From a virus, in IMG/VR virus record IMGVR_UViG_3300012685_000001, positions 49,468 to 113,467 of that record: a DNA stretch of 64,000 nucleotides; one strand, given 5' to 3'. The notes beneath the pieces are model-generated. The model did not search any database. It saw only the letters and a list, made by a program, of their open reading frames with translations, and was not told the DNA's origin. How positions within the stretch are numbered: the first letter of the stretch is position 1; each line of letters starts with the position of its first letter. Positions 1-64,000 of the stretch are shown here, in pieces. Position numbers and translations under genes: made by a program.

Positions 1-69
1 CACGCTGTCTGGTAGGCAATTTACGGTACAAAGCCGTAGGGATTGTTCCTAGCTACACTATCTTAAAGT

Positions 70-519
70 TTACTTACCAGTTCCAGCCTTGGCAGTAATG
101 GTAGGAACACCAGCTTCACCAGAAGGAACATAGATAACAGTGTTATTCTTACCAGACTTAGCAATACTTTCCATTGCCTGAATCATCTCGAACTGAACAT
201 AAAGAGGAGTCAGAGTCTTGGCAATCTCATCCTGAGCCTTACGAACACCTACAGACTGCTCATAGCGAATCTGAGCCTGCTGCTTTGTAACTTGAATACG
301 CTGCTTCTGATTACGAATCTCAATATCCGTTACCTTAACAGTATTATTCGCGTGAATCAATGCGATATTAGCGTTATTCTTAGCATCCGCAGTATTTTGA
401 CTACGACTGAATGCCTTGAAGCCTGCTGTAGCACCCATGATAATACCTAGCAGAAGAAACAATCCAAGCGCGCCTGCCAGAACAATCCTGACACCATTCT
501 TAAAATCTTCCTTGTCCAC
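70..519 (-). CDS. SPFH/prohibitin-like C-terminal membrane protein
   Basis: 149 residues. One membrane segment lies near residues 12-32, followed by a polar, probably helical stretch. The part around residues 80-118 (YEQSVGVRKAQDEIAKTL, then LYVQFEMIQAME) and the ending VIYVPSGE resemble the C-terminal tail of phage and bacterial stomatin/prohibitin (SPFH) proteins, but the SPFH core domain itself is missing. It is probably a short single-pass membrane protein facing the cytoplasm. It lies beside the tRNA array. The family link is a pattern impression and the function is unknown. Confidence 0.75.
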   Translation of the reverse strand: MDKEDFKNGVRIVLAGALGLFLLLGIIMGATAGFKAFSRSQNTADAKNNANIALIHANNTVKVTDIEIRNQKQRIQVTKQQAQIRYEQSVGVRKAQDEIAKTLTPLYVQFEMIQAMESIAKSGKNNTVIYVPSGEAGVPTITAKAGTGK

Positions 520-553
520 TGTGCTCCCAATTAGTATTCCATTTAAACTAACG

Positions 554-636
554 TGATTCGGGTGGGATTCGAACCCACGTAGGATTTCTCCGGCAGATTA
601 AGAGTCTGCTCCAATTGGCCGCTCTGGCACCGAATC
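554..636 (-). tRNA. tRNA, anticodon CTT, on a class II (Tyr-like) body
   Basis: Seven-base acceptor stem (GATTCGG with CCGAATC), discriminator A, perfect T arm and a five-base anticodon stem with loop CTCTTAA, giving anticodon CTT (Lys, AAG). The variable region is long, with a small arm, and the D-arm and anticodon-arm sequence is close to bacterial tRNA-Tyr. The anticodon therefore disagrees with the body type. No CCA is encoded. Confidence 0.85.
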
Positions 637-683
637 ATGTCCCGGTTCTTTCTTATAGGGGAACCGCGCTACTAAGACCCAAG

Positions 684-755
684 TGGAGCTACGGGGACTC
701 GAACCCCGAATTGAAGTATGCAAAACTTCCGTGTTACCGTTCACACTATAGCCCC
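684..755 (-). tRNA. tRNA-Ala(TGC)
   Basis: Cloverleaf with acceptor GGGGCTA/TAGCTCC, anticodon stem GAAGT/ACTTC and loop TTTGCAT giving TGC; T arm CGGGG-TTCGAGT-CCCCG. Discriminator A, no encoded CCA. Confidence 0.93.
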
Positions 756-759
756 ATTG

Positions 760-780
760 TGAGGACTTAACCGGTCCTCA
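760..780 (-). other. 7-bp hairpin between Ro60 and tRNA-Ala
   Basis: TGAGGAC and GTCCTCA flank a 7-base loop. There is no T run on the minus strand, so it looks more like an RNA processing or stability hairpin than a terminator. Confidence 0.5.
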
Positions 781-810
781 GCGGGTATAACTACTTTAGC
801 AGACTAGATC

Positions 811-2391
811 TTACTTTGCAACCCAAGGCCACGTCTGTGATATTCCAGCTTCTATCAAAGGAATCATCTGGAAACCCTTGTCAGTCAGTCCACCAAAGGT
901 GTGACGCTTCTTGGAACCAGATTCACTCTGGCCAACAGCATACCCTCCGAGGTTCCAGGTGTAGACAGGAACATTAGCAGGTACAGAAGCAACAGGATCT
1001 CCACCGTAACCATTGTACTGCTCATCAGTGATGATCACAATACGGTCATGGTTCTTGAAGTTGCCGTTGACTGCTCCACGGGTATCAGTTCCACCCATGC
1101 TCTTGAACTTACTCAGCATAGGAAGAACAGACTGACCCTTACGGAAAGAAACTGTTTCGAAAGAAGGTCCACGCCATGCGTCACCAAACTGTACCAGATC
1201 TGCATTTTCAGCACGAAGTGCTAGTGCTGAACCAAAGATAGCAGCCGTGTCAGCTCTGTCAAGTCCCTGAGTTCCTCCGTTAGAAGTAAACATGGAACCA
1301 GAACGGTCAACCAGAACCAGTGTACGTCCCTTCAGAGAAGGCACATTGCTCAGAGAAGCCTCAAGGGCAGTCTCAAGCGCCGCAGCGATCTGAAGAGTAT
1401 CCTTGTTGGCCTGGTAAGCAGCAAGGAATCGGAAAGGGAACTGCTTACTCTTGGCAACCTGCGCAGGATCAGCAAGTTTTGCAAGAACATTCTGCATCAC
1501 TGGGACACTAATTCGGGCATCCTGGAAGTTCCGCAAGTTTCGAAGAAGTGCCATATATCCCATGGAAGGAATAACAGCTTCCCAGGCAACAGCATCCATA
1601 GGACCCTGAAGCCATCCGGAAAGAGCTTCCCAAGTCATTCCAGCATTCTTCATACGAGTAGCGTCCAGAAGGCCAGTAACTATTGCGCCCTTACGGTTTT
1701 CTACTGGAATACGCATTATATACTTTCGCGTATTAATCATCTCTAGTACGCCTGGAACAATCTCTACATTTCCATAACGACTAGCAAGAGCGTACTTGAA
1801 CAACTGCTCCTGAATCTCGTTATCAGGCTTAGGGTGAGTCAACTGAAGAACATCCGCGAAACGGTATCCCACAGAAGTATCGTACTTAAGAAGACTGTAC
1901 TCGTTATACAACTTCTTGGCACCATCCGCAACACCCTTCTTAAGGAAGGATGGGAAGTTCTTCCCGTACTTGGACTCGTAATAAGCCAGCACCTCACCAG
2001 GCTCATCAGCACGAGCCATAGAAGCGGCTACAAGGCCCCTAGGAGTCCCATTCAGCTGTCCTGAGTCCCAAAGGGCCTTGGCACCTTCTACACCCGCTAC
2101 AATCGCCGCTGAACGCATGAAGGCAGAGTTACGAAGCCAATAGACGAAACCGGCAAACCAGAATGAATTAGTTACCGCTACTTCGGCACACAACTTGGAG
2201 AAACGGTCATCACGGCTCTTGGCGTTCTCATAGAACGTATCCTGACCGACAAAGTTGGAAACTGCTAGCAAGAACAACTCAGATTGCTTAGTGCGCACAA
2301 AACCTGCCTTGAAGTCAGCATTCAGTGCTGCCTGAGTAGTCTTGACAGGAGAAGTAGTTCCTGTCTTCTTTACCTGATTGAACTTGCCCAT
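811..2391 (-). CDS. rsr: Ro60 orthologue (TROVE domain plus vWA domain)
   Basis: 526 residues, close to the usual length of Ro60. The N-terminal two thirds match the TROVE HEAT-like ring that in other Ro60 proteins holds misfolded RNA ends in its central hole and Y RNA on its outer surface. The C-terminal third is a von Willebrand A domain with a full MIDAS: VDRSGSM (DxSxS) near residue 363, the Thr in GGTDTRGA, and the Asp in IITDEQ. Start ATG at 2391 lies 3 bases after the stop of the DUF1653 gene, so the two are co-transcribed. Three Y-RNA-like elements lie just upstream on the same strand. In Deinococcus and Salmonella, Ro60 and Y RNA assist RNA degradation by PNPase and RNA quality control; that role here is inferred. 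Identification as Ro60 is secure from domain order and MIDAS. Confidence 0.95.
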   Translation of the reverse strand: MGKFNQVKKTGTTSPVKTTQAALNADFKAGFVRTKQSELFLLAVSNFVGQDTFYENAKSRDDRFSKLCAEVAVTNSFWFAGFVYWLRNSAFMRSAAIVAGVEGAKALWDSGQLNGTPRGLVAASMARADEPGEVLAYYESKYGKNFPSFLKKGVADGAKKLYNEYSLLKYDTSVGYRFADVLQLTHPKPDNEIQEQLFKYALASRYGNVEIVPGVLEMINTRKYIMRIPVENRKGAIVTGLLDATRMKNAGMTWEALSGWLQGPMDAVAWEAVIPSMGYMALLRNLRNFQDARISVPVMQNVLAKLADPAQVAKSKQFPFRFLAAYQANKDTLQIAAALETALEASLSNVPSLKGRTLVLVDRSGSMFTSNGGTQGLDRADTAAIFGSALALRAENADLVQFGDAWRGPSFETVSFRKGQSVLPMLSKFKSMGGTDTRGAVNGNFKNHDRIVIITDEQYNGYGGDPVASVPANVPVYTWNLGGYAVGQSESGSKKRHTFGGLTDKGFQMIPLIEAGISQTWPWVAK

Positions 2392-2393
2392 TC

Positions 2394-2597
2394 CTATTCT
2401 CCTATTTTCTCGAAGCGCTGCATACGCTTGCCATCACGTTCTACATACTCAACAAACTCATCCAAGGGACGCACTGAAATAATACCTTCTCCGTATTGCG
2501 CTGCATAAACTACCACATCTCTCCAGGAGCCACTTTCCTTTGCAAGGAACAGGACTCTATAAAGATTTCCCTTAAAATGTCTGTACAGCCCATGCAT
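2394..2597 (-). CDS. DUF1653 domain protein
   Basis: 67 residues with the DUF1653 pattern: YRHFKGNLYRVLFLAKES, then VVYAAQYGEG, VRPLDEFVE and a final RFEKIGE. The family is a small beta-rich domain of unknown function. A good ribosome binding site (AGGAGG) precedes ATG 2597. It sits between the Y-RNA-like cluster with its terminator and the Ro60 gene, and its stop nearly abuts the Ro60 start, which suggests a shared transcript with Ro60. Confidence 0.9.
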   Translation of the reverse strand: MHGLYRHFKGNLYRVLFLAKESGSWRDVVVYAAQYGEGIISVRPLDEFVEYVERDGKRMQRFEKIGE

Positions 2598-2634
2598 TGT
2601 ACCTCCTATTTGTAGTACGTTATAAAGACAAAAA

Positions 2635-2675
2635 TAATCCCCTAAAGTGCACTTTCGTGGACCTAGGGGAGGATT
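2635..2675 (-). terminator. terminator after the Y-RNA-like cluster
   Basis: On the minus strand a stem of AATCC(T)CCCCTA with TAGGGGATT is followed by ATTTTT. It separates the Y-RNA-like elements from the DUF1653-Ro60 unit. The loop holds the palindrome AAAGTGCACTTT. Confidence 0.75.
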
Positions 2676-2699
2676 AAAAATAAGTTCCTAGAAAAAACG

Positions 2700-2812
2700 G
2701 TGTGAGGTATATAGGCGCCGTGCCTTAAGGGGACTCGAACCCCATGGGTTTCATATCAATTGAAGTAACCCCGTACCTTCGCATCGGAACTAAAAAATAT
2801 ACCCTAGAAAAA
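2700..2812 (-). ncRNA. Y-RNA-like element 1 with reduced tRNA-like part
   Basis: An outer 7-bp stem (GGTATAT at 2797-2803 with ATATACC at 2706-2712) encloses the shared core CGATGCGAAG...GTTACTTC (2762-2786), then a T-arm-like hairpin (GGGG-TTCGAGT-CCCC, 2729-2743) and a 4-bp hairpin AGGC/GCCT (2713-2726) where a tRNA acceptor would be. No D arm is seen. The sequence CCGATG in the 5' strand recalls the conserved CCGATG of metazoan Y RNAs. It lies upstream of the Ro60 gene on the same strand. The call rests on the shared core, the tRNA-like part and the Ro60 context. Confidence 0.7.
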
Positions 2813-2817
2813 ACGCC

Positions 2818-2882
2818 TACAGTGCTTTTTGATTACCAATTAATTTGAAGTAACTGTTGGCTACGCATCGGGTAAAGCTTAT
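2818..2882 (-). ncRNA. Y-RNA-like element 2, minimal
   Basis: Carries the same core as its neighbours (CGATGCGTAG...GTTACTTC, 2847-2870), closed by a stem of TTACC (2833-2837) with GGTAA (2871-2875) that extends with GCT/AGC. The inner hairpin is GTAGC with GTTAC. It has no T arm or D arm, so it looks like an isolated Ro60-binding stem. The following TTTTTTCTAG on the minus strand may mark its 3' end. Confidence 0.65.
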
Positions 2883-2911
2883 TAAATTTTAAGACAACTA
2901 GAAAGAATCGA

Positions 2912-3036
2912 TAAAAGTGCTTTATATACCGCTGCTCTGCCTCTGAGCTATCAACCATAGAATTGGCTGAGAAGGATTCGAACCTTCGTCACGCGGTTCC
3001 CTGTGAAGTAACTCTTATCTTCGCATCGCTGTCAAA
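2912..3036 (-). ncRNA. Y-RNA-like element 3 with circularly permuted tRNA module
   Basis: Reading the minus strand: core CGATGCGAAG...GTTACTTC (3005-3028), then ACCGC (2993-2997), a 5-bp T arm with loop TTCGAAT (2971-2987), the strand TCAGCCA (2964-2970), a 6-base linker, the strand TGGTTGA (2951-2957), a D arm GCTC-AGAGGCA-GAGC (2934-2948) and GCGGT (2928-2932). TGGTTGA and TCAGCCA pair over 7 bp as an acceptor stem, but in reversed order, so the acceptor is a closed hairpin and the anticodon stem (ACCGC/GCGGT) is the open entry helix. This permuted tRNA layout is the known plan of bacterial YrlA-type Y RNAs. Confidence 0.8.
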
Positions 3037-3099
3037 CTTAATAGATCTAGGCTCGGTTTCGACGTATCGCAAGATACCCTTGACAGCGTTCAAGATCTA
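3028..3099 (-). other. pseudoknot-prone leader upstream of Y element 3
   Basis: TAGATCT (3092-3098) can pair with AGATCTA (3042-3048), while GCTGTCAA can pair with TTGACAGC (3028-3035 with 3080-3087). The two helices interleave as an H-type pseudoknot or compete. A GTATC/GATAC hairpin lies inside. It may be the 5' part of Y element 3 or a separate spacer RNA. Confidence 0.5.
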
Positions 3100-3101
3100 A
3101 G

Positions 3102-3173
3102 CTCCCCGAGCTGGATTCGAACCAACAACCGGTCGATTAACAGTCGACTGCTCTGCCGTTGAGCTATCGGGGA
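3102..3173 (-). tRNA. tRNA-Asn(GTT)
   Basis: Acceptor TCCCCGA/TCGGGGA, anticodon stem GTCGA/TCGAC with loop CTGTTAA, anticodon GTT, discriminator G as expected for Asn, T arm GTTGG-TTCGAAT-CCAAC. Confidence 0.94.
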
Positions 3174-3209
3174 ATAAACTCTATCCACAAGGAATAGAGT
3201 GGGTTAAAG

Positions 3210-3280
3210 CATGAGCTAGAGGATTTGAACCCCTGATGGCGGTTTTGGAGACCGACGTGTTACCACTACACTAAGCTCAT
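3210..3280 (-). tRNA. tRNA-Trp(CCA)
   Basis: Acceptor ATGAGCT/AGCTCAT, anticodon loop CTCCAAA giving CCA, T arm AGGGG-TTCAAAT-CCTCT, discriminator G. Confidence 0.93.
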
Positions 3281-3296
3281 ATAGCCCGAAGGCTTT

Positions 3297-3503
3297 TTAC
3301 TTAATGGAATTAACTACACCCGTTAATCCATCATTTACAGCACTAGGCAACTTAGGGAAATTCGATACTAGCAGAATTCCCAACATAGCACCAGCTACAA
3401 TCTGTGCCAGCTTCCAACCCTGCTTAAGAATCATAACCCAAATGAAAAGGCCCATAAGTCCAACAGTTCCCAGAAAAGCTAGCAATGCATGTACGATATC
3501 CAT
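3297..3503 (-). CDS. small two-helix membrane protein
   Basis: 68 residues with two hydrophobic segments (about 4-25 and 33-50) and a short positively charged link between them. Such size and topology is seen in small phage membrane proteins, including holins, but the lysin lies far away and no holin motif can be named. It sits between tRNA genes on the same transcript. Confidence 0.75.
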   Translation of the reverse strand: MDIVHALLAFLGTVGLMGLFIWVMILKQGWKLAQIVAGAMLGILLVSNFPKLPSAVNDGLTGVVNSIK

Positions 3504-3578
3504 TTTTAACCCCTAGAAAGTTCTTGTCGTTCTCTCTTGTAGAGAAGCTTACTAAGAGTCTGTGGTACTTGTCAAGCG

Positions 3579-3652
3579 TACCCACGGGGAGACTCGAACT
3601 CCCAAGCTCCTGAGCCTAAATCAGACGGCTGTGCCAATTCGCCTACGCGGGC
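3579..3652 (-). tRNA. tRNA-Leu(TAG), short variable loop
   Basis: Acceptor GCCCGCG/CGTGGGT, anticodon stem TCTGA/TCAGG with loop TTTAGGC, anticodon TAG. D arm GGC...GCC is Leu-like, but the variable region is only about 5 bases where bacterial Leu tRNAs normally have a long arm. Confidence 0.85.
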
Positions 3653-3730
3653 ATAACGACAGTTTTTCTGAAGCCCAACTTAATGGATGCTGTGCTCTTA
3701 CTCTTCAGAGGGCAAACTGTCAACCTCACG

Positions 3731-3803
3731 TAGTCCTAGTCGGATTCGAACCGACGCTGTCTCGATTTTAAGTCGAGTGTCTCTTCCGCTGGACTATAGG
3801 ACC
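3731..3803 (-). tRNA. tRNA-Leu(TAA), class I body
   Basis: Acceptor GGTCCTA/TAGGACT, anticodon stem CTCGA/TCGAG with loop CTTAAAA, anticodon TAA for UUA codons. The variable loop is 5 bases, so the body is class I. UUA is the rare codon served by bldA in Streptomyces. Confidence 0.87.
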
Positions 3804-3809
3804 AAGATG

Positions 3810-3883
3810 TACTCCTGGTCGGACTTGAACCGACACTAACATAGTTTTTGAAACTATGGCCTCTGCCTTTGGGCTACAGGAGC
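3810..3883 (-). tRNA. tRNA-Leu(CAA), class I body
   Basis: Acceptor GCTCCTG/CAGGAGT, anticodon stem ATAGT/ACTAT with loop TTCAAAA, anticodon CAA for UUG. Short variable loop, T arm GTCGG-TTCAAGT-CCGAC. Confidence 0.85.
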
Positions 3884-3887
3884 ATAA

Positions 3888-3926
3888 GTGACTGTCTGGA
3901 TTCTCAATCCAGCGCCACTACACAGG
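3888..3926 (-). other. anticodon-arm-like hairpin (tRNA remnant or mimic)
   Basis: CTGGA-TTGAGAA-TCCAG has the shape of an anticodon arm (would read GAG, Leu) and is extended by GTGGC/GTCAC across an internal loop, but no T arm or acceptor stem follows: the next tRNA starts only a few bases away. It is either a decayed tRNA or a stand-alone stem-loop. Confidence 0.6.
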
Positions 3927-4027
3927 TCTTTAGCGTTTAGTCGGATCATATCTTGGCTTTTATTGTACCCCGGAAGTACCTTCCAAGTCAAGACGACCGT
4001 GCCAGGAGTTACTGTGCAGAACCTAAG

Positions 4028-4099
4028 AGCCCCTTCCCGGATTCGAACCGAGCACTTGGCTTTACAAGAGCCGCGCTTTTCCTACTAAGCTAAAGGGGC
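4028..4099 (-). tRNA. tRNA-Thr(TGT)
   Basis: Acceptor GCCCCTT/AAGGGGC, anticodon stem CGGCT/AGCCA region with loop CTTGTAA, anticodon TGT, T arm CTCGG-TTCGAAT-CCGGG, discriminator T. Confidence 0.92.
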
Positions 4100-4136
4100 A
4101 AGAGCCATTGTACTAGCCCAATGGCAGGCTGTCAAA

Positions 4137-4451
4137 TTATGCTGTTCCAGTAGCCTTTACCACAAAGTCAACAGTATCGTTGATTGTGGCCTGGTTTGGA
4201 AGAGCGAAAATAGAAGCGTTGTTCACATAAATTGTCCATAGGACAGAAGTATTGGTAACAGGATTACCCGCACTATCAGTTCCAGGTGGAACATCAGCGG
4301 CTACGATCTTCTTAACTGTAGAAGGAAAAGAAGCACCACCAGTTGTAGGAACTGGGAACACATAAGCATGTCCATCAGCACATACAATAGCACGAACCTG
4401 ATCATTCACAGCAAGAGCATCAGCCTTGACAATCGTATAAGTAAAAGCCAT
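4137..4451 (-). CDS. hypothetical protein, beta-rich
   Basis: 104 residues, starts MAFTYTIVKADALAVNDQVR. It alternates short hydrophobic and polar stretches with many Val, Thr and Asn, as in small beta-sandwich virion or fibre proteins, but no family is recognised. It is flanked by tRNA genes on the same strand. Confidence 0.75.
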   Translation of the reverse strand: MAFTYTIVKADALAVNDQVRAIVCADGHAYVFPVPTTGGASFPSTVKKIVAADVPPGTDSAGNPVTNTSVLWTIYVNNASIFALPNQATINDTVDFVVKATGTA

Positions 4452-4527
4452 TTGTTAAACCTTTCTAGAAAGAATCACTAAGTGATCGCTATAGCTCTTT
4501 TAGTATATAGCATTTCTTTCTGAAACG

Positions 4528-4599
4528 TACTCCCAGAGGGAATTGAACCCTCTCCTAGGGCTTGAAAGACCCTGATACTAACCAATATACGATGGGAGC
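4528..4599 (-). tRNA. tRNA-Glu(TTC)
   Basis: Acceptor GCTCCCA/TGGGAGT, anticodon stem AGGGT/GCCCT with loop CTTTCAA, anticodon TTC, T arm GAGGG-TTCAATT-CCCTC. Confidence 0.93.
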
Positions 4600-4606
4600 A
4601 TAACTA

Positions 4607-4674
4607 TTGGTACTGGTAGGGCTTGCCAGTTTCGAACCTGAGCCTTTATTTCAGAATATCCAATAGTATCCGAG
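4607..4674 (-). ncRNA. tRNA-like structured element
   Basis: An 8-bp closing stem (ACTATTGG with CCAATAGT) encloses a hairpin built from GGCT/AGCC and CAG/CTG around a T-loop-like GTTCGAAA. It has no anticodon arm. It resembles the reduced tRNA-like part of Y element 1, but lacks the CGATGCGAAG core, so its class is unknown. Confidence 0.5.
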
Positions 4675-4703
4675 TCTAGTCCCACACATACTTCCTCGGT
4701 TTG

Positions 4704-4798
4704 CAGCATCTGACAGGCAGCCTATCTCTATTTTGGCTAGCAGTCTGTAGGAACCGATAGTCCCCCAGCGTCTTTGAGACCTGTCAGGTGTGATGCTG
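4704..4798 (-). ncRNA. structured RNA of about 95 nt, unknown class
   Basis: A 14-bp stem formed by 4704-4717 with 4780-4787 and 4793-4798, perfect apart from one 5-base bulge, encloses two further hairpins (GTCT/AGAC and AGCC/GGCT). It fills the gap between tRNA-like sequence and tRNA-Glu(CTC). No known RNA family was recognised. Confidence 0.6.
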
Positions 4799-4799
4799 G

Positions 4800-4870
4800 T
4801 ATCCCTACAGGGACTTGAACCCTGTCTAGAAGCTTGAGAAGCTTCCGTACTACCTATATACGATAGGGAC
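4800..4870 (-). tRNA. tRNA-Glu(CTC)
   Basis: Acceptor GTCCCTA/TAGGGAT, anticodon stem GAAGC/GCTTC with loop TTCTCAA, anticodon CTC, T arm CAGGG-TTCAAGT-CCCTG. Confidence 0.92.
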
Positions 4871-4904
4871 ATTAAATGGCTGGTGGTCTCATCCCTTGTG
4901 ACTA

Positions 4905-5039
4905 CTTAGTTCCGCCACAAACTAAGGTTACTCCCACCTGGCGGCACCTGCCCTGTCTCTCGCCGCTTCTCAACACGGACAACCATCGGATGGATGATAA
5001 TTGCCAGCACTCCTCGTCTTCCTTGTGGGAAGAACTGTC
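4905..5039 (-). ncRNA. pseudoknotted spacer RNA
   Basis: A hairpin CTTAGTT/AACTAAG (4920-4926 with 4905-4911) has TGGCGG in its loop (4912-4917), and this pairs exactly with CCGCCA just upstream (4939-4944), an H-type pseudoknot. Further 5' on the RNA is a CTTCC/GGAAG hairpin. No reading frame of merit and no tRNA parts are present. Confidence 0.5.
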
Positions 5040-5052
5040 CATCACGTGCACG

Positions 5053-5124
5053 CGCCCCATACGGGAATTGAACCCGCCGATTCAAGCGTGACAAGCTTGT
5101 GACCACCCAGCAGTCTCATGGGGC
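5053..5124 (-). tRNA. tRNA-Asp(GTC)
   Basis: Acceptor GCCCCAT/ATGGGGC, anticodon stem CAAGC/GCTTG with loop TTGTCAC, anticodon GTC, discriminator G as expected for Asp. Confidence 0.93.
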
Positions 5125-5157
5125 AACAAAGTGCCCTTTAAGGTAGGACACAAACCT

Positions 5158-5460
5158 TTACTTCTTTAAATCTGTCTCAGGCCACGATAATATCGCCCTT
5201 TGCTCAACAACCGTACCATGGTTAACTACAGCTCGGGAAATATCTGAATAATCTTCGCCATACCGCAGAATTATCAAGTAGTTGTTGGGATAAAGCTTAG
5301 CAACCTCTTCCAGATCTGTCAACCAGGCATACCATTTGGAAGCTGACAGAGTTATATTTTCCTGCCACTCATCCCACTTGTAGCCAGAAGCACCATTGAG
5401 AACATCAGCTACAAAAGGTATATCTGTTCCATCTACTTCAAAATTTGAGTAATAACCCAT
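5158..5460 (-). CDS. hypothetical protein
   Basis: 100 residues, MGYYSNFEVDGTDIPFVADV..., rich in Trp, Tyr and acidic residues, so a compact cytosolic protein is likely. A purine-rich ribosome binding site precedes ATG 5460. No family is recognised. Confidence 0.8.
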   Translation of the reverse strand: MGYYSNFEVDGTDIPFVADVLNGASGYKWDEWQENITLSASKWYAWLTDLEEVAKLYPNNYLIILRYGEDYSDISRAVVNHGTVVEQRAILSWPETDLKK

Positions 5461-5477
5461 ATTTATCTCCTAACGCG

Positions 5478-5549
5478 CTGGAGTACTAGGATTCGAACCT
5501 AGACTGTCCTGATCCAAAGTCAGGTGGGCTGCCGTTACCCCATACTCCA
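5478..5549 (-). tRNA. tRNA-Gln(TTG)
   Basis: Acceptor TGGAGTA/TACTCCA, anticodon stem CCTGA/TCAGG with loop CTTTGGA, anticodon TTG, discriminator G. Confidence 0.93.
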
Positions 5550-5564
5550 AAGTGGTCCCTCGTG

Positions 5565-5621
5565 AGTGCCTTACCAAGATAATAGTCTTGACGCACTGCT
5601 TTTCAGTATCTTCCCGGCACT
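5565..5621 (-). ncRNA. three-way-junction-like spacer RNA
   Basis: AGTGCC and GGCACT (5565-5570 with 5616-5621) close a unit holding two hairpins, CAAGA/TCTTG (5575-5590) and ACTG/CAGT (5595-5607). It lies downstream of an ACTCTA/TAGAGT hairpin in a 300-base region between the two Gln tRNAs that has no credible gene. Confidence 0.45.
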
Positions 5622-5846
5622 TTCCCACACCTTTACCATGGTTATTACATGTGTTCCAGATTCGTTCTTTTCCCAATTCTGTACGAGCGTTTAACAACTC
5701 TACCTGCCAAAAGATAGAGTAAATGGTTGGACGTAGCTTGGCTTATCCCCAAGTTTCGACCTTGTCTTCATTTGCAACTTATCTAGAAAACGGCAAACTA
5801 TCATCCGGCTTATCCTTGCTCTTGTGCACTGAGCTTTGGCGTCCAG
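5622..5846 (-). other. gene-free spacer with local hairpins
   Basis: No good start site or reading frame. Visible structure: ACTCTA/TAGAGT near 5700-5720, CTTGG-GGATAAG-CCAAG near 5740-5756, and the 9-mer GGATAAGCC twice. The spacer is probably transcribed with the tRNAs. Confidence 0.4.
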
Positions 5847-5917
5847 CTCCCCGACCTAGATTCGAACTAAGTCTAACGGTGTCAGAGACCGTTGTGCTGC
5901 CGTTACACCATCGGGGA
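5847..5917 (-). tRNA. tRNA-Gln(CTG)
   Basis: Acceptor TCCCCGA/TCGGGGA, anticodon stem ACGGT/ACCGT with loop CTCTGAC, anticodon CTG, discriminator G. Confidence 0.92.
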
Positions 5918-5921
5918 ATAA

Positions 5922-6018
5922 ACTAGGTGCGGATTATAAATACCTTTATCGCTCCAGAAGAGCAGTTGGTCCCTAGCAACCAAAAATAGTGCCCTGCTAT
6001 TACTAGCTGTTTATGGGC
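5922..6018 (-). other. spacer with a run of small hairpins
   Basis: Four consecutive small hairpins on the minus strand: GCTA-GTAA-TAGC (a GNRA-type loop), TTGGT/ACCAA, GCTC/GAGC and ATAAA/TTTAT. No gene and no tRNA parts. Confidence 0.4.
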
Positions 6019-6022
6019 TAAG

Positions 6023-6095
6023 AGCGGTATGCCAGATTCGAACTGGCTCTTATAGTTTGGAAGACTATCGTGCTGCCGTTGAACACTAATACCGC
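6023..6095 (-). tRNA. tRNA-Gly(TCC)
   Basis: Acceptor GCGGTAT/ATACCGC, anticodon stem ATAGT/ACTAT with loop CTTCCAA, anticodon TCC, T arm GCCAG-TTCGAAT-CTGGC. Confidence 0.93.
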
Positions 6096-6099
6096 ATTG

Positions 6100-6190
6100 T
6101 ATGGATTTTTATTGACCGTGCTTCCCCGCAGGGGCTAGACTTCCATGTCGTATGACCTACCATACTTCAGACACACTAGGTCGTCAAACT
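6100..6190 (-). ncRNA. pseudoknot-prone spacer RNA
   Basis: A hairpin GTATG/CATAC has TAGGT in its loop that pairs with ACCTA upstream, again an H-type pseudoknot. A strong CCCC-TGC-GGGG hairpin follows. No gene. Confidence 0.4.
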
Positions 6191-6202
6191 GATCGAATTG
6201 GG

Positions 6203-6275
6203 AGCGCAGGTGGGAGTCAAACCCTACTACTTTCCAGGTTATGAGCCTGGTGAGACATCGTTTCTCTATCCGCGC
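6203..6275 (-). tRNA. divergent tRNA, anticodon CAT
   Basis: Anticodon arm CCAGG-CTCATAA-CCTGG and acceptor GCGCGGA/CCTGCGC are clear, with a mismatch at the last acceptor pair. The D loop lacks the usual GG and the T arm has only three good pairs with loop TTTGACT. It could be an initiator, an Ile2-type or a decayed Met tRNA. Confidence 0.7.
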
Positions 6276-6277
6276 AG

Positions 6278-6349
6278 TGGTTATGAAGGGACTCGAACCC
6301 TCGCGTACCGGGATATGAATCCGGCGCTCTGCCTCTGAGCTACATAACC
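6278..6349 (-). tRNA. tRNA-Met(CAT)
   Basis: Acceptor GGTTATG/CATAACC, D arm GCTC/GAGC, anticodon arm CCGGA-TTCATAT-CCCGG, T arm GAGGG-TTCGAGT-CCCTT, discriminator A. Likely elongator Met. Its 5' half is similar to the tRNA-like module of Y element 3. Confidence 0.92.
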
Positions 6350-6355
6350 ATAATC

Positions 6356-6400
6356 ATGGTTTTTTATTGTGTTCCGCTACGGGATAACCATAAACCCGTA
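6356..6400 (-). other. hairpin with loop pairing downstream
   Basis: TACGGG/CCCGTA (6378-6383 with 6395-6400) has an 11-base loop containing ATGGTT, which is complementary to AACCAT at 6356-6361, another possible pseudoknot between two tRNA genes. Confidence 0.4.
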
Positions 6401-6403
6401 AAG

Positions 6404-6474
6404 TGGCCCCCACCGGACTTGAACCGATATTCAGCGGGCTTCAACCGCTTGTATTTCCTTTATACGAAAGAGCC
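6404..6474 (-). tRNA. tRNA-Phe(GAA)
   Basis: Anticodon stem AGCGG/CCGCT with loop TTGAAGC, anticodon GAA, T arm ATCGG-TTCAAGT-CCGGT. The acceptor GGCTCTT/GGGGGCC relies on three G-T pairs. Confidence 0.9.
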
Positions 6475-6479
6475 ATAAT

Positions 6480-6549
6480 GAGTTATTACCTGGTATTGAA
6501 CATCATATCTATTATTTATTATGAGGATGTATATACGTGCTGATAACTC
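6480..6549 (-). other. spacer enclosed by a 7-bp stem
   Basis: GAGTTAT and ATAACTC bracket the spacer between tRNA-Phe and tRNA-Pro, with ACATC/GATGT inside. The interior is AT-rich and non-coding. Confidence 0.4.
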
Positions 6550-6553
6550 AAAG

Positions 6554-6625
6554 TCGGATGCCTCAGAGTCGAACTGAGTTTATCTTGGTCCCAAACCAAG
6601 CGGATTACCGTCTTCCTCGCACCCG
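6554..6625 (-). tRNA. tRNA-Pro(TGG)
   Basis: Acceptor CGGGTGC/GCATCCG, anticodon stem CTTGG/CCAAG with loop TTTGGGA, anticodon TGG, T arm CTCAG-TTCGACT-CTGAG. First tRNA after the candidate promoter. Confidence 0.92.
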
Positions 6626-6691
6626 AGAACTCCTAAAGATTGGATCCATTAACGAAAGAGATCTCTAGGAGCTTTTTAAGGAGGCTATGCC

Positions 6692-6720
6692 ATTATAACA
6701 TGTGGTCCAACAGCTCACAA
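6692..6720 (-). promoter_or_regulatory. candidate promoter of the tRNA array
   Basis: Minus strand -35 TTGTGA, 17-bp spacer, -10 TATAAT, located 67 bp before the first tRNA. Spacing and hexamers fit the host vegetative sigma factor. Confidence 0.6.
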
Positions 6721-6808
6721 GTCCCGAAGCTTGATGCCATTCTTGACATGATCTCTGCAAACCTTGATCTCTTTACCGTTATGGTACAAGATTACCGCAA
6801 CTGGAGTC

Positions 6809-7048
6809 TTATTGCAACGGGTCATCCAACAGCGGTTCTGTATTCCCGTCATCTGTTTTCTCCACGACTAGTTCTATCACATCATTACTCATTACCGCAA
6901 CTGTGATATATCCAGGTTCCGATGTTGTATCCAACACTAATCTAGTGGGAAGCATATTGTCAAGCAGATCTTGAGAAATTGTCCAGGAGCCCCCGAAGTT
7001 ATGGACAGCCAGAGCTAAGAACCTAGCAAGGTCTTGTTCAAGAGTCAA
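6809..7048 (-). CDS. hypothetical protein
   Basis: 79 residues, acidic at its C-terminus. Its start overlaps the end of the next upstream gene by about 10 bases, as in translationally coupled phage genes. No family recognised. Confidence 0.75.
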   Translation of the reverse strand: MTLEQDLARFLALAVHNFGGSWTISQDLLDNMLPTRLVLDTTSEPGYITVAVMSNDVIELVVEKTDDGNTEPLLDDPLQ

Positions 7049-7277
7049 GATGTTCTCTATTCTTCAGATCATTGAGAAGAGAAATCTTTTCATCAGTAAT
7101 TCTTTTAATAGTATCTTTCAGATAAGTTACTGACTCTTCCAGATCAGAAACATATTCTTGAGCACCAGAAGAAGCCAGAGAAACTAGCTTATCCAGTACT
7201 CTTCTGTCTTGTTCTGTTTCTGAATCAAGAATCTCTGTTAGAGAGAAATAAATAGAATCATATAGTTCTTGATTCAT
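7038..7277 (-). CDS. coiled-coil protein
   Basis: 79 residues, highly charged. Residues 40-75 (LEESVTYLKDTIKRITDEKISLLNDL region) show heptad leucine and isoleucine spacing. It overlaps the RHH gene upstream by 20 bases. Possible partner of that DNA-binding protein; function unknown. Confidence 0.8.
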   Translation of the reverse strand: MNQELYDSIYFSLTEILDSETEQDRRVLDKLVSLASSGAQEYVSDLEESVTYLKDTIKRITDEKISLLNDLKNREHLDS

Positions 7278-7470
7278 AAGAATCAGCCTCCTCTATTCTT
7301 TTTTCCATTTCTCTCTGATTATTAAGATTGTCAACCAAAGATTCAAGAACCTTACGAATATAGACTGTAATCCCTAATTCTTGGTAATCAGCTTGTTCCT
7401 TCAATATTTCTAATGTTTCCTTCTTTAATCTTAAGCTTCTGGAAACCATAGCCTTACTATCTTTGGTCAT
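7258..7470 (-). CDS. ribbon-helix-helix (CopG/Arc-like) DNA-binding protein
   Basis: 70 residues from ATG 7470, chosen because GGGAAGAAG precedes it; the frame is open further upstream. The N-terminal strand MVSRSLRLKKETLEILKEQA followed by helix-turn-helix spacing and VYIRKVLESLVDNL fits ribbon-helix-helix repressors. A C-terminal charged helix follows. It is the first gene of its operon, next to a divergent promoter region, so autoregulation is likely. Confidence 0.75.
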   Translation of the reverse strand: MTKDSKAMVSRSLRLKKETLEILKEQADYQELGITVYIRKVLESLVDNLNNQREMEKRIEEADSYESRTI

Positions 7471-7517
7471 ATATTCTTCTTCCCTATATTCTTGGTATCT
7501 CTTCTTTATAGAGAGTA

Positions 7518-7545
7518 AGTATACAGGTTGTAGTACATATGTCAA
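7518..7545 (-). promoter_or_regulatory. candidate leftward promoter
   Basis: -35 TTGACA, 16-bp spacer, -10 TATACT on the minus strand, about 40 bp before ATG 7470. Confidence 0.65.
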
Positions 7546-7600
7546 TCTCTGGTTGGATCTTCATATTCAAGCTTGGGAGTGAAACGACCAAGCTATATGG

Positions 7601-7629
7601 TTGACAACCACTGTTTTTAGAGATAGATA
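7601..7629 (+). promoter_or_regulatory. candidate rightward promoter
   Basis: -35 TTGACA, 17-bp spacer, -10 TAGATA on the plus strand. It would drive the rightward block starting at 7788 with a leader of about 150 bases. Confidence 0.6.
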
Positions 7630-7787
7630 TAAAGACTCTTAAGTACTTAACTGCTTTTCGATCGGTAGTGCTTCGATCATACACTACGGTTCCAAAGAAT
7701 TCAACCTGTTGTGGTTCATACCTGAAACTGGTAGAGTATTTCCTATGGGGAAACTGGTGGGGGTACTACTAGTACAGAGGTTTTAAT

Positions 7788-7946
7788 ATGAAGTTCAAAG
7801 ATATGGACATTGGTAAAGAAGGTCCCTGCATGGTACCTGGCCACAAGAAAAGTCATGTACTGACTCTGGCTTGCTGGTCAGAAATGCGCAGATTCCTTTT
7901 CGACCATAGTTTTCAGGATTTTCTGGAAAAAGTAGAGAACAAGTAG
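7788..7946 (+). CDS. small hypothetical protein
   Basis: 52 residues, MKFKDMDIGKEGPC..., ending in the charged helix FQDFLEKVENK. AGAGG lies 8 bases before the ATG. First gene of the rightward block. No family recognised. Confidence 0.7.
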   Translation: MKFKDMDIGKEGPCMVPGHKKSHVLTLACWSEMRRFLFDHSFQDFLEKVENK

Positions 7947-7958
7947 AAAGAGAAAATT

Positions 7959-8366
7959 ATGGGACATGCTGTACAGAGTTCCTACTACTCTAAACCTATA
8001 ACACGGATTCACGCTGATTTCAACGGTATCTGTGCTTTGTGCGGTGAGTATGTAGAACTTGAAGACGCGTCCCGTGACCATATTATCCCCCGTTCAGCAG
8101 GCGGGGGTAATGGTCCGGACAATATCCAATTGACACATAAGCAATGCAACAACCTGAAGGGAGATCAGCTTTATCCATCTGACTGGCAGGAACAACTTAG
8201 TCGCAATATTCCTATTCCACGCGACTACCATTGCCAATATTGTTCCAATCCGATAGTCAAGTGGCATAAGTCACAAGGCTATACAACAAAGATTTTCCAC
8301 AAGGGAAAGATCATATTCCTCCACACCTGGTGCAATGAAGGGAGATTGAAGTATGGACGCCTTTGA
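7959..8366 (+). CDS. HNH endonuclease
   Basis: 135 residues. The HNH/ββα-metal core is clear: CALCGEYV, then SRDHIIPRSAGGGNGPDNIQLTHKQCNNLKG, with zinc-type Cys pairs. A second Cys pair, CQYCSNP, lies at residues 92-95. Most likely a free-standing homing-type or general DNA endonuclease. Its 3' end overlaps the next gene. Confidence 0.9.
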   Translation: MGHAVQSSYYSKPITRIHADFNGICALCGEYVELEDASRDHIIPRSAGGGNGPDNIQLTHKQCNNLKGDQLYPSDWQEQLSRNIPIPRDYHCQYCSNPIVKWHKSQGYTTKIFHKGKIIFLHTWCNEGRLKYGRL

Positions 8367-8550
8367 AGAATTCGACAGGTTCATGTCGGAAGATCCGGAA
8401 GACAGACGAATCATGGAGAATCACGGTTTCACCTATGAAGATGATTTCAGAGATTTAACGCTGCTTTGTAGGAACGGCTGCGGACTGACTTATCTCGAAG
8501 TGGTTCAGGACAAGATTGAGAAATGCCGAGGAAAGGATGACAATGAATAA
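8353..8550 (+). CDS. small acidic hypothetical protein
   Basis: 65 residues, strongly acidic N-terminal half, with two Cys (CRNGC) in the middle. Overlaps the HNH gene by 14 bases, which suggests coupled translation. Confidence 0.75.
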   Translation: MDAFEEFDRFMSEDPEDRRIMENHGFTYEDDFRDLTLLCRNGCGLTYLEVVQDKIEKCRGKDDNE

Positions 8551-8620
8551 ACCAGCAATACTGCTGGACGAAGATGTTCCACAATGGAAAACTGATAGCA
8601 CTGCATTCCTGATGCAATAA
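8537..8620 (+). CDS. micro-ORF, hypothetical
   Basis: 27 residues (MTMNKPAILLDEDVPQW...), preceded by GAGGAAAGG and overlapping the previous gene's end. The true start may be the second ATG at 8543. The spacing fits the packed order of this block, but coding status is uncertain. Confidence 0.45.
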   Translation: MTMNKPAILLDEDVPQWKTDSTAFLMQ

Positions 8621-8634
8621 GGAGAGACTGAAGT

Positions 8635-8763
8635 ATGGAAGACTCTAAAAAAGATAAGGTCCGCAAGGGGGACCATTACTGTTCCCGTTGTGATAAATTT
8701 CTTCGTATCTGGCAGACATGCAAGCATAATCCGACAATACTGAAAAGAGACCGGATATGGTAA
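8635..8763 (+). CDS. zinc-ribbon microprotein
   Basis: 42 residues with CSRC and a later single Cys (WQTCKHNP), Lys-rich. GGAGAG precedes the ATG. One of several tiny Cys-pair proteins in this block. Confidence 0.65.
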   Translation: MEDSKKDKVRKGDHYCSRCDKFLRIWQTCKHNPTILKRDRIW

Positions 8764-8781
8764 TTTCGAAAAGTTGTCACA

Positions 8782-9423
8782 ATGTCTAGGCCTACTATTC
8801 TCCTAGACGTTGACGGGCCTCTGAATCCATGGAGTGCCCGTCATGGGCTTCCAGAGGGGTATACAGAGCATTTGATGCGTCCTAGGGGCTGGGAGACGGG
8901 TAAGCCTCTGAAAGTCCGTCTACGGGCTTCTGACGGCTTCAAACTTCAGAAGCTGGATTGTGAACTGATATGGGCTACCGCGTGGGAAGAAGAAGCCAAT
9001 AAATGGATCGGTAAAGAAATAGGTCTTCCGGAACTTCCCCATATCGACTGGACAGACAAGAATCACTGGAATATTGAACGACTCCACTGGAAAACAAAGA
9101 GAATCGTCCAGTGGATGAACGAGAACAGACCAGGAATCCCGTTTATCTGGCTCGATGACGAAGTAACAAAGCGAGATCGTCTCTGGATTGCTGATTCTTG
9201 CGCAAAAGGAAGCACTATTTTGCTGATTAATCCAAAAACAGGGCTGGAAGACGAATATTTCGAAAGAATTAAGGCATGGAAGAACTATATGGTTCTAGAA
9301 AATCTTAGAAAAACTATAGAAACTATTCCGGACGGGCGTAAAGAAGAGATTCGTAAGGATATAAGAACTTTTCACGATAAGCATGGGAGACCTGGCGATG
9401 AAGTTAACAGCAAGAACCCCTGA
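8782..9423 (+). CDS. HAD-superfamily phosphatase of the RNA-repair type
   Basis: 213 residues. HAD motif I is LLDVDGPLN (residues 7-15), motif II the Thr in IWATAWE (about 64-70) and motif IV WLDDE (about 123-127). This arrangement, with GPLNPW after motif I and TAWEEEANKW, matches the HAD domains found in Swiss Army Knife RNA-repair proteins and their stand-alone phage relatives. Likely a 3'- or 2'-phosphatase on RNA ends or nucleotides; the substrate is inferred. Fits with the RNA ligase and Pnkp-like genes elsewhere in the window. Confidence 0.8.
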   Translation: MSRPTILLDVDGPLNPWSARHGLPEGYTEHLMRPRGWETGKPLKVRLRASDGFKLQKLDCELIWATAWEEEANKWIGKEIGLPELPHIDWTDKNHWNIERLHWKTKRIVQWMNENRPGIPFIWLDDEVTKRDRLWIADSCAKGSTILLINPKTGLEDEYFERIKAWKNYMVLENLRKTIETIPDGRKEEIRKDIRTFHDKHGRPGDEVNSKNP

Positions 9424-9568
9424 ACTGCTGGAATATGCGTTCAAACTGTTCAAGATTCCCGCCCAGATCAGAGATCTACCCAAAAATAGTCTCTACAAGG
9501 TTCTTTTGGACTATGGAATTCAAGCAGATCCTGAGGTAATCGACGAATGGAAAGACAGTGCTTGCTAA
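9398..9568 (+). CDS. small hypothetical protein
   Basis: 56 residues from ATG 9398, chosen over the upstream ATG because GGGAG lies 8 bases before it. Overlaps the HAD gene's 3' end. Helical and charged, no family recognised. Confidence 0.6.
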   Translation: MKLTARTPELLEYAFKLFKIPAQIRDLPKNSLYKVLLDYGIQADPEVIDEWKDSAC

Positions 9569-9719
9569 GCGATTGATCGAAATTCTAAGTAAGTTCCCTG
9601 ATTACAGGGTCCAGATAGAGACAGAGACACTTATTACGGACATTGACAGAGTCGAAGTGGATTGTTTCGACAGAGATGACAGTTTTGTATTTGTTATTGT
9701 CCCCGATTTTGAGGCCTGA
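9558..9719 (+). CDS. small hypothetical protein, GTG start
   Basis: 53 residues starting at GTG 9558, overlapping the previous stop. Composition is normal (LAKRLIEILSKFPDYRVQIET..., ending FVFVIVPDFEA), which supports coding in this frame over the competing frame. Confidence 0.65.
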   Translation: MLAKRLIEILSKFPDYRVQIETETLITDIDRVEVDCFDRDDSFVFVIVPDFEA

Positions 9720-9741
9720 TGAACAGGAACAGGGAAATAGA

Positions 9742-10002
9742 GTGAATTACGGGGAAGAATACGATCTTACTGTCTATATGGATGGTATAGATGTGAAAGA
9801 TGTAGCTGCTGCGGCCAGAAGACTCGATGCTACATCTTTCTTCAGAAATCAGATGTCTCATGAAAAGTTCCAGAAGAGTATTCAGAGAACTGATGAAGAA
9901 CTCTTCGCCGAAAGAGAGAAATTCCGTATTCAGGAAGAAAAAGAACGTAAAGAACTAGCAGTTCAGAAACTATTGGCAATCAGAGATTCCTGGGGGCAGT
10001 AA
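9742..10002 (+). CDS. hypothetical protein, GTG start, coiled coil
   Basis: 86 residues from GTG 9742, preceded by AGGGAAA. The longer reading of this frame from 9643 would cover the previous gene and lacks a ribosome binding site. The C-terminal half (DEELFAEREKFRIQEEKERKEL) is a charged coiled coil. Confidence 0.7.
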   Translation: MNYGEEYDLTVYMDGIDVKDVAAAARRLDATSFFRNQMSHEKFQKSIQRTDEELFAEREKFRIQEEKERKELAVQKLLAIRDSWGQ

Positions 10003-10164
10003 GTGGCTAAGCGTGAATGGGAACCAGTAGAAGAACTTCCGGACGGTAAGTGTATTGCTTACAACAACAGAACAAAGCGCTGGTACCTCTACAACAAGCG
10101 AAGCGTACTCATTACATCCAACAGAAAGAAGCAAGTACTACTGGACTGGAAAGAAGGAGAATAA
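10003..10164 (+). CDS. small basic protein, GTG start
   Basis: 53 residues from GTG 10003, directly after the previous stop. Lys- and Arg-rich (NNRTKRWYLYNKRSV..., SNRKKQVLLDWKEGE). Could bind nucleic acid. No family recognised. Confidence 0.65.
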   Translation: MAKREWEPVEELPDGKCIAYNNRTKRWYLYNKRSVLITSNRKKQVLLDWKEGE

Positions 10165-10165
10165 C

Positions 10166-10729
10166 TTGAACATTTACTACGACTGCGAATTCCTGGAAGA
10201 CGGAAATACTATCCGGTTAATCAGTATAGGAATGATCAGGGAAGACGGTACGAAGTTATACAGAATTGTCGAAGACAACCAGTTGATGGTTGATGTATGG
10301 CATCACGACTGGCTGAGAGAAAATGTTGCACCTTCTCTTCCTGTATCCGCAGAATACGAGATGCACGACCTTGACGGTACGTACAAGCCTCTAGTAGTGT
10401 GGGAGACGGCACATCCGGACTACAAATATGTAGCACCAAGAGAGAAGATCAGAGAAGACATAAAGAGATTTGTACTCGATACACCAGATCCACATCTATG
10501 GGCTTACTATTCCGCATACGATCATGTAACTCTCTGCCAGTTGTTCGGCCGCATGATCGATCTTCCCACAGGCTTTCCCATGTACACCAATGATCTGAAG
10601 CAAGAAGTGGTAAGACTGGGTAATCCGCAGCTTCCCCAGCAGAAATCGGGGGAACACAATGCATTGGAGGACGCTTTGTGGAACAAGGAAGTAATGGAAT
10701 ATCTCCTGAGTTATCAGGACAAGTGGTAG
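10166..10729 (+). CDS. DEDDh 3'-5' exoribonuclease (Rv2179c-like)
   Basis: 187 residues from TTG 10166, two bases after the previous stop. The catalytic set is visible: YYDCEFLED at the N-terminus (Asp and Glu), Asp in AYYSAYDHVTL, and HNALEDAL near the end (His and Asp). This is the order of the small actinobacterial and phage DEDDh nucleases typified by mycobacterial Rv2179c, which trim RNA 3' overhangs. It probably acts in tRNA or mRNA end processing. Confidence 0.85.
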   Translation: MNIYYDCEFLEDGNTIRLISIGMIREDGTKLYRIVEDNQLMVDVWHHDWLRENVAPSLPVSAEYEMHDLDGTYKPLVVWETAHPDYKYVAPREKIREDIKRFVLDTPDPHLWAYYSAYDHVTLCQLFGRMIDLPTGFPMYTNDLKQEVVRLGNPQLPQQKSGEHNALEDALWNKEVMEYLLSYQDKW

Positions 10730-10746
10730 AGACAACAGGAATAAAA

Positions 10747-10896
10747 ATGAAGAATGTAAGACCCATAACCATACCGGACAAGTCAGTGAGAAAATGTCCC
10801 AAGTGTACTCTGAGAACTTCTCTTCTACGATGTCCCACCATTGCCTGCAAAGGCGTACAGACAATAATCGATGATGGTTCCATAGCGAAACGATAA
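10747..10896 (+). CDS. zinc-ribbon microprotein
   Basis: 49 residues with CPKC and, 13 residues on, C...C (RCPTIACKG). Begins MKNVRPITIPDKSVRKC. Similar in plan to the two following genes, so a small family of Cys-pair proteins made in a row. Confidence 0.65.
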   Translation: MKNVRPITIPDKSVRKCPKCTLRTSLLRCPTIACKGVQTIIDDGSIAKR

Positions 10897-10902
10897 GAGA
10901 AA

Positions 10903-11037
10903 ATGTCCAGACCAGCAACAGATCCAAAGAATCCTGTCTACATATGCAGAAAATGCAAGGCTGAAAGCACCAACCCCAATAGATGTCCCAGACAGGAATG
11001 CCCAGGGGAAATGACCAGAGCAGAAGACTACAAGTAA
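10903..11037 (+). CDS. zinc-ribbon microprotein
   Basis: 44 residues with CRKC and CPRQEC (ICRKCKAESTNPNRCPRQEC), a typical four-Cys zinc ribbon. AGAGAAA precedes the ATG. Confidence 0.65.
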   Translation: MSRPATDPKNPVYICRKCKAESTNPNRCPRQECPGEMTRAEDYK

Positions 11038-11053
11038 CGGAGGATTACAAGTA

Positions 11054-11194
11054 ATGGGAAAAATGGGGGCAGTAACAGTAGTCTGTACCAACTGTGGATA
11101 TCAGGCAGCAACTTCAAAACCGAAGAATGCTCTGAAGGACAAACCCTGTCCGATGTTCCGCTGTAACGGTACGATGAAAGACATGGAACAGTGA
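11054..11194 (+). CDS. zinc-ribbon microprotein
   Basis: 46 residues with CTNC and CPMFRC, four-Cys zinc ribbon. Starts MGKMGAVTVVC. The weak ribosome binding site GGAGG lies about 10 bases upstream. Confidence 0.65.
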   Translation: MGKMGAVTVVCTNCGYQAATSKPKNALKDKPCPMFRCNGTMKDMEQ

Positions 11195-11355
11195 CCATAC
11201 AATATGATGACGACAGCCAGGACAAAGCTTCAGTGTATGTGAACGGCTATGCAATTTCCTACCACTATCCGAACTGGAAAGCTGTGAAGAAGGGAATAGT
11301 TCACTTCTATCATAAGAAGAAGGACAAAGTAATCAAGTGGGCCGAGGCCAACTAG
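11191..11355 (+). CDS. small basic protein, GTG start
   Basis: 54 residues from GTG 11191, overlapping the previous stop by 4 bases (GTGA). Rich in Tyr, Lys and His (YHYPNWKAVKKG, FYHKKKDKVIKW). Last gene before a strong terminator. No family recognised. Confidence 0.65.
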   Translation: MTIQYDDDSQDKASVYVNGYAISYHYPNWKAVKKGIVHFYHKKKDKVIKWAEAN

Positions 11356-11401
11356 AAAAAAAGGACCCTAATCTCTTCTTTGAGAAAAGGGTCCTTTTTT
11401 A
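11356..11401. terminator. bidirectional terminator
   Basis: AAAAAAAGGACCCT and AGGGTCCTTTTTTT form a long stem with A and T runs on both sides, between convergent genes. Confidence 0.9.
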
Positions 11402-11416
11402 ACACCAAACTTTAAA

Positions 11417-11608
11417 TTACTTCTTGACAATAATCACAGGATAAAATTTTGCGCCCTTCTTACGGACACCAGTACTCACATCATGACCAAGTCCTCTCAG
11501 TTTCATAAGCATACCGTTGTCCTTCTTACGAAAAGCCATAATCTCTTTCCATGCATCTTCTTCCCTAATATGACCAGGGCTGTCCAGCCAGGTAATTTCT
11601 TCAGTCAT
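11417..11608 (-). CDS. small hypothetical protein
   Basis: 63 residues, MTEEITWLDSPGHIREEDAW..., ending in the basic KKGAKFYPVIIVKK. Its opening resembles the gene at 12632 (both carry SPGHI or TPGHI near the N-terminus). Function unknown. Confidence 0.7.
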   Translation of the reverse strand: MTEEITWLDSPGHIREEDAWKEIMAFRKKDNGMLMKLRGLGHDVSTGVRKKGAKFYPVIIVKK

Positions 11609-12092
11609 TACTGGATACTAACAGATACCTATTAAAAAGTAAAGTACTTGATTCAATATAAATAGATACTGTACACAGAAAAGAATGCATATTCATAAAT
11701 CAAACTAGGGCTGCCCCTTTCCTACACATATGTCCTTAAAGGTGGGGGTGTCCATATATATAGCCCTGATGTCCCTTGTGTGCTATCCATCCTGTATGTC
11801 CGAATTGGCCTTGATGAGCATGATAAGGTGTATGTCCTATGCCTCCTGGTATGCCTATTATGCAATAGTTACAGAGAGTTTGTATCATATTAACTGCTAT
11901 TGTCCTATATCACAATGTGTAATGGCTGATTACTCTAAATCAACAGTGAATTGGATACATGTATTCAGGAATTGGGAATATGAATGGATTATGAATAGCC
12001 TGGTATAAGAGGGAATTCGATATCAGAGTAGTTGATATTGTATTGAGGGGCTCTATATGCCTGTGTAAGGGTATAAGAGCCCCTCAGTGTGC
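11609..12092. other. 480-base region without a convincing gene
   Basis: T-rich with many copies of TGTCC and short CCCC/GGGG complementarity near 11710-11745, enclosed by AGGGCT/AGCCCT. A rightward frame at 11730-12008 exists but has odd composition and no ribosome binding site. It could hold a structured leader or the scar of a mobile HNH gene. Confidence 0.4.
12045..12085 (-). terminator. 10-bp inverted repeat after the HNH gene
   Basis: GAGGGGCTCT and AGAGCCCCTC around a 21-base loop, 8 bases beyond the stop of the leftward HNH gene. No T run, so termination is uncertain. Confidence 0.5.
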
Positions 12093-12566
12093 TTAGACCC
12101 CAGTGAGGTAGTCAAAGGCTCTTAGACAGGCATATGGGCTGTCTCTCAGGTAGCCTAAAGCTGTGTTGCACAGTCGGCAGAGCAGTCCTCTTACACACTT
12201 GCCACAGGATTGTTTATCAGCACAGCATGAATGATCGTGGTCTATGTGCGGTGGGCTGTTCTTAGTGAACGGCTCATTACATATAGGGCATGCATAGTTA
12301 CATGTATCCAGCATAAGCAGATAGTCATACCAGGTGAGGTTATACAGTGTGTTTAGTCTATGCGTCTTGGCTATGAATGACTGCTCCCGTTTCTCATTCT
12401 TTCCGCGCACCATTTTTGGGGGAGTAATAGGCATTGGTATTGGAGTTGTTGATATATCCCGTGTACATCTGTATTCAGCATCCCTCTTTATGACGGTGAC
12501 AATGCCATTACACGCTAAGCAATAGCCTTGCATTGTTTTCTTTGAGTAATTACGTAGTATGTGCAT
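12093..12566 (-). CDS. endonuclease VII-like HNH nuclease
   Basis: 157 residues. The C-terminal half has the recombination endonuclease VII pattern: LYNLTWYDYLLMLDTCNYACPICNEPF, then HIDHDHSCC and RGLLCRLCNTALGYLRDS, with the zinc Cys pairs and catalytic His-Asp. The N-terminal part has CLAC. Free-standing copies of this family in phages often behave as homing endonucleases. Surrounding sequence differs in style from the rest of the window, which fits recent insertion. Confidence 0.88.
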   Translation of the reverse strand: MHILRNYSKKTMQGYCLACNGIVTVIKRDAEYRCTRDISTTPIPMPITPPKMVRGKNEKREQSFIAKTHRLNTLYNLTWYDYLLMLDTCNYACPICNEPFTKNSPPHIDHDHSCCADKQSCGKCVRGLLCRLCNTALGYLRDSPYACLRAFDYLTGV

Positions 12567-12631
12567 GGAGTTAACCTACCATCTGTCAAGAGCTATGACC
12601 AAACCTTTGTAATCTGATCCCCCATCATATG

Positions 12632-12844
12632 TCACTCTCTGTAAAATCGCTCTCTAAGGGCCTGCCAGGAAGAGAGTGGAGTAAGGAGACCATGACTATG
12701 ATCAAAAGCTGTTAGACGGGCCTCTATGGCTTTCTCTCTTATACTATCCAGTACTCTTGACATCCTTTGGACTATCTGCTTCCCCAAAATTTCCTTGCGA
12801 AATGGATCTTCCCTGGTGAGAGTGATGTGTCCTGGTGTGTCCAT
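12632..12844 (-). CDS. small hypothetical protein
   Basis: 70 residues, MDTPGHITLTREDPFRKEI..., mostly helical and charged. Next to a divergent intergenic region. No family recognised. Confidence 0.7.
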   Translation of the reverse strand: MDTPGHITLTREDPFRKEILGKQIVQRMSRVLDSIREKAIEARLTAFDHSHGLLTPLSSWQALRERFYRE

Positions 12845-12973
12845 TATGGGTATACGTCTTGGTCTTGATTGGGCAAAGACTTGGTCACGATCATGAGTGT
12901 GATGGATGAAAAGGCCTGGTCATGGGGGAGAATCCTCCCAACGCACACATGAGACACGACAGAGGAGCACATC

Positions 12974-14296
12974 ATGAGCACTGTCTACATCCTCAGCACG
13001 AACGGCATCGAGTCACAGCGCTTCACCTCTAAGGCGAAGGCGATCACGGAAGCTGAGATGATCAGCAAGGTTGCTGAGGAGCGCAATGTGGGTGATGTCA
13101 TCACTGTCACTACTCAGAAGACGGGCAAGGTCGTCTACACCTACACGAATGAGATCGACTTCTCTCTTCCCGCGCCGACCATTGAGATCCAGGGTGAGTA
13201 CGTGGAAGCGGAAGACGCTCATGGTCACATCGCGGAGCAGACGGCATGGATGACCCAGGAAGGTGTCTGTGTGGGCCTGTGTGCCGTTGGCACGGGTTGC
13301 ATGCACTGTGATGAGCAGTACGGAGAGATCGAGCCTGAGACAGACGCTGAGAGCCTTTCAGAGGTAATCCAGCGCGTTGAGACTGTCTGTGTCATTCAGA
13401 ACATTCCTGGCACCAATGGGAACATGCACTACCACACTCCAGGATGCCGTGACATTCAGCGCGAGATGAAGCGTCATGGACAGCAGAAGGACGATGCCTT
13501 CGGGGGAAGGTTCAATTCCATTGCCGATATCCTCGCGCACGAATACGGGGACGTCTGCAATGACGATGCCTATGACATGGTGTGCGAGGCGAATTCGGAA
13601 TGGTTCGGTGTTCGTGTCATGCCGTGCCTTTCCATTTCTTTCGGTGAATTGAATTCCCGCCCGCTTTCTTTCGTGAATGGCATGTGGGTATTGGGAGACG
13701 CTCCTGAGACCCTTGTGGAGGATGACCAGACGTCCTATGAGGTTCCCTCCCACACCCGCTACCCGCACGGTCGTAAGGGCCCTGAGGACACCACTGCTGA
13801 GACTGAGGTGTTCGAGCCTGGCACGCGTGTGATCAGCAAGGTCACAGGGGAGCGTGGAACAGTGGTCCAGCCCTACATGACTGGCGTGATCTACGGCATC
13901 GGTGAGCGTATGAGTGCCGTCACCCTGGAAATGGACAATGGCTCTCTCCAGTCGGCATTGATTGGGGATCTGATGCTGAATTTCGCTTGCAAGGGTGAGG
14001 ACGGAAAGGCCGTTCACATTGCGCCCTGCACAGAGGCCACAGGTGAGGATGGTGCGTGCTGTGCCCTTGAGGATGACGGAACAGACCTTGACGTCACCAT
14101 GATCGAGATGGAGTTCCACCTGAGTGTTGAGGTGGAGACGGGTGTCACTGTGGATCTCGGATGGCACACCTTCGATGTTCCTGCCACCTGGAACGGCGAC
14201 TTGATCGCTGATCTCTATGGTGCTCGCCACGGTTCGGGCAATCCCAAGGATGGTTGGTCCTCCATCATCCAAGTCATTGACTTCGCTGCCCTCTAG
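12974..14296 (+). CDS. large hypothetical protein
   Basis: 440 residues. Visible parts: an N-terminal region like short signal-sensing or nucleotide-use domains (MSTVYILSTNGIESQRFTSKAKAI),a Cys cluster at 88-103, and an SH3-like stretch FEPGTRVISKVTGERGTVVQPY near residue 282. GAGGAG precedes the ATG. It is richer in GC than its neighbours, as is the following gene. The hairpin at its 3' end resembles the one after the next gene, so the two form a pair. No family recognised. Confidence 0.85.
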   Translation: MSTVYILSTNGIESQRFTSKAKAITEAEMISKVAEERNVGDVITVTTQKTGKVVYTYTNEIDFSLPAPTIEIQGEYVEAEDAHGHIAEQTAWMTQEGVCVGLCAVGTGCMHCDEQYGEIEPETDAESLSEVIQRVETVCVIQNIPGTNGNMHYHTPGCRDIQREMKRHGQQKDDAFGGRFNSIADILAHEYGDVCNDDAYDMVCEANSEWFGVRVMPCLSISFGELNSRPLSFVNGMWVLGDAPETLVEDDQTSYEVPSHTRYPHGRKGPEDTTAETEVFEPGTRVISKVTGERGTVVQPYMTGVIYGIGERMSAVTLEMDNGSLQSALIGDLMLNFACKGEDGKAVHIAPCTEATGEDGACCALEDDGTDLDVTMIEMEFHLSVEVETGVTVDLGWHTFDVPATWNGDLIADLYGARHGSGNPKDGWSSIIQVIDFAAL

Positions 14297-14308
14297 AAAG
14301 CCCTGTAG

Positions 14309-14342
14309 GGCACCTAGGACGCTCTTACAGACTCTAGGTGCC
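14309..14342 (+). terminator. 9-bp hairpin with leader motif
   Basis: GGCACCTAG with CTAGGTGCC. It is followed by GAACGATCTC, which recurs after the next hairpin at 15840-15850. No T run; may be a processing or regulatory leader rather than a true terminator. Confidence 0.5.
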
Positions 14343-14398
14343 TCCCTGGTCCACTCCACCCGAACGATCTCGTTAGAACGCCACTGAGAGGTTTTCTC

Positions 14399-15787
14399 AT
14401 GAACATCACAACAGGCGCCCGACTTCATGGCTCAGTGCGTCACGTCATCGTCAACGCTCAGGTCACTGCCTGTGGGCGTGTGGTCATTGTGGGCATGGGT
14501 AAGGGGTTCAGGTTCTGCAAGACATGTGTGCGCGTCAACAGTGAGGCACGCAAACTCAATGACGCTGTCCGTAAAGCAGTACGTGAGGAGCGTATGCAGA
14601 TGAGCACGGAACTTCCCGCTGAGGAATTCAGCACCTGGGAATGGAGTCTTTCGGAAGAAGAGTGGACATTGACTCTTGAGAAGATTGACAAGATCAATCA
14701 GCGTTGTGCCAAGCGCGGTGTTCCTGGTGGACTCAACGTTGAATGGACCCGTGAAATCGAAGAGGTCAACAACTTCGGAGTCAAGATCGAAAAGATCAGC
14801 TATTTGACCAGGATCACAGGTGTTGCCCCCAAGCTTCCCGGCTGGTCATTCATTGCCACACTGGACTATGACCAGCATGCGGGCCTGATTGTCCGTGGCT
14901 ATCCCGGAGCAACTCCTGTGGACCGTACAGAGCTTCGTGAAGGCTGGTGCGACCACTGCCAGACCAACCGCATGCGTACGGTCACCTATGTCATGCGCAA
15001 TGACGAGACGGGTGAACAAGTCCAGGTCGGTTCTTCCTGCATAAAGGATTTCACAGGCTGGACTGCGCTCCCTTACATGAGTGCCGACAAGGATGTCTCT
15101 GAGTTTTCAGGTGGCTTTGGCGGCGCTCCCAAGGATGTCACTGTCCTGAGTGCTCTGGCCATCTCATGGGCATGTGTCACTGAATACGGATTCAAGCGGT
15201 CGAATGAGGCAGGCGCAACAAAGGGAATGGTCATGGATGTCATCGACCCTCCCAAGCCTTCAAAGAACAATGCGGATTACCTCGCTGAATTGCAGCGCAT
15301 TTCCAAGCACTCTGAGGAAATGTACATAAAGGCTGAGGAATTGCGGCAATTCATTCTCTCCGACAATTTCTCCGGCTACAGTGACTACGTCGTCAACATG
15401 AAAGCCATTGTGGACACAAAGAAGGTTTCATTCCGTAACCTGGGACTGCTGGCAAGTGCTCCTCAGGCTTGGGCACGATTCCTTGAGAAGACGTTCATTC
15501 AGAAGGTGGAGAAGCAGGAATCCCCCAGTAAGCACGTGGGCAGCATCAAAGAGCGTATGACTCTCACACTCACCATTGAGTCCGTGACATTCATCTCTGG
15601 TGACTATGGAGTTTCCAGCCTTTACCGCATGAGCGACGCGGAAGGGAATGTATTCAAGTGGTTCTCATCAAATGGCATTCTCGATGAGATGATCAGCGAG
15701 ACAGTCACCATCATTGGAACTGTCAAGGCTCACGATGAATGGAAGGGTGTTCCTCAGACCTCCCTGACTCGCTGCAAGCTGGTCTAG
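14399..15787 (+). CDS. hypothetical protein with zinc motif and C-terminal OB-like part
   Basis: 462 residues. Residues 180-220 (CDHCQTNRMRTVTYVMRNDETG, then QVGSSCIKDFTG) form a four-Cys zinc module known from hypothetical proteins on plasmids and phages. The C-terminal 80 residues, ending TIIGTVKAHDEWKGVPQTSL, look like a beta-rich OB-type domain. The N-terminal part has CKTC. Probably binds DNA or RNA; true role unknown. GC-rich like the preceding gene. Confidence 0.85.
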   Translation: MNITTGARLHGSVRHVIVNAQVTACGRVVIVGMGKGFRFCKTCVRVNSEARKLNDAVRKAVREERMQMSTELPAEEFSTWEWSLSEEEWTLTLEKIDKINQRCAKRGVPGGLNVEWTREIEEVNNFGVKIEKISYLTRITGVAPKLPGWSFIATLDYDQHAGLIVRGYPGATPVDRTELREGWCDHCQTNRMRTVTYVMRNDETGEQVQVGSSCIKDFTGWTALPYMSADKDVSEFSGGFGGAPKDVTVLSALAISWACVTEYGFKRSNEAGATKGMVMDVIDPPKPSKNNADYLAELQRISKHSEEMYIKAEELRQFILSDNFSGYSDYVVNMKAIVDTKKVSFRNLGLLASAPQAWARFLEKTFIQKVEKQESPSKHVGSIKERMTLTLTIESVTFISGDYGVSSLYRMSDAEGNVFKWFSSNGILDEMISETVTIIGTVKAHDEWKGVPQTSLTRCKLV

Positions 15788-15798
15788 AAAGCTCTAGA

Positions 15799-15830
15799 GG
15801 GTGCCTAGGAGTAGTCTTGGGCACCCTTTC
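15799..15830 (+). terminator. hairpin after 14399 gene
   Basis: GGGTGCC with GGCACCC, then TTTCCCC. Paralogous in layout to the hairpin at 14309. Confidence 0.5.
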
Positions 15831-15871
15831 CCCACTGACCCTGAACGATCTCTTCAGAGAGGCACACAGCG

Positions 15872-16171
15872 ATGCAGCAAGCACTGTTCGAGCTAGAGCA
15901 CGTCCATCAGTACGAGACATTCCACGGGCCTATCAAGACTCAGAATGTGATCCAACTCATTACAGGCACTAAATGGTGCTGGACATGCATTTCATGGGTT
16001 AGGCCTGATCCTGAAGAAATGGCAGCACATTTGGCACGGAGAATTAAAGCGGGTGATGAATATCGCAGTAATGCAATAGTTATTTACTGTGCGCGATTCA
16101 AGACAACATTCCATGAAGCGCTATTGGCTATTGATATCGCTATCGGAAATCTGAATGAAGGAGTCAAGTAA
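15872..16171 (+). CDS. hypothetical protein
   Basis: 99 residues with a CWTC pair (WCWTCISWVRPD) and a helical C-terminus. AGAGAGG precedes the start. Its stop overlaps the next start (TAATG). Confidence 0.75.
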   Translation: MQQALFELEHVHQYETFHGPIKTQNVIQLITGTKWCWTCISWVRPDPEEMAAHLARRIKAGDEYRSNAIVIYCARFKTTFHEALLAIDIAIGNLNEGVK

Positions 16172-16305
16172 TGTGTTTTCCCCATAAATGGTCCAAGTGG
16201 ACCAAGTTGTTTCCCTCACTGGGCAGTGGTTCTATTTTCCAGACCAGGCGCTGTCTGAAGTGTGATCTCCGTGAGGAGAAGATAATTGTTCCCAAGAAGG
16301 GTTGA
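16171..16305 (+). CDS. small zinc-binding-like protein
   Basis: 44 residues, MCFPHKWSKWTKLF..., with CLKC near the end (RRCLKCDLREEK). Overlaps the previous stop. Confidence 0.65.
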   Translation: MCFPHKWSKWTKLFPSLGSGSIFQTRRCLKCDLREEKIIVPKKG

Positions 16306-16330
16306 CATAACCTCACGCATTTGATAGTGT
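16302..16330 (+). promoter_or_regulatory. candidate promoter
   Basis: TTGACA, 17-bp spacer, TAGTGT. It starts inside the stop codon of the preceding gene. Confidence 0.65.
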
Positions 16331-16548
16331 CCTGTACGTCGAAGCGCTACCGTAAATTCTTATACGGCTCTTGACCAGACATAGGTATATATGAAATTAC
16401 CCTGTCTGGTCAAGAGCTTCGCTCTCTCCCTGAGACAGATAAGTAAACAGGTTTCTCCCATAAATACAAGAATATATCTGAATAGCTAAACCAGGTATAT
16501 TCCTCCTTATGAATAAGAACAAATATCAATTGAGAAATAAAGGTAATT
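16331..16548 (+). ncRNA. leader or ncRNA with 14-bp perfect inverted repeat
   Basis: Downstream of the promoter, GCTCTTGACCAGAC (16367-16380) and GTCTGGTCAAGAGC (16404-16417) form a perfect 14-bp stem with a 23-base loop, followed by a small AGAGC/GCTCT hairpin. There is no T run and no gene before 16549, so this is a structured leader or a short RNA. Confidence 0.5.
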
Positions 16549-16686
16549 ATGGATAAACCTAAAAGATGTAGATCTGTTCGCTTTGTCAGATGGATTCCTA
16601 AAAGATGTATGTATACCTCTGGCCATAAACATTTACATTATGGTTCTGGTGGTTTCTTCTGGAAAGTAATAATTAAGGAGATGTAA
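16549..16686 (+). CDS. small basic hypothetical protein
   Basis: 45 residues, MDKPKRCRSVRFVRWIPKRC..., very basic with two Cys and several His. Its stop overlaps the next start. Confidence 0.6.
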   Translation: MDKPKRCRSVRFVRWIPKRCMYTSGHKHLHYGSGGFFWKVIIKEM

Positions 16687-17003
16687 TGCTAGGTTTCATA
16701 GTCTTTCTCTTCCTTATTGGCACAGGATGCTGTATATATGGACTTATTCGGGGGACAATTAGATTGAGGGTTGGAGAGAACAAAGCAAGGATAACTAATT
16801 TCTGGTCAATGCTTGGTTGGTCTTCTAACCTCATAGGTTCTATACTTCAACATTCCTCATTCGCTTATGTAGCTGCCTTTTTCTTGGCAGGCAGTATCTA
16901 CTTCTGGTGGAATTCAGGTGGTGGAGATGGTATGAAGACCAAGATCAAGAACTTCGTACAAAAGATAACTCCTCAACCCCTTGTGCTGGCTAGAATCAGT
17001 TGA
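16686..17003 (+). CDS. small membrane protein
   Basis: 105 residues with hydrophobic segments near 3-22 and 55-78 and a basic tail (KTKIKNFVQKI). AAGGAG precedes the ATG. No family recognised. Confidence 0.75.
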   Translation: MLGFIVFLFLIGTGCCIYGLIRGTIRLRVGENKARITNFWSMLGWSSNLIGSILQHSSFAYVAAFFLAGSIYFWWNSGGGDGMKTKIKNFVQKITPQPLVLARIS

Positions 17004-17028
17004 TAGATTCCTTCTAGGAGGTAAGACA

Positions 17029-17217
17029 ATGTCATCTATCAACTCTCTTGGTGAGACACCTGTACCTGTGATCCTGACAAGAGATCAGGTTCGTCTGATT
17101 CGTGGCATGATTGCCACAACTGCCATTCAGGGTGAATTGATTCCCTGTTTCCGGGAATTGAAGGACATTCTTGACCTGGCAGAAACTCAAGCCACCATTT
17201 CTCAGGTAAAAAGGTAG
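17029..17217 (+). CDS. small hypothetical protein
   Basis: 62 residues from ATG 17029, chosen because TAGGAGG lies just upstream; the frame is open from 16981. Helical (ILTRDQVRLIRGMIATTAIQ...). Confidence 0.7.
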   Translation: MSSINSLGETPVPVILTRDQVRLIRGMIATTAIQGELIPCFRELKDILDLAETQATISQVKR

Positions 17218-17221
17218 GACG

Positions 17222-17449
17222 ATGAAGATTGAGGTAGAAGACCTGGACAAGATCATCAGTGTCACAGGTGCTGAGGATTCTTCTGGACTCCGTATGGTTC
17301 TGGCAAGATATCTGATTAACATTTATGATCGTGGAATGGACGAAGGTCTTATGAATCGAGTTGATGATTCAAAGATTTCTGGAGAGTGCCCTTATGCTCA
17401 GTCTCATACTCGGGACTGGTGCGACTATTCAGGATGCAGGGAGAGCTGA
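17222..17449 (+). CDS. small hypothetical protein with Cys motif
   Basis: 75 residues. Ends CPYAQSHTRDWCDYSGC, a possible zinc site. Four bases after the previous stop. Confidence 0.7.
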   Translation: MKIEVEDLDKIISVTGAEDSSGLRMVLARYLINIYDRGMDEGLMNRVDDSKISGECPYAQSHTRDWCDYSGCRES

Positions 17450-17450
17450 G

Positions 17451-17666
17451 ATGGCTGGCAGACCTAAGGACATCTGGCTTGCTCTGGTAGGACGTACAGG
17501 GCTTACAATGCTCCGTGAGGGCATGAGGATTCAGGTACGTCTCTCCCTTCCCAAATTTCCTGGCAGAGATGTACACATGAATCTGACTGTTGCAGAAGCC
17601 CGTAAATGGGCAGACGCACTGAATCATTACGCAGACAAGGTGGAGAATGAGTATCGCGAATCCTGA
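17451..17666 (+). CDS. small hypothetical protein
   Basis: 71 residues from ATG 17451, one base after the previous stop, with CAGGGAGAG upstream. The frame continues upstream but over the previous gene. Contains an amphipathic helix EARKWADALNHYADKVE. Confidence 0.7.
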   Translation: MAGRPKDIWLALVGRTGLTMLREGMRIQVRLSLPKFPGRDVHMNLTVAEARKWADALNHYADKVENEYRES

Positions 17667-17973
17667 CCGTACTCAGGCAGAGATCTGTGTTGACTGCGGG
17701 GGAAATACAGCAATTGAATACGAGCGCCATATTTCCAGGTGTTTGGAATGTCCGGACGATCACGGTGAATGCGTCCATGAGGTCACAGAAGCCGTTCTAA
17801 CGCCCTCTGAGCCATCGGAGGCACAGGAACCTACCTACGACCTTACGGGGCTGTCAGAGAGGGATCTCCGTGCCCTCTTGAACATGCTGAACAATGTCTC
17901 TCCCTACGTAGGGCTGGACTACAAAGTACTTGGCAGGATTCAGGGACATGTGTACAACCTGATTCCTGACTAA
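17647..17973 (+). CDS. zinc-ribbon protein
   Basis: 108 residues. CVDCGGNTAIEY and CLECPDDHGEC give a zinc ribbon in the first 45 residues; the rest is an acidic linker and a helical C-terminus. Overlaps the previous gene by 20 bases. Confidence 0.75.
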   Translation: MSIANPDRTQAEICVDCGGNTAIEYERHISRCLECPDDHGECVHEVTEAVLTPSEPSEAQEPTYDLTGLSERDLRALLNMLNNVSPYVGLDYKVLGRIQGHVYNLIPD

Positions 17974-17984
17974 ATGATCAAGGG

Positions 17985-18020
17985 AGTCCCATGTCAGAGA
18001 TGATGTGGGACTTTTCTTGT
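17985..18020 (+). terminator. rho-independent terminator
   Basis: AGTCCCA with TGGGACT, then TTTTCTT. This argues that the next gene starts at 18099 rather than at ATG 17991, which lies inside the stem. Confidence 0.7.
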
Positions 18021-18028
18021 GTCTGGGG

Positions 18029-18057
18029 TTGCGCTCAGGGTTCAGGGTGTGTAGTGT
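18029..18057 (+). promoter_or_regulatory. candidate promoter
   Basis: TTGCGC, 17-bp spacer, TAGTGT. Shares its -10 hexamer with the promoter at 16302 and lies just after a terminator. Confidence 0.5.
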
Positions 18058-18098
18058 TCTGGTTGTCAGCAAGGAACACCGCAGACAAAGAGGCAGAG

Positions 18099-18401
18099 AT
18101 GAACATCGTTTACCAGAACAAGGTGGACCACGCGTCCACTGAGTGGGTAGCATATGATGTGGATGACTTTCACATGGATGGAACTGTCATCTCGGATGCA
18201 AGTGCTCAGGCCATTGCAGCATGGTGGCACTCACCTGGCTCCCCGCTTTCAACCGTTCTCAGTACCATGGGCGCAGTCACGGAGGATATGCACATTCACG
18301 ATTTTGCTTCTCCACGTGAGTATGCAGATTCAGACTTCAACGATAAGCTTGTGTTGAATGCTCTAGAGGCCTATATTGAGACGAAGCAGGGAAAGAGGTA
18401 G
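18099..18401 (+). CDS. hypothetical protein
   Basis: 100 residues from ATG 18099 (AGAGGCAGAG upstream). Begins MNIVYQNKVDHASTEWVAYDVDDF, acidic, no family recognised. The longer frame from 17991 would begin in a terminator. Confidence 0.7.
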   Translation: MNIVYQNKVDHASTEWVAYDVDDFHMDGTVISDASAQAIAAWWHSPGSPLSTVLSTMGAVTEDMHIHDFASPREYADSDFNDKLVLNALEAYIETKQGKR

Positions 18402-18403
18402 AC

Positions 18404-18577
18404 ATGTCCAGGAAGTACAGTGACAAAGAGGTTGCGGAAGTTCTCTTGCAACTTCTTGAGAATGCTGGTAACAGTGCCGAATATCCGTACTCTGGTGTAG
18501 ACCAGGTGGAATATGTCGGCCAAGGTCAGTACACTGTGCAGTTGTTCAAGGACGATCTTCATGCAGCGGCAGAATAA
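18404..18577 (+). CDS. small hypothetical protein
   Basis: 57 residues, MSRKYSDKEVAEVLLQLL..., two bases after the previous stop. Helix then a beta hairpin pattern (VEYVGQGQYTVQLF). Confidence 0.65.
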   Translation: MSRKYSDKEVAEVLLQLLENAGNSAEYPYSGVDQVEYVGQGQYTVQLFKDDLHAAAE

Positions 18578-18662
18578 CTGCTAGTGGGATTGCATCTGGC
18601 CAAGACATGTGCTTGACTAGGTGTTGTCTTCCTAACCAGGAAGCAAAACAGGAGGTAATACC

Positions 18663-18797
18663 ATGACTGTTCAGCTGCACAATCGCTGGGGAATCGTTGT
18701 TGGCGCGCGTAAGGACGAGTCTCGCTGTGTGCTCTGGAGTGACGACACTTTCGAGTGGTTTGACTCTGGCCAGTTCGCTTGCCTCTTCTCCAACTGA
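18663..18797 (+). CDS. small hypothetical protein
   Basis: 44 residues, Trp-rich, beta pattern (WGIVVGARKDESRCVLW). AGGAGG precedes ATG 18663. Confidence 0.65.
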   Translation: MTVQLHNRWGIVVGARKDESRCVLWSDDTFEWFDSGQFACLFSN

Positions 18798-18806
18798 GGG
18801 ATCATA

Positions 18807-18944
18807 ATGATTGTTCGTCTGCTTCTTCTGCCCTTCTTCCTGGCATTTCTGCTCAGTTATGCTGTAATTGCCCTGGTAGTAGGAGGGTTCACCTGGATGT
18901 TTACAGGTGAACCGTATCACGTAGTTCTTTCCTACAAAGGCTGA
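18807..18944 (+). CDS. small membrane protein
   Basis: 45 residues with one long hydrophobic segment (residues 4-29) and a short polar tail. No family recognised. Confidence 0.65.
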   Translation: MIVRLLLLPFFLAFLLSYAVIALVVGGFTWMFTGEPYHVVLSYKG

Positions 18945-18964
18945 GCCGTAGTTGACTGAGCTTT

Positions 18965-19008
18965 CTGCATAAGAATACGTAAACCTTGTGGGTTTATAGC
19001 TTATGCAG
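18965..19008 (+). other. strong intergenic hairpin
   Basis: CTGCATAAG with CTTATGCAG (9 bp), with an inner TAAACC/GGTTTA pair. No T run after it; likely a regulatory or stabilising leader of the next small gene. Confidence 0.5.
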
Positions 19009-19038
19009 ATTACTCCACCAACTAAGGGAGAAAATCAA

Positions 19039-19137
19039 GTGAACTGGTGGCAAGCGCTTATAGCGACATTCGGGTCATTCGGTTTTGCTGCGGCATTTGT
19101 AATATGGGCAGTATGGGTGACGCGAGACAGGTTCTAG
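19039..19137 (+). CDS. single-pass membrane microprotein, GTG start
   Basis: 32 residues from GTG 19039, preceded by AAGGGAG. One hydrophobic segment (residues 5-27) and a basic end (TRDRF). Confidence 0.55.
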   Translation: MNWWQALIATFGSFGFAAAFVIWAVWVTRDRF

Positions 19138-19189
19138 ATGCATTGCATCCTATGCACGATGTGTGTAGGGTGTTGTCCACCTAGAGACA

Positions 19190-19603
19190 ATGGGAGAAAC
19201 AGTGATTGAGCTTACTACGGAAAACGTTCTCGATGCCCTTGAAAAGGCTGTTGAGGAAAAGGGTGAGAGTTTCGTTTACTCCAATCAGGATGGCGTCTCT
19301 TCTCGCAATAAATTCGGTAGTTCTTCCGGAATCATGTGTCACTACGTGCACTGGAATGACCGTACGCCCGTCTCGGGATGCATTGCGGGAAATGTTCTGC
19401 ATCGTCTTGGTGTGTCTCTTGACACTCTGTCAGAGCATGAGAAGCGGCCGATTCGCTCCGTGCTTGAGGATTTTGAAGACGAGGGCATTGTGACGTTTGA
19501 GGATGGCTATAAGGTCACAATGATGCTGTCCCACGCTCAGGGTGCACAGGATGGCGGCAAGACTTGGGGTGACGCGCTCAAGGCCGCAAAGAACATGATC
19601 TGA
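19190..19603 (+). CDS. hypothetical protein, paralogue family A
   Basis: 137 residues. Shares a pattern with the proteins at 22025 and 41018: GESFVYS near residue 24, a Cys within ...SGCIAGNVLHRLGV, and a C-terminal TWGDALKAA. No enzyme motif is recognised. Three diverged copies in one window suggest a family with a role worth keeping. Confidence 0.8.
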   Translation: MGETVIELTTENVLDALEKAVEEKGESFVYSNQDGVSSRNKFGSSSGIMCHYVHWNDRTPVSGCIAGNVLHRLGVSLDTLSEHEKRPIRSVLEDFEDEGIVTFEDGYKVTMMLSHAQGAQDGGKTWGDALKAAKNMI

Positions 19604-19619
19604 GTGGTTGACTTGCATG

Positions 19620-19642
19620 GAGCTTAGACAAGTACTAAGCTC
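19620..19642 (+). terminator. 8-bp hairpin between genes
   Basis: GAGCTTAG with CTAAGCTC around a 7-base loop, after the gene ending at 19603. No clear T run. Confidence 0.45.
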
Positions 19643-19689
19643 TGTGTTGTTCACCTAGTCAGTGGTGACCAGACCAACAGGAGTAGAAA

Positions 19690-20061
19690 ATGTATCTGAG
19701 TGCTTTCGTCAAGGATGAGAACCTCACTGTTCACTCTTCCCAGTGCTCTCATGTGCTCCGCGAATGGCGTAAGTACGGTCTGCCAGTCGTGACGATGGCT
19801 GAGTCTGAGATGGGACTCACACGTCAGCTCAAGGCCTTGAACATCAGGGTTCACAGTATCCGTGTAATGCCGTGTGCTGGACTGCCTGAGGGATTCTGGA
19901 GTCGTACCCCCGCTGGTACTCCCCTGAAGCTTCTCAGTACCCGTGAAGGTGCTCAGCGAGCCACTCAGCGGGTTAAGCGTGAGATCGCTCTGGAATGGGC
20001 TGCAAGGATCAATGACATGTCTCCGATGCTTCGTGAACTCATGGGCATGCCTCAGCAGTAA
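19690..20061 (+). CDS. hypothetical protein
   Basis: 123 residues, basic, with a helical C-terminal half (REGAQRATQRVKREIALEWAARINDM). AGGAG precedes the ATG. Could bind nucleic acid; no family recognised. Confidence 0.75.
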   Translation: MYLSAFVKDENLTVHSSQCSHVLREWRKYGLPVVTMAESEMGLTRQLKALNIRVHSIRVMPCAGLPEGFWSRTPAGTPLKLLSTREGAQRATQRVKREIALEWAARINDMSPMLRELMGMPQQ

Positions 20062-20073
20062 AGGAGCAATACA

Positions 20074-20241
20074 ATGACGCACAAGAATAGCCGGAAGAAG
20101 ACTGGTCAGAAGAATGGTTTCAAGATTCTTCGCAATAAAACCACCTCGCGAGTGAGTAAGCGTGGTAATGGCTACGAGGATATCGATGAACGCTTTGTCG
20201 ACTTCTCTCGGATAAGGAATGTTTCTCCCGATTACTTCTAG
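20074..20241 (+). CDS. small basic protein
   Basis: 55 residues, MTHKNSRKKTGQKNGFKIL..., highly basic N-terminal half. AAAGGAG precedes ATG 20074. Confidence 0.65.
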   Translation: MTHKNSRKKTGQKNGFKILRNKTTSRVSKRGNGYEDIDERFVDFSRIRNVSPDYF

Positions 20242-20324
20242 ACGGCTTTACTCATTCTTGGGTTGAATCCCGAGAGTGGGTATGGCAGGCTAGAGCTTGT
20301 CAGACAGAAACGAAGGGGCACAAA

Positions 20325-20600
20325 ATGACTGAGCTTGAGCTGATGGTAGCTATTGCCAACGATCCTCGTGTAGTCCAGTATCGCAAGGCTGTACAGATCA
20401 TGGACCGGAAGATGGTGTCTGTCTACGGTCCTGACTATGCGTGTGCGCCGCTCAAGGAGTCTTCTAAGGACAGTCGGCGTCGTGAGTCTCCTGTTGGTCA
20501 TACTCTGATGACTGACGCTGATTGGGCACGGTTCGAAAGCCTTCTTCGTGGTGCTGCTCTCATCCGTCAGAGTGTGCGTGAAAGCCTTATGGAGGCATAA
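20325..20600 (+). CDS. hypothetical protein
   Basis: 91 residues, helical and basic. Stop is directly followed by the next ATG. No family recognised. Confidence 0.75.
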   Translation: MTELELMVAIANDPRVVQYRKAVQIMDRKMVSVYGPDYACAPLKESSKDSRRRESPVGHTLMTDADWARFESLLRGAALIRQSVRESLMEA

Positions 20601-20798
20601 ATGTTTGAGCTGAAAGTTCAGTACGAGAACGGCGGAAAGTCCTACCTTCCCGGACTCACCAGCGATTCCGTTCAATCAGTCACAAAAGCTTTCCACAGCC
20701 GAAAGCCAGTAGTTATTACTGATGACTATGGAGACTCTGTGGGAGTGGACATGTCCAAGGTAATTTACTTTACTATCTTCGCAAAGAAGGAGATTTAA
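20601..20798 (+). CDS. hypothetical protein
   Basis: 65 residues, beta-rich (MFELKVQYENGGKSYLPG...). Directly adjoins its neighbours upstream and, after 4 bases, the TerD gene, so likely one operon. Confidence 0.75.
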   Translation: MFELKVQYENGGKSYLPGLTSDSVQSVTKAFHSRKPVVITDDYGDSVGVDMSKVIYFTIFAKKEI

Positions 20799-20802
20799 TT
20801 CA

Positions 20803-21387
20803 ATGCTGGTTCTTAAGAAGGAAGACGACGCGGCTGATCTCGATGGAGTCACTCACTTCTCTGTGGGTGTTTCCTGGGACACTACTGCTGGAAGCTCTGG
20901 TGGCCTACTGGGCAAGCTGCGACAGAAGGTTGGGACTGATCTCGACCTGATTGCCGTTGCCTGTCAGGATGGCGATCCTGTTCGTCTTGCTGGTCTGGAT
21001 TCTCTCGACCCGTTCGGTAATGGTTCTCTGATCCATTCTGGTGATAATCAATCGGGTAAGGGTGAGGGGGACGATGAGCTTGTCACTATCGACTTTGCCC
21101 GAGTTCCTTCGAATGTGGATTCCATCGTCTTTGTCGGTGCTGCCTATAAGAAGTACAGTTCTTTTGAGAATGCGAAGAACATTTCTCTCAAGGTTTATGA
21201 CGCTTCGGGTGGTTCTTCTACTCAGGTTGCCGATATTTGGCCGAGCCTACTTGCTATGGGTAATGCTATTCGGATTGCTAAGGCTTTCCGAGTTGGCAAT
21301 TCATGGCAGTTCAAGGTTCTTGACCAGCGCGGACCAGTTGAGCAGGGCAACGAGAAGTCCCTCTTGCGCTTCGCCGTTGGCACCTGA
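20803..21387 (+). CDS. terD: TerD-domain protein
   Basis: 194 residues, the usual single-domain TerD length. The calcium-binding signature is present: VSWDT near the start, TDLDLIAVACQDGDPV, then SLIHSGDNQSGKGEGDDE and the conserved FVGAAY. TerD proteins are Ca-binding stress proteins of bacterial ter operons, linked to tellurite, phage inhibition and membrane-associated stress responses. No TerB, TerC or TerZ partner lies beside it. The last gene of a short operon with small unknown proteins. Confidence 0.9.
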   Translation: MLVLKKEDDAADLDGVTHFSVGVSWDTTAGSSGGLLGKLRQKVGTDLDLIAVACQDGDPVRLAGLDSLDPFGNGSLIHSGDNQSGKGEGDDELVTIDFARVPSNVDSIVFVGAAYKKYSSFENAKNISLKVYDASGGSSTQVADIWPSLLAMGNAIRIAKAFRVGNSWQFKVLDQRGPVEQGNEKSLLRFAVGT

Positions 21388-21433
21388 TAGTCTTCCTACA
21401 TCGCACCACAGACACAGAGAAAAGGGTTAGAAC

Positions 21434-21676
21434 ATGATCACTCTTCCCAGCATTCAGGCTCCGATCAATAACATCGTTTCTCCTCTACGTCCTCTTGTCC
21501 GTCCGGATCATCACGTGGCTGTTCGCAGGTCTCCCAAGGGAGATAAGGTGGTTTTCGGATTCATCCTGCCACTGTCAAAGAAGGCTGCAATGCAGTACGT
21601 CAAGTCAACAGGTCACATTGGGGATTACCGAGTGATTCAGCGCAAGACTGCAACGCGTGAAGGACTTTTCAGCTAG
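21434..21676 (+). CDS. hypothetical protein
   Basis: 80 residues, basic, begins MITLPSIQAPINNIVSPLRP. No family recognised. Confidence 0.7.
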   Translation: MITLPSIQAPINNIVSPLRPLVRPDHHVAVRRSPKGDKVVFGFILPLSKKAAMQYVKSTGHIGDYRVIQRKTATREGLFS

Positions 21677-21690
21677 TAGCTTTTACTCGT

Positions 21691-21719
21691 AACTCTCTTG
21701 TATAAGACCCAAGAGAGTT
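21691..21719 (+). terminator. 10-bp hairpin
   Basis: AACTCTCTTG with CAAGAGAGTT, loop of 9. No T run. Confidence 0.5.
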
Positions 21720-21749
21720 GCGGGTATGAATTACTAGAAGGGAATAGAA

Positions 21750-21860
21750 ATGCTGAAAAGAATAGGCAAGGGAATAGCCCTTCTTATAGGAATTCCTTTC
21801 TTCTTTATTCTCGCGCTTACTACTGTCGTCGGATTGTTCTGGATAGGAAGTAATCTCTGA
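21750..21860 (+). CDS. membrane microprotein
   Basis: 36 residues, MLKRIGKGIALLIGIPFFFIL..., one hydrophobic segment after a basic start. Preceded by AAGGGAA. Overlaps the next gene by one base (TGATG). Confidence 0.6.
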   Translation: MLKRIGKGIALLIGIPFFFILALTTVVGLFWIGSNL

Positions 21861-21943
21861 TGATTGTCGGATTCTGTGTAGGGTTCACTATCTATGTCCT
21901 GTTTCACATGTTCATTCCATGGGTGAAAAAGTTCTTGAAGTAG
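21860..21943 (+). CDS. membrane microprotein
   Basis: 27 residues, one hydrophobic segment then a basic tail (WVKKFLK). Coupled to the gene before it. Confidence 0.5.
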   Translation: MIVGFCVGFTIYVLFHMFIPWVKKFLK

Positions 21944-22024
21944 TGAGTTTTAATCGATATCTGGAAATAGATATCGGTTATGATTCCCTAACTGCGGAAT
22001 TATTTCTAAGAGAAAGTAATAACC

Positions 22025-22381
22025 GTGATTACTATTACTCTTGATGACGCTGTCAAGCACCTTAAGGCCGTTGTTGAGGAAAAGGGTGAGAGTTTCGTCT
22101 ATCATCCAGTAGGCAGTATTCACTGTACATATGTACAGAACGGTAAGCCTGATTGCGGTGTTGGTCATGTCCTTGACCGTATGGGCGTTGATCTGGTAAA
22201 GAACTTTGAGGACAAGAGCGCCAACAGCACCGCTATTCGTTATCTGCCTGTCTCTTCCCTGGTAGAGCCTTTCGAACTCCATGAGGACGCCAGTAAGTTT
22301 CTTCAGAATTTCCAGTCATGTCAGGATCAGCATATGACTTGGGGCGACTCTCTGAATGATGCCCTGTCCCAGTTGAACTAG
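22025..22381 (+). CDS. hypothetical protein, paralogue family A
   Basis: 118 residues. Same pattern as 19190 and 41018: EEKGESFVYHP, CTYVQNGKPDCGVGHVLDRMGV, QDQHMTWGDSLNDAL. The two conserved Cys could bind metal or be redox-active. Function unknown. Confidence 0.8.
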   Translation: MITITLDDAVKHLKAVVEEKGESFVYHPVGSIHCTYVQNGKPDCGVGHVLDRMGVDLVKNFEDKSANSTAIRYLPVSSLVEPFELHEDASKFLQNFQSCQDQHMTWGDSLNDALSQLN

Positions 22382-22385
22382 TGGC

Positions 22386-22415
22386 TTGACAGGATGGTGG
22401 ACATCGCGCTACTGT
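22386..22415 (+). promoter_or_regulatory. candidate promoter
   Basis: TTGACA, 18-bp spacer, TACTGT, directly after the preceding stop and about 50 bp before ATG 22463. Confidence 0.6.
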
Positions 22416-22462
22416 CCTCTCAGGTTCCTAACCAAGAGGGAACCGCACAAGGAGGAAACACA

Positions 22463-23326
22463 ATGGCTTCACGTAAGACCAGCACCGAGACTGTCAGCCC
22501 TGTTGAGGCTTTCGTAGCTCTCCAGACGTTCGAAGCTACTGAGGCCGATCCGGTTTCGAACGGTGACCTTGCCGATGATCAGAAGTGGGATCACACCGCC
22601 ACATTCAAGGCCATGGAGATCCTTGCGGATGCCGAATTGGTCGACTCGCATGGTCGCGGTCTGACTACTGAATGGTTCATCATTGCTCCTGATGTCACGG
22701 CTGAGAATGCCGAGAACGTCGCTCAGGAGGCTCTTAAGGACTTCACTCCGCCCAAGCCTGTCAAGGCTACCAAGGCCCAGCAGAACAAGGCTGAGAAGGA
22801 TGCCGAAGCTCGTGAGCGTCTGGAATACGCTACGCGTGCTGCTGAGTCTCAGGATGGTGTAATGAGCCAGGCACAGCATGAGTGGAGTACTGAGGCTCTC
22901 AAGGATCTTGACACCATGGCAAAGGGTGAGCCTCCCGTCATCATTCAGGATGTTCCGCCACTGACTGACAAGGTGGACACAACGTCTTTCAGTCTCTCTG
23001 TGGATGCCCCTAAGACTGATATTGCGATTCGGGCTTTGGCTGACAAGTTGAAGAGCCTGACTCTGCCTGACAAGGGGCTTGACCAGTTCGTTGACTCTGA
23101 GACTGGCGACATGGTGTATGAGAGTGCCATTGAGAAGAATGGCCTTAAGCTCGATGAGCCTGACAGTGTTCCTGAGGTTCCGGCTGGTGTGAATGCGAAT
23201 GTTTGGGACTTGGCTCATACGGCCATTACTCAGACTGCGCGGGATTACTGGTTGCGTGCGGCTGCGGCCGATGCTCTGTTGTATGAGGAGAACAAGGGTG
23301 TTGTCGTTCTGGGTGCTCCGCTTTAA
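22463..23326 (+). CDS. hypothetical protein, Lys/Ala/Glu-rich
   Basis: 287 residues from ATG 22463, chosen for the AAGGAGG just before it. An N-terminal winged-helix-like stretch (EAFVALQTFEATEADPVSNGDLADD...AMEILADAELVDSHGRGLTTEWFI) is followed by a long charged low-complexity linker and a helical C-terminus. Could be a DNA-binding or host-takeover protein; no family named. Confidence 0.75.
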   Translation: MASRKTSTETVSPVEAFVALQTFEATEADPVSNGDLADDQKWDHTATFKAMEILADAELVDSHGRGLTTEWFIIAPDVTAENAENVAQEALKDFTPPKPVKATKAQQNKAEKDAEARERLEYATRAAESQDGVMSQAQHEWSTEALKDLDTMAKGEPPVIIQDVPPLTDKVDTTSFSLSVDAPKTDIAIRALADKLKSLTLPDKGLDQFVDSETGDMVYESAIEKNGLKLDEPDSVPEVPAGVNANVWDLAHTAITQTARDYWLRAAAADALLYEENKGVVVLGAPL

Positions 23327-23398
23327 TTAGCAGGCTTTAGGGATTCCTCAAGAAATTGGGGAGTCTCTATGGCTTTCTAATAGGAAAGGAAAAGCCAA

Positions 23399-23602
23399 AT
23401 GAAGTGTGCTCGATGCTTTCAGCCGATTCTAGCGGGCGAAGATGCTGTAAGTGATCCGTGTTGCGATGCTCCTGACTGTGAGAACTCGTTGGACTGGAGT
23501 CATTACGCCTGTCTTCCTCTCAGTCTTCAGATCATTGAGGATGATTTTCAGAATTACGATCCTTATGGTCTTGAAGATTACGACGATTACCCAGAAGACT
23601 AG
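23399..23602 (+). CDS. zinc-binding-like acidic protein
   Basis: 67 residues. CARC, then CCDAPDCEN and a later Cys suggest a zinc knuckle; the C-terminus is very acidic (DDFQNYDPYGLEDYDDYPED). Confidence 0.7.
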   Translation: MKCARCFQPILAGEDAVSDPCCDAPDCENSLDWSHYACLPLSLQIIEDDFQNYDPYGLEDYDDYPED

Positions 23603-23618
23603 CAGGTAAGCAAATACG

Positions 23619-23652
23619 AGAACCCCGTAACCAATTGGTTACGGGGTTCTTT
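23619..23652. terminator. perfect bidirectional terminator
   Basis: AGAACCCCGTAACC and its exact complement around AATT, then TTT. Ends the rightward block. Confidence 0.9.
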
Positions 23653-23760
23653 GCTGTACTCCTAAAAGCTTTGAGGGGCTCTCTAACAAGATCGGTTGGA
23701 CAGGGTGGTCTCTGTGTCCACTGAGGAACTGGAAGGCTCTTAGAAGAGCGTATAGGGGCC

Positions 23761-23922
23761 TTACTTGGCCGCTCCGTGCTGGAACTCGTGAGTGTGGATG
23801 GCTATCGCCTGAATCTGCTTTCGTGCTGTCTCCTTGGACTGAGGATGCTTGCTGAATGTCTTGGAGGTTCCTTTATGAGCGGCCTTGTATCCACCCTTTA
23901 CTTTACGAACTTCGTACGGCAC
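23761..23922 (-). CDS. small basic protein, GTG start (phage MPYxVxKVKGGYK family)
   Basis: 53 residues from GTG 23922. Reads VPYEVRKVKGGYKAAHKG then TFSKHPQSKETARKQIQAIAIH. This short pattern is common in phage and virus proteins of unknown role. GGAG lies 9 bases upstream. Confidence 0.75.
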   Translation of the reverse strand: MPYEVRKVKGGYKAAHKGTSKTFSKHPQSKETARKQIQAIAIHTHEFQHGAAK

Positions 23923-23926
23923 TGGC

Positions 23927-24124
23927 CTACTCCTTACTGGCTAGGCACGTAGAGGACTCTGAGGGGGCCGTAGAAACGTTGACAGACGGCTTAGGTGTGG
24001 AAGTGCCACTGTCACTCTTGAAGGCTGTCACAGAGACAGCTACGCCTGTTGTCAGCAGAGCTGAAAGAGCGACGTGTGTGCATGTTTTCTTGGTCCATAA
24101 TTTGATATGGGATTGGTCAATCAT
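23927..24124 (-). CDS. secreted or membrane-anchored small protein
   Basis: 65 residues from ATG 24124, chosen for CAGGAG just before it. Basic N-terminus followed by a hydrophobic segment (THVALSALLTTGVAVSVTAF) and a Ser/Thr-rich tail, typical of an exported protein. Function unknown. Confidence 0.65.
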   Translation of the reverse strand: MIDQSHIKLWTKKTCTHVALSALLTTGVAVSVTAFKSDSGTSTPKPSVNVSTAPSESSTCLASKE

Positions 24125-24146
24125 GAATTCTCCTGAAATAGAAATA

Positions 24147-24185
24147 GCTATGCCCTCCAATTCTATAAGAATCAGAGGGCATAGC
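24147..24185 (-). terminator. terminator
   Basis: GCTATGCCCTC with GAGGGCATAGC (11 bp) and a T-rich tail on the minus strand. Confidence 0.75.
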
Positions 24186-24191
24186 TGTAAT

Positions 24192-24278
24192 TCAGTCACA
24201 ACGAACGCAGTAACCTTGCTCGTCTAGTTTCTTGATATGGAATTTTCGATAGAACTTAAGAAGAATACGAAGAGCCAT
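24192..24278 (-). CDS. microprotein with CxxC
   Basis: 28 residues, MALRILLKFYRKFHIKKLDEQGYCVRCD. GAGGAGCG precedes the ATG and it overlaps the 3' end of the gene before it. Plausible but short. Confidence 0.5.
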   Translation of the reverse strand: MALRILLKFYRKFHIKKLDEQGYCVRCD

Positions 24279-24552
24279 CTCGCTCCTCTTCAACAGGTTG
24301 CCAGTCCCACTCATTGTAGGTAATGGACACCTTGGAATCGTAATCCAGAGTAAGCCACTTCTTGTCCCCAACGAACATAGCCTGAACAGAATAATCCCCA
24401 GCAACAAAGACAGCGTCACTCAGCGCGGTAAAATTACGCCCCAACGCATCCGTAACATCGTCACCGACACGGATCTCAGAAGGAGACTGGTCATTGTATG
24501 TAACCATGAAGGTTGTGCCTTTCTCAGTAAAGCAGACTGACCGTTTAGCCAA
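24256..24552 (-). CDS. hypothetical protein
   Basis: 98 residues, beta-rich (VTYNDQSPSEIRVGDDVTDALGRNF...). The ending VEEERDGSSYSS is acidic. No family recognised. Confidence 0.75.
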   Translation of the reverse strand: MAKRSVCFTEKGTTFMVTYNDQSPSEIRVGDDVTDALGRNFTALSDAVFVAGDYSVQAMFVGDKKWLTLDYDSKVSITYNEWDWQPVEEERDGSSYSS

Positions 24553-24594
24553 TCATAACCGCTCCCCAATTTCTTGGGAAACGATTAAAACTGT

Positions 24595-25149
24595 CTATCC
24601 GAAGAAATAAAGATTTCCCGCGAAGGCTACAACAGAAGAACTTTCCTGCTCAGCAATTTCCTTGAGCGTCTCTTCCCAGTCAATTACCATCCAACTGGGG
24701 AATGTTTCAGTCTCCACGTAATCCGACTCATAGTAACTCTTGGAGTTTTCCCGATAAATCTTGTGGAAAACCTCAACCCACTCACGAACAATCTGCTCAT
24801 GAGTCATACCCTCAATATAGATATGCTCGTGCCAGCTGTCCACATCAGCACAGTCATTCTCCTGAATGAAAGCGCAGATGACACCAGCTTGCTGAATATC
24901 GTTGCAGAGCGTTTCGAACAGAAGAACCAGATTGGAAATATGTCCAATCTTGTGCCACATTTCCTCAATGAAATCATATCCGTCAATGAAGACAGAGACA
25001 ATCTCATAACCTCGGTCATCGCAGGCATTCAGCACATTGAGGAGAGTATCACTGTTGTGTCCGTCCTCCACAGTAATCTCATGGAAGTACCCGCCATTTT
25101 CCGTGACATCCTTCGCAACGGTAATAGTCATGCTGCGGAACTCAGACAT
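24595..25149 (-). CDS. hypothetical protein, possible ArdA-like antirestriction protein
   Basis: 184 residues, strongly acidic. The C-terminal layout SWMVIDWEETLKEIAEQESSSVVAFAGNLYFFG is reminiscent of the end of ArdA DNA-mimic antirestriction proteins (IDYE...L...YYF). The match is weak and the N-terminal half has no clear ArdA motif. An acidic protein of unknown role is the safe statement. Confidence 0.7.
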   Translation of the reverse strand: MSEFRSMTITVAKDVTENGGYFHEITVEDGHNSDTLLNVLNACDDRGYEIVSVFIDGYDFIEEMWHKIGHISNLVLLFETLCNDIQQAGVICAFIQENDCADVDSWHEHIYIEGMTHEQIVREWVEVFHKIYRENSKSYYESDYVETETFPSWMVIDWEETLKEIAEQESSSVVAFAGNLYFFG

Positions 25150-25225
25150 AATATGCCTTTCATCGCTTCCCAGATTTAGGAAGACACAGAGACTCTCCCA
25201 TCTCTGGGATAATCCCTGAATCCTA

Positions 25226-25612
25226 CTAATTCTCTTCTTGCCACACCATGTGATTGAGCCACGCCATTATAACGTACATGGTTGTTGCGTCGATCGTCCA
25301 GTCAGGGTTACCACCCGAAAGCTCAAGGTCATAACCCTTCTGACGTTCCATCAGAGTCTCACGGTTGCAGTCAGAGACAAACTGCCCATACTGGGTGTGA
25401 CCTTCGAACCTGCGGTCATAGAACGCTACCACAGGAGTCTCTGAGTAGTCACCGTACAGGTACTCTCGGTACCCGTATACTACAGTGAACTTGACGCCAC
25501 GTGTCGTAGGGATGGTAAAGAACTCATCCATTTGGACAGTGCTGCAAGTATCGCGGTCACAACCAACAAGCCTACAGGGCTTTGATGCGACCAGTCTACA
25601 ACGTTCAACACT
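25226..25612 (-). CDS. hypothetical protein
   Basis: 128 residues from ATG 25612 (AGGCAAGG upstream; frame open 30 bases further). Four Cys in the first 25 residues (CRLVASKPCRLVGCDRDTC) suggest metal binding. The rest is Tyr-rich. Confidence 0.7.
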   Translation of the reverse strand, partial: SVERCRLVASKPCRLVGCDRDTCSTVQMDEFFTIPTTRGVKFTVVYGYREYLYGDYSETPVVAFYDRRFEGHTQYGQFVSDCNRETLMERQKGYDLELSGGNPDWTIDATTMYVIMAWLNHMVWQEEN

Positions 25613-25675
25613 CATGATCCTTGCCTCTCTAGCGGACATCACCGACTAGGTACAAGACCTAGACGATAAAGAGCA

Positions 25676-25918
25676 CTAGGGAAGATAGGAAAAACGGACT
25701 AGGCAACTATTACCGTTGTCCATGCTGAATTGGAATCCCTGAGAATGAAATTCATGTGCCCAGTTGTGCAACGCGCATTCCATGAACTCCTGAGAAGCGG
25801 TACAAGCCAAATTCTCTTCCAGGGCTCGAAACACGCTTTCCGGGGTATCTCCTGACAAGTATGTATCAGGGTATTCGACACCATCAGCGTCAATGTCCAT
25901 GATCAGAATCTGTGGCAC
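25676..25918 (-). CDS. hypothetical protein
   Basis: 80 residues from GTG 25918, preceded by AAGGGACAG. The frame is open to 25981, but that part contains a good -35/-10 pair, so the shorter form is preferred. Begins with VPQILIMDIDADGVEYPDTY. Confidence 0.6.
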   Translation of the reverse strand: MPQILIMDIDADGVEYPDTYLSGDTPESVFRALEENLACTASQEFMECALHNWAHEFHSQGFQFSMDNGNSCLVRFSYLP

Positions 25919-25949
25919 TCTCTGTCCCTTCACTGTTCCGATGAGTAGA

Positions 25950-25978
25950 ACTCTAGGCGGACTGAGCCAGGCTGTCAA
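25950..25978 (-). promoter_or_regulatory. candidate leftward promoter
   Basis: TTGACA, 17-bp spacer, TAGAGT on the minus strand, 30 bp before the proposed GTG start at 25918. Confidence 0.65.
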
Positions 25979-26268
25979 CACAGCACGTCAGAATCCTCTG
26001 AGAGGCTCAGGGAGACACAGCGGCACTCGGATGCTAGTCTCCTCCCACAATGCGTCAGACAGGCGCACAGACGTTCCTAGTGGCTATGACAGAGCTTCAC
26101 AGAAGGGGTTGCACGACATAGCCGAGTGTGGTTTGATAGAGATATCGAACGGAGCGCTTGCGCTCTAAGGCCCATGGCTGGGGCATCTCATCAGCCACCT
26201 ATGGATTCAAACCAGAGCTGCCAAAAAATAATTGCCCTGAAATGTCGGAAATAGGAGATATCAGCCAT
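25979..26268. other. intergenic region between divergent genes
   Basis: About 290 bases with no convincing gene. Holds the leftward promoter at its left edge and a GAGCGC-TT-GCGCTC palindrome near 26152-26165. A rightward promoter must lie here but none is clear (TTGCAC...TTTGAT near 26107-26135 is weak). Confidence 0.4.
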
Positions 26269-26511
26269 ATGAGAGATATTGTGAAGGATGCCGCTATCAT
26301 CGCGGTTGTGAAGCACCTCCAGAACGACAATAGCGCATGGATGAGTGTGGGAACTTTCGTTGAGACTTATTCAGGTAGTAAGGAAGCTGCTCAGGAGGAA
26401 ATGAGATCGACATTGGCCTTCTACAATCTGACAAAGTACGAGTTTGTCAAGCGGGCCTGGAGCAATGAAGGTGACTACGAATTGATTTGGAATGATGATT
26501 ACGAGCAGTAA
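26269..26511 (+). CDS. small hypothetical protein, isolated rightward gene
   Basis: 80 residues from ATG 26269, chosen because AGGAG lies upstream; an earlier ATG at 26242 is possible. The only rightward gene in a long leftward block. Helical, acidic end (SNEGDYELIWNDDYEQ). No family recognised. Confidence 0.65.
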   Translation: MRDIVKDAAIIAVVKHLQNDNSAWMSVGTFVETYSGSKEAAQEEMRSTLAFYNLTKYEFVKRAWSNEGDYELIWNDDYEQ

Positions 26512-26519
26512 AAGCATAT

Positions 26520-26562
26520 AGAAATGCCCCCGAATTCCACTTAGGTTTTCGGGGGCATTTCT
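26520..26562. terminator. bidirectional terminator
   Basis: AGAAATGCCCCCGAA with TTCGGGGGCATTTCT, 15-bp stem between convergent genes. Confidence 0.9.
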
Positions 26563-26595
26563 GTTTAGATTATATTAAGAATTCCGATTGGGTTT

Positions 26596-26868
26596 TCAGG
26601 GTAATAACTGATCCCAGTCCATGTCTTTTACTGAATGACGAGCAGCATGCAAAGCTTCAAGGAACAGATGGAGATATTCAAGTTCTTCTCCAGCAATAAC
26701 AATATCAGTCATATGATTCGGTTCGTCAATAGTAATACCGATTCTGTCCAGATCATAGGCAGAAAGAACAAGTCCTGAATCAAATTCTGCTACAAGTCCT
26801 TCCCCATGCAATAAGTCATCAACCATTGAATCGAATACATCTAATCCCTCAGACAACGCCATCACCAT
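26596..26868 (-). CDS. hypothetical protein
   Basis: 90 residues, acidic. Overlaps the upstream gene by 20 bases. No family recognised. Confidence 0.75.
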   Translation of the reverse strand: MVMALSEGLDVFDSMVDDLLHGEGLVAEFDSGLVLSAYDLDRIGITIDEPNHMTDIVIAGEELEYLHLFLEALHAARHSVKDMDWDQLLP

Positions 26869-27031
26869 AACAATTCATACAATCCACATCCTCATATCGA
26901 TCAAGACCTGTTCCAAAACATGCAGAACATTTTGTTGCCTCTTCACCCAATTCTCCTAAATATTGGAGTTCAAAGGTTTCAGCAACAAAATCAAGTTCAG
27001 TGTCATAGTCTAATTCTTCAGTTTCAGTCAT
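26849..27031 (-). CDS. small zinc-binding protein (CxxCxGxG type)
   Basis: 60 residues. CSACFGTG and CMNCYGDG at the C-terminus copy half of the DnaJ zinc-finger pattern; the first half is acidic. May recruit a chaperone client or simply be a small zinc protein. Confidence 0.8.
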   Translation of the reverse strand: MTETEELDYDTELDFVAETFELQYLGELGEEATKCSACFGTGLDRYEDVDCMNCYGDGVV

Positions 27032-27050
27032 TTGGTAGTTACTACTGTCC

Positions 27051-27269
27051 TTAAGGTATATAGGTAAGAAGTATAGTTTCTTTACTCCTCTGAATCTTCA
27101 GAGGAGTTCTCATTGAAGATGAAAGCCACATATTCAGAGTTGTTTCAATTGACTTGTCACTGAACATCTTCTTGAACTGCTGGGCAACTGTACGTATAGC
27201 TTCAGACTTGTCTTCTACAGGTATCTGAATAACTTGACCCTTATTGGGGGTAACAACCACAGTTGGCAT
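27051..27269 (-). CDS. hypothetical protein with possible frameshift
   Basis: 72 residues as read in one frame. The first 46 residues (MPTVVVTPNKGQVIQIPVEDKSEAIRTV...) look natural, but the last 26 do not. A -1 shift near 27130 would give a C-terminus NNSEYVAFIFNENSSEDSEE ending at 27082. Could be a programmed shift, a natural mutation or a sequencing error. Confidence 0.6.
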   Translation of the reverse strand: MPTVVVTPNKGQVIQIPVEDKSEAIRTVAQQFKKMFSDKSIETTLNMWLSSSMRTPLKIQRSKETILLTYIP

Positions 27270-27279
27270 AATTAATCCT

Positions 27280-28770
27280 TTACATATCAGGATCGAATAC
27301 TTCTATGAAATCTTCTGTCTGTACTGGTTCAATGGCTCTTAGTACTGATGTATCCCCCATATTACCGAATATTTTATCCATAATTCCAGGCTGACCATGC
27401 TGCTTGGCATTGATAGTAAGAGAAAAACCCTCTTGTGCCATATCATGACTTGTTTTTGCCAGCTTATTGAATCTGTCTATTTCACTGGAAAGAATAGGAT
27501 CGGCGTGACCACCTTCCATGTCTTCTGCCATCTTCATGAACAGAATACGCTGTAATTGCATCTCAAGAATACTGTCCATCGCTGATTGCATCTGGTCCTT
27601 GGTACGCAAGGTAATGGGAATATCATACGCGCAGTTGGAATTTTCTTCAACCATAGGACACTTGGAAGCAAGGAAACAAGTGTCACAGATACGCATGCTC
27701 TCACTACGGATCTTCAGAGTAGGAACATCTGTCTCCTCTATCTGACCTGTATCTTTGTTACGTCTCTTGTCCTTGATGAAGTCAAAATCAATAAGTGGAA
27801 TTACTTGCTTTTCACTAGGATCTCTACGATTCAGAGTTGATAGTGTCTTCCTTACCGGCTCAATGACACCATCAACTGAAGCATCATAGTTTTCCTCAAT
27901 AGCCTCTTCAGGCGAATTCATGGATGTAGTTACTCCTGTACCTTTTTTAGTGTTAATTGACTCAACAAACTGTGACCAGGACCACAAAGAGAGACGTAAT
28001 AGCTCCTTAGGATCATCCTTCAGAATCTTCTCCATATCAAAACCAGCAGCTTCGATAACGAATCTTTCCTTACGTCTTGCCTGTTCCTTCTGATCCTTCG
28101 AATAACTCTTTAAATGATTATGTGACCATACGAAAGTAGAACCGAATTTCTGTGGAGAAACCCAGGAAGTAGAAGAAACAGAAGTCCAGTTGACCACCTG
28201 CATGATGTCCTGCTTGGTCATGGCTAATCCGTGAAGTTCAATCCCCCGTGACACCATTCTATTGAGCACAAGGACGAGGTCTCTTCCGTTAAGAGAAGTC
28301 TGAGCAATTCCGATCTTTCCGAATCGTTCTCCCAGTTCAAGTAGAGATTCCATTCCGTCACTCTGGGAGTTTCCGGTTGGATGCCAAACTGGTACGAACT
28401 TGTCAAACATGACATCGCGTAGGGAATCTCGTATTTCCTCAAGGTATCCCATACCGAGTTGTAGAGCATCGAATTCTGTATAGATTTCGATTTCGTTGAT
28501 ATTCTCAGCCACCCACCCATAATAATGCTCCGCTATCTCCTTGAGTTCTTCGTTTGAATACTTCTGTTCTTTTGCCGAATTGAGAACTTGACAACCTGAA
28601 TCCACAAATAATGAATGTTCTGAAGGAAAATACTTACTGACATTCCATGGATTATTGAAGTTGGTTCTCTTGCGTAATCCTAAATAAGACAGGGAACTCC
28701 AAGGAGTTCCCGTCTCTTTTATTAAATTCCTATATGTTGGAAGGTGTGAACCACCGAAAAATAGCTTAAT
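27280..28770 (-). CDS. TGT/DpdA-like transglycosylase family protein, ATT start
   Basis: 496 residues if started at ATT 28770. The first ATG/GTG in frame (28605) would cut off the conserved N-terminus MKLFFGGSHLPTYRNLIKETG. FVDSGCQ near residue 55 corresponds to the catalytic DSG(G/A)FQ of tRNA-guanine transglycosylases; IYTEFDA and FVPVWHPTGN follow as barrel elements; HGLAMTKQDIM then SVSSTSW fits the equivalent region in DpdA-type phage proteins. CDTCFLASKC and later Cys can hold zinc. DpdA proteins put 7-deazaguanine bases into DNA to evade restriction. No preQ0 pathway gene is visible in the window. AGAGAGGAAC lies before the ATT, which overlaps the previous gene's stop. Confidence 0.75.
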   Translation of the reverse strand: MKLFFGGSHLPTYRNLIKETGTPWSSLSYLGLRKRTNFNNPWNVSKYFPSEHSLFVDSGCQVLNSAKEQKYSNEELKEIAEHYYGWVAENINEIEIYTEFDALQLGMGYLEEIRDSLRDVMFDKFVPVWHPTGNSQSDGMESLLELGERFGKIGIAQTSLNGRDLVLVLNRMVSRGIELHGLAMTKQDIMQVVNWTSVSSTSWVSPQKFGSTFVWSHNHLKSYSKDQKEQARRKERFVIEAAGFDMEKILKDDPKELLRLSLWSWSQFVESINTKKGTGVTTSMNSPEEAIEENYDASVDGVIEPVRKTLSTLNRRDPSEKQVIPLIDFDFIKDKRRNKDTGQIEETDVPTLKIRSESMRICDTCFLASKCPMVEENSNCAYDIPITLRTKDQMQSAMDSILEMQLQRILFMKMAEDMEGGHADPILSSEIDRFNKLAKTSHDMAQEGFSLTINAKQHGQPGIMDKIFGNMGDTSVLRAIEPVQTEDFIEVFDPDM

Positions 28771-29722
28771 TGCCCGTTCCTCTCTTAGCTCTTACTTGTG
28801 CCTGCTTTCCCATAGCCCACGATTCCAGCTGAGATCCTCTCGCAGCAATTCCTCCTGGCTTGGCATTACGTGAACCAGTCGTAAACGTATTGGGCTTTGG
28901 CTGATTTGCTGTCAGAGTAGGAAGAGGAGTAGTGGAGGAACCAGCAGGATGCTCATGATCAGAGAACTGAGAGCTTGTCAGAGAGCCTGCGACAGGACTA
29001 GGGGCACTTGGAGTACTTCCATGACTAAAAGTGGCTCCAGGAATCCCTGAAGGCCCTTGCTGAGGCTTCTGTGGTGACAACTGATGGGAAAAAGTAGACG
29101 CTGTAAGAGACAAAGCCTTGATAGGTGTATGTGTAGGAGTAGGACTTGAGAATCCAGGAGTAAGTTTAGGTGCTGCTGGTGTAGTCACTGATCCCTTTCC
29201 TTTCTGCTTGTCCATCTGCTTCTGCTGTTGAATAGCTTGTCCATGAGCATAGTTTGTCTGGCTCTGCTTGGTCTTGAACTGTGCAGCCTGAAACGTAAGA
29301 GCCTGTCCATGAGCAAAATTCATCTGCTGCTGCATAGTCTTTGTGTTTGCGGCTGTAGCCTTTGCCTGTGTCTTCTGTTGTGGAGTTGTTCCCATGGCAA
29401 AAGTACGTGGTGCTTCTCCAGAAGCTGGTGCTACTCTACCAGACTTGACACCAGCGGCATGAGTCTTTGCTGCTGTAGCTGCTTGCTTGGCTTGTGTCTG
29501 CTGATTCTTCACAAAAGCAGCACGGCCTTTGTTGACTGCTTGAGCAGCACTGTTGGCATAGGCATTTCTGTTTGCCTCAGCAGTCTTTACACCAGACTGA
29601 TGCTGAGCAGATAATTGTCTGCTCTTCATATTGAGATTCTTTTGAGCACCAGCAAAGATATTATGAGTGAACTGTCCACCCAGATTATTAATGGCTCCCG
29701 TATCCGGAATATTTGCGGGCAT
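28766..29722 (-). CDS. low-complexity Gln/Ala/Ser-rich protein
   Basis: 318 residues with almost no hydrophobic core. Gln-, Ala- and Lys-rich repeats such as NFAHGQALTFQ and NYAHGQAIQQQ in the first half and Pro/Ser/Thr-rich sequence in the second (PTPTHTPIKALSLTASTFSHQLSPQ). Likely disordered. Could be a virion-packaged or condensate-forming protein; no family recognised. Confidence 0.8.
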   Translation of the reverse strand: MPANIPDTGAINNLGGQFTHNIFAGAQKNLNMKSRQLSAQHQSGVKTAEANRNAYANSAAQAVNKGRAAFVKNQQTQAKQAATAAKTHAAGVKSGRVAPASGEAPRTFAMGTTPQQKTQAKATAANTKTMQQQMNFAHGQALTFQAAQFKTKQSQTNYAHGQAIQQQKQMDKQKGKGSVTTPAAPKLTPGFSSPTPTHTPIKALSLTASTFSHQLSPQKPQQGPSGIPGATFSHGSTPSAPSPVAGSLTSSQFSDHEHPAGSSTTPLPTLTANQPKPNTFTTGSRNAKPGGIAARGSQLESWAMGKQAQVRAKRGTGN

Positions 29723-29731
29723 CTTGTTTCC

Positions 29732-30229
29732 TTAGAAGTCTAGAAGGCGGGTATCTGTAGCTCTGGCCTCTTGTTGTCTTATCTTCTCTGCCAGCAGGTT
29801 GTTCCAGGGTGTTGGTTCGTCCTTTCTTCCTGGACGAAAATCAGGATGTGTGTATTGCGGATGTAGAAAGAGCATGGTAGGAATCTGCGCCTGAAGAAGT
29901 CTTGTAGCTGCTTCAGTATCCGATTCATACACAAGGGCCAACGCACCTTGCTTTCTCAAACGTGTTATCTGGGCTAGTCTTCTTGTAGCTGTATCCTCTG
30001 AATCAGTATTCTCCCAATAAATCTCATTGACATGATCAGTAAGAGAATTCATGAGAAGCCAGTACTGCACTTTTTCTTTTGCTCCACTGTCAATAATAAG
30101 AGAAACTCGATGATCTTTCACCAATGATTTATAGATAAGAAGTCCAGGAATGATGACAGAAGAATCGTTTGGCTGTCGTAGTATTCCATTGACTACTATT
30201 GCTACGTGGTTTCCCCATGCATCACCCAT
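29732..30229 (-). CDS. hypothetical protein, HAD-like fold without nucleophile
   Basis: 165 residues. The N-terminal VAIVVNGILRQP reads like HAD motif I (DxDG) with the catalytic Asp replaced, followed by PGLLIYKSLVKDHRVSLIID and ALVYESDTEAATRLL. If this reading is right it is a non-catalytic HAD relative. The stop nearly joins the next start. Confidence 0.65.
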   Translation of the reverse strand: MGDAWGNHVAIVVNGILRQPNDSSVIIPGLLIYKSLVKDHRVSLIIDSGAKEKVQYWLLMNSLTDHVNEIYWENTDSEDTATRRLAQITRLRKQGALALVYESDTEAATRLLQAQIPTMLFLHPQYTHPDFRPGRKDEPTPWNNLLAEKIRQQEARATDTRLLDF

Positions 30230-31102
30230 TTAATTCTCCTGATTAATTATCTCATTCAATGCGTTGACTACTCCGTTGGCCTTTGCTGCCTGCCATTGAA
30301 AGTTATAGAAATCCCCATAACCTTCTCCTTGAGAAGAGAACGCAGTCTTTCTCCCCAGATGAAGACTGTCGAAAAGATTTCTAGCCTCTCCTCGTACCAA
30401 AGTCTTATGGCGACTGTTATTAACATCTTGTGCACTTCCCGGTATGTTCATAGAGCCCTCTGCACTGAGACTGTTGTATCGTGCAACCAAAGCAGACGCA
30501 ACTTCCTTACTGGCCTCTGCTTGTTCATAATACTCTGAGGGGTACAGTTGTCCAGGATTGTCAGGAAGCTTGGGAGGCTTTGTTGTCCATTCATCCTTTG
30601 TCAGGTTATACGCAGCATAGGGACGGATGTTGGTAATGGAATCTGGAGTAGCTTCCACATGGTCATTAAGGAAGAATGTCAGTTCATACCACTGAGCAAC
30701 CCAGTCGGGTGCACCAGCCAGAGGATAGTTTCCTGTCATAGGCCATAGATTGGTACGCAGATCCTCAGTAATATGCTGAGCTATCTCAGATCTGTCCATC
30801 CACTGAAATTCAGGATTCTGGGTTACGAACTCTGAGTAATCGAGCCCGAATAGTACATCGAGATCACCGTTTCCGCGATTTGCAGACCACTGGAAAGAGA
30901 TTCCGCTACCTGCCAGCCAAACCATAGTCCATAACTCAGGCTTAGAATACCTGCTGCCAAGATAGTCCATAAGAATATGAAGGATAGTCTCTCGTACATA
31001 GGGATAAATATGCTCATTGTCTTCGAAGAGATGGGGGTCAAGTATATTGGAGGGCTTGCTGAAATAACTGCTCGCTCCTGTATTAATTCTTATATCATTC
31101 AT
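30230..31102 (-). CDS. nucleotidyltransferase-like protein
   Basis: 290 residues. AGSGISFQWSANRGNGDLDVLFGLDY (about residues 65-90) matches the GS...DxD core of pol-beta-type nucleotidyltransferases. Flanking helices are long. Phage copies of this type could add nucleotides to RNA ends or modify proteins; target unknown. Starts at the end of the previous operon after a terminator. Confidence 0.75.
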   Translation of the reverse strand: MNDIRINTGASSYFSKPSNILDPHLFEDNEHIYPYVRETILHILMDYLGSRYSKPELWTMVWLAGSGISFQWSANRGNGDLDVLFGLDYSEFVTQNPEFQWMDRSEIAQHITEDLRTNLWPMTGNYPLAGAPDWVAQWYELTFFLNDHVEATPDSITNIRPYAAYNLTKDEWTTKPPKLPDNPGQLYPSEYYEQAEASKEVASALVARYNSLSAEGSMNIPGSAQDVNNSRHKTLVRGEARNLFDSLHLGRKTAFSSQGEGYGDFYNFQWQAAKANGVVNALNEIINQEN

Positions 31103-31130
31103 AAATTCTATCCTACCTTATAAAGATAAA

Positions 31131-31156
31131 AGAGGGAACCCTTAGGGTTCCCTCTC
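31131..31156 (-). terminator. terminator after the endolysin gene
   Basis: AGAGGGAACCCT with AGGGTTCCCTCT, then TTTTATC on the minus strand. Confidence 0.85.
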
Positions 31157-31169
31157 TATTTTACTAGTA

Positions 31170-32033
31170 TTAAGCAATCTTAGCTGCAATAGCCTTTACA
31201 ACTGCATCTGCCAAAGCATTTACATCTACAGTAGGTGTAGAAACCGCTGCTACTGCTGTCTGTAACTTACGAACCTTGTCGTTGGTGTCCTTGATGTAGG
31301 ACTGTAGTGCCCAGTACTTATTGGTAGCGAAATCAGGAGCTGAAGAAGGAGCCCCAATAACTCCGTCAAGTTCAAGAACCTTCTTTGCGATTGCGGTAAT
31401 TTCTGCATCTGTTAGTGCCACGTCTGCTCCTGTTGTCTTATCAAATGATAGTGCCCATGTCTTCAATGCCGCTCTGCTGGTAAATGTACTGTAATCACGG
31501 TCAGTACTCCCAGCAGTAGAATATTGATGGAATGTCCATTGAGCTGTAATTCCTGGATCTCCCGCTGATTTTGCAGCAGTGGCAATCCAAAGGAAATCAC
31601 CAAAGTAACCTGTGGTATCCACACTCTTCCAGTAATCAGTATTACAGTACATTCCTACTGGACTATTAGGAAGTTTATTCTTTAAATATCTGAGAGAAGC
31701 TTCTTTGTAAGCCTTCTGTACAGACTTTGAAACCCCACTGTTGTTCGAGTCATATCCCTCCCAGTCAAGTACTACCATTTCCCCAGACTTGGGAGTCACT
31801 TTGGAAAGAAAGTAGTCAGCTTCTTCCTTAGGACTGTTGGCCATATGAGGATATAGATAGAAACCAGTAACCAGACCTGCATTCTTAGCTGTAGTGTACT
31901 GAGACTTCCAGCGGGGACTTTCATAACTCAGTCCCTCCGTTACCTTGAGAAATACAAAATCAATTCCCGAAGTAGAAGGAGATGCTGACTGATATCCTGA
32001 CCAGTCCTGTCCTAAAATTCCTGTCATTGTCAC
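31170..32033 (-). CDS. GH25 endolysin (muramidase)
   Basis: 287 residues. GH25 catalytic features: GQDWSGYQS at the N-terminus, then FVFLKVTEGLSY, LVTGFYLYPH, and VVLDWEGYDS with the catalytic acid pair. The C-terminal 85 residues have helical and Ala/Val-rich sequence (TDAEITAIAKKVLEL..., ALADAVVKAIAAKIA) rather than a known wall-binding repeat; such C-termini occur in streptomyces phage lysins. Cleaves peptidoglycan glycan strands. No signal peptide, so it needs a holin. Confidence 0.93.
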   Translation of the reverse strand: MTMTGILGQDWSGYQSASPSTSGIDFVFLKVTEGLSYESPRWKSQYTTAKNAGLVTGFYLYPHMANSPKEEADYFLSKVTPKSGEMVVLDWEGYDSNNSGVSKSVQKAYKEASLRYLKNKLPNSPVGMYCNTDYWKSVDTTGYFGDFLWIATAAKSAGDPGITAQWTFHQYSTAGSTDRDYSTFTSRAALKTWALSFDKTTGADVALTDAEITAIAKKVLELDGVIGAPSSAPDFATNKYWALQSYIKDTNDKVRKLQTAVAAVSTPTVDVNALADAVVKAIAAKIA

Positions 32034-32383
32034 ACTCTCAGTTTATGAGGATCAATAAGGGAAGAAACTCTCTTCGCCTCTTGTTGCTGCATCATCTGTT
32101 GCTGCATCATAGCTGCTCTCTGCTCCCACATAATAACTGTGGAAATAGCTACTTGCTGTGTCTGACAGCCAACCTTGACGTTCTCACAACCACCAATAAT
32201 GTCATCCACTGTTGCTGCTCTCACCATGGACAGATCCTTGTCAGCAAAATCTGCGTAGGCAATCCATTGTCCATCAGTGTTCAGAGTGATAAGGAAAGCT
32301 GTTGTTACTTCTTCTGGTCCCTTGTCATCTGCCAATAGTTCAGCAGCCTTCTGCTTCTGTAGTTCTTCTAAATCAATTGTCAT
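32030..32383 (-). CDS. hypothetical protein
   Basis: 117 residues. Predicted coiled tail with MMQQQMMQQQEA near residue 92. Overlaps the endolysin start by 4 bases, so it belongs to the same operon; could be a small helper. No family recognised. Confidence 0.75.
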   Translation of the reverse strand: MTIDLEELQKQKAAELLADDKGPEEVTTAFLITLNTDGQWIAYADFADKDLSMVRAATVDDIIGGCENVKVGCQTQQVAISTVIMWEQRAAMMQQQMMQQQEAKRVSSLIDPHKLRV

Positions 32384-32609
32384 TCTTAGTATTCCTTAGT
32401 GCAGATCCTATTGACTGAATGTCATTAACTAACTGATATAAATCAGACATAAGTGAACTGTCCATTCCTACTTTGGCCATAATTTTTTCAGTACCGTTTC
32501 TTGCTTCTTCTATGTACCACTCTACTGTGCGAGGAGTAAAAGGATTATCACGAATATAAAAGTCCATTACTTTCTCAACTCCATTTTGACGGATTGGTGG
32601 TATGGACAA
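32373..32609 (-). CDS. hypothetical protein
   Basis: 78 residues, overlapping the genes on both sides. The tract RQNGVEKVMDFYIRDNPFTPRTVEWYIEEA is helical. No family recognised. Confidence 0.7.
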   Translation of the reverse strand: MSIPPIRQNGVEKVMDFYIRDNPFTPRTVEWYIEEARNGTEKIMAKVGMDSSLMSDLYQLVNDIQSIGSALRNTKNDN

Positions 32610-33130
32610 TATTCACAGATGAAACTCTTCTTGATCTTCGACTCATCATAGGTAGGAAGTCCAGCAATTTTTCTTTCGCGAGAAGTATTGGGTTTGATCT
32701 CCATATGAGAATCCAGATAGTCAGTACACTTTGGCTGGGTATTCGATTTGAAGGCTGGTCTGTTGTGTCTCTGCCAGCATTCCATGGCGTCAGCCCTGAA
32801 AGTATTCTGCACATCATAGAATTCCTGATCGAAACCAGTTCTTCCGTTACTCTCAAGAATCTTCTTAGTAATATCCTTACGGTACTCGGGATCTTTCCAG
32901 TGTCTTGTAGGAACAAATCCCAGCATGCTCCACTCCAGTACACTGCGATCCTCAAAAGACGGATGTCTGCGTAGATGGGCCTCAATTATATGACCTATTC
33001 TGGGGTCATTATCCGCTTCATCAGGATTATAATCCGGAAGCTCCTCAATAACTTTACAAGGATGACAGACAATCAGACCAGTCAAATGTACATCTCCACG
33101 GTTATTGGGATCAAAACCGTCATTCGCCAT
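32567..33130 (-). CDS. zinc-binding hypothetical protein
   Basis: 187 residues. CHPC at 22-25 and CEYC near the C-terminus could form one zinc site across the fold. Acidic in the first third. No family recognised. Confidence 0.8.
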   Translation of the reverse strand: MANDGFDPNNRGDVHLTGLIVCHPCKVIEELPDYNPDEADNDPRIGHIIEAHLRRHPSFEDRSVLEWSMLGFVPTRHWKDPEYRKDITKKILESNGRTGFDQEFYDVQNTFRADAMECWQRHNRPAFKSNTQPKCTDYLDSHMEIKPNTSRERKIAGLPTYDESKIKKSFICEYCPYHQSVKMELRK

Positions 33131-33180
33131 TTATTGTTCCTTTTGTATTGCGTTTATTAGACCACTTCATGGTAACAGAA

Positions 33181-33228
33181 AAGGGCCTTTCCTTCAAGCT
33201 ACCTAAAGTAACTGAAGGAAAGGCCCTT
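33181..33228 (-). terminator. terminator
   Basis: AAGGGCCTTTCCTTCA with TGAAGGAAAGGCCCTT, 16-bp stem followed by TTCTG on the minus strand, beyond the Rpf gene. Confidence 0.85.
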
Positions 33229-33232
33229 ACTA

Positions 33233-34322
<1,090 letters not shown>

Positions 34323-34398
34323 GTTGGACCAATCTATAGACAATAAGGACTGTTGTGAAACCGTTTCTAATGTCCCGATCCCGTAACAACAAGATGAA

Positions 34399-34427
34399 AT
34401 ACTACAGCCCCTGACTGACGCTGTCAA
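34399..34427 (-). promoter_or_regulatory. promoter nested in a terminator
   Basis: TTGACA, 17-bp spacer, TAGTAT on the minus strand. The -35 lies in the loop and the spacer in one arm of the hairpin at 34404-34439. It would drive the NlpC/P60 and Rpf genes. Confidence 0.65.
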
Positions 34428-34439
34428 CTCAGGGGCTGT
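34404..34439 (-). terminator. terminator hairpin
   Basis: ACAGCCCCTGA with TCAGGGGCTGT, 11 bp, after the gene ending at 34461. Overlaps the promoter above. Confidence 0.75.
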
Positions 34440-34460
34440 GTTACATGCTATAAAAAAGTA

Positions 34461-34736
34461 CTACCAGGACTCTCCAAGTACAGAAGAATCTTCGAGTGTT
34501 TCAAACTTATTAGGTATGAATGACGGATTGGGAACATATGTATTACGTCCCGGAACTTCATTCATTCTAGCCTCTCCATAGCCGTAGTACAACAGGCTGA
34601 GAGACTTGCGTGTGTCGTAAGTAGCTTCTGTGTTCATGCTACTTGCTGATGAATTGGGACGCAACTTCTTGTATTTGCCGTCTGTCGCACCCTCAACCAG
34701 ATCATCATTCATGGAACGTAGTGGTGGATATGCCAT
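34461..34736 (-). CDS. hypothetical protein
   Basis: 91 residues, polar with many Asn, Ser and Tyr. Stop-start overlap with the next gene upstream. No family recognised. Confidence 0.7.
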   Translation of the reverse strand: MAYPPLRSMNDDLVEGATDGKYKKLRPNSSASSMNTEATYDTRKSLSLLYYGYGEARMNEVPGRNTYVPNPSFIPNKFETLEDSSVLGESW

Positions 34737-34924
34737 TATTGAGCCTTTCTTGGTCTTCCAGCCTTGCCCTTGACCACAGGAGTGACCTTGGGAGCCTTAT
34801 ACGCAGCAGCTGAAGGTGCTGTTACTTTAGTAGGATTCTTTGCTGTGCCAGTAACTCTCTTGTCCGTAGCACGTCTAGGGGCAGCCTTCTTTCTGGCCGC
34901 CGCTTTCTTTATAGGTTCTGCCAT
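34736..34924 (-). CDS. basic Ala/Lys/Pro-rich DNA-binding protein
   Basis: 62 residues, about a third Lys and Arg, ending in GKAGRPRKAQ, an AT-hook core (GRPRK). Resembles the basic tails of actinobacterial HupB and histone-like phage proteins. It may bind AT-rich DNA. Confidence 0.75.
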   Translation of the reverse strand: MAEPIKKAAARKKAAPRRATDKRVTGTAKNPTKVTAPSAAAYKAPKVTPVVKGKAGRPRKAQ

Positions 34925-34933
34925 ATTAATTCC

Positions 34934-35293
34934 TTATAGTTGAGGAACAGAAGGGAAGGACGTCCCACTGAATCCGCCCTCAGTACCTGAGAAGTCACCG
35001 AATTGGGCAGAGAAACTATCATCTATTGTCAATATATCCAGAATTCCAGGAGTTTCCGTTCTATAACCAAAACGATTAGGAATCTTACCAATATTAGGAA
35101 TAGGCGGACGTAAGTTAGCGGCATCCGAAAAAGCATTAGCTACTAACTTAGCTGATACAAGTTGTTCTGCAAAAGACTGGGAAGGACGCTGAAAGTTATA
35201 TACCGAATCATCCTGGTATTCACGCTTTGAAGCGTCGTAGTTCTGATTCTGCTTCTCCACTATACGCTTCTCCCACTTCCAGATGCTGACCAA
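34934..35293 (-). CDS. hypothetical protein
   Basis: 119 residues. Polar first half, Gly/Pro/Phe-rich second half (FSGTEGGFSGTSFPSVPQL). Possible structural or assembly protein. Overlaps the next gene. Confidence 0.7.
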   Translation of the reverse strand: MVSIWKWEKRIVEKQNQNYDASKREYQDDSVYNFQRPSQSFAEQLVSAKLVANAFSDAANLRPPIPNIGKIPNRFGYRTETPGILDILTIDDSFSAQFGDFSGTEGGFSGTSFPSVPQL

Positions 35294-35826
35294 CCAGGTA
35301 AGTTCACTGAACTATGGAACTTTCTTATGTTCGGATCAATATTTCCGGCTACCTGCGGATCATAGGCAATATTCAATTCCTGAGCCAGCTTCTTAGCAGC
35401 TTCATTTGTCATGAACTTACCACCGTGAGCCAGTCTTTCAATAGGATTACCTTCAGCAGAATATCTTTTCTTATCCCCAGTCATTCTTCTTTCCAATGAA
35501 GAATAAGGAGTTAAGTCATCTGGCCAGAAATAAGATTCAGCGCCGATTACTGATCCTTTGTGTACTCCTCGGGTATAGCTTCTTGCGTTATTACGAACAG
35601 TCTGAAGAAGCTTGTCCTGACGTCTGTCAATGACGGAACCGAGATAACCATCAGGATATTGTGCTTCTGGAGTTTTACCTGTAGCCGCCGCAATACGTGC
35701 GTCAAGAATGGAACGGAATCCTGATATAGGAGTTCCGCCACCTCCACCGTACTGAGTTACAGAGCCTTGCTGGCCTATTTGAGGGTTATAGGAAACATTG
35801 TTCATTCCGGCTACTGAACTAGGCAT
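35260..35826 (-). CDS. hypothetical protein
   Basis: 188 residues, low hydrophobicity, with GGGGG-type turns near the N-terminus. Part of a run (34461-36730) of polar proteins whose style recalls minor virion or scaffold proteins. No family recognised. Confidence 0.75.
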   Translation of the reverse strand: MPSSVAGMNNVSYNPQIGQQGSVTQYGGGGGTPISGFRSILDARIAAATGKTPEAQYPDGYLGSVIDRRQDKLLQTVRNNARSYTRGVHKGSVIGAESYFWPDDLTPYSSLERRMTGDKKRYSAEGNPIERLAHGGKFMTNEAAKKLAQELNIAYDPQVAGNIDPNIRKFHSSVNLPGWSASGSGRSV

Positions 35827-36160
35827 CGTCTTCCTCCAATGGTATATCCAGCTTTGCTGAAATTTTTTCCAACATTCTTTCTGATTTCAGATCTGATGCC
35901 AGATCCATTTCAAATTTCAGTCTGTCCTTGTCCGACTGTCTATTCTGTGAGAACAGAATAATTGGAGCAGCATAAGATGCCTGCAATGACAGAAGCAGCG
36001 TCATGAAGATAAATGGGTAGTTATCGAATCTGAGATTATGCGGAGCGAAGATATTCCAGAGGAACCAGGCGACTACAAATACTGTCATTCCAGCTATGAA
36101 TTTAATTGATCCGAAGAATGCCGCAAATCTGTCGAAATAATCAGTTATTTTGTCGCTCAT
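35819..36160 (-). CDS. DUF1003 membrane protein
   Basis: 113 residues. The DUF1003 layout is clear: FFGSIKFIAGMTVFVVAWFLWNIF, then FDNYPFIFMTLLLSLQASYAAPIILFSQNRQSDKDR, with two membrane helices and a cytoplasmic helix. The domain occurs in bacterial membrane proteins of unknown function; phage copies may alter the envelope. Confidence 0.92.
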   Translation of the reverse strand: MSDKITDYFDRFAAFFGSIKFIAGMTVFVVAWFLWNIFAPHNLRFDNYPFIFMTLLLSLQASYAAPIILFSQNRQSDKDRLKFEMDLASDLKSERMLEKISAKLDIPLEEDDA

Positions 36161-36169
36161 GGTTTCTCC

Positions 36170-36493
36170 TTAAAATGCGCTGCGGCCGTACTTCGCCTTT
36201 GAACGGAACTGATCTGTCCATGAACTACGAGAAGGCATCATCAGTACATGACGTTCACTCATAGAAGCCTCAGCAGCGTTCTGAGCGTACAGAGTAGCTG
36301 TCGGGTGGCATGTTGCCCCCATCTTCTCGAAAGAGGCTCTACGATGCCCTGTAGCCCCATCAAGAGCATTGCCCTGCTTCCCACCTCCACCTCTTGGACG
36401 CATGTTACCACGCTCAGCCTTGCCTACACGGGTAAGTTGCGCAGCGGAAGTTCCCATTGTAGAACGGCTTCCTGTTCCAATTTCTTCTGACAT
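36170..36493 (-). CDS. hypothetical protein
   Basis: 107 residues, basic, Gly- and Met-rich (RPRGGGGKQGNALDGATGHRRA). No family recognised. Confidence 0.65.
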   Translation of the reverse strand: MSEEIGTGSRSTMGTSAAQLTRVGKAERGNMRPRGGGGKQGNALDGATGHRRASFEKMGATCHPTATLYAQNAAEASMSERHVLMMPSRSSWTDQFRSKAKYGRSAF

Positions 36494-36505
36494 AATTTCT
36501 CCTTG

Positions 36506-36730
36506 TTAAGAACGGTAATAGCTCAAGGCTCTGTTTTGCTGATAAGTCGTAGCACTCATACCATTGGGATTTCCCTCAAGAGGTGAAAGTACCGAAGAAG
36601 GTGAATAACTCTTGGGAGCCATCTGCTGAACTGAATGCGTAGATCCCTGACCTGTCAGTCCTGTAGCTCCTGAGGAGAATTCAGCAGTTCTTGATTGCGG
36701 AAAACTATTGTCCGCTGGTTGTGCTGGCAT
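36506..36730 (-). CDS. hypothetical protein
   Basis: 74 residues, Ser/Gln/Pro-rich and probably disordered. Downstream of the SpoVS gene. Confidence 0.65.
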   Translation of the reverse strand: MPAQPADNSFPQSRTAEFSSGATGLTGQGSTHSVQQMAPKSYSPSSVLSPLEGNPNGMSATTYQQNRALSYYRS

Positions 36731-36743
36731 CCTGACTCCTTTA

Positions 36744-37028
36744 TTACGAAACTATAATCTTGAAAATAAGTGCGCTTATCTTTTCGCCATCGTCCATAGT
36801 TACTGTAGCAAAACCAGGGCGGCAGGAAAGTACCTGTCCTCTGGGACCTACATACGATTGAGCGATGGCTACAGCCTTCATGGACTGATTAACAGCAGCA
36901 GCACCAATAGCTCTCAGAGTTATATCATTGTGGGCATACACATTATTTGCAATAGCTGCTGCAAGAGATGCTGCGGAAGAGGCAGACTTCACTTTGAGAA
37001 GTACCTCGTTATTCGTATTTTCTACCAT
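36744..37028 (-). CDS. spoVS: SpoVS family protein
   Basis: 94 residues. Matches SpoVS closely: an N-terminal VLLKVKSASSAASLAAAIANNV, then LRAIGAAAVNQSMKAVAIAQSYVGPRG, and VTMDDGEKISALIFKIIV. SpoVS is a small nucleic-acid-binding protein of the Alba-like kind that affects sporulation in Bacillus and is found in sporulating actinobacteria. A phage copy may act on host chromatin or RNA. First gene after a terminator, with -10 TATAAT upstream. Confidence 0.93.
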   Translation of the reverse strand: MVENTNNEVLLKVKSASSAASLAAAIANNVYAHNDITLRAIGAAAVNQSMKAVAIAQSYVGPRGQVLSCRPGFATVTMDDGEKISALIFKIIVS

Positions 37029-37062
37029 ATTTTTCTCCAGATTTAATTCATGTCTTTATTCG

Positions 37063-37068
37063 ATTATA
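37063..37068 (-). promoter_or_regulatory. candidate -10 element of the spoVS operon
   Basis: TATAAT on the minus strand, 35 bases before ATG 37028 and just after a terminator. The -35 is poor. Confidence 0.45.
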
Positions 37069-37077
37069 CAGACAAAA

Positions 37078-37108
37078 AGACCCCGACACCTGATAGATGC
37101 CGGGGTCT
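37078..37108 (-). terminator. terminator
   Basis: AGACCCCG with CGGGGTCT and T-rich flank (TTTTTGTC) on the minus strand. Confidence 0.85.
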
Positions 37109-37157
37109 TACAGAAAGGAGATATTGAAAGGAAGGAGGAATCTCTAAGAAGAGTATA

Positions 37158-37652
37158 TCACACTGGTTTATTCATTAAAAATAGTGCAATTCCCATAGCA
37201 TCTGCTAAATTATGATCTGTGATTTCAGGGTCCAGCTTTTGTATTGCTTCGACCATAGCTTGCTTGCTTGCTTTGCCGGTCCCGGCAATGAAGCTCTTGA
37301 GAGTTGTCGGAGCAATACTGGTGGGGGTACTTCTAAATACAAGGTATGATGCAAGTTTGACAATTCCTCCGAGTTCTCCGAGTTTTTCTCTGTTGAGTTT
37401 TGCTCCGTAGGCATAGCCTTCCATTCCAATGTAAATAGCCGATGTGTCGTGTCCGTAAATAGAGAAGAACATAAGTAAATCATCATAGATCTTTACCAGA
37501 CGTTCTCCTTCATCCTTGAATTTGTTCAAAGGGTATTTCAACAAGCTTTTCTGGCGGCAATGACCAGTCTCATCTAATACCACAAGCCCAAAGCCTGTAT
37601 AGGATTGATCGATCCCTATATACAAAGCTTCGGGCCTAGGTAGTTCACTCAC
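37158..37652 (-). CDS. RuvC-like Holliday junction resolvase
   Basis: 164 residues, typical RuvC length. ALYIGIDQSYTGFGLVVLD holds the first catalytic Asp, IYIGMEGYAYG the Glu, and DHNLADAMGIALF the last Asp pair. TTLKSFIAGTGKASKQAMVEAI is the conserved RuvC loop. Acts on branched phage DNA before packaging. Confidence 0.93.
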   Translation of the reverse strand: MSELPRPEALYIGIDQSYTGFGLVVLDETGHCRQKSLLKYPLNKFKDEGERLVKIYDDLLMFFSIYGHDTSAIYIGMEGYAYGAKLNREKLGELGGIVKLASYLVFRSTPTSIAPTTLKSFIAGTGKASKQAMVEAIQKLDPEITDHNLADAMGIALFLMNKPV

Positions 37653-37977
37653 CTAGTACTCTTTCCCATGTTCGTAGTCCATTGTCGGTTTCCCGGATCT
37701 TTTGAATAAGTTCCTCATCGAATTCTACATCATAGAGATAAGGCTCACCATCAGGCCTAGAATAGACGGAGGGTGCTGGACCATCAGGCATTGAATCCCA
37801 ATAGTTCTTGACGAACTGATCCCTGTCAGCAGAAGTGAGATGAAGAGAATATCCATCCCAACTGGTTCCCCAGCCTCGCTCTGACTCAAGCCAATCCTGT
37901 ATTACAATTGTAGTCATTTCTTTTTCTGTCCTTTGTTCCAGAAGTTCCAGCAGATCCTTGAACAGTACGGTCTCCAC
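37645..37977 (-). CDS. hypothetical protein
   Basis: 110 residues, acidic, overlapping the RuvC-like start by 8 bases, so co-expressed. No family recognised. Confidence 0.75.
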   Translation of the reverse strand: METVLFKDLLELLEQRTEKEMTTIVIQDWLESERGWGTSWDGYSLHLTSADRDQFVKNYWDSMPDGPAPSVYSRPDGEPYLYDVEFDEELIQKIRETDNGLRTWERVLGE

Positions 37978-38017
37978 TCAAGGACTGCTGGCTTACCGCA
38001 TGCGCAAAGCAGTTGCA

Positions 38018-38266
38018 TTACTCGACATAATTCGTAAGAGTACTAGTCAAGAATTCAATCGGATCGTCATCTACAGAATAATATCTCCAGTTCGTATCCC
38101 CAGCACACTTGTAATTAATGTAAAAATGAATTGAACTTCCACTACAAGAACATCCGCCATGTTGCTCAACATACGCTTCATCAAGTTGTGCTGCTACAGC
38201 ATTAAGCTTACGTACGTCATTGGTGTACTTAAGTAGCGCCTTATTTATAATCTCCAGGTAGGTCAT
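38018..38266 (-). CDS. hypothetical protein with CSCSG
   Basis: 82 residues. GGCSCSGSSIHFYINYKCAG in the middle could coordinate metal. Adjoins the membrane gene upstream. Confidence 0.7.
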   Translation of the reverse strand: MTYLEIINKALLKYTNDVRKLNAVAAQLDEAYVEQHGGCSCSGSSIHFYINYKCAGDTNWRYYSVDDDPIEFLTSTLTNYVE

Positions 38267-38446
38267 TTAGTATCCCAGGGCCTTTCGCATCTGAATAATC
38301 ATGTAAGTAAGTCCACCAATAACAGCAACCGGCAAAAGAATCCAGGTGAATACAAACTTGATCACTGTATAAGTGATCCACAGAATCATCATGATTCCGA
38401 AAATTGCCAGAAGAGTAAGAATAAGCTGCTTGAGTTCCTTGTTCAT
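38267..38446 (-). CDS. small membrane protein
   Basis: 59 residues from ATG 38446, start chosen because the upstream frame overlaps the SLOG gene. Two hydrophobic segments (9-28 and 32-50). Confidence 0.7.
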   Translation of the reverse strand: MNKELKQLILTLLAIFGIMMILWITYTVIKFVFTWILLPVAVIGGLTYMIIQMRKALGY

Positions 38447-38832
38447 GCTAGTACACTCCAAATCCTGTCCGAAAGGCCAGCGGCCTTGGCCATATTGACT
38501 GTGTTCGTGGTGCCTTGGTTCTTGGCGCCCCGTAGGAAACAAGCTAGCACATAGTCAGGATTCAGGTCAACCATCTGCTGATTACGCAGGTTGTAGTAGT
38601 AACCAGTACGCTCCTTCGGTGGGTGAGGAACCACCTCCCAGTCTGCTCCAGAGGCCCATGAAGCGCCTATCAGATCTGCACCCCCAAAGGGGCAATCCCC
38701 ATGATGCAGCTCCCAAGGAGACCAGTGCCAGTCATTTTCATGTTCCTTCTCCATCTTTCGTAGTGCTTCCCAGATAATAGGTGCCTTCTGAATAGGAAAA
38801 TCCCTGGAACCAGTAATTACTACAATTGTCAT
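38443..38832 (-). CDS. SLOG-family (DUF2493/YspA-like) nucleotide-binding protein
   Basis: 129 residues from ATG 38832. IVVITGSRDFPIQKAPIIWEAL, then LHHGDCPFGGADLIGASWA is the SLOG/DUF2493 signature, a Rossmann-like nucleotide-sensing fold. Some relatives sense ADP-ribose derivatives or act in anti-phage systems; this one's ligand is unknown. Confidence 0.88.
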   Translation of the reverse strand: MTIVVITGSRDFPIQKAPIIWEALRKMEKEHENDWHWSPWELHHGDCPFGGADLIGASWASGADWEVVPHPPKERTGYYYNLRNQQMVDLNPDYVLACFLRGAKNQGTTNTVNMAKAAGLSDRIWSVLA

Positions 38833-38930
38833 TTTATCTCCTTGCAGATATCGCAGTACCATCTTCCGACACGATGAACAATAACACGCCTCAGTAACTT
38901 GTTGCAAGTACCACATCTAGGTGGTGCCAT
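38829..38930 (-). CDS. zinc-ribbon microprotein
   Basis: 33 residues: RCGTCNKLLRR then WYCDICKEIK, a four-Cys ribbon. Overlaps the SLOG start as ATGA and is preceded by GGAGAT. Confidence 0.7.
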   Translation of the reverse strand: MAPPRCGTCNKLLRRVIVHRVGRWYCDICKEIK

Positions 38931-38946
38931 AATATCTCCTTAATAG

Positions 38947-38976
38947 AAAAGGCCCCAAATTACTTGGGGCCTTTTC
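38947..38976 (-). terminator. terminator
   Basis: AAAAGGCCCCA with TGGGGCCTTTT, T run on the minus strand, directly after the gene ending at 38977. Confidence 0.85.
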
Positions 38977-39174
38977 TTACTTCCTACCGTGCTTGTTCTT
39001 AGTAGTTTTGGGCTTCTCCAAATGAGAGAAGTTCTCTATAGCGTACCTACTTGGATTACCTATAGAAGAATCAAACTCTGTTCCCTTTTCCTCAGGAGTC
39101 AGCTTGTTCCAGGGCTTTCCAGTATAAGTACGTGAAGGCGTCTTTTCCATTCTCTTCTTTCTGTGCAAAGCCAT
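38977..39174 (-). CDS. small basic protein
   Basis: 65 residues from ATG 39174 (GGGGGAC upstream). Lys/Arg-rich at both ends (MALHRKKRMEKTPSRTY, PKTTKNKHGRK). Confidence 0.65.
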   Translation of the reverse strand: MALHRKKRMEKTPSRTYTGKPWNKLTPEEKGTEFDSSIGNPSRYAIENFSHLEKPKTTKNKHGRK

Positions 39175-39205
39175 TGTGTCCCCCTTGTTGTCGATAGGAA
39201 CTACT

Positions 39206-39388
39206 TTACGCTGTCTTCTGAGCCCATGCAATCTTGCCGTTGCCCTGAAGAATCATTACACGATTACCAGAACCGACCTTAGGACCATTCTTCTTACGCT
39301 TCTTCGGAGGACCGTTATGAGTACCACCAGAATAACGGCCACGGGTCTTGGGGCAGGCATACTTCCACTTGATCCAGGTAACAGCCAT
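39206..39388 (-). CDS. small basic protein
   Basis: 60 residues, GTHNGPPKKRKKNGPKVGSG in the middle. Stop-start contact with the next gene. Could bind nucleic acid. Confidence 0.65.
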   Translation of the reverse strand: MAVTWIKWKYACPKTRGRYSGGTHNGPPKKRKKNGPKVGSGNRVMILQGNGKIAWAQKTA

Positions 39389-39594
39389 CAGATTGCCTCC
39401 AGAGTAATTGATGCCTTAGTAGCGAACAGTTCACGAGTAAGAATCTCAGTGACTATATAGGTATTTCCACTAGAATTTTCAGCATCAGTAACTGCATCCT
39501 CTTGTGCACCCTCTAGATTGTCATACCATTCATGCTGATCAGGAACACGGGAATTCTCTTCATGAACAGCATAGTAAGTCTCCTGCAAAGCCAT
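39388..39594 (-). CDS. hypothetical protein
   Basis: 68 residues, MALQETYYAVHEENSRVPDQHEW..., acidic first half. No family recognised. Confidence 0.7.
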   Translation of the reverse strand: MALQETYYAVHEENSRVPDQHEWYDNLEGAQEDAVTDAENSSGNTYIVTEILTRELFATKASITLEAI

Positions 39595-39615
39595 TATCTC
39601 TCCTACCGTCGTAGA

Positions 39616-39972
39616 TTACCACCACATGTGAATTACGTACTTGCCTTCATCAACCACTCCCATGTTGCAGAGCCACTGTAGCATATGCTCCGCAGAAGGA
39701 ACACCTCCTGCACCTCCATAAGCAGTTTCGTCATAAAAATCTCCACCCAGAAGCCAGCGATCGAAATCCTGGTCAGTCTGGTCTTCTACTTCCATGCCGT
39801 AAACAAGGTCGGCTTCCTCATAACTGCCATTATGGTAACTGTCATAAGGATTGGATTCCAGGGCACGCCATTTTACATCATAGCCCTCTTCCAGCGCAAG
39901 AGCCACGAACTTATCAAGATTATGACAATCCACTACACGAGCATTCTCATATTTCAATTGCGGTTCACTCAT
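39616..39972 (-). CDS. hypothetical acidic protein
   Basis: 118 residues, strongly acidic with many Tyr and Trp (YEEADLVYGMEVEDQTDQDFDRWL). The charge would suit a DNA mimic but no motif supports that. Overlaps the next gene. Confidence 0.75.
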   Translation of the reverse strand: MSEPQLKYENARVVDCHNLDKFVALALEEGYDVKWRALESNPYDSYHNGSYEEADLVYGMEVEDQTDQDFDRWLLGGDFYDETAYGGAGGVPSAEHMLQWLCNMGVVDEGKYVIHMWW

Positions 39973-40219
39973 TGATTTTCAAATCTCCAACTTCATCGAT
40001 ATTAAGTCGCTTGTCAAGTCTTTCTGACAGCAAATTACCGAATTCAGCTAGTGCAACTTCAATAACATCATCAAGAATATATTCTGGGGGCTGACAGTCA
40101 ATCTTGTGAGTAGCGTATATCTCACGTCCGAAGAAGGCAACCACTATGTGACCACCACCTAGAATATAATCGTCTACCCATTGAGCCTGAAAAGGCTCAA
40201 TAGTCATTATCGCCTTCAT
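39965..40219 (-). CDS. hypothetical protein
   Basis: 84 residues, MKAIMTIEPFQAQWVDDYILGGG.... No family recognised. Part of a tightly packed operon with ThyX. Confidence 0.75.
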   Translation of the reverse strand: MKAIMTIEPFQAQWVDDYILGGGHIVVAFFGREIYATHKIDCQPPEYILDDVIEVALAEFGNLLSERLDKRLNIDEVGDLKINE

Positions 40220-40302
40220 CGAACAGCCCCACCAGCAGCATGGTTGTTGTCATCCGCGTCATCCTTACGCTTCTGCTCAGCAGTCTTCTTGTCGTCAGCC
40301 AT
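40216..40302 (-). CDS. micro-ORF, charged
   Basis: 28 residues, MADDKKTAEQKRKDDADDNNHAAGGAVR, fully charged and disordered. GGAG lies before the ATG and the stop overlaps the next start (ATGA), which supports translation. Confidence 0.55.
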   Translation of the reverse strand: MADDKKTAEQKRKDDADDNNHAAGGAVR

Positions 40303-40312
40303 TGTGTATCTC

Positions 40313-41017
40313 CTATTCAAAAGGTTGGAAGGGAAAATCCTGGTATGTAGCAGGAGCTATCTTACGCAGTTCTTCTAGTAGAAGCTCAGCAAGTTCACAA
40401 ATCTCAGCATCAGCATGCACAGAGTACCGCTTCTTCAGCATATCCCTGAAGGCACGATGATTTCCACTCAGAACGATACGCGTTTCCATACCGCTTGGCA
40501 AGTAGCTACGAGCAGCCTCACGAGCCTGCTTACGTGTCTTACCAAAATCTAGTAGGCGCTGTACTGCTGACTTATAACGATTGAGGGATGTCGAGTCATT
40601 CTTGATGCTGAAGGATTCTATGCCTTCTTCGCGCATCGCAGGAGGAACGATAAAGTTTGCTTCCTCCATGTTGACGAAACGCTGTGACAGCTCACTGTAA
40701 CTCAGGTGCCTGTGACGGATCAACTCATGCGTCAGATTACGGCTCACACCTTCAATGTAGAAGGTAACGCTAGCGTGCTCAAGAACTGAAAAATGCCCCT
40801 GATTGATAATGTTATTTATGTAGCCCTGATTGGTCCTGGTAGCCTCATTTGGCATATTCCAGGCCTGGTAACAGGAACGCCCTGCAAAATGTGCCAACGT
40901 ATCAGCATCATTGAGCAGGGCCTCTCTGTCACCATAGAAGAACTCTTCAAACGCTGTCCCCATTACCGATTCGGAAATAGTAGACATATTTGTCTGAGCA
41001 ATTACGGTGATTTTCAA
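40313..41017 (-). CDS. thyX: flavin-dependent thymidylate synthase ThyX
   Basis: 234 residues, normal ThyX length. The ThyX motif RHRHLSYSELSQRF (RHRxxSxxxxSxR) sits at about residue 101. SVLEHASVTFYIEG before it and RKQAREAARSYLP after it are also conserved. It methylates dUMP to dTMP with FAD, NADPH and methylene-THF. Packed with NrdJ and polymerase functions in the same direction. Confidence 0.97.
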   Translation of the reverse strand: MKITVIAQTNMSTISESVMGTAFEEFFYGDREALLNDADTLAHFAGRSCYQAWNMPNEATRTNQGYINNIINQGHFSVLEHASVTFYIEGVSRNLTHELIRHRHLSYSELSQRFVNMEEANFIVPPAMREEGIESFSIKNDSTSLNRYKSAVQRLLDFGKTRKQAREAARSYLPSGMETRIVLSGNHRAFRDMLKKRYSVHADAEICELAELLLEELRKIAPATYQDFPFQPFE

Positions 41018-41392
41018 TTAAAACTCATCTTCCTTAATATTCTCAATAGCCTTGGTGTATGCTTCACCCCAGGTCATATAGTCATCCTGGTTCATCTGAA
41101 TATCGGACAGTAGTTTAAGAGCTTCAGAAGTAACAGTCACCAACTTATTAAACTCGGGATGTGCAAGTAGATCGTCCACACCATTGCCCTCATATGGCGC
41201 GAAAACATCAATAGGAACACCCTTACTTACCAGATAACAGCCGATAAGACAATCAGGCTCACCGTTATAGATATACGTACATGTAAAGGGCATTTCACTA
41301 TCAGAATGAATTGAGTAAACAAAGTCTTCACCGCGAGTTGCGATAATAGCGGGAAGTTCGGCTACAACATCCTCATACGTAATATGAGTCAT
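41018..41392 (-). CDS. hypothetical protein, paralogue family A
   Basis: 124 residues. ATRGEDFVYS, CTYIYNGEPDCLIGCYLVSKGV and QDDYMTWGEAYTKAI align with the proteins at 22025 and 19190. One base from the ThyX start. Function unknown. Confidence 0.8.
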   Translation of the reverse strand: MTHITYEDVVAELPAIIATRGEDFVYSIHSDSEMPFTCTYIYNGEPDCLIGCYLVSKGVPIDVFAPYEGNGVDDLLAHPEFNKLVTVTSEALKLLSDIQMNQDDYMTWGEAYTKAIENIKEDEF

Positions 41393-41559
41393 TTAACTCT
41401 CCTATAACTTTTTGACAACTGATTATAAGTTACCGGAATAGTACCCGATGCGGCTATATCCTGCAAGAACACTTTCTTCTTGACAATATCCACAGCCATC
41501 ACTTCATAAATAACATCTTTGATCTGCTTGTGCTTATATCTGTCTCCTGGTGAAACCAT
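41389..41559 (-). CDS. small hypothetical protein
   Basis: 56 residues, MVSPGDRYKHKQIKDVIYEVM..., beta-rich and basic, like a small SH3-type domain. GAGGGGAA precedes the ATG; the stop overlaps the next start. Confidence 0.65.
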   Translation of the reverse strand: MVSPGDRYKHKQIKDVIYEVMAVDIVKKKVFLQDIAASGTIPVTYNQLSKSYRRVK

Positions 41560-41567
41560 TTCCCCTC

Positions 41568-42035
41568 TTATGCTGAATATTTATCGGCCCGATTCTCCGT
41601 ATCTCTTCTGGAAATACGGCGGGAAAGTTCTCTGGATACTACCTTCCCAGCAGCCTCCAGGTGGTTATATTCACTTTTTGAAAGCTTCGTCACCGCATAA
41701 GCATATTCAACAGTATCTTCTGCGTCAAGGTAGTCTTTTTCCTGTTGAACCATGGCTTTTGTGGCGGCCACAGTCTTTTCCTTCTTGTGAATGATGCTAT
41801 AACGGTCCGAAACTCTTTGCAAACTTCTTTCGGCCCTACGTTCATTAATCTCATTCAGTGCTACCTGATAGCCAGCGTAACCAGTCCAGTTGGTAAAGTC
41901 AACCAGAAGATCCATCAACTGGTCATCATGAAGGTCTGACAATCCTGGTGGTAACAGTGGCTGCTCTTCTGACGGTTTTTCTTTCAGAGTCGTTGTCGTT
42001 AACCAACCGCTCTGAATCGGACTTCTCTTCGCCAT
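41568..42035 (-). CDS. hypothetical helical protein
   Basis: 155 residues from ATG 42035; a longer frame runs to 42071 inside the exonuclease gene. Mainly helical and charged. The gene overlaps the 3' end of the Cas4-like gene by about 110 bases in another frame. Confidence 0.7.
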   Translation of the reverse strand: MAKRSPIQSGWLTTTTLKEKPSEEQPLLPPGLSDLHDDQLMDLLVDFTNWTGYAGYQVALNEINERRAERSLQRVSDRYSIIHKKEKTVAATKAMVQQEKDYLDAEDTVEYAYAVTKLSKSEYNHLEAAGKVVSRELSRRISRRDTENRADKYSA

Positions 42036-42936
42036 ACTTCTCGCAATCCTTACACGTAGTGCCAGCAACACATTCGGGGAGAGACATTGTATTCTTTAGG
42101 GCTCCTGCAATGAAATAGCATTTAGTTATTACGTCATCACAATAGTTAGGATCGTATTTGACTACGAATTCCTTTACACCCTGATTGAATTTAGCCTCGT
42201 AAATAAAGATGATTTTGTCGAATGGAAGACCCATACTTTCACAGAGTCTCAAATACAACTGACCTTGTCTCATATGAGAAGGAAACGGTCCCTTAATATC
42301 CTTCCACAAATTCTGGAAATCAATGAAAGTACCATTCGAGTTCTTCGCATAAATCTCGGGTGCTTCTATTCTAACCGTACCCGCACCGACGGACTTTATC
42401 TCAATAAGGGCATTAAGGTGAGGTACTGCTCCATCAGCGTGACCAGCAATAAGATACTCTCTTGCTCTCAAAGGTACTTCGCGGTATATAAGGAACTTAG
42501 GATTACACCCATTCCTGGAACCACATACTGTAGGAGGCAGAGAATCCCTGACAATATTTCTGCACTGCTGACATTCCCAATTACCCCATAGTTTCCCCAT
42601 GGCTGTCAAGCGCTTCTGCCACTTGTCGTGAATATAGTGACCTTCATCAAAGATGTTGAGAAGCTGCACACCTACGCTCTCAGGAGGCTTGAGAAAGGGG
42701 TCACCTGCCTCTCTACAGGCCTTAATCCGATGGTAGGTGGCTCGGGGACACCAGCTCTCTTTGGCAGTCTCAGACGGATGAATAATGTCCTGCCTACGAG
42801 TAGAAGGCTTGGAATGTTCCTTTATCATATGTGCCTGAATGTCTCCCAGAAGAATAGTTCCTTTGGAAGCATTCATATAATTGGCCATGGAACCAGTTAA
42901 CTTAGGTCCCCAGCCTTTTCCTGTGATTGTTGCCAA
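41926..42936 (-). CDS. Cas4/RecB-like PD-(D/E)XK exonuclease
   Basis: 336 residues. An early Cys (SWCPRATYHR), then the nuclease core IAGHADGAVPHLNALIEIKSV (D, then ExK), QGQLYLRLCESMG (motif QxxxY), and a C-terminal Cys cluster CVAGTTCKDCEKYG. This is the Cas4-like iron-sulphur exonuclease plan common in actinophages. It lies beside WhiB and a second PD-(D/E)XK protein and probably processes recombination ends. Confidence 0.92.
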   Translation of the reverse strand: MATITGKGWGPKLTGSMANYMNASKGTILLGDIQAHMIKEHSKPSTRRQDIIHPSETAKESWCPRATYHRIKACREAGDPFLKPPESVGVQLLNIFDEGHYIHDKWQKRLTAMGKLWGNWECQQCRNIVRDSLPPTVCGSRNGCNPKFLIYREVPLRAREYLIAGHADGAVPHLNALIEIKSVGAGTVRIEAPEIYAKNSNGTFIDFQNLWKDIKGPFPSHMRQGQLYLRLCESMGLPFDKIIFIYEAKFNQGVKEFVVKYDPNYCDDVITKCYFIAGALKNTMSLPECVAGTTCKDCEKYGEEKSDSERLVNDNDSERKTVRRAATVTTRIVRPS

Positions 42937-43238
42937 GTTCTTCTTTCCTTCCGTAGTTTTGTACGCTCATCTGGTGTAGTACCTCCCCAGACTCCCCAGC
43001 GTTCGTTATTGACGAGGGCAAATTCCAGACAGCTACTCAATAACGGGCAGGGTCTTCCATCATATGTACCATTGCAGACGGCTTTGGCTTCCTCCGTATG
43101 ATCTGACAATTCTTCTTCCTCGGAATCTTCAAACCATGGATCATAATCAGAAGTAGCCGGAAACATTGCACATTTAGCTGTTCTGTCTCTGTCTTCATGA
43201 AACCATTGCGGAGCTATGCTACGTAGTTTCATTACCAA
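42897..43238 (-). CDS. whiB: WhiB-like transcription factor
   Basis: 113 residues. GVWGGTTPDERTKLRKERR is the Wbl turn and basic tail. Cluster Cys: KCAMFP, then VCNGTYDGRPCPLLSSC, so the usual CxxC pair is stretched to C-X8-C. WhiB proteins bind an iron-sulphur cluster and sigma factor and are found only in actinobacteria and their phages; phage versions can repress host WhiB functions or change superinfection. Overlaps the exonuclease start. Confidence 0.93.
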   Translation of the reverse strand: MVMKLRSIAPQWFHEDRDRTAKCAMFPATSDYDPWFEDSEEEELSDHTEEAKAVCNGTYDGRPCPLLSSCLEFALVNNERWGVWGGTTPDERTKLRKERRTWQQSQEKAGDLS

Positions 43239-43548
43239 TAGACGCTTCTTCCCTTAAAGTGAGATAATCCTCTTTCGAAAGAATTACCCACGAATTGCCA
43301 GTAGATTTGAACTCTACCATAAAGACCGGAATTCGTCCATCTATAAGAGCTTGGTCAGAAAGCTTCTCAAGTTCCGTATCCTTGAGAGCATAAGATTTCT
43401 TATCAGTGATCTTGAGTTCAAACAATTCCTTCTCCGTTCTTACATCTGCTTTACGCAGCCAGCCGTTACCTGAACCAGAATTAAGAGAGCCTCCAACCAT
43501 ATGGCTGAAGGCTCTCTCCTGTTTCTGGCTGTCTTTAAGATCAGCCAT
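43219..43548 (-). CDS. PD-(D/E)XK nuclease, resolvase-like
   Basis: 109 residues from ATG 43548. SGNGWLRKADVRTEKELFELKITDKKSY has the spaced Asp and ExK of small Holliday-junction-type nucleases. Overlaps the WhiB start by 20 bases. Confidence 0.75.
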   Translation of the reverse strand: MADLKDSQKQERAFSHMVGGSLNSGSGNGWLRKADVRTEKELFELKITDKKSYALKDTELEKLSDQALIDGRIPVFMVEFKSTGNSWVILSKEDYLTLREEASIGNETT

Positions 43549-43550
43549 TT

Positions 43551-43658
43551 TTATTTTCTTTCTTTGTTCTTCTTTGGATATGAACAATTAGGCATATGCT
43601 GAGCCAGTTCAGTATCAGTCTTGAACGGCTTGTCACACATAGGACAGGTTGCTGCCAT
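43551..43658 (-). CDS. C2H2-type zinc finger microprotein
   Basis: 35 residues: CPMCDKPFKTDTELAQHMPNC then a basic tail. The CxxC...HxxxxC spacing fits a small zinc finger. Its start overlaps the stop of the next gene upstream. Confidence 0.7.
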   Translation of the reverse strand: MAATCPMCDKPFKTDTELAQHMPNCSYPKKNKERK

Positions 43659-43933
43659 TACTTCTCCATAACTGGCTTTCCCATGACCAGACGAACAGTG
43701 TCACGAACAAGACCAACCAGGAAAGCAAGGAAGCCAGTGCACGGCCAGAAAGTAGGCCAGAGGGCACGATAGAAGGTACAGAGAGCCATTCCTAGATCCT
43801 TACCGTACTTCTCACGGTACTGCTCAAGGCTCTTGCCGTTGTCCAGTACATCGTGAAGGACAGTGAAGAATCCAATCACATATGCAATACCACCCAGAAT
43901 ATACATGAGGGTCCTGAAATTATCCCAGTTCAC
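43658..43933 (-). CDS. membrane protein, GTG start
   Basis: 91 residues from GTG 43933. Two hydrophobic segments (8-28 and 56-80) and charged loops. No family recognised. Confidence 0.75.
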   Translation of the reverse strand: MNWDNFRTLMYILGGIAYVIGFFTVLHDVLDNGKSLEQYREKYGKDLGMALCTFYRALWPTFWPCTGFLAFLVGLVRDTVRLVMGKPVMEK

Positions 43934-44064
43934 TTAGTGTCTACCCACTTCTTTATTGAAGGATTGAACGTCTGTACCCTACCACATTGCGAATTGCTGC
44001 ACTTACGTACATGTCCATTAGCCTGAAAGTTATGGCCAGCGGGATTAGTACATGTCTGACTCAC
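43930..44064 (-). CDS. zinc-ribbon microprotein, GTG start
   Basis: 44 residues: CTNPAGHNF, KCSNSQCG, TFNPSIKKWV. Similar in plan to the next gene (CPGSLRGHVYEA, SCIRCSRIT, SITRSWDV), so the pair look like tandem paralogues. Overlaps both neighbours. Confidence 0.65.
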   Translation of the reverse strand: MSQTCTNPAGHNFQANGHVRKCSNSQCGRVQTFNPSIKKWVDTK

Positions 44065-44225
44065 TTCTGAATCACATCCCAACTGCGAGTAATTGAGTTG
44101 TACTTAGTAATCCTAGAACAACGTATACAAGACATCTTATCCTTCACTGCCTCATATACATGCCCTCTCAGGCTTCCAGGACAATCCAAGAGCATTGCCC
44201 TGCTTCCCACCTTTTTGTCAGCCAT
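44061..44225 (-). CDS. zinc-ribbon small protein
   Basis: 54 residues from ATG 44225. CPGSLRGHVYEAVKDKMSCIRCSRIT with Cys pairs. Tandem with 43930. Confidence 0.65.
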   Translation of the reverse strand: MADKKVGSRAMLLDCPGSLRGHVYEAVKDKMSCIRCSRITKYNSITRSWDVIQK

Positions 44226-44496
44226 TTGCAGCCCTAATAATACCTTCAACAATGTCTCTGTCAAGCTCCTGAATAACTTCAGTCAATTCATTAAAAGGAA
44301 CGATGTTCCTATGCGCAGGAGCATTACGGTTTCTCCAGATTGCCCAGGCATTGTGAACATCTTCGAGAGTAGTATCTGAACCTTTGACAAAGTAGAGAAG
44401 AGTATAAAGATCAATTAGTTCAGGCGGCAGCCATGAAAGTTCCCTTTCCATATTCCTGATTGCTGCTTGAATATACGTCAAGATTTTATCTCCCAC
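44218..44496 (-). CDS. hypothetical protein
   Basis: 92 residues, helical, acidic. TTLEDVHNAWAIWRNRNAPAHRNIVPFNEL resembles a short phage family often seen beside nucleotide genes, but no name can be given. Overlaps the RNA ligase gene. Confidence 0.75.
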   Translation of the reverse strand: MGDKILTYIQAAIRNMERELSWLPPELIDLYTLLYFVKGSDTTLEDVHNAWAIWRNRNAPAHRNIVPFNELTEVIQELDRDIVEGIIRAANG

Positions 44497-45104
44497 TTAT
44501 GAATATCATCGTTTTCCAGAAGGACCTTGGAACTCGTGCGTTGCTCTCGTAGGTACACTATCATTCCTTCAGCAGCACGTCCACCAGGAACAGCCTTCGA
44601 ACCCTGAGTGTACAGCTCCTCCCGTAGCTCCTGGACATTGAAGTTGTAGTAGTCACCCATGTAAAGGATGGGAACAGTGTACAGGTTCGAGATTTCAGAA
44701 CGAGCTTCAGTAGGATGCAGAGTCTCAATCCAGCGAGGCGCATTGAAGAGACTGAAACGCTTCTCCGTCAAACCATAACCTCGCTGAATACCTGAACCCC
44801 ACCACTCGCCGTAGTGGTCACCCACACCCAGAATCTTAACGAGCTGAGTAGCATTGTCATACACCCAGCGAGCGAATCCGAAGTTGTCCTTTTCCTTTAC
44901 AGGCTGAAGGAATCGCTTACGTGACTGCGCCCAGATCGTGTACTGTACTCCGTCGATTGAGACCGTGTCAACCTGATCGGAACGGTCATCGTCAATATTG
45001 AACAGACGAATACGAACCGCAGAATTGGTGCCGTCAATCTTCTCAGTTACAACTACCCTCTCCTTGGAAAGGCGAGGAATAGAAGGCCAGGCTTGAAATT
45101 CCAT
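44478..45104 (-). CDS. RNA ligase (Rnl2-like)
   Basis: 208 residues. Nucleotidyltransferase motif I is EKIDGTN (Lys near residue 22), motif III lies in RGYGLTEKRFSLFN, motif IV is AEGMIVYLRE and motif V is KVLLEN...HKWE. The size and motif order suit the short Rnl2/kinetoplastid-editing-like ligases. It seals 3'-OH/5'-P RNA nicks. With the Pnkp-like gene at 63408 it would complete a T4-style tRNA repair route. Confidence 0.92.
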   Translation of the reverse strand: MEFQAWPSIPRLSKERVVVTEKIDGTNSAVRIRLFNIDDDRSDQVDTVSIDGVQYTIWAQSRKRFLQPVKEKDNFGFARWVYDNATQLVKILGVGDHYGEWWGSGIQRGYGLTEKRFSLFNAPRWIETLHPTEARSEISNLYTVPILYMGDYYNFNVQELREELYTQGSKAVPGGRAAEGMIVYLREQRTSSKVLLENDDIHKWEIKS

Positions 45105-45310
45105 TAAAGGTTGATCTCCTCGTCAGTAAACGTAGTAATATCGGAACCCCAGCGCAGCTCATGACCCATGCCGTACATGTTCAGGTCGTGCAGAACTCCT
45201 GCAAAAGTCTGAAGACTCAGATTTCCCTCTGCTGACAGATGAGCTGCTGCATCTCGGATGTACTTGAGGTCATCGTCGTCAAGAGCCAGTCCGTCAAGGT
45301 TCAGTGCCAT
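45104..45310 (-). CDS. hypothetical protein
   Basis: 68 residues, acidic and helical. Stop overlaps the ligase start. No family recognised. Confidence 0.75.
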   Translation of the reverse strand: MALNLDGLALDDDDLKYIRDAAAHLSAEGNLSLQTFAGVLHDLNMYGMGHELRWGSDITTFTDEEINL

Positions 45311-45319
45311 GATTTCTCC

Positions 45320-45703
45320 TTAGATATAAGGGGCGAGAACTTCTGTAAGGTCCACCGTAGCACCGTAGGTAGAGGGGATCAAGACCCCCTTGGTAATACG
45401 GTTCGCCATGTTCGTAACCTTTTCGATGATGGTATAACTGAACCCGCCAGGATGCAACTCATCGTTGTCAGTACATGGCAGGGTCAGACTGAAGGTACCT
45501 GGACCACTGCTGTTCGGGGTACCTCCTTGTGTCCCTGGTAGTACAGCAGTGAAGGGAGGCACTGTCAAGAATTGGTGATCTGTCTCATCAGACAGGGAGG
45601 GAAGATTGGCAATGAATTGCACAGATCCATTCTCCCCTGCTCCGCTGATGAAATTGATGTACTTACCTGTGACAATTATTGTCTTGGCACCTGTAATAGC
45701 CAT
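45320..45703 (-). CDS. hypothetical beta-rich protein
   Basis: 127 residues, Thr/Gly/Pro-rich with a spread of beta strands. In style like the protein at 4137. May be a small virion or decoration protein; unusual in a replication operon. No family recognised. Confidence 0.75.
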   Translation of the reverse strand: MAITGAKTIIVTGKYINFISGAGENGSVQFIANLPSLSDETDHQFLTVPPFTAVLPGTQGGTPNSSGPGTFSLTLPCTDNDELHPGGFSYTIIEKVTNMANRITKGVLIPSTYGATVDLTEVLAPYI

Positions 45704-45706
45704 AGA

Positions 45707-46759
45707 TTATTCCTTATTCGTAGCAATTTCTAGAGTCTTTGCAGAGATCTCGTCTCTAAGGTCTAGATTACTACGAATAGCTTCAACCATCGGATCACGT
45801 CCGAGCCACTGCATAGCATCAGCACTGTCAGACTCGTACTTGAAGTAAGGACCAGCGCGCTTGATGACCTTGAACAATACAGCCATCGTCACAAGATCCT
45901 TGATGAGATCGAACTGTCCTGCCTTGAATCCCTTTTCGGAATCAGTGAAGTAGAAATCTCCCATGGCTACAGACTTAGGCATAGCAGCCTTGTTCTTCTC
46001 CATCAAATACTTATTGGTCTGACCGACCTTTATCTTTCCCTGACCATCTACCTTCTCTTCGATCCATTCATCTCTGGATACAAGAATTCTCTGATAGAAA
46101 GCATAATTCTTTGCCTTTCCACCAGGAGTAGTAGTAGGTGTTCCATAAGGAGAGAAAGAACCAACAGCATCACGTAACTGATTGACAAAGATTCCTAAGT
46201 AAGGGCGCTCGTCAGTGAATGTTCCGCCGATCTTACGGAAGAACTGTCCTGTACGTCTGGCACCAAGAGTCATTGTATTCTGATCCATGTTCTTCTCATC
46301 CTCCTCAGAGGCAGTAAGAGCAGGATAACTGTCAATGACAATGTAATCGAATTCATGAGATTTAGCGGCATCAAGAGCCATCTGATAAGCCAGTTCCATA
46401 TTATTGGTAGGCATGACAACTACACGAGAATTATCCACACCATTCTTTTCAGCCCACTCGGCATCGTAATACTCAGAGGCAACCCAGAACACCATGAAAT
46501 CAGGATCAAGTAACTGATTTGCTGCAATAGATCTCAGGATAATAGAAGTCTTTCCATTACTCTCCTTACCATAAACCTCGATCCATTGATTACCTGGGAA
46601 TCCTCCACCTGTTATTACATTCAGAGATGACAGACCAGTAGTGAATTTCTTTGTCACCCCTACACTGGCTGCGGTAAAGAGAAGAGGCTTTCCGTCCTTT
46701 GCTAATTGCTTGTTCATTCGTGCAATAAATACATCAACGTCTGACAAAATATCTCCCAT
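45707..46759 (-). CDS. recA: RecA-like recombinase
   Basis: 350 residues. Walker A GKESNGKTS (about residue 65), Walker B region FDYIVIDSYPAL, and the L2-type stretch GIFVNQLRD follow the bacterial RecA order. C-terminal domain is present. Pairs homologous DNA in phage recombination. Confidence 0.95.
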   Translation of the reverse strand: MGDILSDVDVFIARMNKQLAKDGKPLLFTAASVGVTKKFTTGLSSLNVITGGGFPGNQWIEVYGKESNGKTSIILRSIAANQLLDPDFMVFWVASEYYDAEWAEKNGVDNSRVVVMPTNNMELAYQMALDAAKSHEFDYIVIDSYPALTASEEDEKNMDQNTMTLGARRTGQFFRKIGGTFTDERPYLGIFVNQLRDAVGSFSPYGTPTTTPGGKAKNYAFYQRILVSRDEWIEEKVDGQGKIKVGQTNKYLMEKNKAAMPKSVAMGDFYFTDSEKGFKAGQFDLIKDLVTMAVLFKVIKRAGPYFKYESDSADAMQWLGRDPMVEAIRSNLDLRDEISAKTLEIATNKE

Positions 46760-46771
46760 ATAAATAGCGTA

Positions 46772-46802
46772 AGGGCTGGTAGAAACTTACTCTACCAGCC
46801 CT
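46772..46802 (-). terminator. terminator
   Basis: AGGGCTGGTAGA with TCTACCAGCCCT, 12-bp stem, between the gene ending at 46818 and RecA. Confidence 0.85.
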
Positions 46803-46817
46803 ATACGACATTGTCTA

Positions 46818-47006
46818 CTAGAACGTGCGCTTGAAAGATTTTATATTGTGCTTATGCACAGTACCTTTAGCGTGCCCAAAATCTGAAGACAAATCTCCCT
46901 CAGGATGTCTACGCTGCTTACGATTCCAGGCATCGAACGGATTATTTTCATTCAGCCATTCGTGAGCAGCGAAAAGAAATATAGCATTACCCATATGTGT
47001 AAACAT
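46818..47006 (-). CDS. small hypothetical protein
   Basis: 62 residues from ATG 47006 (AGGAGAT directly upstream); the frame is open to 47135 over the preceding gene. Short hydrophobic start then basic (WNRKQRRHPEGD). Confidence 0.7.
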   Translation of the reverse strand: MFTHMGNAIFLFAAHEWLNENNPFDAWNRKQRRHPEGDLSSDFGHAKGTVHKHNIKSFKRTF

Positions 47007-47013
47007 ATATCTC

Positions 47014-47175
47014 CTAATAATCCATGTGCAGTACAAGCCAATTAAAAAATATCTCGGTGTCGCCAGTAGCCATAAGGTATTGAAACATATGCAGCACCAG
47101 AATAAGTTCCTGATAACTGGCATAGAAATTATCATTCAAGTCCGAAAGATGAAGTTTTAGAGCTTCTAGCCTTAC
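47014..47175 (-). CDS. small hypothetical protein without a usual start codon
   Basis: Up to 53 residues (VRLEALKLHLSDLNDNFYAS...NWLVLHMDY) with clear protein-like composition and a strong AAGGAG upstream, yet no ATG or GTG in frame near it. The first usual candidate is TTG at 47139. May start at a rare codon or be a remnant. Confidence 0.5.
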   Translation of the reverse strand, partial: VRLEALKLHLSDLNDNFYASYQELILVLHMFQYLMATGDTEIFFNWLVLHMDY

Positions 47176-47185
47176 ATCTCCTTAA

Positions 47186-48799
47186 TTAAACCCCACAAGC
47201 ACCACTTACACATGCCATTCCGTTACCAAGTTCTTCATACTCAATACCCTCTTGTGCAATAGCTTCAGCGTAACTTACCACAGTCAAAGGCTGACCACCT
47301 CTCGCACCATCAGGATATACAGTAATCCCACGGATGTCCTTGATGTGTTCCTTGAGAATGTTCCCAAAGTCCTCAACAGAGTACATCTGTGAGTCCCAGC
47401 TTGGCAAGTTCAAGGTAGAACTGATTCCATGGTCTACATACTGCTGCACCCAAGCCTGGAAAGCAAGACGTTTCCCAGGATCAAGAGACAGAGTATACGC
47501 AGTCTCAAGAGTATCAGGATCGATACCCTCATCAGCAAACTTCTTCGCCAGAGGTTCCACAACATACTGAAAATGCCAAGTAGTTCCCTTCAGGTATCTG
47601 CGCTTGTAAGCTACCGCAAAAAGAGGTTCGATGCCAGTAGTGGTCTCAGCAAGGATGCCGATGGTTCCAGTAGGGGCTATCGCTCTTGTCTTTACCGGCT
47701 CAGACACCCCTAGTTGCCTTGCTGCGGCCCTGGCGTACTCAGTGGAGTAGGAATACTCCTCCAGCCATCTGGCAAGCTCTGTATCGGGCGCGTACGGCTT
47801 TTCTCTCTGCACCAGCCACTCATAGATTCCCATCAGTCCAAGACCTAGACGTCTGTTTTTGGTACGGGTGTCTGCAACACCTTGATAAGGAACCTTGGAG
47901 TACAGAGTTCCACATAGAAGGAATCGGGTAGCCAATTCTGTAAGCTCAGCAAATTCCCCAATGGAATCAATGCGAGCCATATTCAGAGATCCCAGATTAC
48001 AGATGTCATTGTCATCTCGGGATGTTACTTCAGTACAGGCATTGCGCAGGTTCTCTCCAGTATTCTCACCGATATCTACAGAGAAGCCAGGCTCTCCTGT
48101 CTTCAGCATTCCTTCTACTGCTGTCCAGTAAACCTTCTGTGCCCATTCATGCCAGAACGTAAGGGTTCCATTCCTGTTTTCGAATGCCTCAAAGAAATCA
48201 TCGTCAAGAATGACAGAGATATTAGTCATATCAAGAGGAGCATAAGCATTGAAGTCCTTAAGTTTAGCAGCTTCAATATCCTCTCCCCAATTCTTCACCT
48301 TCATAAAATCGAATACATCAGGATGATTCCAGTGAAGTCCTGCCCAGATGGCAGAGCGACGTGAACCACCTTGCATAATGTTACGGCCGATCTCGTTGAT
48401 AGCCTGCATAAAAGCAAGAGGACCAGTAGATGTTCCTCCCATTCCCTTTACAGGTGCGCCATTCTCACGAAGCTTGGACCAGACAATACCGATACCTGCT
48501 CCAGTCATAAGCCCTGAAGCTACTCGTTGCATAAGATCAGCAATGGATTCTCTGCTGTCTTCAACTGTCAGCAGCAGACAGTTCTGTGTCTGGTGGAAAG
48601 ATTTACCTGTAGCATACAAATATCTACCGCCGGGCATGAACTTACGATCAATAACAGCTTGTGTCAGTTTCTCAATGTCCTCAGGGAAATACGGAGCCAT
48701 CACAGTAGAGATAACTCTACGAGCTGTATCACCCCAATCCTCTCCTTCTTGTGCGTACTTATTTCTATAAATAGTTTCGGCAAAGGGGCTCATACTCAA
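47186..48799 (-). CDS. nrdJ: class II ribonucleotide reductase, adenosylcobalamin-dependent
   Basis: 537 residues. Redox Cys at QNCLLL, the radical-site set NACTEV (N, C, E) near residue 256, the phosphate loop SEPVKTRAIAPTGTIG, and a C-terminal redox pair CVSGACG. No R2 partner is near and the layout is that of NrdJ, which needs B12. It makes deoxynucleotides for phage DNA; the gene sits in a run with RecA and polymerase. GTG/ATG choice between 48799 and 48793 is open. Confidence 0.95.
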   Translation of the reverse strand: MSMSPFAETIYRNKYAQEGEDWGDTARRVISTVMAPYFPEDIEKLTQAVIDRKFMPGGRYLYATGKSFHQTQNCLLLTVEDSRESIADLMQRVASGLMTGAGIGIVWSKLRENGAPVKGMGGTSTGPLAFMQAINEIGRNIMQGGSRRSAIWAGLHWNHPDVFDFMKVKNWGEDIEAAKLKDFNAYAPLDMTNISVILDDDFFEAFENRNGTLTFWHEWAQKVYWTAVEGMLKTGEPGFSVDIGENTGENLRNACTEVTSRDDNDICNLGSLNMARIDSIGEFAELTELATRFLLCGTLYSKVPYQGVADTRTKNRRLGLGLMGIYEWLVQREKPYAPDTELARWLEEYSYSTEYARAAARQLGVSEPVKTRAIAPTGTIGILAETTTGIEPLFAVAYKRRYLKGTTWHFQYVVEPLAKKFADEGIDPDTLETAYTLSLDPGKRLAFQAWVQQYVDHGISSTLNLPSWDSQMYSVEDFGNILKEHIKDIRGITVYPDGARGGQPLTVVSYAEAIAQEGIEYEELGNGMACVSGACGV

Positions 48800-48816
48800 T
48801 GTAATGACTCCGTAAT

Positions 48817-49197
48817 TTATAAGTGATCTCCGCCACCTGCATTGAGGACGGCGATTTGTCCCTGCATAGTCTGATTGTCACCAGGCTGTCTTGATGGTGT
48901 TGCTTCTCCTGGCTTGGTATTGAGACTTCTTTCACCATGACCAGACTGTTCAAATCGTGGATGATATCCACATTCCCCACAGGCAATAGCATATGAACCA
49001 TAACTCATATACTTGTCACTTCCACAGTCAGGACATTGTCCTCCCTGCTTCAGTCTTACTGTAGGAACATAGTCACTTGGGATACTGCTTTGTAATTGAG
49101 GCTGCTGGGGTATAGGTACACCCACATTAAAAATATCTCTCGATGGAATAACCGCCTGTACAGGTTCCCCATTTAATTTACTGGCCCAAAAACTCAT
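48817..49197 (-). CDS. zinc-ribbon protein
   Basis: 126 residues. CPDCGSDKYM and CGECGYHPR near residue 55-78 form a clear four-Cys ribbon, with disordered Gln/Ser/Pro flanks. Overlaps the next gene upstream. Confidence 0.85.
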   Translation of the reverse strand: MSFWASKLNGEPVQAVIPSRDIFNVGVPIPQQPQLQSSIPSDYVPTVRLKQGGQCPDCGSDKYMSYGSYAIACGECGYHPRFEQSGHGERSLNTKPGEATPSRQPGDNQTMQGQIAVLNAGGGDHL

Positions 49198-49615
49198 TGT
49201 TGTCTCCGTATTTTACTAATCCTTTTTGTAACATATGAGATACAACTGATTCAGTTATAGCTGTTCCCAATTTCACATTGTGCACCCTAAATTTAAGTCT
49301 TTCCTCTTCAGGAAGAGTTTTTAAATCCTCTTCCGAATGTATCAACGCCAGAGAAGCAGATTCTGCCGCCATATAACACAACAGATGAAGATCTCTTCCA
49401 AATGGGAGCAAAGAATTCTTTCTGTCCCACATTTCACGGGCTTCAGCTTCAAGTACATCAATACTTGCGGGCTGTTGTCCATATCTACTGGGCTCATTCT
49501 GCATTCTTCCTGGACCAAGCATGTCCCACAACATAGAGCGGGACAATTCAGTAGTAAGTGCCTGTAACGGGTCAATAGGTGCTACAGGACTTACCTCTTC
49601 GAATGGATCTACCAT
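49178..49615 (-). CDS. hypothetical protein
   Basis: 145 residues from ATG 49615, two bases from the polymerase stop. Helical. Conserved position next to polymerase suggests a replication role. No family recognised. Confidence 0.75.
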   Translation of the reverse strand: MVDPFEEVSPVAPIDPLQALTTELSRSMLWDMLGPGRMQNEPSRYGQQPASIDVLEAEAREMWDRKNSLLPFGRDLHLLCYMAAESASLALIHSEEDLKTLPEEERLKFRVHNVKLGTAITESVVSHMLQKGLVKYGDNNEFLGQ

Positions 49616-49616
49616 A

Positions 49617-51656
49617 TTACTCCTTGGCTTGCGACCATCTTTGAACCACAGAAACCTTACCCACATCAAGTGGAACCTTGATCAAGTCCTGTACTTCCTT
49701 ACCAATCATTGCTTCCAAAAGCATTGCACTACCTTCTTCCACCCTGTCATCAGGACACAGAATAACAAGTTCATCATGAACAGAAAGAATCATATGAATT
49801 TCATTACCAGGATTCTGAGCATTGTCCTGCTTCAAAAGATCATGCATTCTGATCATAGCAAGTTTGATGATATCACCAAGAGATCCCTGCACAAGACTAT
49901 TGATCACCTGACGCTCACCACGTGCCAGAATAGAACGCTCTGCCCTCCAAGGCTGCATGGGATCATACCATTCCAGTTTAGGAGCTTCCTTCCGTGCAAT
50001 CTCAGGAAGAACTTCCCACACCCTTCGCTTACGCCCTAGAATGGTACGGATATGAGGATCAGTCTTACGCTTACGGATAACACTGAGAATGTAATCCTTG
50101 AACTTATAGATCTCAGGGAATGCAATCCTGTGATTATCCAAAAGCTTCTGCGCAGCATCGACAGTGATCTTCAGAGTCTTGGCAACCTTAGCAGCCTGCG
50201 CACCATAGACAATAGCGAAGTTCAGAGTTTTAGCAGAATCTCTCTGCCATTTCTCCACATGATCGACAGGAACATTGAAAACCAGTGCCGCTGTCTGTGT
50301 ATGAGCATCAATTCCTGCTTGGAAACCATCATACAGACCACCGTAACCAATCATGGACGCCAGAATACGCAGCTCCATCTGACCATAGTCAGCTACTAGA
50401 AGCTTATATCCCGTTGGAGCCATGAACAAGCCACGGATCTTTTTACCCAGATCTGTACGGGGAGCAGGAATATTCTGAAGATTCGGTTCTCTTGAAGAAA
50501 AACGTCCCGTCACTGTTCCATATTGAACCAGATCTGTATGAATTCTTCCATTGAAAATACGACAAGGTTTACCCGCAGATGCATCTCCTATATAACCAAC
50601 GACGTAAGTGGTAAGAATCTTTGATACCTCCTGATATTCCAGAAGGGCATCTACTACAGGATTACCTACGTACTTCTCCAGAGTTTCACTGTCAGTAGAA
50701 GGGTCACCTGTCTTACGAGAGAACTTGATGGGCTTTAGTGCCTGCCCACCATCCTTCTTGTAATTGAAAAGGATTTCACGTTTCTGCTGATTGGAGTTGA
50801 TGTTGAATACTTTACCAGCAGCACGGTAGATCTTTGCTTCGATACCTTCCAGGACTACAGCCAACTCGTCACGAAGCTTCTCAAGCGCCTGTACGTCCAC
50901 TGGAGCGCCTATCAGACCCATCTGGCAACAGACCTCCGTCACCAGGTTTTCAAGCGCTGTAATGGGCCCTAGAGTCTCTTCCTGAACCCTCTCAGAGTAC
51001 ATCTTCCAGAGCAACCAGTCATAACGTGTGTCCAGCATGATATAACGAGCTACTTTGGAGAAAGGATGCAGTTCAATACACTTACCTACATTCTCCTTGT
51101 CATAGTCCACCTCGTAATACCAGCGAACAAGTTCCTTGAGTCCCTTCTTCATAGGACGCTTGGGACCAGCAGAGAACTGCCCGATATTCTCATCAAGAAC
51201 CCATTGCTGAACAATCGTATCTTCAAACGGCCCTGGGATTATCTCGCCATAATATTTGGCAATAGAAATTACATCGAAGGTTTGGTTGTGCGCAATCTTC
51301 TTTATATTATTGTCAAAGAAAAGAGGACGAAGAATCTCGAATACAGTACTGGCTTTAAGCTGTTGTACAGGTTCATCATAGATGACAGGATAATTGACAA
51401 ACTTCTTTGTGTGAGGATCTTTCTTCTTATGAGCACGTTGCAGAAGTACATCCCCATTGGGATGGCCCATAGGAATAGCAATAGTTCTGCCATAGGTAGC
51501 AAGAGCAATCCATACAACACGGTTCTGGGTAGGAACTCCTCTTGTATCTGGAGAGACACCATCCATGGACTCGACGTCGAAAGAAAAGGCTTCCTGCTTG
51601 AGAAAGTATTCGACTTCCTTTCTCAGCTGATCCGCTGTAAGGATAAGACCATCCAT
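49617..51656 (-). CDS. polA: family A DNA polymerase
   Basis: 679 residues. An N-terminal 3'-5' exonuclease begins at FSFDVESMDG (DxE). Polymerase motif A is VADYGQMELRILA, motif B KTLNFAIVYGAQ and motif C SVHDELV. No 5'-3' exonuclease domain, as in phage replicases. The residue before the motif A-B fingers helix supports a replicative enzyme of the T7 and actinophage type. Confidence 0.96.
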   Translation of the reverse strand: MDGLILTADQLRKEVEYFLKQEAFSFDVESMDGVSPDTRGVPTQNRVVWIALATYGRTIAIPMGHPNGDVLLQRAHKKKDPHTKKFVNYPVIYDEPVQQLKASTVFEILRPLFFDNNIKKIAHNQTFDVISIAKYYGEIIPGPFEDTIVQQWVLDENIGQFSAGPKRPMKKGLKELVRWYYEVDYDKENVGKCIELHPFSKVARYIMLDTRYDWLLWKMYSERVQEETLGPITALENLVTEVCCQMGLIGAPVDVQALEKLRDELAVVLEGIEAKIYRAAGKVFNINSNQQKREILFNYKKDGGQALKPIKFSRKTGDPSTDSETLEKYVGNPVVDALLEYQEVSKILTTYVVGYIGDASAGKPCRIFNGRIHTDLVQYGTVTGRFSSREPNLQNIPAPRTDLGKKIRGLFMAPTGYKLLVADYGQMELRILASMIGYGGLYDGFQAGIDAHTQTAALVFNVPVDHVEKWQRDSAKTLNFAIVYGAQAAKVAKTLKITVDAAQKLLDNHRIAFPEIYKFKDYILSVIRKRKTDPHIRTILGRKRRVWEVLPEIARKEAPKLEWYDPMQPWRAERSILARGERQVINSLVQGSLGDIIKLAMIRMHDLLKQDNAQNPGNEIHMILSVHDELVILCPDDRVEEGSAMLLEAMIGKEVQDLIKVPLDVGKVSVVQRWSQAKE

Positions 51657-51901
51657 TAATCCTCCAACTCTCGTGCCTGGATAAAGTACTTCATGTAACC
51701 AAACTGACTGTTCCTGATAAACAATTCGGGCCAGCCAGTGTCGCTATCATGATGGACTTCAAATGAATCCTCTGTATGAAGTTCCGACAGCTTCTTCTTG
51801 GCACCTTCATATGTCATGTGCAAAGACACCGAATCGTTGTAACTGTGAACACCATCCCACTCATACAAAGAAATTTCAAAAACCGTGGCGTACCTATCCA
51901 T
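51656..51901 (-). CDS. hypothetical protein
   Basis: 81 residues, acidic and Tyr-rich. Overlaps the polymerase start. No family recognised. Confidence 0.75.
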   Translation of the reverse strand: MDRYATVFEISLYEWDGVHSYNDSVSLHMTYEGAKKKLSELHTEDSFEVHHDSDTGWPELFIRNSQFGYMKYFIQARELED

Positions 51902-51918
51902 TGTTCCTCCTAAGTAAA

Positions 51919-51962
51919 GAGACCCTGACCAGTAGATTTTTAGTCTACTTGATCAGGGTCTC
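51919..51962 (-). terminator. terminator
   Basis: GAGACCCTGA(C)CAGTAGA with TCTACTTGATCAGGGTCTC, long stem, T-rich on the minus side (TCTCTTTACTT). Confidence 0.8.
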
Positions 51963-51974
51963 AGTGGTCAAGCC

Positions 51975-52694
51975 TTAGTCCTTCTTGCGCTTCTGAATAC
52001 GGTCAGAGTCCTGAACATCGGCAGCAATGTCCTGAAGGTACTCGTTGTCATTGATCCAGACAACCTCTGCACCATAACGATCTGCACTCAGCTCATTAAT
52101 CTCATCCTCAGTAAGAGGCTCAAGAGAATGCTCTTCCTGAATGTAACGAGAACGAATGAAAGAGACATTGGTTCCAGGTGCGGTACGACCAGCAACCTTA
52201 ACATGCTTTACTTCGAAGTAGGAACCTTCACCATCAAGAGCAACTTCCTTGTCCTCAGCAATGTTCTGAAGCTGAGAAGAGACTTCGGTCCCAAACGTCC
52301 AGGTCTTCACTTCGGAAGGATCTTCAGCCATGTCAACAACATTCATGATGAATGTCCAGGAAGAACGAACCTTCTCAGCACACAGAGGACAGTCGTTCTG
52401 CGTACAAGTAAAATAGCGTCCCTTTGAATTCAGATAGTGACGCTTGTACTTGACAGCAGGTTCACCATCAAGAAGCTTAAGGACACGAGTACCGTTGTCC
52501 TTAAGCTTCAGAACTGGTGCCTTGACAGTCTCAGTGCGCTCTTCCTGCTTCGCACCCCAGCCAGAACTGACAGCGGAACGAGTCACCTTCGAACGTACAG
52601 GTCCATCATTTCCTTCAAAAGTCTCAGGGTGCTCGTCGGACAAACCCTCAGACTTATCAGTATCAGTAACGGACTTACGGGTAATCTTAGCCAT
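51975..52694 (-). CDS. ssDNA-binding protein with zinc motif
   Basis: 239 residues. The acidic N-terminal 60 residues are followed by an OB-like core with a zinc motif (KRHYLNSKGRYFTCTQNDCPLC) as in T4 gp32-type and actinophage single-strand binding proteins, and an acidic then basic C-terminus. Function inferred from pattern and neighbours (polymerase, helicase, primase). Confidence 0.85.
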   Translation of the reverse strand: MAKITRKSVTDTDKSEGLSDEHPETFEGNDGPVRSKVTRSAVSSGWGAKQEERTETVKAPVLKLKDNGTRVLKLLDGEPAVKYKRHYLNSKGRYFTCTQNDCPLCAEKVRSSWTFIMNVVDMAEDPSEVKTWTFGTEVSSQLQNIAEDKEVALDGEGSYFEVKHVKVAGRTAPGTNVSFIRSRYIQEEHSLEPLTEDEINELSADRYGAEVVWINDNEYLQDIAADVQDSDRIQKRKKD

Positions 52695-52743
52695 ATATAT
52701 TTATCTCCTTATTAGAATGCACTCAGGCATATTAGAAAGGTTA

Positions 52744-53091
52744 TCAAGGGAGAATTCGGGTTACCAATGAACCCTTGTTATTTGTTATTGAGCGAGCCCA
52801 TGTAAGATCTGCGCCCTGAAGCTCATTCAGCTGATCAGAAATCTCTTCACCAATAACTGCAAGATCAGCATCTGCTGAAACTGTTCTCTTGATATTAGTG
52901 AAGATGGACATTTTCTCGTACTGTACGACAGCGAGATCCCAGCTTCTTGAATAAGTGATCTCTATCGTATCACCCAGTGGTGACATCGTTACTCTGTCCA
53001 GCGGAATTACATCTGCAAGAGGCTCTTGAACAATCTCACTGCCTTCACTTGGAACATCGTCTCCGACAGCCGTTTGCCTTTGTCTGGCCAC
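52744..53091 (-). CDS. hypothetical protein
   Basis: 115 residues. The first part is acidic; then IEITYSRSWDLAVVQYEKMSIFTNIKRTV. Likely works with the SSB or the HTH protein whose gene it overlaps by 85 bases. No family recognised. Confidence 0.75.
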   Translation of the reverse strand: MARQRQTAVGDDVPSEGSEIVQEPLADVIPLDRVTMSPLGDTIEITYSRSWDLAVVQYEKMSIFTNIKRTVSADADLAVIGEEISDQLNELQGADLTWARSITNNKGSLVTRILP

Positions 53092-53438
53092 AATACTCCT
53101 TCATCTCGTGCGATCTTGACTAGTCCCTCAACCATACCACGGGTATACATTCTACGTCTACCCCGTGGATCGTTGGAAGGCTTGGTGTAAGGGGATTTAG
53201 GCAGGATACCTTCCCGCTCCCACTTACGCAAGGTCACTGGTGATCTATTACCAAGTGCCTTGCCCAATTGGCCGATGGAAAAGAATTCTGTTTCTTTTCC
53301 ACCGACCATAAAGATAAACGGCTTGGCATCCCAATTGCTAATGCTCTCCTCTTGTACCTCTCGTACCTTTTCAAATACAAGAGGAGTAGTAGAACCAGGA
53401 AAGACCTTAGCCAGTTGTTCTTGCCAAGTACTAACCAT
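53007..53438 (-). CDS. MerR-like helix-turn-helix protein
   Basis: 143 residues. FFSIGQLGKALGNRSPVTLRKWEREGILPKS (about residues 52-83) is a MerR-type HTH followed by a wing (RGRRRMYTRGMVEGLVKIA). A DNA-binding regulator in the replication operon. Confidence 0.9.
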   Translation of the reverse strand: MVSTWQEQLAKVFPGSTTPLVFEKVREVQEESISNWDAKPFIFMVGGKETEFFSIGQLGKALGNRSPVTLRKWEREGILPKSPYTKPSNDPRGRRRMYTRGMVEGLVKIARDEGVLWPDKGKRLSETMFQVKAVRLFKSLLQM

Positions 53439-53616
53439 CTATATCCCTAATATCATCAATAGGAGTCTCAGCAAACAGGTGATCCATCAGCTCATCCTGC
53501 ATCAGCTCAATGAAGTCTTCCCAGGAATACATGTCTTGAGACGCTACATACTGTTCGTCAGTCAGTTCAAGATAAAGATTAGGCGCGCGGTCAAAACTTA
53601 CTGATACCTTATGCAT
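53431..53616 (-). CDS. hypothetical protein
   Basis: 61 residues, acidic (DMYSWEDFIELMQDELMDHL). Overlaps the HTH gene. No family recognised. Confidence 0.7.
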   Translation of the reverse strand: MHKVSVSFDRAPNLYLELTDEQYVASQDMYSWEDFIELMQDELMDHLFAETPIDDIRDIDG

Positions 53617-53617
53617 A

Positions 53618-54115
53618 TCAGTAACCTACCTCATACTCGAAAGTTACTACACGCTCAGGAGTAACCACAATCTCTATGTCATTACCGAACTTGGATCGTA
53701 CAGCGTCCTCGAAGCGTCCGGCATCAGCAGGAACATCAGGCCACGTATCCTTAGTCAACCCATCAGGATGATCAAAGGTACTCTCATAATCCCATTCATC
53801 GTAGTAGGTAGACTTCTTACCTGGATAAGCCTCTTCCATATCAGGCTCTTCATTGTTCAGCCAAGCCTGTGCAACTAAGGCATTAGTAGTAATACGAGGA
53901 TCTCCCACAGTGAACTCACAAGGATCACCATCATTGAAACCTGGAGTGTACTGAGCCCACTTAACCGCAGTGATACCTGATTCAAAAGCAGCCTTGAAAT
54001 ACGGAAGCAAATTCTGAATAGGTTCCTGAGGAACGCGATTCCACGATCCGTACTTACCCTCGACCTTCATACCCATAAAGGTATCGTCAGTATCTTCCTT
54101 AACTAAATACGTCAT
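53618..54115 (-). CDS. hypothetical acidic protein
   Basis: 165 residues with much Asp, Glu, Tyr and Trp. Overlaps the next gene by 17 bases. No family recognised. Confidence 0.75.
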   Translation of the reverse strand: MTYLVKEDTDDTFMGMKVEGKYGSWNRVPQEPIQNLLPYFKAAFESGITAVKWAQYTPGFNDGDPCEFTVGDPRITTNALVAQAWLNNEEPDMEEAYPGKKSTYYDEWDYESTFDHPDGLTKDTWPDVPADAGRFEDAVRSKFGNDIEIVVTPERVVTFEYEVGY

Positions 54116-54476
54116 TCATATTCCCAATCTCTTTACGAATTGAACCAGACATCCAACGAGTGGAGTCATCGTCATACGAAATGTGCTTCAGATAATCGGC
54201 AGGAGAGGGAAGGAATCCCAGATCCTCGACAATATGTCTCTCGGCAATCAGACGAACAGGAACCTCAATGGACTTCTTGTTCTTCTGAATAGTAATAGTC
54301 TTGCCGAACATGTCCTCACACAGGTAGACACCTAGAGTGTGATGATACATGGCACGATGACGATAGTCACCATGTGTCTTCTTGCTGCTATCTATAAAAG
54401 ATTCGATCTCTATGTAATCCTCCCAAGTGCCTCCCCATTTATGGGCCGCTGATTGGGCATGATAAAAACTATTCAA
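54099..54476 (-). CDS. hypothetical protein (DUF6915-like layout)
   Basis: 125 residues. The tract SFIDSSKKTHGDYRHRAMYHHTLGVYLCEDMFG has a His-rich centre seen in a phage and bacterial family of unknown role. No catalytic assignment can be made. Confidence 0.75.
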   Translation of the reverse strand: MNSFYHAQSAAHKWGGTWEDYIEIESFIDSSKKTHGDYRHRAMYHHTLGVYLCEDMFGKTITIQKNKKSIEVPVRLIAERHIVEDLGFLPSPADYLKHISYDDDSTRWMSGSIRKEIGNMNDVFS

Positions 54477-54876
54477 GATATTTCTCCATATATTTAGCAG
54501 CTAGCATAAGAAGATTAGGATCGTGATTAAACATCCCTATTCCCCTATTACATTTTCCGCATATAAATTCTCTAATTTTACCTGTTTCTTCATCGTGATC
54601 AAGGTGTAGTTCTGTTTTAGTACTACAGATAGGGCAACAAGGTGACTGGTTCTTTAGAGCGTCATACTCTTCTAATGTAAGACCATAAACTTTCTTAGCT
54701 CTATGGCGCATTGCAGCCCTATTTGTACTGTGCTGCTCTGACATGCATTCTTTACATTGACCACAGAGACCGTTGTTTCCCTTTTTATGCTTCCAAAAAC
54801 TATCAACTGGTTTGAAATTTTCACAACTACTACACCAATGCATCCCTTCTGGCGCGGTAGGTCTTCTATAAGGCAT
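54469..54876 (-). CDS. endonuclease VII-like HNH nuclease
   Basis: 135 residues. An N-terminal zinc part (CSSCENF, CGQCKEC), then the endonuclease VII core VYGLTLEEYDALKNQSPCCPICSTKTELHLDHDEETGKIREFICGKCNRGIGMF. Same family as 12093. Likely a mobile homing-type gene in the middle of small unknown genes. Confidence 0.9.
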   Translation of the reverse strand: MPYRRPTAPEGMHWCSSCENFKPVDSFWKHKKGNNGLCGQCKECMSEQHSTNRAAMRHRAKKVYGLTLEEYDALKNQSPCCPICSTKTELHLDHDEETGKIREFICGKCNRGIGMFNHDPNLLMLAAKYMEKYLE

Positions 54877-55088
54877 TAACTGGACTCAGCCTCCCACTCA
54901 GATCTTGGGATAAGAGTAATAACAGTGTCATCTTCATTGAACTTGAAAATCTCCAAACACTTCTTCAAGTGCTTCGATTCAGGCCAGCGTTCCGCTGTAG
55001 TCTTCTCGTTCTTAATAGCTCCCTTGGGCCACTTCTCATGGTAAGTCCAAGCAGTATTCCGGTTGGAATTGTAGGCCAGATAACTCAT
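54876..55088 (-). CDS. small hypothetical protein
   Basis: 70 residues, basic, Trp-rich. Joins the HNH gene by a one-base overlap. Confidence 0.7.
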   Translation of the reverse strand: MSYLAYNSNRNTAWTYHEKWPKGAIKNEKTTAERWPESKHLKKCLEIFKFNEDDTVITLIPRSEWEAESS

Positions 55089-55346
55089 TCAGATTCCTTA
55101 ACTAGTTGCCAGTACTTATCCAAATGTGCTTCGCTTCTAAGATCAAGCTCATCCTTCACGTACCAACCCCAGCCACCATTGGCTTTCCGGCATTTGATAA
55201 CATAATTGATCTCGTCATCCTCAGTATCATAGAAGACATCCATAATTTCAACAGTTACTTCATGACCATCACGGACTTCCCAGGCGTTAGAAAGTCTTTG
55301 TCCTATCCGAAACAACAACTGGCACCCACTTAGTTGTAATGACCAT
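55085..55346 (-). CDS. hypothetical protein with possible +1 frameshift
   Basis: A well-placed start (ATG 55346 after GAGGGAG) gives MVITTKWVPVVVSDRTKTF and then TAA at 55287-55289. Skipping one T at that stop joins it to the open frame NAWEVRDGHEVTVEIMDVFYDTEDDEIN...QLVKESE, which ends at 55085. Either a programmed shift, a natural mutation or a sequencing error. The downstream part is clearly coding. Confidence 0.6.
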
Positions 55347-55553
55347 TTACAAATCTCCCTCTTGTAGTTCTCCATCACGAAGTCTTACTGCTACTTCATA
55401 GCCTTCCCAATTGTCAACACCAGCAGCCTCAAGACACATGAGCCAGTCGATCTCAGCACTCATGTCATCGAATTGCTTCTTCTCAACAGCTACGAATTCA
55501 ACACCATTGACTGTAAATGATTCACTCAATTGTTTTCCTTCCATTCGGGGCAT
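55347..55553 (-). CDS. small hypothetical protein
   Basis: 68 residues, acidic, MPRMEGKQLSESFTVNGVEFVAV.... The start could be the fourth codon. No family recognised. Confidence 0.7.
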   Translation of the reverse strand: MPRMEGKQLSESFTVNGVEFVAVEKKQFDDMSAEIDWLMCLEAAGVDNWEGYEVAVRLRDGELQEGDL

Positions 55554-55600
55554 CCAGTGTCACAACCTCTTTTACAACCGTGCTTGCATGAGGGTGCCAT
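55526..55600 (-). CDS. Cys-rich micro-ORF
   Basis: 24 residues, MAPSCKHGCKRGCDTGCPEWKENN, five Cys or so in a tight CxxxC pattern. It starts within the stop of the previous gene (TAATG). Too short to be certain. Confidence 0.45.
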   Translation of the reverse strand: MAPSCKHGCKRGCDTGCPEWKENN

Positions 55601-55773
55601 TAAAGTTCTGTCTCTTCAATTTTGTTGTCGACAATCTTGAACAATTTCACAAGCTTTCCACAGTGATAGCTTGCCTTGGTAGCAGAAACACTGCGCTTAT
55701 TCGCATGCAAACGCCATGTTCCGTACTCATCAATGCTCATGAACTCTGGAAACTCTAAACCATGTGCGACCAT
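55600..55773 (-). CDS. small hypothetical protein
   Basis: 57 residues, MVAHGLEFPEFMSIDEYGTWRL.... GGAGAAAA precedes the ATG. No family recognised. Confidence 0.65.
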   Translation of the reverse strand: MVAHGLEFPEFMSIDEYGTWRLHANKRSVSATKASYHCGKLVKLFKIVDNKIEETEL

Positions 55774-55834
55774 ACTTTTCTCCTCTGATAACCCATAGCT
55801 TTCCCCACCATTAAGTGGGAAAAACTAAAGACAA

Positions 55835-56161
55835 TCAGCGACGACGCGTACGAGTAGTACTACGGTGAACAGTCTTGGTGTGCTTCGTAACACGCTTGCC
55901 ATTGCTGTGAACAGTAGTCGTAGTCTTGTGAACTACAGTCACATGATGCTTAGTGACATAGCTGCTGCTGTACTTCCTGACAGGGTGACCCGTGTGATCG
56001 TAGTAGTCACGGTGATTGTGGTAATAGCTGTACGGAACGTAGGTATAAACACCGTGATCCCATACATACTCATAACCCTGATCAACAGGCTGACTCCCAC
56101 AAGCAGTAGCACCAGTCAGAATAACCGCAGCTGTACCGATAGCAGCAAGAACCTTCTTCAC
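55835..56161 (-). CDS. lipoprotein, His/Thr-rich
   Basis: 108 residues. Signal peptide with lipobox LTGATAC (Cys 21). The mature part is Tyr- and His-rich (YSYYHNHRDYYDHTGHPV) then a Thr/Lys/His repeat ending RRR. Surface lipoprotein; superinfection exclusion is one possible role but is only a guess. Confidence 0.85.
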   Translation of the reverse strand: MKKVLAAIGTAAVILTGATACGSQPVDQGYEYVWDHGVYTYVPYSYYHNHRDYYDHTGHPVRKYSSSYVTKHHVTVVHKTTTTVHSNGKRVTKHTKTVHRSTTRTRRR

Positions 56162-56198
56162 TGTCTCTCCTTGATAAAAAATTTATAGGTGAATGTTA

Positions 56199-56390
56199 TT
56201 AGTTCTTAACGCACTTATAGAATGCCATACCATTTACGAATGTCCAGACCTTGTGGTAACCAGCGGGACACCCAGGAACTATGAGCTTAGTACTTACTGG
56301 TGGCTTGGGCAAAGTAATAGCGGAGGCACTCTCACTCAGCATGGCAACCATCATTACAGCAAGTGCAAGAGCTGTCAACATCTTCTTCAT
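56199..56390 (-). CDS. small secreted protein
   Basis: 63 residues from ATG 56390. Signal peptide at 1-24 (MKKMLTALALAVMMVAMLSESASA), then a short mature part with two Cys (CPAGYHKV, FYKC) that could form a disulphide. Overlaps the next gene's end. Confidence 0.8.
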   Translation of the reverse strand: MKKMLTALALAVMMVAMLSESASAITLPKPPVSTKLIVPGCPAGYHKVWTFVNGMAFYKCVKN

Positions 56391-56392
56391 TG

Positions 56393-56836
56393 TTACTCCT
56401 TTGTAGGGGCGAAGGCCCATGTGACCGTTACATCAAACAGACTATCCCACTCGGCCTCAGTAATCAAATCTCTGGAGAACAGATCCCACAAAGCATCATG
56501 ATCAACATGTTGTACCAAGATGACTGGTTCCAGGTATCTCTCATCCTCCAACTGACCTTCGTCAGCCTTGGCATTGAGAAACTGAAGTACGCGTTCTTCA
56601 TTGAGAACCTTACTCGTCTTGCGCTGCTTCTGCAAGCTGGCATAACGCTTACCATTGACTTCCAGAGGCTCGCTGAAGGCTATCACATGAGATCCCCGGC
56701 TGTTGGTCTCAGCCTCAAGGAGATAAGGATCTAACTCCTTCTTGAGGTTCTCCTGCATCTCCTTACGCTCAGCAATTTCTCTGTTCAATAAGAGATAGGC
56801 GGCAACCTTGGCCTTAATAGCTGGATTATCCTGCAT
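56393..56836 (-). CDS. hypothetical helical protein
   Basis: 147 residues, long helical N-terminal half. Layout (AAYLLLNREIAERKEMQENLKKELDPYL) recalls phage Gam-like or exonuclease-partner proteins. No firm family. Confidence 0.75.
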   Translation of the reverse strand: MQDNPAIKAKVAAYLLLNREIAERKEMQENLKKELDPYLLEAETNSRGSHVIAFSEPLEVNGKRYASLQKQRKTSKVLNEERVLQFLNAKADEGQLEDERYLEPVILVQHVDHDALWDLFSRDLITEAEWDSLFDVTVTWAFAPTKE

Positions 56837-57407
56837 ATCGTACCTTCTTGATAGTCAGATCAAAGTCAGAAGTACGCATCTGACGATTTACATATGTGTG
56901 AGCAGCCTCAACATCATCAAAGGCCAGAGTGCTGGCACTAGTAGCACCAGTAGTAGTTACCTCCCAGTACAGGTCTGGACGCACACGGAATTCAATACGA
57001 TTAACAGTACCAATTGACCCAGTAATCAAGTACTGAGCATGAGTCCACTTATCCTGACCAGCAACCTTGAACTGTACATTTCTGCCAGCAAGAAGGCTTC
57101 CCGCAGTTTCTGTCGGTGCTTCATGCTTCTCTACCTTGACAGCCTTACCTTCTTCGACGAGACGCGCAACAGTCTTCATCGAAGAATCCTTTGAAGTACT
57201 GTTCAATTCAACCCTTGCAGCAAAACGTTCATCGTCACTACGACTCTCCACTACATAATTGAATACAGGTGGCACACGGAACTGTGTACCAGAAGGAAAT
57301 ATAGTCAGTTCTTTTGCCTCCAGCCAATCGGTATAGATGTCCTTGTTCCATGAAGGAAGGGCAGGATTCAGAGTACGGTACTGAATTCCGTCTAGGATAT
57401 TAGTCAT
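56826..57407 (-). CDS. hypothetical protein
   Basis: 193 residues, mixed alpha-beta. Overlaps the previous gene by 11 bases and abuts the HNH gene. No family recognised. Confidence 0.75.
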   Translation of the reverse strand: MTNILDGIQYRTLNPALPSWNKDIYTDWLEAKELTIFPSGTQFRVPPVFNYVVESRSDDERFAARVELNSTSKDSSMKTVARLVEEGKAVKVEKHEAPTETAGSLLAGRNVQFKVAGQDKWTHAQYLITGSIGTVNRIEFRVRPDLYWEVTTTGATSASTLAFDDVEAAHTYVNRQMRTSDFDLTIKKVRYAG

Positions 57408-57944
57408 TTAATTCTCCAAATAATTTTTATATAGTTCTAGTATTTCTTTAGCCCAGGCTACTTTATCAGTTATTCGTTGTCCAGGAGGTTGGGACTTGGA
57501 CCACAGTTCTAGATTCTCAATTCGATTATCGTCTTTAATACCATTAAGATGATGAACATTTTCATGCTGTATTAATGGTCTGCCAAGATGCTCAGACATT
57601 ATTAAAACATGCTCAAAAATAATTCCTGCTTTTGTAGCGTTGGGATGTCCAGGGGCATAAAGCTTTCGGTAACCCTTAGGATCTAATGTTCCTTCACCAT
57701 AGTGTCCTCTAAAAGTATCGCCGTACTTCTTATACCTTAATGCATGGGTATGACATCGGTCATCTATATATCCCAAGGCTGTACACCAAGTAACTACACA
57801 AGATTCCTGTGGTGCCAAGCGTCTTACTTTTACATAGTCATTTAAGCACTGCTTACAAGCATAGGTAAGACCATCTTTAGCCTTCTTCAACCTGCCAAAG
57901 TCCTCAAATGGCTTTTTATTTTTACATCTACTACATCTTTTCAA
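57408..57944 (-). CDS. HNH endonuclease
   Basis: 178 residues. N-terminal zinc part ([17 protein letters not shown]), then the nuclease core [46 protein letters not shown]. This is the HNH_3-type homing endonuclease layout. It is wedged between the SNF2 helicase and a small gene, overlapping the helicase stop by 13 bases. Confidence 0.92.
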
Positions 57945-59499
57945 GGTACTTCTCCAGAAAACGTGTCAGACTATCAGCACTGTTTTCTATTCTACCATCA
58001 GGGTCTGACACTCCAGTCAGGATTCCCTTACTTACTCTTGCTTTGTAATTGAGTCTTGTGAGCTGGTATTCTTCAATACTTTTACTGAGAATGAGATTGT
58101 CGATGAAGACGGTTCTGAAAGTAGAGCTAGCTCTAACATGCCGTCCATTTCGCTGTTTAAATGCTCCAGAAGACTGCGGAAGGTCGTAATTAATGAGGTG
58201 GCTTGCTGCATAGAGATCCACTCCATAACCTCCGGCGTCGGAGGAGAGAAACAGTCTAACGTCAGGATCATTTGTAAATCGGTCAATGGCATTTCCACGC
58301 TGGGTTCCATTCAAACCTCCATGAAATAGTACTGATTGATACTTGTCAAGTCCTTCTTGCAACAGAGGAAGAACACCTCTGAAACGGGCAAAGATGATCA
58401 CCTTGTGGAGAGGGTTCTTTTCCAGGTACTCCGTTGCTAGCTCCAGACATGCCTCCAGCTTAGCCCCATGAGAGCCCTCAGGAAGCAATCTGCCAGCCTT
58501 CCAGAGCTGGTTGGCATACTTGCTGCCTCTGGGATCTTCTGGGTCCTCATACGCCCTTGCAGAGCTTTCTAAGAGGGATGGATCATCAAGCAATAAGTGA
58601 AGGGCAAGAAGTCGTGAGGTGATAGCTCCCAATCCATCTCCGCTGTTATCAGTCTGGGATCCATTGTAGAAATTATTGAGATCCTTTCCGGAACTTGGTG
58701 GGGCATTGTAAAGTTCTCGAAGAAGTTCTCTGGAAATCTGATTGTATAAACTTTTAGTTTCACTATCCATCTCCACATAGCAATTGAATTCTTCTACGGT
58801 CGGCATGAACTCAGCAACATCAGGATCTTCTCTCCTCTTGGAGATACAAGCAGTCATAAGTCGAGCATTCAATTCAGGCATATTCTTATAGCCTGTAATA
58901 AAGTTATACGAATTACGAACTATAAAATCATTCTCGAATTCTCTCCAGTTACCTAATATAGAGGCATCAATCCACTGCATAATAGAGAACAGTTCTTCTG
59001 CCTTGCCATTCTCTACTGGCTCAGCAGTCAAACCAATACGGTAAGGAGCCTTAAGCTTCTTGACTGCCTTGGTCTGCTGAGTACCGAAGTTCTTTATGGA
59101 GGTCACTTCGTCCACAAGGACAAGACTCGGATTGATCTTTTGTATGAACGGCAAATCCGAAACTACTTGGCGTAAACCCATAATCAAATAGTCGGGAGGG
59201 TCTGACAAAATTTGTTCGCAAATAGCTGAGCGTTTCTTCGGAGAGATAGAGCCGTCTATTACTATCGCAGAGGAATCCGTAAACTGTTTGATCCTCTGAT
59301 CCCATTGCTTCGTTAAACTGCTGCTCATTATCAGTAAGGCGCACTGTACATCCCCTCTTTCCCTCAGCTCTTCAATAGCTGCAATAGAAACAATAGTCTT
59401 ACCTGTTCCCAGGTCCAACGCCAATAGAGCCTGACCCCTTTCGGTAATCAGGCTCTTGGCTTGTTCTTGGTACTCTCTTAACTCACCTAAAAATGTCAT
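57931..59499 (-). CDS. SNF2-family DNA helicase or translocase
   Basis: 522 residues. Motif [14 protein letters not shown], motif Ia-II region [10 protein letters not shown] (DExx box as DEVT), motif [11 protein letters not shown], and C-terminal motifs [16 protein letters not shown] and [11 protein letters not shown]. These are the SF2 SNF2-like motifs in order. Likely remodels DNA for replication or recombination. Confidence 0.93.
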
Positions 59500-59521
59500 A
59501 GGCGCATTCTAACAGATATCG

Positions 59522-59752
59522 TTAGTCACTACCAGCCTCAAAGATAATTCCCTTCGTAAGGGGACCCCAGTTAGTAATCTCCATACCGTCAGCCTCGTCA
59601 GTAAAACCCTCATACATTTCAGAGAGATCCGAATCAGCTGCCTGAGCCAACAGAATTTCCTTGGCCTCCTCAGGAGTCTCAGCAGCCACAAGAATTTCGT
59701 TGTAGCAGCCATAGCCCCAGTGCTTAGGGTGAATCATGTAGACGTTCAGCAT
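59522..59752 (-). CDS. small hypothetical protein
   Basis: 76 residues, acidic. Reads MLNVYMIHPKHWGYGCYNEILVAAETPEEAKEILL, a beta-alpha-beta plan of small phage proteins. Adjoins the primase gene. Confidence 0.75.
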   Translation of the reverse strand: MLNVYMIHPKHWGYGCYNEILVAAETPEEAKEILLAQAADSDLSEMYEGFTDEADGMEITNWGPLTKGIIFEAGSD

Positions 59753-60759
59753 TAGTTTCCCCTATAGGTAAGAATACTTTTGGCTCGGAGTACAGACTTC
59801 TGAATATCCTGGTTCGTTACACCCTCAGTACCCAAGTCTTTAGCCCAAGGTATATGAGAATAGTCAACGAACTTAATTCTCTTTCCACTGCGAAGATATC
59901 GTTCCCGCAAGGAACGCATTTTACTGAGTCCCGCAGCATCATTGTCCAGAGCAAAGATAATGATTTCCGCCCTGTCAAAGAGAAGTTCTAGTTGTCTGTC
60001 AGAAATCTGTACACCATAGGAAGATACAGCACCAGAGATCCCAGCAGTATACAGCCGTAGACAATCCAGCGGACTCTCCAAGATGACTGCCGTTGAGCCT
60101 GTGAGTGTTTCCAGTCCAAATAGAGTTTCAGATTTTTCGACCCTTGCCGGTTTATTACAGAACCATCCTTCACCCTTTTCCTGGTATCCCCATAGTTTTC
60201 CTGTATCAGGATCACGTATGGGAAGTATCCAGTTTTCTTTATTCGAATCCCATAGTACGCCGTAACGAGTTACAGCTCCCGAAGAAATTCTTCGTTGTTC
60301 CAGCGCCGAGTACGGTGGAGAAGTGAAGAGCGCCAATCGTGCTTCGTTCCACGCTGGTATCCCCTCGTTTCGTTCGAAATCAGCAGACCTCCCTTGGGAA
60401 TTATCCAGTACTCGTCGAAGTCGGGAGATTCCACCACGATTACGGACCCACTGTTCTGCGTCAGCTCGATCATATCCTTTAACCTCCTGGACTAGATAAA
60501 CGAATGAACCACTGAAACCACACGAGAAACAGGAATGCTGACCTGTCTCAGTATTTACACTCCATTTATTAGGGCGAGTATTTTTCTTGCCCACCCTTTC
60601 AAAATGTCCTGGACATAAAGCCCAAGCTTCTTCATGAACAATTCGGGAAACTGCTATACCAAGTTCTTCAAGAGAAGACAGCACATCACCAGGAATAGGT
60701 ACTCCAGTACTGTTCCAGCCGCTAGAAACCCCCCGCAAATTGCGTGCTGTATTCCTCAT
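59752..60759 (-). CDS. DnaG-type primase
   Basis: 335 residues. Zinc finger CPGHFERVG...SCFSCGFSG at residues 48-83, followed by the Toprim domain with VILESPLDCLRLYTAGI (Glu motif) and IIFALDNDAAG (DxD motif). No C-terminal helicase-binding domain of normal length. It overlaps the DnaB-like gene by 38 bases, fixing the pair as a replication module. Confidence 0.93.
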   Translation of the reverse strand: MRNTARNLRGVSSGWNSTGVPIPGDVLSSLEELGIAVSRIVHEEAWALCPGHFERVGKKNTRPNKWSVNTETGQHSCFSCGFSGSFVYLVQEVKGYDRADAEQWVRNRGGISRLRRVLDNSQGRSADFERNEGIPAWNEARLALFTSPPYSALEQRRISSGAVTRYGVLWDSNKENWILPIRDPDTGKLWGYQEKGEGWFCNKPARVEKSETLFGLETLTGSTAVILESPLDCLRLYTAGISGAVSSYGVQISDRQLELLFDRAEIIIFALDNDAAGLSKMRSLRERYLRSGKRIKFVDYSHIPWAKDLGTEGVTNQDIQKSVLRAKSILTYRGN

Positions 60760-62014
60760 TGTCTAGCTCCTGATCATTAGCATCTTCCATGTCAAAGTCT
60801 GGAAGTTCCAGGAACGTTCCAGTGTCGTAGTCAAACTCTAGCATGATGCTACACGGTACACAAGATCGGGAAAGCATAATCTTCATACGTCGCATATCAG
60901 AAGATTCCGGTACTCTCTCAATACCGATAACAGTATTGGAATACTGAATGAAAGAACGAGAACCCATGATGGAATCGAAGTTCAGTTCCTCTCCCTTGGT
61001 ACGTGCCGGAGTTGATTGAGTAACAGCAATAATACACTTCTCCTTATTCATCGCAAGTTTCTTGAGACCGGATACGATATTGGTCAAAGCAGCAGGCGAT
61101 CCCTTGGCTTCACCTCTCTCATCCTCCATCATGTATACACCATCGATAATAACAACATCGGCCTCAAAGGCTTCTGTCTTTGCTCTCACCGCAGACAAGG
61201 TTTCACAATCCTGAGAAATCATCATTGCAGGCAATTCTTCAGTCTTCTTAATAGCTTCCTGAAGTTTCAGCCAATTATCGTGATCAATGTTTCCACTGTT
61301 CAGAAGATTGTCATTGAATCCTGCACGATATGCGTCAAGTCTACGCTCCTGTTCCTCTACTGTCTGCTCATATGTCAGATACAGTACACGATACCCGGCT
61401 TCCTGAATAGTCATGGCCATTACCATAGCCAAGGTTGATTTACTTGCCTTCGCCAGACCTGTCAAAGTAATGAGCTGACCAGGCTGAAGGCCCTGTGTGG
61501 CTCTGTCGATCGTTGGAAAACCTGTAGGGACACCAACTAGTGTTCCAGGGTTGTTCTTGCGTTCAAGGTACCTCTCAAGCCTCTCAGCACCGTTCTGTGA
61601 AACATCCACATCCCGGCTGTTGGGAATGGCTGTATGCACCTTGGACAACGTCATTCCCAGGAAATTGACAGCAGTATCAATGTCACCTGCGTCAAATGCC
61701 TCAGTGAACTTATCAAGATTCTCATTAAGAACAGCAGTAATATATTGCTTTTCAATACGCTGCTTGATATCTTCCCAAGGCTCATCCACATCGACAATAC
61801 GAACAGGCCGACCACTCTTGTCCTGAAAATCGGACAGGAATACCCGCTCTGTAGGAACAGAACCTATCTCGTAATAGTAATCGCGGATAAATTCATATGC
61901 TGGTCCATAAATTTCATCAGTCAAGAAGTAAGGAGGAATATCGACAACTTCCGATATGTCCTGTTCCTTGATGATCTTAGAAACAAATAGCTTTTCGACA
62001 TTCAATGTCGCCAA
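60722..62014 (-). CDS. dnaB: DnaB-like replicative helicase
   Basis: 430 residues. The N-terminal DnaB domain (to about residue 150), then the RecA-like core. Walker A reads GLAKASKST where the usual is GxxxxGKST, so the Gly before Lys is Ser. Walker B is DVVIIDGVYMM, and H4 GSRSFIQYSNTVIGIER follows. It unwinds the fork with the primase encoded next to it. Confidence 0.93.
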   Translation of the reverse strand: MATLNVEKLFVSKIIKEQDISEVVDIPPYFLTDEIYGPAYEFIRDYYYEIGSVPTERVFLSDFQDKSGRPVRIVDVDEPWEDIKQRIEKQYITAVLNENLDKFTEAFDAGDIDTAVNFLGMTLSKVHTAIPNSRDVDVSQNGAERLERYLERKNNPGTLVGVPTGFPTIDRATQGLQPGQLITLTGLAKASKSTLAMVMAMTIQEAGYRVLYLTYEQTVEEQERRLDAYRAGFNDNLLNSGNIDHDNWLKLQEAIKKTEELPAMMISQDCETLSAVRAKTEAFEADVVIIDGVYMMEDERGEAKGSPAALTNIVSGLKKLAMNKEKCIIAVTQSTPARTKGEELNFDSIMGSRSFIQYSNTVIGIERVPESSDMRRMKIMLSRSCVPCSIMLEFDYDTGTFLELPDFDMEDANDQELDNEEYSTQFAGGF

Positions 62015-62022
62015 AACCCCTC

Positions 62023-62478
62023 CTAAGTAATAAGGTTCAGTAGATTTATCTGATCACTGTTACAGTACTTCCCCTTACTGCCCCATGTCAAAACTCTTTG
62101 AGGATCAGGATCTAATACCCCAATGATTGCAGGATCTGTTTTGAGGTCTCCCAGGAGACCTATCTTGTCATAGTAATGTACATCACCGAACAACAGATTA
62201 CGGCTGTCCATCTTATCTCGTATTGCCGAAACAAAACCGGGATCTATAAAGGTAATGACGTCTACTCTGAAACGTCTTACCCAATATAGATCCCGTATTC
62301 CCTGTGCACTATTGATGTTCAATTGATAATAGTCAGCTACCTGTTGCCACTTTTTCCTTTTCCGCGCCAAAAGCTCTGCGGTTCGGTCCTTGGCTGAACT
62401 AGGAGAAAGACCAATCAAATTCTCGAATACAACATATACACGTGGAAGAGTTTCGTTCGATAATTCACCTCTCTGCAT
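62023..62478 (-). CDS. hypothetical protein
   Basis: 151 residues. Part of the replication operon. The tract VYVVFENLIGLSPSSAKDRTAELLARKRKKW at the start and YYDKIGLLGDLKTDPAIIGVLDPDP at the C-terminus are HAD-like in rhythm, but the catalytic Asp is not placed as usual. Confidence 0.7.
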   Translation of the reverse strand: MQRGELSNETLPRVYVVFENLIGLSPSSAKDRTAELLARKRKKWQQVADYYQLNINSAQGIRDLYWVRRFRVDVITFIDPGFVSAIRDKMDSRNLLFGDVHYYDKIGLLGDLKTDPAIIGVLDPDPQRVLTWGSKGKYCNSDQINLLNLIT

Positions 62479-62629
62479 TCAGCATCATTTCAATCTGTCT
62501 CTGAACTCGATCAGCATAGAACTGAATTTGCTTATCATCCATTTCCTCAAAAGTAAGAGGATCAATGGCTACACTATTTTCTTCGGGAGTCCAGTCCTCT
62601 GGGTCCTCATCGAAAGTAGTACTAGACAT
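62465..62629 (-). CDS. small acidic protein
   Basis: 54 residues from ATG 62629. Strongly acidic first half then helical (DDKQIQFYADRVQRQIEMML). Overlaps the previous gene. Confidence 0.65.
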   Translation of the reverse strand: MSSTTFDEDPEDWTPEENSVAIDPLTFEEMDDKQIQFYADRVQRQIEMMLNAER

Positions 62630-62676
62630 TCCTATTCCACTCCTTGCAGTCGCAGTCTTTCTTGGGTCTATTGTGC

Positions 62677-63009
62677 TTATGACACCACATTCTGTGTCTC
62701 CAAATAGGTTCCAGAACAACATCCGTCACAACCATGAACACCTAGCCCATGATTGCCTTGCTTAGCATGAAAGACTACAGCATCAGGATCACTGTGTCCA
62801 ATACCATGATCACAGAAGCGCTCAGCAAAGCCATACTTGAAGCCGTCAGTACGAAGAGCAATCTTCGCGTTCTTAAGAGGATGGTCAGAAGGATTGTGAA
62901 TACAGCAGAACTCTCCTGCACAAACTTCTCGCTTGTGCACCTTCCACACTATATCAGCATCATCAGTAAAACGATCATAAGACCAGCGGCTGTTTTCTAA
63001 CAGCTTCAT
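62677..63009 (-). CDS. hypothetical Cys/His-rich protein
   Basis: 110 residues from ATG 63009. Many Cys and His (CAGEFCCIHNPSDHP, RFCDHGIGHSDPD, GVHGCDGCC), a likely zinc-binding small protein. Overlaps the next gene by 1-2 bases. Confidence 0.75.
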   Translation of the reverse strand: MKLLENSRWSYDRFTDDADIVWKVHKREVCAGEFCCIHNPSDHPLKNAKIALRTDGFKYGFAERFCDHGIGHSDPDAVVFHAKQGNHGLGVHGCDGCCSGTYLETQNVVS

Positions 63010-63110
63010 CAACACTCCTGCTGACACTTGGAACAGATCCGAACCGGGACACCATTCCTGACAGTATCAATTGGATAGTGCTCATTACCTGGTGGAACGG
63101 GACAGCTCAT
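63009..63110 (-). CDS. zinc-binding microprotein
   Basis: 33 residues with CPVPPGNEHYP and a C-terminal ICSKCQQEC. GGAATTTC region precedes the ATG weakly; its stop overlaps the next start. Confidence 0.6.
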   Translation of the reverse strand: MSCPVPPGNEHYPIDTVRNGVPVRICSKCQQEC

Positions 63111-63120
63111 ATGAAATTCC

Positions 63121-63279
63121 TTAGTTGTAGTCGTCGTAATCTAATTCTTCTTCGTCACAGTCATGGTCAAGCATTGTCATTTCCGTACCGTTTTCCTGTG
63201 GAGCGAAAGACCATGCTTGGTCACAAATACCACAATACCAGTGACCGTAGAAACTAATCTCGTCACTCTGTATCTTCAT
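63121..63279 (-). CDS. small zinc-binding-like acidic protein
   Basis: 52 residues. YCGICDQAW then an acidic tail (DHDCDEEELDYDDYN). Overlaps the gene upstream by 17 bases. Confidence 0.65.
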   Translation of the reverse strand: MKIQSDEISFYGHWYCGICDQAWSFAPQENGTEMTMLDHDCDEEELDYDDYN

Positions 63280-63421
63280 AGAATTCAATAGCCTGAGCTA
63301 CCCAGGCTTCACCCTTCTGTCTGATCATCATATCGATATAGGCCTGATCAAGAGCGGCAGTCTTAGTTTCAGAGTGCCATTTGATATACGCTTCTGTACT
63401 TTCGAAATCAGAAATTTCCAT
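63263..63421 (-). CDS. small hypothetical protein
   Basis: 52 residues, helical, MEISDFESTEAYIKWHSETK.... Overlaps the Pnkp-like gene's end by 14 bases. Confidence 0.65.
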   Translation of the reverse strand: MEISDFESTEAYIKWHSETKTAALDQAYIDMMIRQKGEAWVAQAIEFYEDTE

Positions 63422-64000
63422 ATGCTACTTGCGCCACCTTTACATTCAGTTTACGGATACGGCGGACAACACGGTCACGGTCATCGAAATGCATAAGGAC
63501 ATTGTACTTGCCACGAATGTGCTCGTCATACATTTCCTGCTTCACTACCGTGTCATTACGCTTGTCTTCCGTCTTACGCATATAAAACTCGTCATACATA
63601 ATATGTGCATCGCGATACCACTGAACAGTCATGTCACGCCACGTATCTGGGCGGCCGGACATACCGATGAGTGTGATGGTATCAAAGGCGCCCTGCTCAT
63701 AAATAATCTGAAGCAGCATCTTCATATTCGGATCAACTGAATCAGTATAGCAACGTGGGTAATCATAAGGAGAACGATTGTGATGAGCAGTCGTACCATC
63801 AGTATCAAAGACTACACACCAAGGGAGCTTGGGATCATATTCCAATGGGGCAGACAGACCAGGAACATCATTCATGAACTCTTCAGTCAATCGCCACGGC
63901 TTGTCAAGGAGCTTGGCCATATTCTCAATGACCTTAACACCAACAGATCGTTCTCCACGTCCGGCACGGAGAATGTCACGAGCTGCACATGTCTGCATGG
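63408..64000 (-). CDS. polynucleotide kinase-3'-phosphatase (T4 Pnkp-like), 5' end cut by window
   Basis: The visible 197 codons hold the end of the kinase domain (RAGRGERSVGVKVIENM) and the whole HAD phosphatase domain: VVFDTDGTTAHHNRSPYDYPRCYTDSVDP (motif I DxDGT), IGMSGRPD (motif II), KQEMYDEHI and MHFDDRDRVVRRIRKLNVKVAQVAYGNF (motif IV). This is the C-terminal half of T4 Pnkp almost motif for motif. The kinase P-loop should lie beyond 64000. With RNA ligase it heals and seals broken tRNAs. Confidence 0.92.
   Translation of the reverse strand, partial: MQTCAARDILRAGRGERSVGVKVIENMAKLLDKPWRLTEEFMNDVPGLSAPLEYDPKLPWCVVFDTDGTTAHHNRSPYDYPRCYTDSVDPNMKMLLQIIYEQGAFDTITLIGMSGRPDTWRDMTVQWYRDAHIMYDEFYMRKTEDKRNDTVVKQEMYDEHIRGKYNVLMHFDDRDRVVRRIRKLNVKVAQVAYGNF

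What the first reader, a model, noticed from the sequence alone, without database searches (positions are those of the whole stretch)
811..3036. Phage Ro60 locus with three Y-RNA-like elements
A complete Ro60 (TROVE plus MIDAS vWA) gene lies directly downstream, on the same strand, of three RNA elements that share a core CGATGCG(A/T)AG...GTTACTTC. In cellular systems Ro60 works with Y RNAs encoded nearby. The arrangement looks like a self-contained phage RNP, with two full-size and one minimal RNA. If real, it could steer host RNA decay or tRNA quality control during infection. Seen: motif repeats, stems, gene order. Inferred: binding and function.
Basis: partly seen in the sequence, partly recalled or inferred. 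Interest (0 to 1): 0.93.

Follow-up and report, generated by a model that had tools for sequence, protein, structure and literature searches.

The report
Phage Ro60 with tRNA-mimicking Y RNAs
A phage related to Streptomyces viruses carries, inside its tRNA gene cluster, the RNA-handling protein Ro60 and three small partner RNAs, one of them built as a rearranged tRNA; the kind is already known in bacteria and phages, but here the partner RNAs belong to an ordered set kept across a whole phage group.

Summary
Three RNA elements lie on the minus strand upstream of a complete Ro60 gene (811-2391): E1 3033-2893, E2 2874-2800, E3 2791-2683. They are bacterial-type Y RNAs. Across 63 units in 16 phage loci, the stem joining the 5' and 3' ends covaries (91% Watson-Crick against 35% shuffled). 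E1 carries a circularly permuted tRNA module with compensatory changes in three of its four helices. A covariance model built from E1 and its orthologues finds E2 and E3, which were not used to build it, and Y RNAs in most of 80 actinobacterial Ro60 loci. This is therefore a Ro60 (Rsr)/Y RNA (YrlA-type) locus, a kind already reported in bacteria and phages. Less described, as far as I could read: the phage group keeps up to five Y RNA slots in fixed order with graded tRNA likeness; this genome has slots 2, 4 and 5. A terminator-like hairpin separates the RNAs from Ro60, and the genome has a T4-type RNA ligase and a polynucleotide kinase but no PNPase. Best guess: a phage-owned Ro60-Y RNA particle that recruits host PNPase or tRNA enzymes for RNA quality control or tRNA repair. 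Expression, binding and function are not shown.

The parts
811..2391 (-). Ro60 (Rsr) protein, TROVE plus vWA, 526 aa
2893..3033 (-). E1: Y RNA, slot 2, 141 nt, with permuted tRNA module (YrlA type)
2928..2997 (-). tRNA-like module of E1: anticodon-type stem 2997-2993/2932-2928, T-arm 2987-2971, acceptor strands 2970-2964/2957-2951, D-arm 2948-2934
2800..2874 (-). E2: minimal Y RNA, slot 4, 75 nt, no tRNA arms
2683..2791 (-). E3: Y RNA, slot 5, 109 nt, with T-arm only (T-arm 2743-2729)
2630..2670 (-). Terminator-like hairpin (2670-2638) and T-rich tail between the RNA array and the protein genes
   Evidence: same position in the 16 loci compared
2394..2597 (-). DUF1653 ORF (67 aa) just before Ro60; absent at this place in the relatives; not thought part of the RNP
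3101..3173 (-). tRNA-Asn, upstream border of the array
683..755 (-). tRNA-Ala, downstream border

Best explanation
The locus encodes a phage-owned Ro60 (Rsr) ribonucleoprotein. Shown by sequence and comparison: three Y RNAs, each with an end-pairing stem that carries the conserved GATGCGNAG...TACTTC core; one of them (E1) with a permuted tRNA module in the place of the Y RNA's loop; and a Ro60 protein encoded next to them. Inferred: Ro60 binds the shared basal stem of all three RNAs. E1, through its tRNA-like face, brings Ro60 to a host protein that recognises tRNA, most likely host PNPase as in the Deinococcus RYPER complex, or tRNA-processing enzymes. E2 (no arms) would occupy or gate Ro60 without a tether, and E3 (T-arm only) would be intermediate. 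The particle would deal with damaged or misfolded RNA during infection, probably alongside the phage's own T4-type RNA ligase and polynucleotide kinase and its tRNA cluster.
For: Core found 3 times, 0 expected. Closing stem anchored only by the 3' motif: 90.9% Watson-Crick in pairs 2-5 over 63 units, shuffles 35.4 +/- 3.8%, maximum 48.8% of 5000. E1 orthologues: 98.9% of cells paired, 16 of 34 pairs doubly changed, 0/500 shuffles, slid versions 39-57%. E2 orthologues: 6 of 8 inner-helix pairs doubly changed. Model R1 finds E2 (E=2e-7) and E3 (E=3e-5) and nothing beyond the three units in the 113-kb genome at E<=0.01, and finds Y RNAs upstream of Ro60 in most of 80 actinobacterial loci, best 86.8 bits. 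The Ro60 model matches only TROVE/Ro60 structures at E<=0.001; K169 and H186 align with K170 and H187 of vertebrate Ro60 and are invariant. RNA ligase (RNA_lig_T4_1) and PNKP phosphatase domain in the same genome. RYPER mechanism from PMC6181284 and PMC8394870.
Against: No binding, transcript or phenotype data for this phage. No PNPase in the genome, so the tether target is unproven. Single-sequence folding is only mildly better than shuffles (z -1.9, -1.4, -0.3). Rfam's YrlA model scores E1 below its gathering cut-off (31.4 against 69), although Ro60-linked Y RNAs of four actinobacteria also miss it (32-54 bits).
Confidence: 0.72

Rival explanations
1. Decoy: the Y RNAs mimic tRNA without an anticodon loop and act by occupying host tRNA-directed nucleases or modifying enzymes, protecting the phage tRNAs; Ro60 mainly stabilises the RNAs.
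For: E1 is a full permuted tRNA module inside a tRNA cluster. Competitive inhibition of an anticodon nuclease by YrlA has been proposed for Salmonella (PMC7790460).
Against: E2 has no tRNA features and its slot is kept in 14 of 16 loci, which a decoy alone does not explain. No nuclease identified.
Confidence: 0.15
2. Ro60 with minimal Y RNAs works as an RNA chaperone or quality-control factor for misfolded RNA alone, with no tether to a nuclease; the tRNA module only stabilises the RNA or serves its processing from the tRNA transcript.
For: Vertebrate Ro60 binds misfolded RNAs and structures of such complexes exist (one search hits 2i91, 9nep). No PNPase in the genome. The array sits in a tRNA cluster, where tRNA-processing enzymes act.
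Against: The tRNA module of slot 2 is kept with compensatory changes, including an acceptor-type stem and the D-arm, more than simple stability needs.
Confidence: 0.1
3. The elements are decayed tRNA genes or tRNA-gene fragments with no Ro60 link.
For: E1 and E3 have tRNA T-arms; relatives' units are annotated or called as tRNA genes.
Against: Covarying closing and inner stems, a core shared by all units, a place next to Ro60 in all relatives, and a covariance-model match to bacterial Y RNAs.
Confidence: 0.02

Closest known systems
Bacterial YrlA RNA / Rsr (Ro60) systems (Deinococcus, Salmonella; Rfam RF02553)
   Same: Y RNA next to Ro60, end-pairing basal stem, tRNA-like module with T-arm, acceptor-type stem and D-arm in permuted order, aligned directly by the Rfam model.
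   Different: In a phage tRNA cluster; three units here and up to five in relatives; no RtcB in the genome; E1 scores below the Rfam gathering cut-off.
Actinobacterial chromosomal Ro60/Y RNA loci (Streptomyces, Kitasatospora, Actinomadura)
   Same: Y cores upstream of Ro60 in all 80 loci; model R1, built on phage RNAs, finds Y RNAs in most of them.
   Different: 1-3 cores counted against 3-5 in most of the phage group; core mostly GGTGCG rather than GATGCG; Ro60 of the phage group forms its own clade.
Other phage Ro60 proteins and Y RNAs (mycobacteriophages in Chen et al. 2014; putative in Listeria phage CKA15; Thermus phage phiLo Ro60 structure, PDB 9l5y)
   Same: Phage-encoded Ro60, with Y RNAs reported or suspected near it (PMC12282133).
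   Different: Other phage groups; an ordered multi-slot array was not found described in the papers I could read.
T4-type tRNA repair (Pnkp plus Rnl1)
   Same: RNA ligase of the T4 Rnl1 family and PNKP in the same genome.
   Different: Ro60/Y RNA is not part of T4's system as I know it; a functional link here is inference.

Membership tests
Ro60/Rsr (TROVE) protein | TROVE domain above curated cut-off | tested here: met
   62.7 bits, cut-off 23
Ro60/Rsr (TROVE) protein | Helical-repeat ring plus vWA fold | tested here: met
   AlphaFold2 pLDDT 84; all 13 PDB matches at E<=0.001 are Ro60/TROVE, TM-scores 0.59-0.73
Ro60/Rsr (TROVE) protein | MIDAS residues DxSxS...T...D | tested here: met
   invariant in 26 sequences
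Ro60/Rsr (TROVE) protein | Binds Y RNA | not testable with these tools
   K169 and H186, aligned with K170/H187 of vertebrate Ro60 (their role in RNA binding is own knowledge), are invariant
Y RNA (bacterial, YrlA type) | Stem formed by the 5' and 3' ends with a conserved core | tested here: met
Y RNA (bacterial, YrlA type) | tRNA-like module (T-arm, acceptor-type stem, D-arm) in at least one RNA of the locus | tested here: met
   E1; E2 lacks it, E3 has only the T-arm
Y RNA (bacterial, YrlA type) | Encoded next to Ro60 | tested here: met
   E3 ends about 290 bases before the Ro60 start codon
Y RNA (bacterial, YrlA type) | Rfam RF02553 gathering score | tested here: not met
   31.4 against 69 bits; Ro60-linked Y RNAs of four actinobacteria also miss it at 32-54 bits, so the cut-off does not discriminate here. 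For that reason I still file E1 with the YrlA type by anatomy.
Y RNA (bacterial, YrlA type) | Expressed, bound by Ro60, carries tRNA modifications | not testable with these tools
   needs RNA from infected cells
RYPER (Rsr-Y RNA-PNPase) | PNPase tethered by the Y RNA | not testable with these tools
   no PNPase in the phage genome; a host PNPase would be needed
rsr-yrlBA-rtcBA RNA repair operon | RtcB next to Rsr | tested here: not met
   no RtcB in the genome; a T4-type ligase and PNKP are present instead

The most novel reading that the evidence does not exclude
The phage group carries a dedicated, ordered set of up to five Y RNAs, each slot orthologous across phages and graded from a bare Ro60-binding stem to a full permuted tRNA. 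Each would tether Ro60 to a different host or phage partner, giving the phage a modular RNA-surveillance particle tied to its tRNA repair genes.
Probability: 0.3. Interest if true: 0.7.

Novelty: new member of a known kind. Interest (0 to 1): 0.47.

Why it matters
What bacterial Y RNAs do is still poorly known. A phage group with several natural Y RNAs per Ro60, from minimal to full tRNA mimic, in phages grown on laboratory Streptomyces (Alone3 and LuckySocke on S. lividans), makes the role of the tRNA-like module directly testable by deleting single slots. It also corrects public annotation, where some of these RNAs are listed as tRNA-Arg or tRNA-Ser genes, and it suggests that Rfam's YrlA cut-off misses Y RNAs of actinobacteria and their phages.

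Tried and rejected
Rfam at gathering threshold gave only tRNAs; the permissive search was needed. Single-sequence folding z-scores did not decide it. The 3' motif TTTCTAG alone is not enriched in the window (14 against 10.8 expected), so it counts only by position. A first closing-stem count chose the 3' end by best pairing and was replaced by a motif-anchored one. A sigma-70-type promoter scan found no site directly before the array. The primary papers on bacterial Y RNAs (Chen 2014; Sim and Wolin 2018; Sim 2020) are not held, so their content is taken from citing papers. Recent capture of Ro60 from a Streptomyces host was considered and rejected: the phage group is one clade apart from host Ro60. 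Decayed tRNA genes rejected (see rivals).

Full report
WHAT IS THERE. The window is part of a 113,467-base virus record whose nearest named relatives by Ro60 are Streptomyces phages pSt2308, BRock, GiJojo, Alone3 and LuckySocke (62-64% identical). A complete Ro60 gene lies at 811-2391 on the minus strand. Upstream of it on the same strand are three RNA elements, E1 (3033-2893), E2 (2874-2800) and E3 (2791-2683). The core GATGCGNAG...TACTTC occurs nowhere else in the window and is not expected by chance. The set lies between tRNA-Asn and tRNA-Ala within an 18-tRNA cluster, the same place as in the annotated relatives. A small DUF1653 ORF and a terminator-like hairpin lie between E3 and Ro60, so 'directly downstream' needs a small correction.

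ARE THE RNAS REAL. Each unit has a stem joining its ends, and this stem differs from unit to unit and phage to phage while staying paired. With the 3' end anchored only by its motif, pairs 2 to 5 are Watson-Crick in 90.9% of 63 units from 16 loci, against 35.4 +/- 3.8% after shuffling, maximum 48.8% in 5000. Many units are related by descent, so the shuffles overstate independence; but the stem sequence changes together with its partner both between slots and within slots.

E1 IS A PERMUTED tRNA WITHIN A Y RNA. The fold of E1 and of 14 slot-2 units shows, after the basal stem and an inner helix, an anticodon-type stem, then T-arm, acceptor 3' strand, a short loop, acceptor 5' strand, UA, and D-arm. 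This is the order of YrlA, and Rfam's YrlA model aligns to it (31.4 bits, E=6e-5). With this structure 98.9% of cells pair and 16 of 34 pairs have changed on both sides; no shuffle of 500 reaches the observed values, and partners slid by 1-3 columns pair in 39-57%. The structure was derived from the same alignment, which favours it over slid versions. The double changes fall in the closing, inner, anticodon-type, T and acceptor-type helices; the D-stem never varies and says nothing.

E2 AND E3. E2 is a minimal Y RNA: basal stem and an inner helix with 6 of 8 pairs doubly changed among 14 slot-4 units, no tRNA arms. E3 keeps a T-arm, while some orthologues also have a D-arm-like part (for example L002); the consensus fold of 16 slot-5 units has 14 of 21 pairs doubly changed. 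A covariance model built from slot-2 RNAs only (R1) finds E2 (E=2e-7) and E3 (E=3e-5) end to end, and only the three units in the whole genome at E<=0.01. Session E-values from R1 are rough.

AN ORDERED ARRAY. In the phage group the units fall into five slots by position and closing stem; 62 of 63 units have their nearest sequence neighbour in the same slot of another phage. Slot labels were partly assigned from the closing stem, so this test is not wholly independent. All five slots are seen in six loci (L001, L003, L004, L014, L015, L100); this genome has slots 2, 4 and 5. Ro60 of the group forms one clade with full support, next to the Arthrobacter phage Atuin group and apart from Streptomyces host Ro60, so the protein has been passed on within phages rather than recently taken from the host.

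SEPARATE EXPRESSION. Between the last Y RNA and the next ORF a hairpin with a T-rich tail is visible in all 16 loci compared, with different sequence in each; the computed minimum-energy folds show it in most. It is a likely terminator or attenuator, which would let the RNAs be made in excess of Ro60. That is inference.

LINK TO CELLULAR Y RNAS. All 80 actinobacterial Ro60 loci fetched have at least one core of the GGTGCG/GATGCG...TACTTC type upstream, and R1 finds Y RNAs in most of them, up to 86.8 bits. Rfam's YrlA model gives four such loci 32-54 bits, also below its cut-off of 69. E1's shortfall is therefore a matter of the model's cut-off.

THE PROTEIN. The AlphaFold2 model (pLDDT 84) matches only Ro60/TROVE structures at E<=0.001, among them Thermus phage phiLo Ro60, the Ro autoantigen with RNA, human Ro60 and Deinococcus Rsr. 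MIDAS residues and the counterparts of vertebrate K170 and H187 are invariant; that these two residues matter for Y RNA binding is own knowledge.

HOW IT MAY WORK. In Deinococcus, Y RNA holds Rsr on PNPase and directs it to structured RNA (PMC6181284, PMC8394870). This phage has no PNPase and no RtcB but has a T4-type RNA ligase and a PNKP, as does GiJojo by annotation. The most likely reading is a phage Ro60 particle whose slot-2 RNA reaches host PNPase or tRNA enzymes through its tRNA-like face and acts in RNA quality control or tRNA repair. Only the anatomy and the conservation are shown; expression, binding, partner and effect are inferred. The Ro-like protein, RNA ligase and polynucleotide kinase of mycobacteriophage LeBron were each toxic on overexpression (PMC13148394), which fits an active role in RNA metabolism but does not define it.

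KNOWN OR NEW. Y RNAs next to Ro60 have been reported in bacteria and mycobacteriophages (Chen et al. 2014, as cited in PMC12282133), and suspected in Listeria phage CKA15; Ro/TROVE proteins in jumbo phages have been linked to RNA repair (PMC7824862). This is a new member of that kind. The ordered multi-slot array with graded tRNA likeness was not found described in the papers I could read, but the primary papers were not available, so I do not claim it as new.

Noticed in passing
L003 3269-3343; L004 3274-3347; L098 3282-3352: Slot-5 Y RNAs are called tRNA genes by ARAGORN, and are annotated so in the GenBank records of GiJojo (tRNA-Arg), Alone3 and LuckySocke (tRNA-Ser).
   Followed up: yes
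L014 2563-2726; L004 5467-5699: manA RNA (RF01745) match above its gathering score in L014 (57.1 bits) and below it in L004 (47.8), both inside tRNA clusters of relatives; none in window 1-8000.
   Followed up: partly
2394-2597: A DUF1653 ORF sits between the Y RNAs and Ro60 in this genome but not in the annotated relatives at this place.
   Followed up: partly
2630-2670: Hairpin with T-rich tail, of different sequence in each phage, separates the Y RNA array from the Ro60 gene; it is followed by a conserved AACGTACCAC-like stretch near the ribosome-binding site.
   Followed up: partly
63411-63992 (record 112878-113459) and record 8-433: The polynucleotide kinase gene is split over the two ends of the record, so the record is probably a circular or circularly permuted genome.
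   Followed up: no
L009 2729-3481: In Streptomyces phage Kela an annotated RNA ligase gene directly precedes Ro60, another link of Ro60 with RNA repair.
   Followed up: no
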